A stretch of 32,346 nucleotides of DNA, taken from positions 1 through 32,346 of the forward strand of contig CACZWL010000024.1 of NCBI GenBank assembly GCA_902784865.1, given 5' to 3'. The translations under genes were made by a program, and so were the position numbers. The stretch comes from an uncultured Bacteroidota bacterium (GTDB lineage Bacteria; Bacteroidota; Bacteroidia; Bacteroidales; P3). Position 1 is the first letter of the stretch, and every line of letters begins with the position of its first letter. This document shows positions 1-32,346 of this stretch, piece after piece. A model generated the notes under the pieces. The model saw nothing but the letters and a program-made list of their open reading frames with translations, made no database searches and had not been told where the DNA came from.

Positions 1-132
1 CGGCGTTGTTGGGCAGCACGCTGAGTGTGTAGCGCGCATTGCCGCCGTTGTCGTCGTCCTTGCCGCAGGCGGTGAAGGCCAGCGCGGCTCCCATGGCCAA
101 CAGGGCCATGAACTTGAATGTTTTTCTCATCT
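1..132 (-). CDS. Lipoprotein N-terminus (partial, runs off left edge)
   Basis: The first 44 codons of a minus-strand gene whose remainder lies outside the window. It opens MRKTFKFMALLAMGAALAF followed by TAC-GKDDD. This is a lipoprotein signal peptide with a basic n-region, a hydrophobic stretch and a lipobox with Cys22, then an Asp-rich segment. A post-lipobox acidic run is common in Bacteroidales surface-exposed lipoproteins, so an outer-membrane location is likely but inferred. The remaining visible residues (NGGNARYTLSVLPNNA) are too few to assign a family. A consensus promoter lies about 65 nt upstream of the start. Confidence 0.7.
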
Positions 133-197
133 TTTTGTTGATTTTGTTAACTAATGATCAGCATGTTATGAAAACTTGTTCTCATATATCCAGTTTG

Positions 198-228
198 CAA
201 AGATAGGCAAAATTTTGGACATCTGCAA
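198..228 (-). promoter_or_regulatory. Bacteroidales-type promoter of the left-edge lipoprotein gene
   Basis: On the minus strand TATCTTTG (198-205) matches the -7 consensus TAnnTTTG. TTGC (225-228), a near match to the -33 box TTTG, lies 19 bp upstream of it. Confidence 0.6.
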
Positions 229-256
229 GCGGCGGGGGAAATATTTTCAGAAAAGC

Positions 257-299
257 AAGGAGCCAAGACATACCGTCCGCGGTATTGTCTTGACTCCTT
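257..299 (-). terminator. Rho-independent terminator downstream of rocD
   Basis: A long hairpin with arms 257-275 and 280-299 around the loop TCCG. The arms pair almost perfectly (AAGGAG, CAAGACA and ACCG blocks with single mismatches). On the minus strand it is followed by CTTTTCTG. It begins 27 nt after the rocD stop codon. Confidence 0.75.
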
Positions 300-325
300 T
301 CTACTTAACTCCTAAATAGAGGAGC

Positions 326-1546
326 TTATTCGAACGAGCGGATGGCCTCTTTGATGAGTTCCATGGCCTCGCGGAGCTGCTGCTCGGTGATGCAGAGCGG
401 CGGGGCGAAGCGGATGATGTGCTGGTGCGTGGGCTTGGCCAGCACGCCGAGGTCGCGCATCTTGATGCAGACATCCCAAGCCTCCTTGCCGTTGTGGGGC
501 TTGATGATGATGGCATTGAGAAGACCCTTGCCGCGCACCTTCTCGACCATGGGGCTCTTGAAGTTGGACATCTCCTCGCGGAAAATCTTGCCGAGGCGCT
601 CGGCGTTCTCCATGAGGCCCTCGTCCTTGATGACCTGCAGGGCAGCGATAGAGACCTTGGCGGCGATGGGGTTGCCACCGAAGGTGGAGCCGTGCTCGCC
701 GGGCTTGATATTCAGCATGATATCATCGTCGGCCAGCACAGCGCTGACGGGCATCACGCCGCCGCCGAGGGCTTTTCCTAATATGACGATGTCGGGGCGC
801 ACGCCCTCGTGGTCGCAGGCCAGCATCTTGCCCGTGCGGGCAATGCCGCACTGCACCTCGTCGGCCATGAACAACACATTGTACTTCTTGCAGATATCGT
901 AGCACTTCTTGAGGTACCCCTCGTCGGGCACATAGACGCCCGCCTCGCCCTGGATAGGCTCCAGCAGGAAACCGGCCACCTTGCTGCCATGCTCGGCAAG
1001 CACCTTCTCCAGCGCGTCGGCATCGTTGTAGGGGATGCGGATGAATCCGGGGGTCATGGGGCCGTAGTTGGCATACGACTCGGGGTCGTTGCTCATCGTG
1101 ATGATGGTGATGGTGCGGCCGTGGAAGTTGCCCTCGCAGCAGACGATCATCACCTCGTCGTTGGGGATACCCTTCTTGACCACACCCCAACGGCGAGCCA
1201 GCTTCAGGGCCGTCTCGTCGGCCTCGGCGCCGGTGTTCATCGGCAGCACCTTGTCGTAGCCGAAGTACTCGGTGACATATTTCTCCCACTCGCCGAGGCA
1301 ATTATTATAGAATGCGCGCGAAGAGAGTGTCAGCTCGTGGGCCTGGTCGCACATCGCCTTGACAATCTTCGGGTGGCAGTGCCCCTGATTGACAGCACTA
1401 TAGGCCGACAGGAAGTCGAAATACTTCTTGCCTTCCACATCCCAGACGAAGACACCTTCGCCCTTGGCCAGGACCACGGGCAGCGGGTGATAGTTGTGGG
1501 CGCCATAGCGGGCTTCCATCTCCATGAATTGTTCTGATTTTGTCAT
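326..1546 (-). CDS. rocD: Ornithine--oxo-acid aminotransferase
   Basis: A 406-aa PLP-dependent class III aminotransferase, the normal length for ornithine delta-aminotransferase. It interconverts ornithine and glutamate semialdehyde using 2-oxoglutarate, linking arginine/ornithine to proline and glutamate metabolism in the cytoplasm. Visible features are the N-terminal substrate region ([13 protein letters not shown]), the cofactor phosphate site NTGAEADE near 104-111, the PLP-N1 aspartate in ADEVQ (Asp229), and the Schiff-base lysine in LGKALGGG (Lys258). The start MTKSEQF is supported by a consensus promoter 47 nt upstream. The gene is monocistronic, with its own promoter and a terminator hairpin. 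Acetylornithine or other class III aminotransferases are the alternative, but the [12 protein letters not shown] segment fits ornithine aminotransferase best. Confidence 0.93.
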
Positions 1547-1592
1547 AGTTGTATCGTTTTATGGGTTATAAAAATCGTCGAAAAAGACGGTG

Positions 1593-1623
1593 CAAATATA
1601 CAAATTTTTTAATAAATCACAAA
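1593..1623 (-). promoter_or_regulatory. Promoter of rocD
   Basis: On the minus strand TATATTTG (1593-1600) matches TAnnTTTG exactly, with TTTG at 1620-1623 and a 19-bp spacer: the full Bacteroidales -33/-7 promoter. Confidence 0.75.
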
Positions 1624-1869
1624 AAAAAATCGACAACAAAACCAAGAGGCAGCACCCTAAAAACAAAATGCCCTCCATCGCAAGTGTCCAAAAAGAGGAG
1701 CCGATTTCTTAAAAAACTGTTAATTTAATATTTATTAGGAAAGTTGACGGGCTGTTTACGAGAGTTTCGCCGGCGTGGTACGGAGGACAAAAACAGCGCA
1801 TTCAGCCCTCGCAAACCGTTGTCGCACAGCAGGATAAATCCAAACGGCTGTTTTTCAGCCATTTAAGCC

Positions 1870-1907
1870 ATCTGGTAGGTGAATGGTAGGTATATGGTAG
1901 GTATATG
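1870..1907. repeat. Short direct repeats (TGGTAGGT units) in the rocD-porX intergenic region
   Basis: Three TGGTAGGT units spaced 10-11 bp apart, followed by TATATG. They resemble the 10-bp-period repeats upstream of murB (19830) and ileS (26860) but lack the conserved tail GAATACTTCGACTC seen there. The rest of the 455-bp gap (1624-2078) between the divergent rocD and porX genes holds only A/T-rich sequence near rocD and a weak candidate porX promoter. I see no gene or RNA in it. Confidence 0.6.
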
Positions 1908-2022
1908 AAATGTGTCTGAAAAGTAAAATGTTAATACCTGTTAAAGGCACCCTTGCTTAACATCTATTAACAAACCTTGAGTTCAGCTCATTTTTACATA
2001 AAAAACTCACCCCCCAAGGCAA

Positions 2023-2030
2023 TATTTTCG
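2023..2030 (+). promoter_or_regulatory. Candidate -7 element for the porX-mnmE unit
   Basis: TATTTTCG is one base off TAnnTTTG and lies 48 nt upstream of the porX ATG. No good -33 TTTG is visible, so this is tentative. Confidence 0.35.
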
Positions 2031-2078
2031 TCGGTGCGGCGTTATTGCTGTCACGTTGTACCAAAGAACCTCTACACT

Positions 2079-3635
2079 ATGAAAGCCACCATCCTCTGGG
2101 CCGACGACGAGATCGACCTCCTCAAGCCCCACATCCTCTTCCTCGAAGAGAAAGGTTATACAGTCAATGCCGTATGCTCCGGCACCGATGCGCTGGAAGA
2201 GCTGGAGGCATCGCAGCCCGACCTGGTGCTGCTCGACGAGCAGATGCCCGGCCTGACAGGGCTGGACACCCTCCGCACCATCAAGGAGCGGTGGCCCGCC
2301 GTGCCAGTGGTCATGGTGACCAAGAGCGAAGAGGAGCACGTCATGGAGGACGCCCTCGGCGGACGCATCAGCGACTACCTGGTCAAGCCGGTCAGCCCCA
2401 GCCAGCTGCTGCTGACCGTCAAGCGCCTCACCGAAGGGCGACGCCTGCAAGGCGAGCACTCGTCGATGGACTACCAGCGCGAGTTCCGCGACCTGGCCAT
2501 GCAACTCGACAGCGGCCGCGATGCCGACGAGTGGGCCGAGATGCAACGCCGCCTGGTACGCTGGGACCTCGAACTCGCCGCCATCGACGACCGCAATATC
2601 CACGACATCTTCCTCGCGCAGCGGCGCGACGCCAACCGCCTCTTCTGCCGCTTTGTCGAAGACCACTACCGCAACTGGCTCGCCGGCAGCGAGGAGAAAC
2701 CCTTGATGAGCCACACCCTGCTCCGCGAGCGGCTCTTCCCCCTGCTCAAAGGCGACAACCCGGTGTTCCTCATCGTCATCGACAACTTCCGCTACGACCA
2801 GTGGAAGACCGTCCAGCCACTGCTGGAGCAATACCTGCGCGTCGAACGCGACGATGTCTACTACGCCCTCCTGCCCACCACCACCCAGTTCGCCCGCAAC
2901 GCCATGTTCGCCGGACTGCTGCCGTCGGAAATCGAGCGCAAATACCCACAATACTGGGTCAACGAGGACGAGGAGGGCCACAAGAACCAGTACGAGAACG
3001 AACTGCTCGGCGAGAACCTCCGCCGGCACGGCATCGGCATTCGCCACACCTACCACAAGGTTCTCAACGCCCAGTACGGCATGAAACTCGTCGACCGGGT
3101 GCCCGAACTCATGCGCAACCCGCTGAACGTGGTGGTGTACAACTTCATCGACATGCTATCCCACGCACGCACCGAGAGCAATATCGTGCGCGAACTGGCC
3201 GCCGACGAACGCGCCTACCGCTCGGTGACACTCTCGTGGATGGAGCACTCGCCACTGCTGGAACTCATCAAAGCACTCGCCGACCGCAACGCCACAGTGG
3301 TGCTCACCACCGACCACGGCTCGGTACGCATCGACCGCCCCGTGCGCGTCAAGGGTGACCGCGACGTCAGCGTCAACCTGCGATACAAGCAGGGACGACT
3401 GCTCGACTACAACCCAAAGGAGGTCTTCGAGATGAAGAACCCCGAGGACATCTTCCTCCCCAGGCGGCATGTCACCGGCGGATACATCTTCTGCCGCGAG
3501 AACGATTTCTTCGCCTACCCCAACAACTACAACCAGTACGTGCAGTACTACACCGACACCTTCCAGCACGGCGGCCTCTCCATGGAGGAGGTCCTCGTGC
3601 CGTTGGCCGTGCTGCGCAGCAAAACATCACGCTGA
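2079..3635 (+). CDS. porX: PorX-type response regulator with alkaline-phosphatase-like (PglZ) output domain
   Basis: A 518-aa protein, the length of Porphyromonas PorX. An N-terminal receiver domain (about 1-120) has the acidic pair Asp9/Asp10, phospho-acceptor Asp53 in LLDEQMPG, switch Thr81 and Lys103 in LVKPVSP. After a helical linker comes an alkaline-phosphatase-superfamily PglZ domain. It shows a metal-binding aspartate in VIDNFRYD (Asp235), LLPTTTQFARN (Thr267-269), TTDHGS (Asp412/His413) and a C-terminal QHGGLS (His497). In the family PorX works with PorY and SigP to control the type IX secretion system, and the effector domain has zinc-dependent phosphodiesterase activity. I chose the ATG at 2079 because MKATILWADDE is the canonical family start; an in-frame TTG at 1977 would add an unrelated extension. 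uvrA begins 2 nt after the stop. Confidence 0.93.
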   Translation: MKATILWADDEIDLLKPHILFLEEKGYTVNAVCSGTDALEELEASQPDLVLLDEQMPGLTGLDTLRTIKERWPAVPVVMVTKSEEEHVMEDALGGRISDYLVKPVSPSQLLLTVKRLTEGRRLQGEHSSMDYQREFRDLAMQLDSGRDADEWAEMQRRLVRWDLELAAIDDRNIHDIFLAQRRDANRLFCRFVEDHYRNWLAGSEEKPLMSHTLLRERLFPLLKGDNPVFLIVIDNFRYDQWKTVQPLLEQYLRVERDDVYYALLPTTTQFARNAMFAGLLPSEIERKYPQYWVNEDEEGHKNQYENELLGENLRRHGIGIRHTYHKVLNAQYGMKLVDRVPELMRNPLNVVVYNFIDMLSHARTESNIVRELAADERAYRSVTLSWMEHSPLLELIKALADRNATVVLTTDHGSVRIDRPVRVKGDRDVSVNLRYKQGRLLDYNPKEVFEMKNPEDIFLPRRHVTGGYIFCRENDFFAYPNNYNQYVQYYTDTFQHGGLSMEEVLVPLAVLRSKTSR

Positions 3636-3637
3636 AC

Positions 3638-6436
3638 ATGGACATTGAGATAAAAGGCGCAAGGGTCAACAACCTCAAGAATCTGGACGTCACCATCCCC
3701 CAGGGCAAGCTGACGGTCATCACCGGCCTCAGCGGCAGCGGCAAGTCGTCGCTGGCTTTCGACACCCTCTTCGCCGAAGGGCAGCGACGCTACGTCGAGA
3801 GCCTCAGTTCCTATGCACGCCAGTTCCTCGGACGCATGCTCAAGCCCGAAGTGGACTATATCCACGGCCTCGCCCCGGCCGTAGCCATCAGCCAGCACTC
3901 CGGCTCGGCCAACCCACGCTCCACCGTGGGTACCCAAACCGAGGTCTACGAATACATGAAACTCCTCTTCGCACGCATCGGACGGACCTTCTCGCCCGTC
4001 AGCGGCAACGAAGTCAAGCGCCACTCGGTGAGCGACGTTGTCGACCACATAGCGCAGATGCCCGACGGCACCAAGGTGATGGTCCTCGCCCCTCTCGCTG
4101 ACCTCAAGGAGCGCCCGCTGGCCAGCCAACTCGACATGCTGATGCAGGAGGGCTACCAGCGTGCCGTCGTCAAAGGCACCGTCATCCGCATCGAAGACCT
4201 CCTCGCTTCGGGCAATAAGGCGATAGAGGGCGACGTGGCACTCCTCGTCGACCGCTTCGAGGTGCGCCGCGACGACGACACGCAGATGCCACGCATCGCC
4301 GAGAGCGTCCAGTCGGCATTCTTCGAGGGACGCGGCACCTGCATCATCCACCCCCTCGACGGGCAACCCCAGTCCTTCAGCAACCGCTTCGAGGCCGACG
4401 GCATCACCTTCGAGAAACCCAACCCCAACTTCTTCTCCTTCAACAATCCCTATGGCGCCTGCCCTACCTGCCAAGGCTACGGCAACGTCATGGGCATCGA
4501 CGAGAAACTGGTGGTCCCCAACCGCTCGCGCTCCATTTACGACAATGCCATCGTCTGCTGGAACGGCGACAAGATGCAGGAGTGGAAGCGCGACTTCATA
4601 CGCTACTCCGCCAACATCGGCTTCCCCATCCACACCCCCTACTATGAACTCACCCAGGAACAGAAAGACCTCCTCTGGCACGGCGACGGTTCCTGGGAAG
4701 GCATCGACGGCTTCTTCCGCTGGCTCGAGTCGCAAGCCTACAAGATACAGTACCGCGTCATGCTGGCCCGCTACCGCGGACGCACCACCTGCCCCGACTG
4801 CCATGGTCGCAGGCTCCGCAAGGACGCCGACTACGTGAAGGTCGGCGGACGCTGCATCAGCGAACTCACCGAGATGCCCGCCGAAGCGCTCCTCCAATGG
4901 TTCAACGACCTCGACGCCAGCCTCTCCGAGGCCGAAGCGGCCACCAGCGAACGCCTGCTCACCGAGATCCGCAACCGCCTCGGATATCTTGTCGACGTAG
5001 GCTTGGGCTACCTCACCCTGAACCGCGAAAGCCGCACTCTCAGCGGCGGCGAAGGGCAGCGCATAGCACTGGCCACCTCGCTGGGCTCCTCGCTGGTGGG
5101 CTCCATGTATATCCTCGACGAGCCCTCCGTAGGCCTGCACCCTCGCGACACCGACCGCCTCATCTCCGTCCTCAAACGCCTGCGCGACCTCGGCAACACC
5201 GTCATCGTCGTGGAACACGATGAAGAGATAATACGCGCTGCCGACCACCTGATAGACATAGGCCCCGGGGCCGGCAGCCTCGGCGGCGAAGTCGTCTTCA
5301 GCGGCGACATCAACGCAACACTCGCCACGCTGAAATCAAAAAACAAAACTCAAAATTCAACTCCTCACCCCTCCCTCACCCTCGACTACCTGTCGGGCCG
5401 CAAGACCATCGAGGTGCCCTCCCAGCGCCGCCGCTGGCGCGACCGCATCAGCATCAAAGGCGCCTACGCCAACAACCTGAAGCAAGTCGACGTGGATATA
5501 CCCCTCGGCGTGGTGACCGTCGTCACCGGCGTGTCGGGCTCGGGCAAGAGCTCCCTGGTACGCGGCGTGCTCTACGACGTGCTGCAGCGGCGATTCGACG
5601 GCACTCCCGACTACGTCGGCAACTGCATCGCCGTCGATGGCGACCTCCGACGCATCTCCGCCGTCGAAATGGTCGACCAGAACCCCATCGGACGCTCCTC
5701 GCGATCCAACCCAGCCACCTACATGAAAATCTTCGACGAGGTGCGCGCGCTCTACGCCAAGCAGCCCCTTGCCAAAAGCCGCGGCTACAAAAGCGGCTTC
5801 TTTTCCTTCAACGTCGAAGGCGGACGATGCGAGACCTGCCAGGGCGAAGGCGAAGTCACCGTCAGCATGCAGTTCATGAGCGACGTACACCTCGTCTGCG
5901 ACGAGTGTCACGGTTCGCGCTACAAGGAAGAAGCCCTCGAAGTGCTCTACAATGGCAAGAACATCAGCCAGGTGCTGCAGATGACCGTCGACGAGGCGGT
6001 GGCATTCTTCGACAGCGACGAGACCCGCAGCATACACCAGCGGCTGGTGCCACTGCAGGAGGTGGGCCTCGGCTACCTCTCCCTCGGCCAGTCCTCCAGC
6101 TCCCTCTCCGGCGGCGAAGCGCAGCGCATCAAGCTCGCCTCCTTCCTCGTCAAGGGCGTCTCCGAACAACCCGTACTCTTCATCTTCGACGAACCCTCCA
6201 CCGGCCTCCACTTCCACGACATCGCCAAGCTCCTCTCCGCACTCGACCGCCTTATCGAGCGCGGCCACTCCGTCCTCGTCATCGAGCATCACCCCGACAT
6301 CATCAAGCGGGCCGACTGGGTCATCGACCTCGGCCCCGAAGGGGGCAACGGAGGCGGCAAGCTGGTCTTCGCCGGCACACCCGAAGACCTCGTCAAATGC
6401 AAGGAATCATACACCGCAAAATACCTCAAACTATGA
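3638..6436 (+). CDS. uvrA: Excinuclease ABC subunit A
   Basis: A 932-aa DNA-damage recognition ATPase of nucleotide excision repair, the normal size (E. coli about 940). Both ABC modules are complete. The first has Walker A GLSGSGKSS at 30-38 and signature LSGGEGQRIALAT. The second has Walker A GVSGSGKSS near 631-639 and LSGGEAQRIKLA, followed by the FDEPSTGLH Walker B. Zinc-binding CxxC pairs are visible (CPTCQG, CPDCHG, CETCQGEGE, CDECHG). It would load UvrB at lesions in the cytoplasm. It sits 2 nt behind porX, and its stop overlaps the next start (ATGA), so translational coupling is likely. An unusual Asn/Thr/Pro-rich stretch at about residues 570-582, in the linker between the two halves, is encoded by a degenerate 7-bp repeat (listed separately). 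Confidence 0.97.
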   Translation: MDIEIKGARVNNLKNLDVTIPQGKLTVITGLSGSGKSSLAFDTLFAEGQRRYVESLSSYARQFLGRMLKPEVDYIHGLAPAVAISQHSGSANPRSTVGTQTEVYEYMKLLFARIGRTFSPVSGNEVKRHSVSDVVDHIAQMPDGTKVMVLAPLADLKERPLASQLDMLMQEGYQRAVVKGTVIRIEDLLASGNKAIEGDVALLVDRFEVRRDDDTQMPRIAESVQSAFFEGRGTCIIHPLDGQPQSFSNRFEADGITFEKPNPNFFSFNNPYGACPTCQGYGNVMGIDEKLVVPNRSRSIYDNAIVCWNGDKMQEWKRDFIRYSANIGFPIHTPYYELTQEQKDLLWHGDGSWEGIDGFFRWLESQAYKIQYRVMLARYRGRTTCPDCHGRRLRKDADYVKVGGRCISELTEMPAEALLQWFNDLDASLSEAEAATSERLLTEIRNRLGYLVDVGLGYLTLNRESRTLSGGEGQRIALATSLGSSLVGSMYILDEPSVGLHPRDTDRLISVLKRLRDLGNTVIVVEHDEEIIRAADHLIDIGPGAGSLGGEVVFSGDINATLATLKSKNKTQNSTPHPSLTLDYLSGRKTIEVPSQRRRWRDRISIKGAYANNLKQVDVDIPLGVVTVVTGVSGSGKSSLVRGVLYDVLQRRFDGTPDYVGNCIAVDGDLRRISAVEMVDQNPIGRSSRSNPATYMKIFDEVRALYAKQPLAKSRGYKSGFFSFNVEGGRCETCQGEGEVTVSMQFMSDVHLVCDECHGSRYKEEALEVLYNGKNISQVLQMTVDEAVAFFDSDETRSIHQRLVPLQEVGLGYLSLGQSSSSLSGGEAQRIKLASFLVKGVSEQPVLFIFDEPSTGLHFHDIAKLLSALDRLIERGHSVLVIEHHPDIIKRADWVIDLGPEGGNGGGKLVFAGTPEDLVKCKESYTAKYLKL
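5345..5379 (+). repeat. Degenerate 7-bp repeat inside uvrA linker
   Basis: Five consecutive 7-bp units (AAAACTC, AAAATTC, AACTCCT, CACCCCT, CCCTCAC) in the part of uvrA joining the two ABC halves. The composition breaks sharply from the surrounding GC-rich codons. Same style as the heptamer tracts in mnmE, ileS and the M20 gene. Confidence 0.55.
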
Positions 6437-6921
6437 ACAAGCATATCGAAAGAATACAGCGCAGCTCGAAACTGGGCCTGTGGAGCTCCGTCGCCCTCGC
6501 CATCGCCTCGGGGCTGTTCGTCTGGATCAGCCCCTGGCAGTTTAGACAGAACGCCACCGTCGCCAACGGGATGCTGATAGCGGGGGCAATCCTCGCCGTC
6601 GGCGCCGTCAGCATGGCACTGCTCGTCATCCGCAAGCGCATCCCGCAGCTGCGGCTCACCGACAACCTGGACCCCAAACTGCAGGGCTACGCCGACCACA
6701 TACACCACCTGTACAGCTCGCTGGCCATCGTCGTCGCCGCGCTCTGCGCCATGACGGTGCTCAGCGGGCAGTCGACACTGCTCATGCTGACCCTGGTGAC
6801 CACCCTCATGCTCGTGCTGGCCTACCCCAACATGTACAAAATCAAGAGCGACCTCGGCCTCAGTGGCGACGAGATGCGGCAGCTCTTCGGCGACAAATAC
6901 CTCGACAACGATGCACAATGA
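6433..6921 (+). CDS. Four-TM integral membrane protein of unknown function
   Basis: 162 aa. The start ATG overlaps the uvrA stop (ATGA) and the 3' end overlaps mnmE by 11 nt, so the gene is embedded in the porX-uvrA-mnmE unit. Four hydrophobic segments are visible at about 15-33, 43-66, 93-110 and 114-131. A polar loop (RKRIPQLRLTDNLDPKLQGYADHIHHLYSS) separates the two pairs, and the C-terminus is soluble and acidic (SGDEMRQLFGDKYLDNDAQ). No catalytic motif is evident and I do not recognise a named family. The arrangement resembles small Bacteroidota inner-membrane proteins annotated as hypothetical. That it is a real gene rests on the overlaps on both sides and on codon use like its neighbours. 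Confidence 0.8.
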   Translation: MNKHIERIQRSSKLGLWSSVALAIASGLFVWISPWQFRQNATVANGMLIAGAILAVGAVSMALLVIRKRIPQLRLTDNLDPKLQGYADHIHHLYSSLAIVVAALCAMTVLSGQSTLLMLTLVTTLMLVLAYPNMYKIKSDLGLSGDEMRQLFGDKYLDNDAQ

Positions 6922-8305
6922 CACCATCGCCGCCGTCGCCACACCCCCGGGCGTCGGCGGCATCGCCGTCATCCGCCTCAGCGGCCCCGACGCACTCACC
7001 GTCGCACTCGGCATCCTCTCCGTTCACACCCTCCAGCCGCGACACGCCACCTACTGCAGCATCGCCGATATCGACGACGGCATCGCCACCTACTTCACCG
7101 CACCTCACAGCTTCACCGGCGAAGAAACCGTCGAACTCGCCTGCCACGGATCCCTCTACCTCCAGCAGGCTCTCCTCGCCGCACTCATCGACCGCGGCGC
7201 ACGCCTCGCTCAACCCGGCGAGTTCACCCTCCGCGCCTTCCGCAACGGCAAACTCAACCTCTCTCAGGCCGAAGCCCTCGCCGACCTCATACACGCCACC
7301 ACACCGCAGCAGCACTCCCTCGCCGTCAGCCAGCTCCGCGGCGCCTACGCACACGAACTCCAGCAGCTCCGTCAGCAACTGCTCGACCTCACCGCACTCC
7401 TCGAACTCGAACTCGACTTCTCGCAGGAGGACGTCGAGTTCGCCGACCGCACACAGCTCAGCGCACTCATCCAAACGCTCACCGCCCAAATCGGCGACCT
7501 CCGGCAATCCTTCCGCACTGGCAACGCCCTCAAACACGGCATACCCGTCGCCATCATCGGCCGACCCAACGCCGGCAAATCCTCACTCCTCAACGCACTC
7601 CTCCGCGACGACCGCGCCATCGTCAGCCCCACCCCAGGCACTACACGCGACACCATCGAGGAAACCTTCTCTGCCAACGGACTCCCCTTCCGCATCATCG
7701 ACACCGCAGGCCTCCGCCACACCGACGACCCCATCGAGGCCCTCGGCGTGCAACGCGCCATAACCTCCGCCGCACAGGCCGACATCATCCTCTACGTCCA
7801 CGACGCCACATGCCCCTTCTCGCAGGCCCTAGACGACCTGCAGCAGCTACGCCGAAACGGCATCGACCTCGACGACAAGCACCTCCTCATCGCCTGCAAC
7901 AAAATAGACCTCACCCCAGACTCCGCACCCCGCACCCCTCAACTCTCAACTCTCAACCCTCAACTCCCAACCCTCACCCCCCACCTCCTCCCCATCTCCG
8001 CCAAGGAGGGGCGCGGCATCGACGCCCTCCTCCAAGCCCTCTCGTCCCTCAACCCTCACCTTTCACCTTCCACCTCTCACCCCTCGCATCCCCCACTCCT
8101 CTCCAACGTCCGCCACTACGAAGCCCTCGGACGCGTCGACGACGCACTCCGCCACGCCGCCGACGCCCTCGCCGACGGCACACCCGCCGACCTCGTCGCC
8201 GTCGACCTACGCGACGCACTATACCATCTCGGCACCATCACCGGCGAAGTCTCCTCCGACGAGATACTCTCCGACATCTTCAGCCGCTTCTGCATCGGAA
8301 AATAA
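6911..8305 (+). CDS. mnmE: tRNA uridine-5-carboxymethylaminomethyl(34) synthesis GTPase MnmE
   Basis: 464 aa. With MnmG this enzyme modifies the wobble uridine (cmnm5U34) of a subset of tRNAs. The N-terminal folate-binding domain starts at MHNDTIAAVATPPGVGGIAVIRLSG. The inserted G domain has G1 GRPNAGKSS (217-225), G3 DTAG (264-267) and G4 NKID (330-333). The protein ends in the diagnostic FCIGK with catalytic Cys461. The start at 6911 gives the canonical N-terminus; upstream in-frame ATGs lie inside the previous gene. Two Pro/Ser/Thr/Leu-rich stretches, about 344-360 (after G4) and 381-392, come from degenerate 7-bp repeats that look inserted into surface loops. All motifs are intact, so the enzyme is probably functional. 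Confidence 0.96.
   Translation: MHNDTIAAVATPPGVGGIAVIRLSGPDALTVALGILSVHTLQPRHATYCSIADIDDGIATYFTAPHSFTGEETVELACHGSLYLQQALLAALIDRGARLAQPGEFTLRAFRNGKLNLSQAEALADLIHATTPQQHSLAVSQLRGAYAHELQQLRQQLLDLTALLELELDFSQEDVEFADRTQLSALIQTLTAQIGDLRQSFRTGNALKHGIPVAIIGRPNAGKSSLLNALLRDDRAIVSPTPGTTRDTIEETFSANGLPFRIIDTAGLRHTDDPIEALGVQRAITSAAQADIILYVHDATCPFSQALDDLQQLRRNGIDLDDKHLLIACNKIDLTPDSAPRTPQLSTLNPQLPTLTPHLLPISAKEGRGIDALLQALSSLNPHLSPSTSHPSHPPLLSNVRHYEALGRVDDALRHAADALADGTPADLVAVDLRDALYHLGTITGEVSSDEILSDIFSRFCIGK
7941..7989 (+). repeat. Degenerate 7-bp repeat in mnmE, tract 1
   Basis: Seven contiguous heptamers (AACTCTC, AACTCTC, AACCCTC, AACTCCC, AACCCTC, ACCCCCC, ACCTCCT) encode residues about 344-360, just after the G4 motif and before HLLPISAKEG (G5). 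Confidence 0.65.
8051..8085 (+). repeat. Degenerate 7-bp repeat in mnmE, tract 2
   Basis: Five heptamers (AACCCTC, ACCTTTC, ACCTTCC, ACCTCTC, ACCCCTC) encode residues about 381-392, at the junction between the G domain and the C-terminal helical domain. Confidence 0.6.
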
Positions 8306-8365
8306 GCGCAACAGCCTGACCTATACCCAGATAGCATCCACGAAGGGAGGCTGCTCGTTTTTTGC

Positions 8366-8403
8366 GAAAAAAGTGCAAAAACGGGCCAAAATTGCACTTT
8401 TTC
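8366..8403 (+). terminator. Hairpin downstream of mnmE, probable transcription terminator
   Basis: Arms GAAAAAAGTGCAA (8366-8378) and TTGCACTTTTTC (8392-8403) pair over 12 bp. A second perfect hairpin, CATGCTG-attca-CAGCATG, follows at 8406-8424. They lie in the 280-bp gap (8306-8585) after mnmE. That gap also has a small CCCC/GGGG stem and a T7 run at about 8470-8517 but no gene I can support. The T-rich 3' arm could act as the terminator, but the U-tract is inside the stem rather than after it, so the call is moderate. Confidence 0.45.
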
Positions 8404-8585
8404 AACATGCTGATTCACAGCATGCTAGAGGCACCTGCTTCTGCCTTGGTTCTGCCCTTGTTTGACTATGGTAAGACCCCTCACGGGGCATCCGAAAACA
8501 GCAGGCGTTTTTTTATTGAAACACGCAGACAATATTTCGCACACGTGCGCGTTATTTACGCGTGAACTTATACAAACATACGGAT

Positions 8586-10007
8586 ATGAAACGCCTCCTG
8601 ATTGCCTTGCTGCTCGCCACGCTGCCCCTGGCCGCGCTAGCCGCCAAGGACGGATACAAGATAACCCTGCAGGTCGACGGCGCCAAGGACACGATGCTCC
8701 TCATGTGCTACTACAAGGCGCAGGGGCGCTACTGCATGGACACGGCCTGGAACAACGGCAAGGGCCGCTTCGTCTTCGAGGGCAAACGCAAGCTGTACCC
8801 CGGCCTCTACTACTTCACCAACGACCGCGACCGCTACGTCGAGTTCGTCGTCTACAAGGACGAGACGCGCTTCACGCTGCACACCGCCGACGAGAACTGG
8901 AAGACGAACATGCAGGTGAAAGGTTCGCGCGAGAACGAGCTCTTCTTCGACTTCCACCGCACCAGCGACCTGATGTTCAAGGAGGCCAACGACGCGAAGC
9001 TCGAGATGGACTCCACAGCGTGGGCCACACAATACTTCCCCCGGCAGAAAGAGCGCATCGACAGCATGCGGATGGCCTTCATCGAGCGGCACCCCGAGGC
9101 GATGATCTCGCGCCTGATGCTGGCCACGAAGGACGTGGCGGTGCCGCGCCACCACCCCGACGGGACGCGCATGAGCGACCGCGAACGCTACGAATGGCAG
9201 ATGGCGCACTATTTCGACAACCTGCCGCTGGACGACGACTTCATAGTGCGCACGCCCGAGAGCGTCTTCTACCGCAAGGTGATGGACTACGTGGACGTCT
9301 ACATGAACCAGATGCCCCCAAGCATGATATGCCCGCTGCTCGACTCGATGATCGACCGCTCGGAGCCCGCCCCCGAGGTCTTCAAGTGGCTGGTACACAC
9401 GATGACCGAGAAATTCCTGCAGAGCAAGGTGATGGTGTACGACGAAGTGTATGTCCACCTGGTGAAGCGCTACTACGAGACGGGCAAGGCCTTCTGGATG
9501 TCGCCCACGGGAATCGACAAGGAGGTGGAGCGCGCCAGCAAGTGGGAGCACCTGCTGGTGGGCAAGGTGGCACCGGAGCTGATACTCTTCGACACGCTGC
9601 GCCGGGCAGCCTCGCTGCACCACATGCCCGGCGACTACACGCTGCTGCTCTTCTGGAGCCCCACGTGCGGCCACTGCCGCGACATCATACCGGCGGTCTA
9701 CAAGGTGTACGAGCAGTATGCCGACTCGCTGAACCTGAGCGCTTTCGCTATCCTCTCGGACCCCGACGATGCAACGGTGACGAAGTGGAAGAAGTTCCTC
9801 GTCGACCACCAGATCAACCACCCCCGCTGGGTGAACCTCAACGGCGGCGAGGCCAACATCGACTGGCGCGAGGTCTACGACATACAGACGACGCCCCAGA
9901 TATACATGGTCGACAACAAGACGCACAAGTTTGTGGCCAAAAAGCTTGGCGCCGAGGTGCTTAGGATGCTCTGCGACGACCTGATGAAAACAATTCAACC
10001 ACAATAA
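8586..10007 (+). CDS. Exported thioredoxin-fold protein (DUF5106/TlpA-like)
   Basis: 473 aa. The signal peptide MKRLLIALLLATLPLAALA fixes the start at 8586 rather than the in-frame ATG 24 nt upstream. After it comes a beta-rich N-terminal domain (ITLQVDGAKDTMLLMCYY...) of the DUF4369-like type. A helical middle region (about 200-320) resembles DUF5106. The C-terminal thioredoxin domain has FWSPTCGHC, active-site Cys361-Gly-His-Cys364, and the cis-proline region TTPQIY. Such proteins are envelope or periplasmic thiol oxidoreductases in Bacteroidota; their substrates are generally unknown. It is followed after 1 nt by an M3 peptidase gene, so the two are almost certainly co-transcribed. That points to an envelope protein-processing role, which is inference. 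Confidence 0.87.
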   Translation: MKRLLIALLLATLPLAALAAKDGYKITLQVDGAKDTMLLMCYYKAQGRYCMDTAWNNGKGRFVFEGKRKLYPGLYYFTNDRDRYVEFVVYKDETRFTLHTADENWKTNMQVKGSRENELFFDFHRTSDLMFKEANDAKLEMDSTAWATQYFPRQKERIDSMRMAFIERHPEAMISRLMLATKDVAVPRHHPDGTRMSDRERYEWQMAHYFDNLPLDDDFIVRTPESVFYRKVMDYVDVYMNQMPPSMICPLLDSMIDRSEPAPEVFKWLVHTMTEKFLQSKVMVYDEVYVHLVKRYYETGKAFWMSPTGIDKEVERASKWEHLLVGKVAPELILFDTLRRAASLHHMPGDYTLLLFWSPTCGHCRDIIPAVYKVYEQYADSLNLSAFAILSDPDDATVTKWKKFLVDHQINHPRWVNLNGGEANIDWREVYDIQTTPQIYMVDNKTHKFVAKKLGAEVLRMLCDDLMKTIQPQ

Positions 10008-10008
10008 C

Positions 10009-12030
10009 ATGAAACGGACATTATTAATTGCGGCGGCTGCCCTGACGCTTGCCGCGGGATGCAAAGAAAAGAAATCTATGGACAATCCCTTCTTCACAGC
10101 CTGGGGAACACCTTATGAGATCCCCGACTTCAGCAAAATCAAGACCGAGCACTACATGCCCGCCTTCGAGGAGGGCATGCGGCGCCAGAAAGCCGAGGTG
10201 GACTCCATCGCGAACAACCCCGAGGCCCCCACCTTCGAAAACACCATCCTGGCCTACGAGTACAGCGGCCAGCTACTGCAAGAGGTCAGCGCCGTCTTCT
10301 TCAACCTCTCCTCCTCCAACACCAGCGACGAACTCGACGCCATCGAGGAGGCCGTCACCCCGCTGCTCTCCGCCCACAGCGACGACATAGCCCTCAACGC
10401 CAAGCTCTTCGCCCGCATCAAGGCCGTCTACGACCAGCGCGAGAGCCTCGGCCTGAACCCCGAGCAGCAGCGCCTGCTCGACGAGCAGTACAAAGGCTTC
10501 GTTCGCAACGGTGCCAACGTGCCCGAAGACAAGCAGGAACGCTTCCGCCAGCTCAACGAGCAGATAGCCTCGCTCACCATGCGCTTCGCACAGAACGTGC
10601 TGAAAGCCACCAATGCCTACACCAAGCAACTCCCCGACGGCACCAAGGTCACCCTCGACATGCCCACCTGGGAACCCTTCATGCAGACCTGCACCGACCG
10701 CAAGCTGCGCGAGGAGGTGTGGCATGCTTTCACCGACCGCTGCAAGGACGGAGAGTATGACAACACCAAGATTATCGACACCCTGGTCAACCTCCGCCTC
10801 GAGCGCGCCAATATCCTGGGCTTCGAGACCCACGCCGACTATGTGCTCGACAACACCCTGGCCAAGACGCCCAACAACGTGTACAAGTGCCTGATGGACA
10901 TCTGGACACCTGCCCTCAAGGTTGCCAAGCAGGAGCGCGACCTATACCAGCAGATGCTTGCCGCCGACGAGCCCGGCGCCAAGCTCCAGCCTTGGGACTG
11001 GCGCTACTATGCCGAGAAGCTGCGCGTGGAGAAATACTCGCTCGACGACGCCGTGGTGCGCCCCTACTTCAGCCTCAACAGCGTCCGCGAAGGAGCCTTC
11101 ATGGTGGCCAACAAGCTGTATGGCATCACCTTCGCCGAGCGCACCGACCTGCCCACCTACGACCCCGAGGCCCGCGCTTTCGAGGTCAAGGACGGCGACC
11201 AGACCATCGGCATCCTCTACATGGACTTCCACCCCCGCGCCAGCAAACGCAGCGGCGCCTGGATGACCGAGTTCCGCGGCCAGCACCGCACCCTCGACGG
11301 CAAGAACGTGATACCTATCATACAGGTTGTCTGCAACTTCACCAAACCTACGGCCGACAAGCCCTCGCTGCTGAACTTCGACGAGAGCGAGACCCTCTTC
11401 CACGAGTTCGGCCACGCCCTCCACGGCCTGCTCTCCAAGTGCACCTACCCCTCGCTGGCTGGCACCAATGTGCCGCGCGACTTCGTCGAGCTGCCCTCGC
11501 AGGTGATGGAGAACTGGTGCCGCCACCCGCAGGTGATGAAGCTGTACGCCCGCCACTACCAGACCGGCGAGGCCATCCCTGACGAGCTTATCCAGAAGAT
11601 TGCCGCCGCACAGACCTACGGACAGGGCTTCGCCACCGTGGAGTTGCTCGCCGCCTCGCTGCTCGACATGGACTACTACACGCTGAAGGAGAAGCGCGCC
11701 ATCGACCCGCTGCAGTTCGAGGAGCAGGCCATGCAGCGCATCGGCCTCATACCCGAAATCATCAGCCGCTACCGCTCGCCCTATTTCCAGCACGTGTTCA
11801 CCACGGGCTACGATGCAGGCTACTACAGCTACACCTGGACGGCCATCCTCGACGCCGACGCCTTCGAGGCCTTTGCCGAGAGCGGCGACCTGTTCAACCC
11901 CGAACTGGCCCGCAAGTTCCGCCACCTGCTGGAGAGCGGCAACACCATCTCGCCCATGGTCCTCTACCGCGGCTTCCGCGGCAAAGACCCCAGCGCCAAA
12001 GCCCTGCTCAAGCGCAAAGGTATGATTTGA
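10009..12030 (+). CDS. M3-family zinc metallopeptidase (peptidyl-dipeptidase Dcp-like), lipoprotein
   Basis: 673 aa with a lipoprotein signal (MKRTLLIAAAALTLAAGC, lipid-attachment Cys18), so it is probably membrane-anchored in the envelope. The remainder is a full-length thimet-oligopeptidase/Dcp-type M3 peptidase, with the zinc motif HEFGHALHG (His465-Glu466-His469) and the downstream substrate-binding region TTGYDAGYYSYTW typical of the family. Expected activity is cleavage of short peptides, in the Dcp branch removing C-terminal dipeptides. The start lies 1 nt after the stop of the thioredoxin-fold gene. The family assignment is firm. Dcp versus oligopeptidase A specificity cannot be settled from motifs, though the lipoprotein form is the usual Bacteroidota Dcp type. 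Confidence 0.92.
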   Translation: MKRTLLIAAAALTLAAGCKEKKSMDNPFFTAWGTPYEIPDFSKIKTEHYMPAFEEGMRRQKAEVDSIANNPEAPTFENTILAYEYSGQLLQEVSAVFFNLSSSNTSDELDAIEEAVTPLLSAHSDDIALNAKLFARIKAVYDQRESLGLNPEQQRLLDEQYKGFVRNGANVPEDKQERFRQLNEQIASLTMRFAQNVLKATNAYTKQLPDGTKVTLDMPTWEPFMQTCTDRKLREEVWHAFTDRCKDGEYDNTKIIDTLVNLRLERANILGFETHADYVLDNTLAKTPNNVYKCLMDIWTPALKVAKQERDLYQQMLAADEPGAKLQPWDWRYYAEKLRVEKYSLDDAVVRPYFSLNSVREGAFMVANKLYGITFAERTDLPTYDPEARAFEVKDGDQTIGILYMDFHPRASKRSGAWMTEFRGQHRTLDGKNVIPIIQVVCNFTKPTADKPSLLNFDESETLFHEFGHALHGLLSKCTYPSLAGTNVPRDFVELPSQVMENWCRHPQVMKLYARHYQTGEAIPDELIQKIAAAQTYGQGFATVELLAASLLDMDYYTLKEKRAIDPLQFEEQAMQRIGLIPEIISRYRSPYFQHVFTTGYDAGYYSYTWTAILDADAFEAFAESGDLFNPELARKFRHLLESGNTISPMVLYRGFRGKDPSAKALLKRKGMI

Positions 12031-12064
12031 TTTACCACCACCGCTACCAACCACAAACAACTAC

Positions 12065-12265
12065 ATGATGGACAATAACAACACCTATCGGCGACTGACG
12101 CGCAGCCGCAGGGACCGCAAGATTGCAGGCGTGTGCGGCGGCATCGCCCAATACCTGGACATCGACCCCACGGTGGTGCGCATACTGTTCCTGTTAGCTC
12201 TCATCTGCGGCCTCGGTTTCTGGGCCTACATCATAGTGTGGATTGCCGCACCCGAAGGGGAGTAA
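12065..12265 (+). CDS. PspC-domain small membrane protein
   Basis: 66 aa (65 if the second ATG at 12068 is used). It is almost entirely a PspC domain: basic RSRRDRKIAGVCGGIAQYLDIDPTVVR followed by one transmembrane helix (about 40-62, ILFLLALICGLGFWAYIIVW) and a short acidic tail. PspC proteins are inner-membrane stress-response components in proteobacteria. The stand-alone Bacteroidota versions are uncharacterised, so a stress role here is only by family. It is the last gene before a strong terminator and may be co-transcribed with the M3 peptidase 34 nt upstream. Confidence 0.9.
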   Translation: MMDNNNTYRRLTRSRRDRKIAGVCGGIAQYLDIDPTVVRILFLLALICGLGFWAYIIVWIAAPEGE

Positions 12266-12295
12266 AGCGGCAGACTGGCAGCAGAATCGCATAAG

Positions 12296-12329
12296 CGAGG
12301 GGCGGCACACGCATGTGTGCCGCCCCTCG
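12296..12329. terminator. Bidirectional terminator between convergent genes
   Basis: A perfect 15-bp stem (CGAGGGGCGGCACAC at 12296-12310 with its complement at 12315-12329) around the loop GCAT. It is followed by TTTGCTG on the plus strand and preceded by AA. It separates the PspC gene from the convergent PepSY-like gene and can serve both. Confidence 0.85.
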
Positions 12330-12348
12330 TTTGCTGTATGCCGACTCC

Positions 12349-13401
12349 CTATTGGACGTCTTTCTCGTCGAGGGGCTGAGCCAGGAGGTTGGAGAACTGG
12401 CCTTTGCTGTCGAACTCCATGCGGATGAACTTCTTGTCGCGGCTATTCTTGATGCGCTGGCTGACGACGACGTAGGTGTAGGGTTTGGGCTTCTTGCCGT
12501 CGTCGCCACGGAACTTGGAGTTGTACTCGTAGACGACCATCTTCTCGATGTCGTACTTCTCGCCGGCGAACTTCTCGGCCAGGTACTTCATGATGCCGTT
12601 GTTGTAGCGGTCTTTGGCGAGGACCTTGCCGACCATGATGGGGCGTCCGGTGTGGATGTCGTAGACGGCTTCTTTCTCGACTTTCTGCTTGTCGGTGAAG
12701 TAGGCCACGGCATACTCGTCGTTGCGGTTGACCCAGTCGGGTCCGCTCTTGCAGCGCTTCTTGCCGATGCTCTTCTCGAAGTCGGCGAGGGCAGCCTCGC
12801 AGGGAGCGAACTGCTCGACCATGGGGGCGTCGGTGCGGGGCTTGGGGCGGTTGGCATGGCGGCTGGAGGAGGTCTTGGTGGCCTTGTTGAGCTGCTCGTC
12901 GGTGGCGTCGGGGTTGTTGTGGGTGTAGTAGTCGCGCTTGACGGAGGCCGGGTCGGGGGCGTTGCTCTTCATGAGCTTGCCGCGGGTGTCGAATACCATC
13001 TCGAAGTCCTTGTCGGAGATGCCTTTCTTGGTGGTAATGAGGCGGTAGTAGTTGTCGCCGTTCATCTCCTCGATATAGTCGAGGGTCTTGACGCGGTAGC
13101 CGGGGTAGTTGTCGGTGAAGTAGGCGGTGAGGAGCGTGGGGCACTCTTCCATCTTGACGGGGAAGGCGCTGTACTGCCAGTCGCCGCCGGCGGTGAAGTA
13201 GGCGCGGCCGTTCTGACCGTCGATGACGACCTCGGCGATGTACTGGCCGGGGGCCTGGTACCACGTGCGGACCTTATAGGAGTCGTAGGTCTTCTCCAGG
13301 GCGAGGATGACCGAGCGGGGAACGGCGGTCTCCTTGATTTTGGTCTGTGCGCCGGCCACGAGCGGCAGGAGCATTGCGAGGACAAGGGCTATCTTTTTCA
13401 T
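12349..13401 (-). CDS. Secreted PepSY-like protein
   Basis: 350 aa with an N-terminal signal peptide (MKKIALVLAMLLPLVAGAQ). The mature part contains repeats of the PepSY-like/BLIP-like (DUF2874-type) pattern: VPRSVILALEKTYDSYKVRTWYQ...YIAEVVIDGQNGRAYFTAGGDW, then a second unit TLLTAYFTDNYPGYRVKTLDYIEE...YYRLITTK...FEMVFDTRGKLM. These domains are common in exported Bacteroidota proteins and are thought to bind or inhibit peptidases or sense the envelope; no direct function is known. The C-terminal half (about 190-350) has KP/KR-rich and DxRYNNG-like stretches I do not recognise. Its 5' end lies 72 nt downstream of purA, so co-transcription with purA is possible. Confidence 0.75.
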   Translation of the reverse strand: MKKIALVLAMLLPLVAGAQTKIKETAVPRSVILALEKTYDSYKVRTWYQAPGQYIAEVVIDGQNGRAYFTAGGDWQYSAFPVKMEECPTLLTAYFTDNYPGYRVKTLDYIEEMNGDNYYRLITTKKGISDKDFEMVFDTRGKLMKSNAPDPASVKRDYYTHNNPDATDEQLNKATKTSSSRHANRPKPRTDAPMVEQFAPCEAALADFEKSIGKKRCKSGPDWVNRNDEYAVAYFTDKQKVEKEAVYDIHTGRPIMVGKVLAKDRYNNGIMKYLAEKFAGEKYDIEKMVVYEYNSKFRGDDGKKPKPYTYVVVSQRIKNSRDKKFIRMEFDSKGQFSNLLAQPLDEKDVQ

Positions 13402-13473
13402 ATCGTTGTTATTTTCTAATTGAGTATGCCCAGGGGGCGTTTTCTTGCAAAAGAGAACGGAACGGGGGCGTTT

Positions 13474-14769
13474 TTATTGCTTGAAGAGGACATCTTTTCT
13501 GTCGGGACTGATGCTGACGGCGGCTATGCGGACGCCGGTCTGCTGCTCGATGGCGTCGAGGTAGGCGCGGAGTTTCTCGGGGAGCATGGCGTAGTCGGTG
13601 ATGCCCTGCAGGCTCTGCTTCCAGCCGGGGAAGGCGGTGAGGGTGGGCTCGATGTCGACGGTGTTGTACTCGAAGGGGATTTCGTCGGTGGACTGACCCT
13701 CGATGTTGTAGGAGGTGCACATGCAGACCTCGTCGAAGTCGTTCATCACATCGGGCTTGGTGACGAAGAGGTCGGTGACGCCGTTGACCATGCAGGCGTA
13801 GCGCAGGGCGGGCATATCGATCCACCCGCAGCGACGCGGGCGTCCGGTGGTGGCGCCGTACTCGTGGCCGATGTCGCAGAGGCGGCGGCCCGTGTCGTCG
13901 AACAGCTCGGTGGGGAAGGGACCGGCGCCGACGCGCGTGCAGTAGGCCTTGGTGATGCCCATGACGCGGCCGATGGTGCTGGGTGCCACGCCGAGGCCGG
14001 TGCAGACGCCGGCGGTGATGGTGTTGCTGGAGGTGACGAAGGGGTAGGTGCCGAAGTCGATGTCGAGCATCATGGCCTGGGCGCCTTCGGCGAGTATCTT
14101 CTTGCCGTCCCTAAGACACTGGTTGATAAAGTATTCACTGCTGACGAAGCGAAAGCGCTTGAGGGTGCCGAGGCTTTCCATCCAGAGTTGCTCGTACTGT
14201 CCGAGGTCCATGCCGTCGATGCGGAAGGCGTCGACGTCGAAGCCCATGGCGCGGGCCATCATGAGGTGCTGGCGTTTGAGCTGGCCGTAGCGCTCGACGA
14301 AGTCGGGGGTCAGCACGTCGCCCACGCGGAGGCCGTTGCGGGCAATCTTGTCCGTGTAGGCGGGCCCGATGCCTTTGAGGGTGGAGCCTATCTTGGCGCC
14401 GCCCTTGGCCTGCTCGTTGGCGGCGTCCATCATGCGGTGGGTGGGCAGGATGAGGTGGGCTTTCTTGCTGATAAGCAGGTTCTTTGTGGCATCGACACCT
14501 TTCTCGGTGAGGGCGTCAATCTCCTGGCGGAAGATGCGGGGCTCGATGAGGACCCCGTTGCCTATGAGGTTGGTTTTCTCTTGGTGGAAGATGCCGCTGG
14601 GGATGATGTGCAGCACATGCTTGGTGCCGTTGAACTCGAGGGTATGGCCAGCGTTGGGGCCGCCCTGGAAACGGGCTATTACGTCGTATTCGGGGGTCAG
14701 GACGTCGACAATCTTACCCTTGCCTTCGTCGCCCCATTGTAGTCCTAGGAGAACGTCTATCTTTGTCAT
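13474..14769 (-). CDS. purA: Adenylosuccinate synthetase
   Basis: 431 aa, full length for PurA, which joins IMP and aspartate with GTP hydrolysis in the first committed step to AMP. The N-terminal GLQWGDEGKGK (9-19) contains catalytic Asp14, and the NAGHT motif gives catalytic His42. Later motifs include STLKGIGPAYTDK, GTYPFVTSSNT and GRPRRCGW, and all are intact. A -7 promoter element lies about 22 nt upstream of the ATG. purH (IMP synthesis) lies 15 kb away, on the other strand. Confidence 0.97.
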   Translation of the reverse strand: MTKIDVLLGLQWGDEGKGKIVDVLTPEYDVIARFQGGPNAGHTLEFNGTKHVLHIIPSGIFHQEKTNLIGNGVLIEPRIFRQEIDALTEKGVDATKNLLISKKAHLILPTHRMMDAANEQAKGGAKIGSTLKGIGPAYTDKIARNGLRVGDVLTPDFVERYGQLKRQHLMMARAMGFDVDAFRIDGMDLGQYEQLWMESLGTLKRFRFVSSEYFINQCLRDGKKILAEGAQAMMLDIDFGTYPFVTSSNTITAGVCTGLGVAPSTIGRVMGITKAYCTRVGAGPFPTELFDDTGRRLCDIGHEYGATTGRPRRCGWIDMPALRYACMVNGVTDLFVTKPDVMNDFDEVCMCTSYNIEGQSTDEIPFEYNTVDIEPTLTAFPGWKQSLQGITDYAMLPEKLRAYLDAIEQQTGVRIAAVSISPDRKDVLFKQ

Positions 14770-14790
14770 TTCTACTCAAAAATTGCGGTG

Positions 14791-14798
14791 CAAAATTA
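14791..14798 (-). promoter_or_regulatory. -7 element of the purA promoter
   Basis: TAATTTTG on the minus strand matches TAnnTTTG and lies 22 nt upstream of the purA ATG. No clear -33 box is seen. Confidence 0.55.
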
Positions 14799-15108
14799 CG
14801 AAATTTTTAGGACATGGCGCCGCTTTTTCCGAAATATTATCTCCTGCGGCGGTTAAGTGTCAGACTATCACGCCGTTGTCTTCCCTGCTGGAAAACGGCC
14901 TCTTTTTGCGCGGCAAGGCCGCGCAGCGGCCCGCTTCGGTACGGATGCAGGAGGCTGATACTAGGCACATTGTAGGCACCAACTCTTACTCTTCCCTTAC
15001 CCCACTCGGGTGGGAGGCGGGGGGGGGAGAGAAGACAGCCGCGGGTGCAGACCCACGGCTGTCGTGTCGCGTCCTTGCAGGACATGTGCATGGCGCTGTG
15101 CGCGCTGG
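14799..15108. other. Gene-free intergenic region with several hairpins and a G9 tract
   Basis: Between purA and the fimbrillin-like gene. It holds a perfect stem TGCGCGGC/GCCGCGCA (14907-14925), a C/T-rich stretch with loose 7-bp periodicity (about 14979-15005), a CCCAC/GTGGG stem (15001-15014), a G9 run (15019-15027), and a stem GACAGCCG/CGGCTGTC (15034-15063). The last is the most likely 3' end of the fimbrillin-like transcript although no U-tract follows. No open frame here looks like a gene. Confidence 0.5.
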
Positions 15109-16884
15109 CTATTCCACGTCGCGCGCCAGGCGCACGGCATAGCCGTTACTCTTACTGACACCGTAGTCCTCCTTGCGCCCGATCACGCCTGCTCCGAAAT
15201 AGATGGATGCCCTGTCCGAACCCCAGTAGCGACCAGAACTCGGATCTTTGTAGGGCGTGTCGGCGCCGGTATCCCGCCAGCCGGTGTTGGCGCCCAAAAA
15301 CACAGCTCCAGCGCTGCGCATTAGGTCGAATTGATAGGTTGTATACTCGTTGGCTCCACTCGTGTAGCTGAACTCGGCCATTGTTCCGCCAGTGGTAGGA
15401 CGGGAGGTTACCTCGTAGGGCACGATGGCTGGAAGGCCCTCGGGGTGCACATAGTTGTCGGGGAGAAGGATGATGCCCGGATGATTATTCACCTTGCCCC
15501 AGGCGCGGCGGTCGTTGTACTCGTTGTCGTCGCAGAGCATATACTTCCAGTCGTCAGTCGATAAGGTGTACCACCCGGTACTGCTGTAGCTATTAGAGGT
15601 GGTTGAATATATGGTACACCTCCCCCAGTCGTAACCTTCGCGTGTAAGATATCTGTCTGGATAATAGGCGAAACCTGTTCTCTTCAGGTCGGGTGTACAA
15701 CGGACAGTAGTGGTCCCGTAGTAACAATAATGCCCATTGGTACCGTAGCCGAACAGGTCGGTTGTATAGACTCCGCTTCCGCTGTACTCGTCAGTCGTGT
15801 TGGCGGGCGTATTGCCAATACTGTACCATACATCAGAGGGATTTCCAAAGGTGAATTTGGCATCATCTCGGCTGGTAGTTGCCTTCCACCGCAGGTTGGT
15901 GGCGGCGATGAAAACCCTGCGCCCTTCGGGCAGGCCGAAGCCGCCCTTGGTGGTGGTGATGCGGTTGTTGGGGTCGTTCTCGTAGTCGAAGTTGACCTTG
16001 GTGTTGATCATCTGGTTGCGGCCCACGGTGGGGGAAGGGGCGGTGTATTCGAACACGTGGACATCCTTGCCTGCGTAATACAGGTCGCTCGTGACGGTGT
16101 GGCATTTGATCTTGAGGGTGAGTTTGCCGTTGTTGGATCCATCTATGGGGAGCACGGGCACCTGCACATTCCGTACCTCGCCGCCGGCGGGTATCGACAG
16201 GCCGTCGGGGTAGACCACCTTCACCGTCCTGTCTGCGGGCTGGCCACTATTCGGCTGGTCCATGCGAGCGAACTCTACTGTGCCACAGAGTTTTCTACGA
16301 GAGTGAGACAACTCGACCTCGTCGAGAATCAACTCCTTCGAGGTGGGGTTTTTCACGTAGAGATAAATGCACCCGGTGAGGTGTTGGAAGGTGATGCTGC
16401 TGGGGTTGGCCGGCATCTGGGCAAACATCGGCAGGTCGATGTGGTTTCTGTTGTAGACGGTGCCGCCAGCTAAAATATTTGACGTCCGTACCGTATACTC
16501 CGACGGAACCACTGCACCTATAACGCCAACACTGCCAAAGTAACCAACCAAATTTTTCGGGAAGAATGCGACCTTGGCGGTTGCATCCGGTGTGTAGTCG
16601 ACTGACACGTCGCTGCCTGAGACCGTTATGTTGTAGACTTCCTTCTGGGCATTCCAGGTGGAATAGTTATCGGGACCGATGAGGATTTGGTCGCCGTTTT
16701 CCCATTCGACAGTCAATCCTTGGGTGCGGAGCTTGGTGTCGCCGGTCATGGTCTCGACATAGACGGGCATACCTTTGGCGGGTGTGGCGGGCACCTCGGG
16801 CTCCACCTCCTCTTTCTGGCAGCCTGTCGTCAGGCTCGCCGCCGCCGCCAGCAGGGCGGCGCATAAGATTCGTTTGTTCTTCAT
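15109..16884 (-). CDS. Fimbrillin-like surface lipoprotein with FISUMP-type C-terminal domain
   Basis: 591 aa. A lipoprotein signal (MKNKRILCAALLAAAASLTTGC, Cys22) is followed by an acidic EEVEPE stretch. The N-terminal half follows the fimbrillin/Mfa-like plan: VEWENGDQILIG near the start, then TAKVAFFPKN, then SITFQHLTGCIYLYVKN, and a first beta-sandwich to about 300. The C-terminal half (about 310-591) has the FISUMP/major-paralogue pattern: GWYTLSTDDWKYML, WGKVNNHPGIILLPDNY, GAVFLGANTGW, GRYWGSDR and the terminal GYAVRLARDVE. Such proteins are lipid-anchored, surface-exposed fimbrial or adhesin-like subunits in Bacteroidales. No accessory fimbrial (mfa/fim) genes are nearby. It lies 48 nt downstream of a 62-aa small protein on the same strand. 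Confidence 0.82.
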   Translation of the reverse strand: MKNKRILCAALLAAAASLTTGCQKEEVEPEVPATPAKGMPVYVETMTGDTKLRTQGLTVEWENGDQILIGPDNYSTWNAQKEVYNITVSGSDVSVDYTPDATAKVAFFPKNLVGYFGSVGVIGAVVPSEYTVRTSNILAGGTVYNRNHIDLPMFAQMPANPSSITFQHLTGCIYLYVKNPTSKELILDEVELSHSRRKLCGTVEFARMDQPNSGQPADRTVKVVYPDGLSIPAGGEVRNVQVPVLPIDGSNNGKLTLKIKCHTVTSDLYYAGKDVHVFEYTAPSPTVGRNQMINTKVNFDYENDPNNRITTTKGGFGLPEGRRVFIAATNLRWKATTSRDDAKFTFGNPSDVWYSIGNTPANTTDEYSGSGVYTTDLFGYGTNGHYCYYGTTTVRCTPDLKRTGFAYYPDRYLTREGYDWGRCTIYSTTSNSYSSTGWYTLSTDDWKYMLCDDNEYNDRRAWGKVNNHPGIILLPDNYVHPEGLPAIVPYEVTSRPTTGGTMAEFSYTSGANEYTTYQFDLMRSAGAVFLGANTGWRDTGADTPYKDPSSGRYWGSDRASIYFGAGVIGRKEDYGVSKSNGYAVRLARDVE

Positions 16885-16932
16885 CTTGTTGTGTTTCGTT
16901 TGTGTTCTGTGTTGATTGCTTTTGCAGCTCTC

Positions 16933-17121
16933 CTAGAGCCAGTCGTTGCTACCGCTGCTGCCCCAGTAGCCACCAGTTTGCCTGTTGAGGCCGTGGGGCC
17001 CACTGCTTTCGCCGCCTCCGACGCTGGTTGTCGACGTAGCGAAGCCCAGCTCCGTGCGGAACTGCACCACTGTCAGCTGCGGCTGCTCGTAGCAGCCCTT
17101 TCTCGTTTCTTGTTCTTTCAT
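16933..17121 (-). CDS. 62-aa small protein with YxxP/GFA-S motif and Gly/Ser-rich tail
   Basis: The product starts MKEQETRKGCYEQPQLTVVQ; an adjacent ATG at 17124 would add one Met. The first 30 residues fit a pattern I associate with numerous short uncharacterised Bacteroidales proteins: a basic start, YxxPxxxVVxF, an acidic residue, GFA, then S/T. The rest is low-complexity and Gly/Ser-rich (GGGESSGPHG, QTGGYWGSSG) ending in DWL. There is no signal peptide or TM segment. It is the first gene of a unit with the fimbrillin-like lipoprotein, behind a long leader. A secreted peptide or modified-peptide precursor is possible but unproven. Reality is supported by position, strand, a clean start and the motif. 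Confidence 0.65.
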   Translation of the reverse strand: MKEQETRKGCYEQPQLTVVQFRTELGFATSTTSVGGGESSGPHGLNRQTGGYWGSSGSNDWL

Positions 17122-17169
17122 CATAATGTGTTTGTTTAATATAAGGGTTAATAATGTTTCCGGCTGTAC

Positions 17170-17213
17170 AAAAAAAGAAACGACAGGCACCCAGCGTCGC
17201 TGGATGTCTGTCG
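17170..17213 (-). terminator. Terminator-like hairpin in the leader of the small-protein/fimbrillin operon
   Basis: The stem CGACAG-CA-CCAGC (17181-17195) pairs with 17199-17213 around a 3-nt loop with two non-Watson-Crick positions. On the minus strand it is followed directly by TTTCTTTTTTT (17170-17180). It lies between the candidate promoter (17380) and the first gene (start 17121), so it would act either as an attenuator or as the terminator of a short transcript. Confidence 0.65.
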
Positions 17214-17379
17214 ATATGGGATTGTCGTATGCGGATGCCGACAGGGAGGCGTGCAAAAAGGATGCACACAGCCCCCGCAGGCCGGAATGCTTACCGGATC
17301 AGTGTTGTGTGTGTGGGGGGGGGGTAAATCCCTAGTAATCAGCATATTGCGCGTATTTCGTGTGTTTGGATTTTCGATG

Positions 17380-17387
17380 CAAATATA
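17380..17387 (-). promoter_or_regulatory. -7 element upstream of the small-protein/fimbrillin operon
   Basis: TATATTTG on the minus strand, followed by CATCG, matches TAnnTTTG. The -33 region is A/T-rich without a clear TTTG. It implies a leader of about 250 nt before the 62-aa gene. Confidence 0.55.
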
Positions 17388-17488
17388 CGATTTTTTTTGG
17401 AATATGGTAATTTTTTTTAATATTTCTGAAAGATGGCGGTGCTCTTCCAGTGCTCTACGAGGACGGCTTTGCGGTGGGGCATGGGGTG

Positions 17489-18097
17489 CTAGGCGTCGCG
17501 CTTCTGCTTGAACCACTCGGCGAAGCGGGGCAGGTCGTCAAGGGGTTGGAAACCAGCCTTGAAGGGGTCGTCGGGCAGGGCGACGGTCTCCATGTAGCCG
17601 ATGAGGGTGGCGCAGTCGAACTCGCCGAGCAGGGCCTCGAGGGTGACGTAGACGCCGACCTGGAAGTCCTCGTCCTGGCTCTGGCCGCCTTCGACGGCGA
17701 TGCGGAGGCCCATCAGGTCGGGTTCTTCCTCGCACTCAAGCTGTTGGAAGTGCATCTTGCGGGTGTCGAAGAGGTAGCGGTCGAAGCGCACCTTGAGTTC
17801 GGTGCCGAGGGGTTGCTTGAAGGCCTGGAACTCCCACCAGTCGAGGTCGGGGGCCGCGTCGACCAGTTCGACGACGTAGCGGAAGAGGTCGGTGTCGCCC
17901 TCTGCGGTGAAGGTGAGGGTGCGGCCGTTGGCGGTGGGGGCGCCCATCTCGTAGGCCAGGCCGTCGCAGTAGGCGGTGAGCTGCGCCTGCAGGGCCTCTT
18001 CGAGGCCTGCGCGCTCTTTCTCACCAAGGTCGTTGAGCATCACCAGCTGCTCGTTGTGGTCCTCGAACCACTGCCAGAATGTCTTTATCTTTTCCAT
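17489..18097 (-). CDS. Uncharacterised acidic protein, 202 aa
   Basis: Soluble acidic protein, MEKIKTFWQWFEDHNEQLVM at the N-terminus and PRFAEWFKQKRDA at the C-terminus, with no signal peptide or TM segment. The middle alternates predicted beta-strands (GRTLTFTAEGDTDLFRYVVELV, PDLDWWEFQAFKQPLGTELKVRFDRYLF) with a QxGVYVTLEALLGEFDCATLIGYMETV segment. That looks like a small globular domain with a conserved core (E-F-D-C, G-Y-M-E). I do not recognise a named family. Codon use matches the GC-rich neighbours, which supports a real gene. It lies downstream of the GxxExxY cassette, and its start is 54 nt from the cassette's left inverted repeat. Confidence 0.75.
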   Translation of the reverse strand: MEKIKTFWQWFEDHNEQLVMLNDLGEKERAGLEEALQAQLTAYCDGLAYEMGAPTANGRTLTFTAEGDTDLFRYVVELVDAAPDLDWWEFQAFKQPLGTELKVRFDRYLFDTRKMHFQQLECEEEPDLMGLRIAVEGGQSQDEDFQVGVYVTLEALLGEFDCATLIGYMETVALPDDPFKAGFQPLDDLPRFAEWFKQKRDA

Positions 18098-18150
18098 GTA
18101 TTATAAATTGTTTTACGACAATTATTTATTATTCCACGACAACGTGTTTT

Positions 18151-18173
18151 TTTCGACGACAACAGCGACAACT
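18151..18173 (+). repeat. Left 23-bp inverted repeat of the GxxExxY cassette
   Basis: TTT followed by CGACGACAACAGCGACAACT, perfectly inverted at 18708-18730. Weaker ACGACAA copies precede it at about 18113-18142. Confidence 0.85.
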
Positions 18174-18174
18174 G

Positions 18175-18197
18175 GAAAAACGCAACATGCGTTTTTC
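18175..18197. repeat. Left inner hairpin of the cassette
   Basis: GAAAAACGCA - ACA - TGCGTTTTTC, a perfect 10-bp stem with a 3-nt loop, 1 nt inside the left inverted repeat and 25 nt past the GxxExxY stop codon. It could double as a transcript 3' end. Confidence 0.8.
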
Positions 18198-18221
18198 TTG
18201 AGGCGCGTGGTGGTGAAGGTG

Positions 18222-18662
18222 TCAGGTGTCATATCTGTTTCGTAGGGTATTGCCTTCTGAATTGAGAATGACGTTCTCGTCGTGGTCGTAGTAGTAGCGC
18301 TCTATGTCGGCGTAGGAGGGGGCAAAGTTGACCAGCAGGCCGATGGCGGCATGGGCTATGTGCATGTAGTTGAACAGCTGTGCACGGTGCTCCTTGTCGA
18401 GGCTTTTGACTGCCTTGAGTTCGACAATGATATCGTTCTTGCAGAAGAAGTCGAGATAGAAGATTGTGTCCATCGGCCTGCCGCGGTAGACGGGGTGGAT
18501 GGCCTTCTCGCGCTCGAAGGGGATGCCCTGCGCGGAAAGCTCGATGGCGAAGCCCTCTTGATAGACCTTCTCGTTAAGCCCGGGCCCCAACTCCTTTTTG
18601 ACTGCGAGAATGGCGCCGATAACATCGTAGCTGTATTCCTTTAATTCGTCTATATCAATCAT
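18222..18662 (-). CDS. GxxExxY protein (PD-(D/E)XK nuclease-like)
   Basis: 146 aa, typical size for the GxxExxY family (PDDEXK_3). The name motif is GLNEKVY (Gly28, Glu31, Tyr34). A nuclease-like core follows, with Asp71 (FYLDFFCKND) and Glu81-x-Lys83 (VELKAVKSL) in the order expected for a PD-(D/E)XK metal site. The next segment, QLFNYMHIAHAAIGLLVNF, contains the family's QxxxYM/GLLVNF signature. The biochemical function of the family is not established; the fold argues for DNA binding or cleavage. All core residues are present. The gene is enclosed in inverted repeats with inner hairpins, which makes it the likely partner of those DNA structures (inference). The start ATG at 18662 lies 21 nt inside the right hairpin. 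Confidence 0.9.
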   Translation of the reverse strand: MIDIDELKEYSYDVIGAILAVKKELGPGLNEKVYQEGFAIELSAQGIPFEREKAIHPVYRGRPMDTIFYLDFFCKNDIIVELKAVKSLDKEHRAQLFNYMHIAHAAIGLLVNFAPSYADIERYYYDHDENVILNSEGNTLRNRYDT

Positions 18663-18683
18663 GCATTTGTTGTCTTAGGGGAG

Positions 18684-18706
18684 CGAAACGCCATGTTGGC
18701 GTTTCG
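18684..18706. repeat. Right inner hairpin of the cassette
   Basis: CGAAACGCCA - TGT - TGGCGTTTCG on the plus strand, so on the gene strand the loop is ACA as in the left hairpin. It sits in the 5' leader of the GxxExxY gene, 21 nt before the ATG, where it could also affect translation. Confidence 0.8.
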
Positions 18707-18707
18707 T

Positions 18708-18730
18708 AGTTGTCGCTGTTGTCGTCGAAA
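18708..18730 (-). repeat. Right 23-bp inverted repeat of the GxxExxY cassette
   Basis: Reverse complement of 18151-18173 with no mismatch, separated from the inner hairpin by 1 nt. It ends 12 bp before the murB stop codon. Confidence 0.85.
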
Positions 18731-18742
18731 TAATATGCATAG

Positions 18743-19768
18743 TCAGATGATGATGGTTTCGGGTTGGAGGTCGACGCCGAACTGTTGTCTGACATCCTGC
18801 TGTATGGCATGGGCGAGGGCGAGGACTTCCTCGCCGGTGGCGCCGCCGGTGTTGTAGAGCACCAGGGCCTGCCGGGGCCACACGCCGGCGCGGCCGAGGG
18901 TGCGCCCCTTCCAGCCGGCGCGGTCGATGAGCCAGCCTGCCGAGAGCTTGTTGCCGGGGTAGGCCGGCATGTCGGGGTGCGCCTTGACGAGCCGGGCGTA
19001 GAGGTCGTCGTCGACCACGGGGTTCTTGAAGAAGCTGCCGGCCGACCCATGTTCCTCGGGCCTAGGCAGTTTGGCCCACCGCAGCTCGGCTACCACCTGG
19101 CGCATCTGCTGCTGGGTGGGGTGGCCGATGCCGCGGCGCTGCAGCTCGTCGGCCAAAGCCTTGTATTTCAGGTTGGGGGCGAAGTCGGCGCCGAAGCGGA
19201 AGCGCACGCGGAGGATGAGGTAGCGCGCGGGGTCGTCCTTGAAGAGCGAGGAGCGGTAGGCGAAGCGGCAGTCGTCGCGGCCGAACTCGACGCGGCGGCG
19301 TTCGCGGAGGTCGACGGCCCAGACGCGGTCGACGAAGTCGCCCGTCTCGACGCCATAGGCGCCGGCGTTCTGCACCACGGCGCCGCCCACGGTGCCGGGT
19401 ATGGCGGAGAGGTTCTCCACGCCGCCGCCGTAGCCGCGGTCGACGCAGAGGCCCACGGCGCGGTCCATCTCCAGCCGCGCTCCGGCCGTGAGGTAGTGGC
19501 ACCCCTGGCCGCTGCCGACACTGACGGCGTCCTCGGCAAGATAGATGACGGTGCCGTCGAAATCCTTGGTAAAGAGCATATTGCTTCCGCCGCCGAGGAC
19601 GAGGTACGGCTCGCCGAGGAGGCCTGAGGCGAGGAGTTCGTCGACCTCGCTATCGAGGCGCGAAGGAGCGTCGGGGCTGCCGCCGCGCAGCTCGACCACA
19701 CGGCGCGCCGTGGCGGGGGTGCCGAAGGTGGTGAGCCCTTGCAGGGCGTGGTTCTCGTGGATGATCAT
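18743..19768 (-). CDS. murB: UDP-N-acetylenolpyruvoylglucosamine reductase
   Basis: 341 aa FAD-dependent reductase that makes UDP-MurNAc for peptidoglycan synthesis. Motifs in order are the FAD-binding LVLGGGSNMLF, AIPGTVGGAVVQNAGAYG, the substrate tyrosine/arginine segment FAYRSSLFK, and the proton-donor serine in GSAGSFFKNP. The C-terminal GRAGVWPRQALVLYNTGGATGEEVLALA includes the late helix with the catalytic glutamate. The arrangement with the YRxSxFK loop is the E. coli-like type I form. I chose the ATG at 19768 (MIIHENHALQGLTTFGT). A longer frame upstream would translate the tandem repeats and has no homology to MurB. A short extra segment near residues 30-50 (RGGSPDAPSRLDSEVDELLA) is a likely lineage insertion. 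Confidence 0.95.
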   Translation of the reverse strand: MIIHENHALQGLTTFGTPATARRVVELRGGSPDAPSRLDSEVDELLASGLLGEPYLVLGGGSNMLFTKDFDGTVIYLAEDAVSVGSGQGCHYLTAGARLEMDRAVGLCVDRGYGGGVENLSAIPGTVGGAVVQNAGAYGVETGDFVDRVWAVDLRERRRVEFGRDDCRFAYRSSLFKDDPARYLILRVRFRFGADFAPNLKYKALADELQRRGIGHPTQQQMRQVVAELRWAKLPRPEEHGSAGSFFKNPVVDDDLYARLVKAHPDMPAYPGNKLSAGWLIDRAGWKGRTLGRAGVWPRQALVLYNTGGATGEEVLALAHAIQQDVRQQFGVDLQPETIII

Positions 19769-19829
19769 AGGTCGGTTTTTCACATTATAACGCGGTCCCG
19801 GCCGAATTATTGTGCCGCGGTGCGAGGGC

Positions 19830-19911
19830 GGCAGGTATCTGGTAGGTGTCTGGTAGGTGTCTGGTAGGTGAATACTTCGACTCTTTCCCATCATTTCCCA
19901 TCGATGGGAAA
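19830..19911. repeat. Interspersed repeat copy A: 10-bp units plus conserved tail and palindrome
   Basis: GGCGGCAGGTATCTGG leads into three TGGTAGGT-type 10-bp units. The conserved tail GAATACTTCGACTCTTTCC follows, then TTTCCCATCGATGGGAAA, an 18-bp perfect palindrome (19894-19911). It occupies the 196-bp gap upstream of murB. A second copy with four units lies upstream of ileS (26860-26945). Confidence 0.75.
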
Positions 19912-19964
19912 ATGAGGGAACACAACCCGCGCGATTTGAACAGGCCGACTCGGCCGCGTTTACA

Positions 19965-21185
19965 CTAACGCTTGATTTTCAGCCTCAAAGCACGGATGGC
20001 ATTGTAGGCGATGAGACCGCCCGCCAACTCGAGGCTGCGCTCGTCGACGACGAGGTTGGGGCGGTGCAGGTTGCTGAAGGGGGTGCCGGGTTCGTGGATG
20101 CCGATGCGGAAGTAGCAGCCGGGGATGCGTTGCTGGTAGAAGGAGAAGTCCTCGGAGGTCATGCGTAGGTCGAGCCACTCAACATTCTCTGCGCCAATGA
20201 ATTGGCAGGCGTTGTCGAAGACCTGCTGCGTGCACTCGTCGTCGTTGATGACGGCGGGGTAGCCTTCGTCGACAAAGAGGTCGCACTCGGCGCCCATCGC
20301 CTCGGCCACGCCGTTGCTGATTTTGCGTATCAGCTCGTGGGTACGCAGGCGCCATTCGGGGTCGAAGGAGCGGATGATGCCCTCCATCTTCACCACCTCG
20401 GGGGTGATGTTGGTGCGGCCACCGACGTCTTCTATCTTGCCGATAGTCAGTACCGTAGGCGACATCGGGGCGGCGTTGCGCGAGACGACCTGCTGCAGCG
20501 CGATGACGATGTGCGAGGCCACGAGGATGGGGTCGACGTTGAGGTGCGGTGTGGCGCCGTGGCCTCCCCTACCCTTCACGGTCCAGTAGAGCTCGTCGGT
20601 CGAGGCCATATACTTGCCTTTCTTCATGCCGACGCGTCCGAAGTCCATCTCCGGCAGGCAGTGGAAGGAATATATCTCGTTGGGAACCACCTCGTTGAAG
20701 AGGCCGTCGTCCATCATCATGCGGGCGCCGCCGGGGTACTTCTCCTCGCTGGGCTCGAAGATGAGCATGATGTCGCCCTCGAGCTGGTCGCGCATCTGGG
20801 TGAGGATCTTGGCCGCGCCGAGGAGGGAGCAGGTGTGCATGTCGTGCCCGCAGGCGTGCATGACGCCGGGGTTCTCGCTGGCGAAGTCGAGGCCGGTGCA
20901 CTCCGTTATCGGAAGTGCGTCATAATCAGCGCGCAGCGCCACGCAGTACCTCTCACCTTTCACCTCTGGCATTTCACCTTTCAGCATAGCCATCACCCCG
21001 GTGCGGCCGATGCCCTCTTTAGGCTCCAGCCCCATCTCGCGCAGCCGTTCGGCCACGAAAGCCATCGTGCCGAACTCCTCCTGCGAGAGCTCCGGATGCC
21101 GGTGCATCCACCGCCGCCACTCGATGACCTCCTCGCGCTGTGCGTGGGCCAATTCCTTGATTCTATGTATTAGTGTTTCATCCAT
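19965..21185 (-). CDS. M20D-family amidohydrolase (N-acyl-amino-acid/hippurate hydrolase type)
   Basis: 406 aa cytoplasmic metallo-amidohydrolase. The metal-site motifs are complete: MHACGHDMHT (Cys/His ligands), FEPSEE (catalytic and ligand Glu), YSFHCLPE, and the C-terminal NLHRPNLVVDE; RADYDALP carries the family's upstream aspartates. Members hydrolyse N-acyl amino acids, hippurate or related amides; the substrate here is unknown. The start at 21185 (MDETLIHRIKEL) is the usual family N-terminus. The longer frame upstream would overlap the methyltransferase gene. The gene begins 4 nt after the methyltransferase stop and so is likely co-transcribed with the ileS/R-M genes. Residues about 68-79 (KGEMPEVKGERY) are encoded by a degenerate 7-bp repeat. 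A small GGCCG/CGGCC stem (19943-19955) follows the stop. Confidence 0.93.
   Translation of the reverse strand: MDETLIHRIKELAHAQREEVIEWRRWMHRHPELSQEEFGTMAFVAERLREMGLEPKEGIGRTGVMAMLKGEMPEVKGERYCVALRADYDALPITECTGLDFASENPGVMHACGHDMHTCSLLGAAKILTQMRDQLEGDIMLIFEPSEEKYPGGARMMMDDGLFNEVVPNEIYSFHCLPEMDFGRVGMKKGKYMASTDELYWTVKGRGGHGATPHLNVDPILVASHIVIALQQVVSRNAAPMSPTVLTIGKIEDVGGRTNITPEVVKMEGIIRSFDPEWRLRTHELIRKISNGVAEAMGAECDLFVDEGYPAVINDDECTQQVFDNACQFIGAENVEWLDLRMTSEDFSFYQQRIPGCYFRIGIHEPGTPFSNLHRPNLVVDERSLELAGGLIAYNAIRALRLKIKR
20948..20982 (-). repeat. Degenerate 7-bp repeat in the M20 gene
   Basis: Five heptamers on the plus strand (ACCTCTC, ACCTTTC, ACCTCTG, GCATTTC, ACCTTTC), read in frame on the minus strand as KGEMPEVKGER. 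They fall in the loop just before the metal-binding strand VALRADYD, where relatives usually have only a few residues. Confidence 0.55.
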
Positions 21186-21189
21186 TATT

Positions 21190-22374
21190 TTATGCATAAA
21201 CAGAATTGTAAATAGCGCATGCCATTTCATATCCCAAAATGGGTGGAACGGCATTCCCTACCTGAGTAAAACGTCTAGCCATTGAGCCTGTAAAAATATA
21301 ACTATCTGGGAATGTTTGGATTCTAGCACATTCACGTACTGTCATTGTGCGAGGAATAAACGGATGAAGATGGGACCGACCACCTCCACTGGCTCCACCT
21401 GCTATAATCGTTTTTGATGGCAAAGTTGGGTCTATTCTATCAACTCGTCCTAATTTGTCACGCTGTCCGAATTTCAAAACCATATAACGCTTTATTGATT
21501 CAGCCTTATGGTTTCTTACAAGGTGGCTTTCATCATCGACAATAGGACCCTTCAGAACACTGCCTGCAGGCATCTGTCGTTTTTGGTGGGTTGGTAATAC
21601 AACACTCCCCAATCTACTTCCCACAATAATCGTTCTCATCCTTTTCTGGGGCACTCCATAGTCTGCAGCATTGACAATCGTCGGTGACGTAACATTATAT
21701 CCAGCCATTTCTAACAATTCACACGCCTTATTGACCTGTTTACCTCCATCAATTGTTAGCAAACCATCAACATTTTCAATCAAAAAAACCTCTGGGAGAA
21801 AATGAGAAATCAACTTTATATAACAGAACAGAAGATTACCATACTTTTCATGTTCGAAACCAGTCCGTTTAAAGTTATCCCCATTTTTTGAAAAACGTTG
21901 ATTTGCAGCAATGCTAAATGACTGGCAAGGTGGCCCACCGTGAAAAACACCAGGAAACCCTCGTTCAACTCCACTATCTTCAAGCTGTGCAATGATTGAA
22001 TCATAGTTTTGAATGTTACCTTCTGAAAAAGGTGGGCCAATTACCTTTTTCGCGCCATTCGCCCTTAATGTATTGCAGAACAATTCGTTTATTTCTACAT
22101 CAATTATATTATTAAAACCTGCATACTTAAAACCAAGATCCAATCCGCCTGCACCTGAAAAGAAACTTATGCAAGGTATTCCGTTATGTTTTTTTTGCCG
22201 TTCCTCTATCGATGTGAATGATGAAAAATTATAATCTTCAGCATTGGCATTATCAGAATACACTAGAGAGTCGTATGACAGTCCCTTTTCTTTTAATAAA
22301 ACTTCCAACGGGATATCACTCTTTATTGATTGATTTATTATATCAACCTGCTGAGTATACTGTATTTTTTTCAT
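21190..22374 (-). CDS. DNA (cytosine-5)-methyltransferase of a type II restriction-modification system
   Basis: 394 aa with the C5-MTase motifs in standard order: I FSGAGGLDLG (72-81), IV GGPPCQSFS (146-154, catalytic Cys150), VI ENV (200-202), VIII QKRMR (243-247), IX RECARIQTFP (347-356) and X GNAVPP (373-378). The target-recognition region between VIII and IX (about 255-340) is variable, so the site cannot be predicted. The protein is intact and should protect DNA from the partner nuclease. The gene is much more AT-rich than its flanks, an indication of recent transfer. Its ATG overlaps the HNH gene stop (ATGA), and the M20 gene starts 4 nt after its stop. An N-terminal extension of about 65 residues before motif I is longer than in minimal MTases. 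Confidence 0.95.
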   Translation of the reverse strand: MKKIQYTQQVDIINQSIKSDIPLEVLLKEKGLSYDSLVYSDNANAEDYNFSSFTSIEERQKKHNGIPCISFFSGAGGLDLGFKYAGFNNIIDVEINELFCNTLRANGAKKVIGPPFSEGNIQNYDSIIAQLEDSGVERGFPGVFHGGPPCQSFSIAANQRFSKNGDNFKRTGFEHEKYGNLLFCYIKLISHFLPEVFLIENVDGLLTIDGGKQVNKACELLEMAGYNVTSPTIVNAADYGVPQKRMRTIIVGSRLGSVVLPTHQKRQMPAGSVLKGPIVDDESHLVRNHKAESIKRYMVLKFGQRDKLGRVDRIDPTLPSKTIIAGGASGGGRSHLHPFIPRTMTVRECARIQTFPDSYIFTGSMARRFTQVGNAVPPILGYEMACAIYNSVYA

Positions 22375-23183
22375 CGTACAATATCTTTTTTTGCCAACTT
22401 GTAAACATCAAAAGCCATTTGCTTAGAGGAAAAGTCCGGGATATCCCACTCTCCCAATTTAATCTTGTAGAATACATGAACACTACGATGGCAATTAGGA
22501 CACAATGGCCTCAAATCGTCCAATGTTGTGGTTGTTCCGCTAATATTAAGCGTTGCCGACAGTGGCAAAATATGATGTAACTCAAGAATGTTGTTGTTTT
22601 CCAACCAAGGGTATTTATGAGAAGGAACCATGCCACATGCATCACATTCTAGTTGTGGATGCATTTTGAAATAACGATCCCTTATCAACGGACTTCTCTC
22701 TATTTTTTGGTGAGACGCAAAGTTTTTACGTCCTTCTTTTACATAAAATTCAGATACACCACGGTCTTTTAATTCGATATCGAGTATTGGTATTTTTGCG
22801 AGGCTGGATAATGATGTAATTTGTAAAAATTCCTTTGCCACATCTGATTCCCTATGCAGTGATGTATACGGTGCCAGAATCGAAAGAATTGAGTCATACT
22901 CGGTTGTATCAAGGTACAAGTGACTATCAAACCATCGGATATATGACACTTGGCTCATAAATACGAGCATTTCTCGAACTTGCCGTAATTCATCTCCCTG
23001 CGACGTCCGCGTTGTTTTTTTCAACTTCTTATAGTATCCAATATTTTCCGTACCAGTACACTCGTTGCCAATTACATATTCAAATATATCTTCCAATGAT
23101 ACAGGAACCCCATTTCTGGATATTAGAAACTTAATGAAACACACGTGCATAGTTTCTCCATACCTTGTAATGAGATGGTGCAA
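22371..23183 (-). CDS. HNH restriction endonuclease, C-terminal part (frameshifted gene)
   Basis: Nominally 270 aa from a TTG at 23183; the first ATG is at 23150. The C-terminal third is an HNH nuclease domain: CDACGM, ELHHILPLSA (paired His, catalytic), the conserved LDDLRPLCPNCHR, with two CxxC pairs for zinc. Upstream are helical and recognition regions (LEDIFEYVIGNE, VSYIRWFDSHLYLD). It is directly coupled to the methyltransferase (ATGA overlap), which defines it as the restriction partner. The start is suspect. The upstream frame (23131-23337) holds a well-formed N-terminus and runs to a TAA at 23131-23133. A +1 shift there joins it smoothly as ...NYARVF(H)KFLISRNGVPVSLEDI. The gene may therefore be inactive, or restored by frameshifting or a sequencing correction. 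AT-rich like the methyltransferase. Confidence 0.8.
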   Translation of the reverse strand: MHHLITRYGETMHVCFIKFLISRNGVPVSLEDIFEYVIGNECTGTENIGYYKKLKKTTRTSQGDELRQVREMLVFMSQVSYIRWFDSHLYLDTTEYDSILSILAPYTSLHRESDVAKEFLQITSLSSLAKIPILDIELKDRGVSEFYVKEGRKNFASHQKIERSPLIRDRYFKMHPQLECDACGMVPSHKYPWLENNNILELHHILPLSATLNISGTTTTLDDLRPLCPNCHRSVHVFYKIKLGEWDIPDFSSKQMAFDVYKLAKKDIVR

Positions 23184-23337
23184 ATGGAAGTCCTACGCTC
23201 ATTTCTAGAGGGTGACGTAATAAATCATCCTTTGTCGAAAGAGAAATGCCATCAAGACTATTGAGGACTTTTGCGATGGCACAGACATTCTCAAATTTAA
23301 AATAAGGCAATCTGCCCTGATCCCATCTCCATCTCAT
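23131..23337 (-). CDS. HNH restriction endonuclease, N-terminal fragment before frameshift
   Basis: 68 aa, beginning MRWRWDQGRLPYFKFENVC and ending YKVWRNYARVFH. I regard the RWDQGRLxYFxFxN and WRNYxRVF patterns as the N-terminus of HNH-type restriction enzymes, so this is the true start of the endonuclease, cut off by a TAA at 23131-23133. It overlaps the downstream frame by 53 nt in a +1-related phase. Its ATG is 1 nt after the ileS stop (TGA-T-ATG), so it would be translated by coupling from ileS. Confidence 0.65.
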   Translation of the reverse strand: MRWRWDQGRLPYFKFENVCAIAKVLNSLDGISLSTKDDLLRHPLEMSVGLPFAPSHYKVWRNYARVFH

Positions 23338-23338
23338 A

Positions 23339-26300
23339 TCATTTTACTTTTGAAATTAGTATATTAGTGGGCTTGCCGTCGATGATTTCTATCTGCTGGC
23401 CGCCGCTGACCTCGGGGAGGAGGGTGAGGGAGGTGCAGAGGGTCTCGGCGCAGATGTAGTCGCGGTGCGCCTCGACGGCGCTGTCCCACTGGCCGCTCTG
23501 CAGCTCGACGACGATGCGGTCGGTGACGTCGAAGCCCTCCTTGCGGATATTCTGTATGCGGTTGACCAATTCGCGGGCGATGCCTTCGTCAACGAGTGCA
23601 GGGGTTAGCGTGATGTCGAGGGCCACGGTGAGCGAGCCGTCGTTGGCGACGACCCAGCCGGGGATGTCCTGGGTGGCGATCTCGACGTCGGAGAGGAGCA
23701 CCTCGCAGTCCTGGCCGTCGACGCTGACCATGCAGCGGCCGTCGGCCTCGAGGGCGTTGATCTGCTCCTGGCCGAAGGCGAGGATGGCGTTGCCGAGGGC
23801 TTTCATCACCTTGCCATAGCGGGGGCCAAGGGTCTTGAAGTTGGGCTTTATCTTCTTCACCAACAGGTCGTTGTCGGCGGCGAGGAACTCGACGGTCTTG
23901 ACGTTGAGCTCGGAGCAGATGAGGTGCTGCACACGCTCGATCTGAGCCTGCATCTCGGCATCGCGCACGGGGATGACGATGCGCTGCAGGGGCTGGCGGA
24001 CGCGGAGGTTGCTCTTCTTGCGCAGGCCGAGGACCATGGAGCAGACCTTCTGGGCCAGCTGCATGCGTTCCTCGAGGGCCTTGTCAATCATGGCCTCGTG
24101 CACCTCGGGGAAGGCGAGGTGGTGTACGCTCTCGGCGTTGTGGCGATGGGTGACGCCATTGAGGTCGAGGAACATACGCTCGCTGAAGAAGGGGGCGATG
24201 GGTGCCATGAGGCGGCTGAGGGTCTCGAGGCAGGTGTAGAGCGTCTGGTAGGCGGAGAGTTTGTCGTCGGTCATGTCGCCACGCCAGAAGCGGCGGCGGC
24301 AGAGGCGGACGTACCAGTTGGAGAGGTAGGCATCGACGAAGGTGCCGATGGCGCGGCCGGCGCGTGTGGGCTCGTAGTCCTCGAAGGCGTCGCCAACGGT
24401 CTTGACGAGCGTGTTGAGCTCGGAGAGTATCCAGCGGTCAATCTCGGGGCGGTCGGCGATAGGCAGGTCGGCCTGCGAGTAGTCGAAGCCGTCGAGGTTG
24501 GCGTAGAGGGCGAAGAAGGAGTAGGTGTTGTAGAGGGTTCCAAACAGCTTGCGGCGCACCTCGTCGACGCCCTCGACGTCGAACTTGAGGTTGTCCCAGG
24601 GCTGCGAGTTGGTGATCATGTACCAGCGTGTGGCGTCGGGGCCGTACTTGGCGAGGGTCTCGAAGGGATCGACGCCGTTGCCGAGGCGCTTGGACATCTT
24701 GTTGCCGTTCTTGTCGAGGACCAGACCGTTGGAGATGACGTTGCGGAAGGCCACGCTGTCGAAACACATGGTGGCGATGGCGTGGAGGGTGTAGAACCAG
24801 CCGCGTGTCTGGTCGACGCCTTCGGCGATGAAGTCGGCGGGGAACTGGTCCTTGCGCAGCTGCTCGCCCATGTAGTGGATCTGAGCGTAGGGCATGGCGC
24901 CGCTGTCGAACCAGACGTCGATCAGGTCGGGCTCGCGGCGCATGGGTTTGCCGCTGTCGGAGACGAGGACGACGCCGTCGATGTAGGGGCGGTGGAGGTC
25001 GAAGCTCTTGTAGTCGCCGGCATAGGGGTTATCTGTCATCACGCCGGCGGCGATGGCCTTGTCTATCTCCTTGCGGAGCTCGTCGACGCTGCCGATGCAC
25101 TTCTCTTCGCGGCCGTCCTCGGTGCGCCAGATGGGCAGGGGTGTGCCCCAGTAGCGCGAGCGGCTGAGGTTCCAGTCGACGATGTTCTCGAGCCAGTTGC
25201 CGAAGCGGCCGGTGCCGGTGGCCTCGGGCTTCCAGTTGATGGTGCGGTTGAGTTCTATCATGCGGTCCTTGAGGGCCGTGGTGCGGATGAACCAGGAGTC
25301 GAGGGGGTAGTAGAGCACGGGCTTGTCGGTGCGCCAGCAGTGGGGGTAGCTGTGGCTGTGCTTCTCGCTCTTGAGGAGTTTGCCTTCGCCCTTGAGCATG
25401 ATGACCAGCTCGACATCGAGGCTCATGTCCTTGTCGGTCTTGGTGTCGTCGTAGGCGTTCTTGACGTACTTGCCGGCGTACTGGCTGTAGAGTTCGGTGT
25501 TCATATTTTCGGCTACCCACTTGGGGTCGAGGTCTTCGATGGGTGCGAAGCGGCCCTGCTTGTCGACCATGGGCATCTGCTTGCCGTCGCGGTCGAAGAG
25601 GAGGAGCTCGCCGATGCCGGCCTTGCGGGCCACGCGGGCGTCGTCGGCGCCGAAGGTGGGGGCGATGTGGACGATGCCGGTGCCGTCCTCGGTGGTGACG
25701 TAGTCGCCCAGGATGATGCGGAAGGCATCGTCACCGGTGGGCTTCACCCAGGGGATGAGCTGCTCGTAGCGCAGGCCTTCCAGCGCGGTGCCCTTGCACT
25801 CGCCGAGGACCTGGTACGCAGGCAGCTTGCCTGCGGCAAAGACGCTCTCCACCAGCGCTTTGGCCATGATGATGCGGCAGGGGGTCTCTTTGATGGGGTG
25901 GGTGGTCTCGAGGAGCACGTAGTCGATATTGGGGCCGACGCAGAGGGCGGTGTTGGAGGGCAGCGTCCAGGGGGTGGTGGTCCAGGCGATGGCGTAGGTG
26001 GGCAATTGAGAATTGAAAATTGAAAATTGAAAATTATTTGCTGCGTCAGCCATATTCTCAATTTTCAATTTTGAATTTTCAATTCGGAACATGGCCACGC
26101 AGGTGGTGTCCTTCACGTCGCGGTAGCAGCCGGGCATGTTGAGCTCGTGGCTCGAGAGGCCGGTGCCGGCGGCGGGGCTGTAGGGCTGGATGGTGTAGCC
26201 CTTGTAGAGGAGGCCCTTGTCGTAGAGCTTCTTCAGGAGGAACCAGAGGGTCTCGATATACTCGTTGTCGAAGGTGATGTAGGGGTTCTTGAGGTCGACC

Positions 26301-26722
26301 CAGTAGCCCATCTGGCGCGTCAGCTCGTCCCAGAGGTCCTTGTATTTGAGCACCTCGGTGCGGCAGGCTTGGTTGTACTCGTCGACGCTAATCTTCTTGC
26401 CGATGTCCTCCTTGGTGATGCCGAGGTTCTGCTCGACGCCGAGCTCGACGGGGAGGCCGTGGGTGTCCCAGCCGGCCTTGCGGTCGACGAAGAAGCCCCG
26501 CTGCGCCTTGTAGCGGCAGAAGACATCCTTGATGGTGCGGGCCATGACGTGGTGGATGCCGGGCTTGCCGTTGGCCGACGGGGGACCGTCGTAGAAGACG
26601 AAGGGGGTGTGGCCCTCGGCCAGGCGCTGGCCGCGCTCAAAAGTCTCGTTTTCCTCCCAGTAGCGGCGCACTTCCTCGCCGATGCGGGTCAAATCAAGCT
26701 GCTTATATTCCTTGTAGCTCAT
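23339..26722 (-). CDS. ileS: Isoleucyl-tRNA synthetase
   Basis: 1127 aa class Ia synthetase. Visible features are YDGPPSANGKPGIHHV (HIGH-type motif, His at 57-58), the CP1 editing domain beginning at AWTTTPWTLPSNTAL, the catalytic NKMSKRLGN (KMSKS-type, near 675) and a long C-terminal region (about 850-1127). The KMSKR form and the length fit the larger IleRS type. I chose the ATG at 26722 (MSYKEYKQLDL) because it restores the family N-terminus and follows a -7 promoter element. Residues about 213-240 (IENSKLKIENMADAANNFQF and the following SIFNSQ) are a hydrophilic insertion at the entrance to CP1, encoded by a palindromic pair of 7-bp repeats. The restriction-modification genes and the M20 gene follow downstream without gaps. 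Confidence 0.96.
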   Translation of the reverse strand: MSYKEYKQLDLTRIGEEVRRYWEENETFERGQRLAEGHTPFVFYDGPPSANGKPGIHHVMARTIKDVFCRYKAQRGFFVDRKAGWDTHGLPVELGVEQNLGITKEDIGKKISVDEYNQACRTEVLKYKDLWDELTRQMGYWVDLKNPYITFDNEYIETLWFLLKKLYDKGLLYKGYTIQPYSPAAGTGLSSHELNMPGCYRDVKDTTCVAMFRIENSKLKIENMADAANNFQFSIFNSQLPTYAIAWTTTPWTLPSNTALCVGPNIDYVLLETTHPIKETPCRIIMAKALVESVFAAGKLPAYQVLGECKGTALEGLRYEQLIPWVKPTGDDAFRIILGDYVTTEDGTGIVHIAPTFGADDARVARKAGIGELLLFDRDGKQMPMVDKQGRFAPIEDLDPKWVAENMNTELYSQYAGKYVKNAYDDTKTDKDMSLDVELVIMLKGEGKLLKSEKHSHSYPHCWRTDKPVLYYPLDSWFIRTTALKDRMIELNRTINWKPEATGTGRFGNWLENIVDWNLSRSRYWGTPLPIWRTEDGREEKCIGSVDELRKEIDKAIAAGVMTDNPYAGDYKSFDLHRPYIDGVVLVSDSGKPMRREPDLIDVWFDSGAMPYAQIHYMGEQLRKDQFPADFIAEGVDQTRGWFYTLHAIATMCFDSVAFRNVISNGLVLDKNGNKMSKRLGNGVDPFETLAKYGPDATRWYMITNSQPWDNLKFDVEGVDEVRRKLFGTLYNTYSFFALYANLDGFDYSQADLPIADRPEIDRWILSELNTLVKTVGDAFEDYEPTRAGRAIGTFVDAYLSNWYVRLCRRRFWRGDMTDDKLSAYQTLYTCLETLSRLMAPIAPFFSERMFLDLNGVTHRHNAESVHHLAFPEVHEAMIDKALEERMQLAQKVCSMVLGLRKKSNLRVRQPLQRIVIPVRDAEMQAQIERVQHLICSELNVKTVEFLAADNDLLVKKIKPNFKTLGPRYGKVMKALGNAILAFGQEQINALEADGRCMVSVDGQDCEVLLSDVEIATQDIPGWVVANDGSLTVALDITLTPALVDEGIARELVNRIQNIRKEGFDVTDRIVVELQSGQWDSAVEAHRDYICAETLCTSLTLLPEVSGGQQIEIIDGKPTNILISKVK
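26003..26086. repeat. Palindromic pair of 7-bp repeats inside ileS
   Basis: A run of (A/G)AATTGA units (26003-26036) is followed about 15 bp later by the inverted run TTCAATT (26056-26086), so the tract could form a long AT-rich hairpin. The 84-bp tract (28 codons) stays in frame. Its composition (nearly all A/T) contrasts with the roughly 60% GC gene around it. Confidence 0.75.
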
Positions 26723-26788
26723 ATTATTATATAGTATTAGTCTTATACACAATGCGTTGCACGAACGGTACGGCAACGGAACGGACTA

Positions 26789-26796
26789 CAAATATA
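26789..26796 (-). promoter_or_regulatory. -7 element of the ileS promoter
   Basis: TATATTTG on the minus strand, 67 nt upstream of the chosen ileS start. The -33 region has no TTTG. Interspersed repeat copy B lies immediately upstream. Confidence 0.55.
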
Positions 26797-26859
26797 CAAC
26801 TTTTTTCCGAAACGGGGCGAAGTTTTTTCCACAGCGAGGGGTCGCGGAGGGGTCGCGGG

Positions 26860-26945
26860 CGGCAGGCATCTGGTAGGTATCTGGTAGGTATCTGGTAGGT
26901 ATCTGGTAGGTGAATACTTCGACTCTTTCCCATTATTTCCCATCA
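26860..26945. repeat. Interspersed repeat copy B upstream of ileS
   Basis: GGCGGCAGGCATCTGG, four 10-bp TGGTAGGTATC units, then the tail GAATACTTCGACTCTTTCC and TTTCCCATC. Same order and orientation as copy A upstream of murB, with one more unit and a diverged final palindrome. Confidence 0.75.
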
Positions 26946-26978
26946 GCTGCACAACATGCGGCGCTGGAGACAAAACAG

Positions 26979-27006
26979 CGGGGAAGATGGCAAGCCATCT
27001 TCCCCG
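26979..27006 (-). terminator. Terminator downstream of the outer-membrane protein gene
   Basis: A perfect 12-bp stem CGGGGAAGATGG with its complement around CAAG, followed on the minus strand by TGTTTTGT, 28 nt after the stop codon at 27035. Confidence 0.8.
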
Positions 27007-27034
27007 CAAAACTGCGGTCTATGCAAGGACCGGA

Positions 27035-27568
27035 TTAGAGGCTGTAGCCGAGGCCGACGAAGAACTGGTTAGCCTTGACTGAAACATCGTCGGGGACATC
27101 TTTCATCTGATTGAGCAGACCCATGTTGTAGCCGCAATCAAGACTGATCTTCTGATAGCTTAATTTGCCACCAAAAGTGAGGCCTATGTCGAAACGCTTC
27201 TTGCCACCATAGTCGGCAGTGTAGGCATCTCCGAAGAGACCGATATTGACATTGGGGCCAGCGAAGACGCCAACGCCGATTTCGCCAAATTTGAGGCCGA
27301 AGTTGACCAGGATGGGGACGCGGAGGTCAACGATATTCTCGACATAAGCAACATAAATTCCGGGGGCGACACCGAGGCCCGTACCCAGTTCGGAGTTGTA
27401 GGACGCACCGACATAGAATCCGTCGTCAGAGGCGCTAGTGGAATAACTGCCTGAACTAGCCTTCAGGGAATAACTCTGATAACCAGCGTGGATGCTAATC
27501 TGAGCGTTGGCTTTGCCAGCGAAGAGCATGGCGGCCGCAACGAGGGCGATGCTGAAAAATTTCTTCAT
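27035..27568 (-). CDS. Outer-membrane beta-barrel protein
   Basis: 177 aa with a clear signal peptide (MKKFFSIALVAAAMLFAGKANA, mature N-terminus near Gln23). The mature part is alternating amphipathic beta-strands (ISIHAGYQSYSLKAS, GFYVGASYNSELGTGLGVAPGIYVAYV, FGLKFGEIGVGVFAGPNVNIGLFG) ending in VKANQFFVGLGYSL with a terminal hydrophobic residue. This is the layout of a small eight-strand porin-like/OMP_b-brl (PorT-like) protein. Specific function unknown. Start at 27568 chosen for the signal peptide; a longer frame upstream lacks one. It is monocistronic, with a full promoter and a terminator. Confidence 0.85.
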   Translation of the reverse strand: MKKFFSIALVAAAMLFAGKANAQISIHAGYQSYSLKASSGSYSTSASDDGFYVGASYNSELGTGLGVAPGIYVAYVENIVDLRVPILVNFGLKFGEIGVGVFAGPNVNIGLFGDAYTADYGGKKRFDIGLTFGGKLSYQKISLDCGYNMGLLNQMKDVPDDVSVKANQFFVGLGYSL

Positions 27569-27611
27569 TTTCGTGTGTTTTTTTGTTATTAATTTGGTTA
27601 ATTTGACGGTG

Positions 27612-27643
27612 CAAAAGTACAACCTTTTTTCGAACCGACCAAA
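27612..27643 (-). promoter_or_regulatory. Promoter of the outer-membrane barrel gene
   Basis: TACTTTTG (27612-27619) and TTTG (27640-27643) on the minus strand with a 20-bp spacer, matching the Bacteroidales consensus. Confidence 0.7.
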
Positions 27644-27687
27644 TTTTTTCTTAATTTTAACAAAAAAAAGTGTTTCCGCAGCGGAAG

Positions 27688-27719
27688 AAAAAACCTCCGT
27701 AGCACGCGTGCTACAGAGG
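27688..27719 (-). terminator. Terminator of the rpmG-DUF4295 unit
   Basis: The stem CCTC-GTAGCACGC pairs with GCGTGCTAC-GAGG (27694-27719) with one internal mismatch and is followed by TTTTTT on the minus strand (27688-27693). A second small palindrome TTCCGC/GCGGAA (27674-27686) lies just beyond. Confidence 0.8.
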
Positions 27720-27762
27720 CCAAAACAAAAGCGTATGAAAAAAAATTATTCTTCAGTTAGGC

Positions 27763-27918
27763 TTATTTCTTCTTGAGGTACTCCTGCACATTGTCGGAGG
27801 GGACGATTTCCTCTTTGAAGGTATAGGCACCGGTCTTTTCGGAACGGACCATGCGGATCACTTTGGCAAAACTCTTGCCAGTCTGAGTCTTAAGGGTAGC
27901 AACAACTTTCTTTGCCAT
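27763..27918 (-). CDS. DUF4295 small protein
   Basis: 51 aa, MAKKVVATLKTQTGKSFAKV at the start and EEIVPSDNVQEYLKKK at the end. Very basic and without signal peptide. It matches the Bacteroidota-specific DUF4295 family, normally encoded directly after rpmG as here (17-nt gap), and is probably ribosome-associated because of that fixed linkage. The molecular function is unknown. A terminator follows. Confidence 0.88.
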   Translation of the reverse strand: MAKKVVATLKTQTGKSFAKVIRMVRSEKTGAYTFKEEIVPSDNVQEYLKKK

Positions 27919-27935
27919 TCTATGATTCTCCTATT

Positions 27936-28124
27936 TTACTTGATTTCTTTGTGGGCGGTCATTTTCTTCAAGAAGGGGTTGTACTTCTTGAGCTCGAGGC
28001 GCTCGGGAGTGTTCTTCTTGTTCTTGGTGGTGACGTAGCGGCTCATGCCGGGGACACCGCTGGTCTTCTGTTCGGTACATTCGAGGATGACCTGAACTCT
28101 TGCATCTTTATTTTTCTTTGCCAT
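27936..28124 (-). CDS. rpmG: 50S ribosomal protein L33
   Basis: 62 aa, [20 protein letters not shown] at the start, with the family core [22 protein letters not shown]. It is the Cys-poor form, with a single Cys rather than the four-Cys zinc ribbon. First gene of a two-gene unit with DUF4295, preceded by a full promoter 89 nt upstream. In many Bacteroidota rpmB (L28) precedes it and ftsY follows; neither is present here. Confidence 0.95.
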
Positions 28125-28212
28125 GACTATATAATTTTCTATTATCTACTCGACTGATTGTCAGCATGAAAAGAGCATCAACAATCCATCCTGAAGGCAA
28201 TCAAATCGGGTG

Positions 28213-28243
28213 CAAAGATACGACTATTTTCAGAACTGGCAAA
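28213..28243 (-). promoter_or_regulatory. Promoter of rpmG
   Basis: TATCTTTG (28213-28220) with TTTG (28240-28243) 19 bp upstream on the minus strand: exact consensus for both boxes. Confidence 0.8.
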
Positions 28244-28323
28244 ATATTTTCTTCAAAAAGAGTGATTTTTTCAAAAAAGAATCTTTTTTTTCATATTGTT
28301 GCCCATAATTCGGAAAAAATGTG

Positions 28324-28331
28324 TAACTTTG
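28324..28331 (+). promoter_or_regulatory. -7 element of the pfkA-purH-mreB promoter
   Basis: TAACTTTG matches TAnnTTTG. A loose TTGTTG lies about 22 bp upstream. It gives a leader of about 80 nt before pfkA, divergent from the rpmG promoter in a 291-bp A/T-rich gap (28125-28415). Confidence 0.6.
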
Positions 28332-28415
28332 TAAGTTCCATACACCCCATGGAATCGACATAACCACATGAAAACGTGGCTTATATAAAATATTGACTAT
28401 TATAAAAAGCGATAT

Positions 28416-29516
28416 ATGGCACTGAAAAGAGTGATGGTACTGACCGGAGGCGGCGACTGCCCGGGACTGAACGCGGTGATTCGCGGCGTGGTGAAACGCG
28501 CTGCGCAAGCCGGCGACTGGGAGGTCATCGGCTGCGTGGAGTCGTTCAACGGCGTGCTGCGCGAACCGACCGAGATTGTGATGCTCGACGAGAAAACGGT
28601 CGAAGGCCTTCAGATTCAAGGCGGCACCATTCTTGGCACCACCAACAAGGGAGGCCCCTTCGCCTGGCCCATAAAGAACAACGACGGCACGTGGACCACC
28701 GTCGACCGCAGCGACGAGATGCTGCGCAAACTGCAGTACATGGGCGTCGACGCCGTCATCAACATCGGCGGCGACGGCAGCCAGCGCATCAGCCTGGGCC
28801 TCAGCAAGAAAGGCCTCAACATCGTAGGCGTGCCCAAGACCATCGACAACGACCTGTCGCTCACCGACTACACCTTCGGCTTCCAGACGGCAGTGCAGAT
28901 TTGCACCGACGCCATCGACAAGCTGGTGACCACCGCGGCCTCGCACAACCGCGTCTTCATCCTCGAAGTGATGGGCCGCGACGCGGGCTGGATAGCCCTC
29001 CACTCGGCCATCGCCGGCGGCGCCGACGTGTGCCTCATACCCGAGATACCCTACGACATACAGAAGGTCAAGGAGAAAATCAACCAGCGCTACAACAAGC
29101 GCCGCGGCTACTGCATCATCGTCGTGGCCGAAGGCGCCATGCCCAAGGGCGGCACGGTGACCGGCACCGCCCCCACCGAGGTGGGCGACCAGCACATCAA
29201 GCTGGGCGGCGTGGGCGAGCATCTGGCTGCCGACCTCAAGGCCGCAGGCATCGAGCACGACATACGCTACACCATCCTCGGCCACCTGCAGCGCGGCGGC
29301 ACCCCCATAGCCTTCGACCGCGTGCTGGCCACCGAGTTCGGCGTCCGCGCCATGGAGTTCGTCATGGAAGGCCGCTTCGGCCAGATGGTGGCCTACCACC
29401 ATCCCGACATCGTCGGCATACCACTCGAAGAAGCCGTCCGCGAACAGAACCTCGTATGCCCCAACAGCCGACTGGTGCACACCGCCAAAGGCGTCGGCAT
29501 CGAATTCGGCGACTGA
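28416..29516 (+). CDS. pfkA: 6-phosphofructokinase (mixed ATP/PPi signature)
   Basis: 366 aa, phosphorylating fructose 6-phosphate at the key step of glycolysis. N-terminal LTGGGDCPGLNAVIRG (phosphate-binding), INIGGDGS (Gly121, equivalent to E. coli Gly104), catalytic VPKTIDND with Asp144 (E. coli Asp127), and substrate motifs VMGRDAGW and LGHLQRGG are present. In the family Gly at position 104 goes with ATP use, while Lys at 124 (here Lys141) is typical of PPi-dependent or mixed group III enzymes. The donor is therefore uncertain, although the Gly favours ATP. Length and insertions (a long TEIVMLDEKTVEG-type loop) also fit group III. First gene of the pfkA-purH-mreB unit. Confidence 0.92.
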   Translation: MALKRVMVLTGGGDCPGLNAVIRGVVKRAAQAGDWEVIGCVESFNGVLREPTEIVMLDEKTVEGLQIQGGTILGTTNKGGPFAWPIKNNDGTWTTVDRSDEMLRKLQYMGVDAVINIGGDGSQRISLGLSKKGLNIVGVPKTIDNDLSLTDYTFGFQTAVQICTDAIDKLVTTAASHNRVFILEVMGRDAGWIALHSAIAGGADVCLIPEIPYDIQKVKEKINQRYNKRRGYCIIVVAEGAMPKGGTVTGTAPTEVGDQHIKLGGVGEHLAADLKAAGIEHDIRYTILGHLQRGGTPIAFDRVLATEFGVRAMEFVMEGRFGQMVAYHHPDIVGIPLEEAVREQNLVCPNSRLVHTAKGVGIEFGD

Positions 29517-29552
29517 ACATAGACTATAATAATAAAGTATACAATATATAAA

Positions 29553-31043
29553 ATGGAACCCAAACGCATAAAATCAGCCCTCATCTCGGTCTTCTACAAA
29601 GACGGCCTGGAGGACATCGTCCGCGCCCTCGCCGCCGAAGGAGTCACCATCTACTCCACCGGCGGCACCTTCAAATTCATCCACGACCTCGGCATCGAAC
29701 CCATCGCCGTGGAGAGCCTCACCGGCTACCCCAGCATCCTGGGCGGCCGCGTCAAGACACTGCATCCCAAGGTCTTCGGCGGCATCCTCTCGCGCCGCGA
29801 CATGTACAGCGACGGCGAGCAGCTGGCCGAATACGAGATTCCGGAAATCGACCTCGTCATCGTCGACCTCTACCCCTTCGAGCAGACCGTGGCCAGCGGC
29901 GCTGCCGAGCAGGACATCATCGAGAAAATCGACATCGGCGGCATCAGCCTCATCCGCGCCGCCGCCAAGAACTACAACGACGTGGTCATCGTGCCGGCCG
30001 TGAACTACTACAAGGAGTTCCTCGACCTCTACACCACGCAGCAGGGCAGCACCACCCTGGAGCAGCGCCGCCGTTTTGCCACCTACGCCTTCGGCGTCAG
30101 CAGCCACTACGACACCGCCATCTTCAACCACTTCAACGGCACCTACCCCCTGCGCTACGGCGAGAACCCCCACCAGAAGGGCGTCTTCTACGGCGACCTC
30201 GACGGCTGCTTCGACAAGCTTAACGGCAAGGAAATCAGCTACAACAACCTGGGCGACATCGACGCCGCCTGCGCTCTGATCGACGACTTCGCGGGCCAGA
30301 CCGCCTTTGCCATCCTCAAGCACAACAATGCCTGCGGCATGGCAGTCCGCCCCACCCTCCTCGAGGCCTGGAAGGACGCCCTGGCCGGCGACCCCGTCAG
30401 CGCCTTCGGCGGCGTGCTCATCTGCAACCAGAAGGTTACCAAAGAGGTGGCCGAAGAGATGCACAAAATCTTCTTCGAGGTATGCATCGCCCCCGACTAT
30501 GCCGACGACGCCCTCGAGACACTCCGCGGCAAGAAGAACCGCATCATCCTGCGCCGCAAGGACTTCCGCATGGCCGACCCCATGATGCGCACCGTCCTCA
30601 ACGGCGTGCTGGTGCAGGAGCGCGACACCGTGGTGCCCACCGCCGAGGAGATGCAGCAGAGCGTCACCAGCACCAAAATCACCAAGCAGCAGGCCGAAGA
30701 CCTCGCCTTCGCCACCATCCTGGTCAAGCACACCAAGAGCAACGCCATCGTGCTGGCCAAGAACGGCCAGCTGCTGGCCAGCGGCACCGGCCAGACCAGC
30801 CGCGTCGACGCCCTGCGCCAGGCCATCGCCAAGGCCCAGAGCTTCAACTTCGACCTCAAGGGCGCCGTCATGGCCAGCGACGCCTTCTTCCCCTTCCCCG
30901 ACTGCGTCGAGATTGCCCACCAGGCCGGCATCGCCGCCGTGGCTCACCCCGGCGGCAGCATCCACGACCAGGACAGCATCGACTACTGCGAGAAGAACCA
31001 CATGGGCATGGCCATCACCGGCAAGAGACACTTTAAACATTAA
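29553..31043 (+). CDS. purH: Bifunctional AICAR transformylase/IMP cyclohydrolase
   Basis: 496 aa, somewhat shorter than E. coli PurH (529) but covering both domains. The N-terminal IMP cyclohydrolase (MGS-like) domain begins MEPKRIKSALISVFYKDG with STGGT, GGRVKTLHPKVFGGIL and DLYPFE. The C-terminal transformylase domain has LRYGENPHQKG, KHNNACGMA (catalytic Lys-His) and DPVSAFGG. It ends SDAFFPFPDCVEIAHQAGIAAVAHPGGSIHDQ. It catalyses the last two steps of de novo IMP synthesis. It starts 36 nt after pfkA and 9 nt before mreB, so the three are likely one transcript. Confidence 0.96.
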   Translation: MEPKRIKSALISVFYKDGLEDIVRALAAEGVTIYSTGGTFKFIHDLGIEPIAVESLTGYPSILGGRVKTLHPKVFGGILSRRDMYSDGEQLAEYEIPEIDLVIVDLYPFEQTVASGAAEQDIIEKIDIGGISLIRAAAKNYNDVVIVPAVNYYKEFLDLYTTQQGSTTLEQRRRFATYAFGVSSHYDTAIFNHFNGTYPLRYGENPHQKGVFYGDLDGCFDKLNGKEISYNNLGDIDAACALIDDFAGQTAFAILKHNNACGMAVRPTLLEAWKDALAGDPVSAFGGVLICNQKVTKEVAEEMHKIFFEVCIAPDYADDALETLRGKKNRIILRRKDFRMADPMMRTVLNGVLVQERDTVVPTAEEMQQSVTSTKITKQQAEDLAFATILVKHTKSNAIVLAKNGQLLASGTGQTSRVDALRQAIAKAQSFNFDLKGAVMASDAFFPFPDCVEIAHQAGIAAVAHPGGSIHDQDSIDYCEKNHMGMAITGKRHFKH

Positions 31044-31052
31044 TCAGTACAA

Positions 31053-32078
31053 ATGGGACTTTTATCATTTTTCAACCGTGAAGTAGCTATGGACCTTGGC
31101 ACAGCCAACTCCATCGTCATATACAACGACCAGGTGGTCATCGACGAGCCTTCCATCGTCGCCATCGACCGCAACAACAACAAAGTCATCGCCGTCGGCA
31201 AAGAGGCCCAGCGCATGGATGGCCGCACCGATAACAAGAACGTCGAGACCATACGCCCGCTGCGCGGCGGCGTCATCGCCGACTTCGAGATGGCCCAGCA
31301 CCTCATCCGCGAGCTTATCGGCATGACCAACATCAACCGCTCCATCCTGCCCCCCTCGCTGCGCATGGTCATCTGCATCCCCAGCGGCATCACCAACGTC
31401 GAGGAGCGCGCCGTCCGCGAGAGCGCCGAACAGGCCGGTGCCAAAGAGATACGCATGATCCACGAGCCCATGGCCGCCGCCATCGGTATCGGCATCGACG
31501 TGCTGCAGCCTGAGGGCCACATGGTGGTCGACATCGGAGGCGGCACGGCCGAGATCGCCGTCATCTCGCTCGGCGGCATCGTCTGCAACAACTCCATCCG
31601 CGTCGCAGGCGACGAATTCAACGACAACGTCGTCGAGTACATGAAACGCCACCACAACATGATCATCGGCGTCCGCACCGCCGAGAAGGTCAAGATTGCC
31701 GTCGGCGCCGCCGTTAGCGAACTGGCCGACCCGCCCGAGGACTACTGCACCCTCGGCCGCGACCTCCTCACCGGCCTGCCCAAGGAAGTCTCGGTCAACT
31801 ACAAAGAGATTGCCCATGCCCTCGACAAATCCATCGCACGCATCGAGCAGGCCATCCTCGACACCCTGGCCAACACGCCGCCCGAGCTGGCTGCCGACAT
31901 CTACAAGACCGGCATCTACCTCGCCGGTGGCGGCGCCCTCCTCCGCGGCCTCGACCAGCGCGTCAGCAGCAAGACCAAACTGCAGGTGCACATCACCGAG
32001 GACCCCCTCCGCGCCGTCGCCCGCGGCACCGGCATAGCCCTGAAGAACTTCAACAAATTCTCCTTCCTCATCCGATAG
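31053..32078 (+). CDS. mreB: Rod-shape-determining actin homologue
   Basis: 341 aa, full length for MreB, the membrane-associated filament that directs lateral cell-wall synthesis. An N-terminal amphipathic start MGLLSFFNREVAM precedes phosphate-1 DLGTANS. Phosphate-2 is VVDIGGGTAEIAV, and the adenosine motif is AGGGALLRGLD. Normally mreC and mreD follow, but here a strong terminator lies 22 nt after the stop and no mreC start is seen. The purH-mreB linkage is the usual Bacteroidota one. Possible explanations are a separate mreCD locus or separation by the downstream insertion sequence. Confidence 0.96.
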   Translation: MGLLSFFNREVAMDLGTANSIVIYNDQVVIDEPSIVAIDRNNNKVIAVGKEAQRMDGRTDNKNVETIRPLRGGVIADFEMAQHLIRELIGMTNINRSILPPSLRMVICIPSGITNVEERAVRESAEQAGAKEIRMIHEPMAAAIGIGIDVLQPEGHMVVDIGGGTAEIAVISLGGIVCNNSIRVAGDEFNDNVVEYMKRHHNMIIGVRTAEKVKIAVGAAVSELADPPEDYCTLGRDLLTGLPKEVSVNYKEIAHALDKSIARIEQAILDTLANTPPELAADIYKTGIYLAGGGALLRGLDQRVSSKTKLQVHITEDPLRAVARGTGIALKNFNKFSFLIR

Positions 32079-32100
32079 GCATCCTTCAGGAGAACCATCC

Positions 32101-32127
32101 AAAGGCACCCCCAGGGGTGCCTTTTTT
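32101..32127 (+). terminator. Terminator of the pfkA-purH-mreB unit
   Basis: Perfect 11-bp stem AAAGGCACCCC/GGGGTGCCTTT with a CA loop (or a shorter stem with a 4-nt loop), followed by TTT. Confidence 0.85.
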
Positions 32128-32249
32128 CACCCCCCTGCCCTACCCCTCTCCGGGCAGACACCTTCCATAGACGAAGAGAGGAAGAAGAGGATAGGGTCTA
32201 TACGCTCATTATCAGCCATTTGCAAACAAGCAAAAATGGGCGTTTTTGG

Positions 32250-32346
32250 TGTAATGGACAAAATTAATGGTTTTTTTGAGGACTTGTTCTCTAATGGACA
32301 AAATTAATGGTCGGATTTCAGATGATATTATTGCCGTTTGAGAAAA
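32250..32346 (+). mobile_element. Probable left end of an insertion sequence (IS21-like)
   Basis: Starts with TGT. It contains two direct copies of TAATGGACAAAATTAATGGT (32252-32271 and 32292-32311) with a 40-bp offset. IS21-family elements begin with TG and carry multiple direct repeats at their ends, which are transposase (IstA) binding sites. The rest of the element, and any transposase gene, would lie beyond the window. The element sits about 120 nt after the mreB terminator. An operator pair is the main alternative. Confidence 0.45.

Follow-up and report, generated by a model that had tools for sequence, protein, structure and literature searches.

The window, the whole stretch of 32,346 nucleotides analysed here, contains a small gut-bacterial gene for a probable nuclease of the GxxExxY family, enclosed by inverted, hairpin-bearing ends, a structure that is real and selected and that exemplifies a wider pattern. 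Its ends are copies of a dispersed repeat composed of GACAAC units at 9-nt spacing and a covarying hairpin. There is about an even chance that the unit represents a REP- or REPIN-like dispersed repeat family together with a resident PD-(D/E)XK nuclease that acts in the manner of a RAYT. From these features we infer that the window protein would bind and cut the repeats and bring about their spread. The unit and its surroundings comprise the following features.

17489..18097, minus strand: 202-aa ORF, a conserved neighbour outside the element, with no match in Pfam or NCBIfam
18115..18122, plus strand: single ACGACAAT unit lying beyond the left end, read from the sequence
18136..18143, plus strand: single ACGACAAC unit lying beyond the left end, read from the sequence
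18151..18173, plus strand: left 23-bp inverted repeat (TTTCGACGACAACAGCGACAACT), with two GACAAC units at 9-nt spacing
18175..18197, plus strand: left hairpin, GAAAAACGCA-ACA-TGCGTTTTTC, a perfect 10-bp stem with an ACA loop, supported by covariation
18222..18662 (stop codon included), minus strand: gene for a GxxExxY protein of 146 aa, PD-(D/E)XK nuclease family, by profile matches
18684..18706, minus strand: right hairpin, read on that strand as CGAAACGCCA-ACA-TGGCGTTTCG, a perfect 10-bp stem with an ACA loop, its stem sequence unlike the left
18708..18730, minus strand: right 23-bp inverted repeat
18743..19894, minus strand: murB, a conserved neighbour outside the element

The two 23-mers are exact reverse complements with 0 mismatches, and a 1-nt spacer (G on the left, A on the right) lies inward of each. 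The symmetric ends described in an earlier, sequence-only reading of this DNA (23-bp repeat, 1-nt spacer, 10-bp stem, ACA loop) were reproduced exactly. Within positions 18001-18900 the longest perfect inverted repeat is 23 bp, compared to a maximum of 16 over 300 single-base shuffles of these 900 bp. Lone outer units are also found at orthologous loci. Conservation in 50 windows seeded on ACGACAAC covers the units at positions 11-16 and 20-25 but not the intervening spacers, with a seed that required a further unit or hairpin letters and so favours what is counted. Across 34 distinct hairpin sequences, a set that includes chance coding matches and whose seed fixes the loop core and likewise favours what is counted, stem positions 4-9 pair in 76-88% of cases versus 31-53% for mismatched halves, and position 10 pairs in 62% versus 37%. 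This covariation lends support to the earlier suggestion that the hairpins are selected structures. No known RNA family was found in the window.

The gene between the ends is matched by PF13366 (9.4e-35, 119.9 bits, cut-off 22) and TIGR04256 (2.3e-36, 124.7 bits, cut-off 35) and by nothing else in Pfam or NCBIfam, integrase, DDE, transposase and Y1 HUH domains included. Judged by its sequence, the product is probably a PD-(D/E)XK nuclease of the GxxExxY family and a probable DNA-cutting enzyme. Residues E31, D71, E81 and K83 are kept in 97 of 97 GxxExxY proteins of the genus and are taken as the active site because of their D...ExK pattern. The predicted structure (mean pLDDT 90.4, 17 sequences) is nearest to 4ic1 (SSO0001; E 7.7e-4) and then to lambda exonuclease (3sm4; E 8.8e-4); a sequence search of solved chains also ranked 4ic1 best, at a non-significant E of 0.71. 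The window protein thus resembles the PD-(D/E)XK nucleases Cas4 and lambda exonuclease in its predicted fold but differs from them in that the ten best structure matches reach TM values of about 0.5 at 12-21% identity and that Cas4 profiles match it weakly only (0.016 and higher). These weak profile matches agree with the identity of SSO0001, which we take to be a Cas4 protein. A role as a phage or plasmid defence gene was considered and rejected, PADLOC giving no convincing match (best 2e-4, 18.3 bits, residues 69-113). At an E-value of 1e-5, none of 50,697 phage records and 8 of 72,556 plasmid records matched the family.

The repeats extend well beyond this gene. The 20-bp core of the ends is found at 8 places in the window's own genome when up to 2 mismatches are allowed; of the 6 outside the window, one on contig C1 resembles coding sequence and one on C40 is an unpaired end. 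Allowing 3 mismatches gives 25 places, and the loosest of these are partly due to chance because a backward-read control gives 10. A wider pattern, GACAAC followed by GCAACATGC within 22 bases, yields 14 matches, with tandem units making some ends count twice, and none in the control. Four gene-less inverted pairs of 128, 135, 139 and 164 bp are located on C5 and C13, and unpaired ends on C5, C8, C13 and C40. The pair behind one conserved gene on C13 is present in the own genome only, that is in 1 of the 20 genomes read out of 56 with a match, and the downstream neighbourhood of this gene also varies. In correction of the sequence-only reading, the repeats are not private to the unit, and they do occur independently of GxxExxY genes, an outcome that it had named as refuting its proposal. 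A RAYT-like system would likewise show repeats without the gene. Two other arrangements were observed in the same genome. On C5 (L015, about 407-657 and 3213-3428), a GAATT-type element is directly followed by a GACAAC-type pair, twice and about 2.8 kb apart, which looks as if composite elements were duplicated. On C35 (L013, 236-325), a short array of CTAGAAAAA-type units is perhaps another repeat family.

At the locus of the gene itself, murB and the 202-aa ORF adjoin in all 30 same-genus genomes read out of 56 with a match. In 7 of these the gene unit separates the two and in 23 it is absent there, so the gene-less murB loci that had been proposed as a check do exist in relatives; these sites span 4 to 142 bases, stop codon included. 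On a tree of the murB and 202-aa ORF proteins, presence of the unit requires 5 changes. No target-site duplication was seen, the relatives being too diverged for exact junctions. Five pairs from the window's clade have dN values of 0.05-0.27, with dS of 0.9-2.3 in three and saturated in two, and at murB the gene is old, confined to one site and subject to purifying selection. Together with the gene-less repeats, this speaks against the self-contained minimal mobile element that had been envisaged. The spacer between murB and the 202-aa ORF holds other inverted arrays of short repeated units in two genomes that lack the gene there (L168 in G002, L164 in G009), and these are perhaps further repeat families. 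A different kind of locus is seen with GxxExxY units of the TTTAAC type, which interrupt a host gene at L009 (1434-1938; C32 of the own genome), L049, L052, L076, L083 and L119. Intact relatives of this host gene encode about 260 aa, and one that was tested matches DUF6261. At the six loci compared, the left part of the interrupted gene breaks off at the same point to within a few bases, and its right part shows varying degrees of erosion; in G047, an intact copy is present on another contig.

GxxExxY genes are common, and ends of this kind are a recurrent property of theirs. The own genome contains 5 family matches, 2 of them fragments, all flanked by inverted repeats that differ in sequence between copies; the three intact genes score 24-25 for their flanks and the fragments 17 and 11. 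Within the genus, the family is present in 43 of 59 genomes (41 over the cut-off) at 0 to 7 matches per genome. When 350 bp on each side were scored in the 113 instances with full flanks, out of 114, an inverted-repeat score of at least 15 was reached by 65 and of at least 20 by 36, compared to 10 and 1 of 250 mismatched pairs; control ORFs gave 8 and 7 of 280. In the phylum, 59 of 118 genomes carry the family, and 27 of 70 loci (30 returned and 40 hand-picked among the matches listed) score at least 15, versus 3 of 600 mismatched pairs. Scores below 15 are found for 48 of the 113 genus instances and 43 of the 70 phylum instances. The inverted-end architecture around GxxExxY genes recurs across Bacteroidota. 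After removal of 7 duplicates from the 114 genus instances, motif clustering used those 70 of the remaining 107 whose arm score was 14 or more, and in the larger motif families a short core recurs every 8-11 nt. A single strict pattern applied beyond the genus had no match in 11 genomes, and in G157 it recovered the two ends of the gene itself and no further copy.

The motif tends to follow the protein clade. On a tree of 97 proteins, with instances under 120 bits excluded, motif labels need 17 changes versus a shuffled mean of 50.4. Much of this clustering reflects shared site ancestry: of the 9 window-type (GACAAC) loci, 8 represent one orthologous site, and a second such site accounts for the CAAAAC loci. 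When shared flanks were merged and one protein was kept per site (27 sites, unassigned copies kept as one label), 8 label changes remained versus 13.1 after shuffling, and 0 of 200 shuffles were as low. Of 500 shuffles per motif, the number matching the observation was 0 for GAATT (5 sites), 7 for TTTAAC (4 sites) and 8 for ATC (2 sites). GACAAC is uninformative in this test, as 8 of its 9 loci are a single site, and the window's own family was for that reason rejected as proof of co-diversification. Protein clades differ from one another in their motifs and share them internally, which in three other motif families holds across unrelated sites as well. It is by way of this association, in families other than the window's, that the proposed link between gene and ends finds support.

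The co-occurrence of repeats with the gene is real and not strict. Of the 7 genomes that have the clade's gene, 6 hold at least 2 GACAAC matches, versus 2 of the 52 without it; leaving out the gene's own ends, the comparison is 5 of 7 versus 2 of 52 (p 8e-5), or 5 of 7 versus 2 of 14 among the 21 closest genomes (p 0.017). The two exceptions without the gene are G002 and G014, and in G007 and G045, which carry the gene, this pattern finds no dispersed copy. Raw match counts were corrected before being read as dispersal, since nested units count twice and the two matches in G007 are the gene's own end. Single matches in nine genomes (G004, G009, G012, G027, G028, G032, G037, G040 and G042) come without tandem units and were treated as chance. 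For GAATT, at least 2 matches occur in 10 of 10 genomes with the clade's gene, a core clade set by reading the tree and including one member (L026) below the clustering score, versus 9 of 49 without; GAATT-labelled copies outside this core (G041 and G053, 1 match each) were counted as lacking the gene. Among the 21 closest genomes, GAATT presence does not differ (9 of 9 versus 9 of 12, p 0.23) and counts do (p 0.003). Inward-facing GAATT pairs of 126-172 bp number at least 20 among the matches listed, as read by eye. For ATC-2, at least 5 places are found in 5 of 6 genomes with the gene versus 3 of 53 without, and at least 1 place in 20 of those 53, with the degraded copies in G000 (0 matches) and G035 (1 match) counted as without. 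Phylogenetically independent pairs number only 4, and the difference among them is not significant. A link of this loose kind would be expected if repeats outlive their enzyme or if they have no need of one. In G053, which is among the 3 genomes with at least 5 ATC-2 places and no such gene, 30 ATC-type places (up to 2 mismatches) are scattered over many contigs and no GxxExxY gene of that clade was found; either these are orphan repeats or the gene was missed.

REP/REPIN sequences and their RAYT genes share several traits with this system: dispersed short palindromic repeats, gene-less inverted pairs, a gene flanked by the same repeats and several repeat families per genome (PMC3733652). The analogy to REP/RAYT drawn in the sequence-only reading is supported, in a loose sense, by the dispersal of palindromic repeats, also as inverted pairs. 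The enzymes are unlike, a PD-(D/E)XK nuclease here and a Y1 HUH enzyme in RAYTs, as are the repeats, which are phased hexamers with a hairpin here and a GTAG-tagged palindrome in REPs; GTAG adjoins the window's right hairpin only, not the left. Y1 transposase genes are present in 40 of 59 same-genus genomes, and 14 of the 19 Y1 loci scanned have inverted flanks scoring at least 15. A RAYT as the mover of window-type repeats was rejected, GxxExxY motifs being found in 0 of these 19 loci. At two Y1 genes (L193 and L197), the flanking palindromes begin with GTAG, like canonical RAYT REPs in the form given in PMC3733652. CGTC REPs, which the same article describes as palindromic, paired, present in Bacteroidetes and other phyla and reported without a dedicated transposase, are another point of comparison. 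The window's repeats are also palindromic, paired and from Bacteroidetes, but they lack CGTC directly at the stem, CGTCG being placed at the repeat's outer edge, and their outermost stem pairs are not A-T. Stems of CGTC REPs are 8-9 bp with loops of 4-5 nt, compared to 10 bp and 3 nt in the window as paired; with the inner A-T pair open, the latter becomes 9 bp and 5 nt and would fit two CGTC families, which makes some relation to CGTC REPs conceivable. MITEs and terminal-inverted-repeat transposons are similar in having inverted ends, gene-bearing and gene-less forms and sites without the unit. They differ from this system, in which no transposase domain was found, gene copies are few and no target duplication was seen, the junctions being inexact.

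The gene sits between two ends, each combining phased hexamers with a hairpin on the inner side; if the repeats and the nuclease indeed form one system, the gene-less inverted pairs would be its dispersed form. The protein, probably as a multimer, would bind the 9-nt-phased units once a hairpin or cruciform is exposed in replication. Bound protein might then cut or trim at the exposed ends, and host repair would copy the element elsewhere. The gene itself would rarely move and would be inherited at one site, and other GxxExxY clades may act likewise, each with its own motif. The broader proposal, that GxxExxY proteins are dedicated nucleases of an undescribed REPIN-like superfamily across Bacteroidota in which every clade has its own recognition motif, composed of short units with a phase of about 9 nt, and is responsible for spreading gene-less inverted pairs, as a RAYT-like system with another enzyme fold, has a slightly less than even chance of being correct.

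Another process or a further enzyme could instead have spread the repeats, with the GxxExxY gene a captured passenger or its product a nuclease that restrains or processes the structures. This alternative is possible but on balance unlikely. It would account for repeats that occur without a gene: GACAAC in G002 and G014, GAATT in 9 of 49 genomes, ATC-2 in 20 of 53 (at least one place) and the 30 ATC-type places of G053. Y1 transposases are present in 40 of 59 genomes. However, it sits poorly with a motif that tracks the protein clade across different sites, with Y1 loci that carry other ends (0 of 19) and with invariant catalytic residues.

Alternatively, the ends might be cis-acting regulatory or structural elements (for mRNA stability, termination or autoregulation through GxxExxY binding), and the gene-less copies extragenic palindromes used by the host. 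The hairpins could indeed act in RNA, and conserved gene-less pairs stand at apparently one site in two species (L212 and L216), yet this explanation is improbable in view of the two-ended inverted architecture around the gene, the fixed size of the gene-less inverted pairs and the lineage-specific copies, such as the one found in 1 of 20 genomes behind the C13 gene. Least probable is a conventional autonomous transposable element that moves as a whole and whose deletion derivatives are the gene-less pairs. Two ends around one gene, a murB site with the unit in 7 of 30 genomes and without it in 23, and units of another clade that interrupt a DUF6261 gene are all in keeping with such an element. 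They are outweighed by the 0 to 7 family matches per genome at mostly orthologous sites, the lack of any integrase or DDE domain among the matches, the absence of a visible target duplication at these inexact junctions and a family matched by none of the phage records and by 8 of the 72,556 plasmid records.

In the literature searched, no account of GxxExxY function was found, nor, with preprints outside that search, any report linking the family to REP-like repeats; a passage of PMC8934634 mentions the family in passing, and the term occurs in PMC12085832. From the association of clade and motif, a DNA substrate can be predicted for each protein, which makes this family of no known role directly testable. 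If a RAYT-like role for the nuclease is true, populations of REP-type repeats depend on a second, unrelated class of enzyme, and repeats described without a transposase may have an enzyme that is not a transposase by fold. One further arrangement in the window's own genome involves whole elements, not single arms: on C7 (L011, about 1341-1434 and 1881-1972), a complete palindromic element of roughly 95 bp stands on each side of a GxxExxY gene, and L009 has a solitary related palindrome near 865-972.
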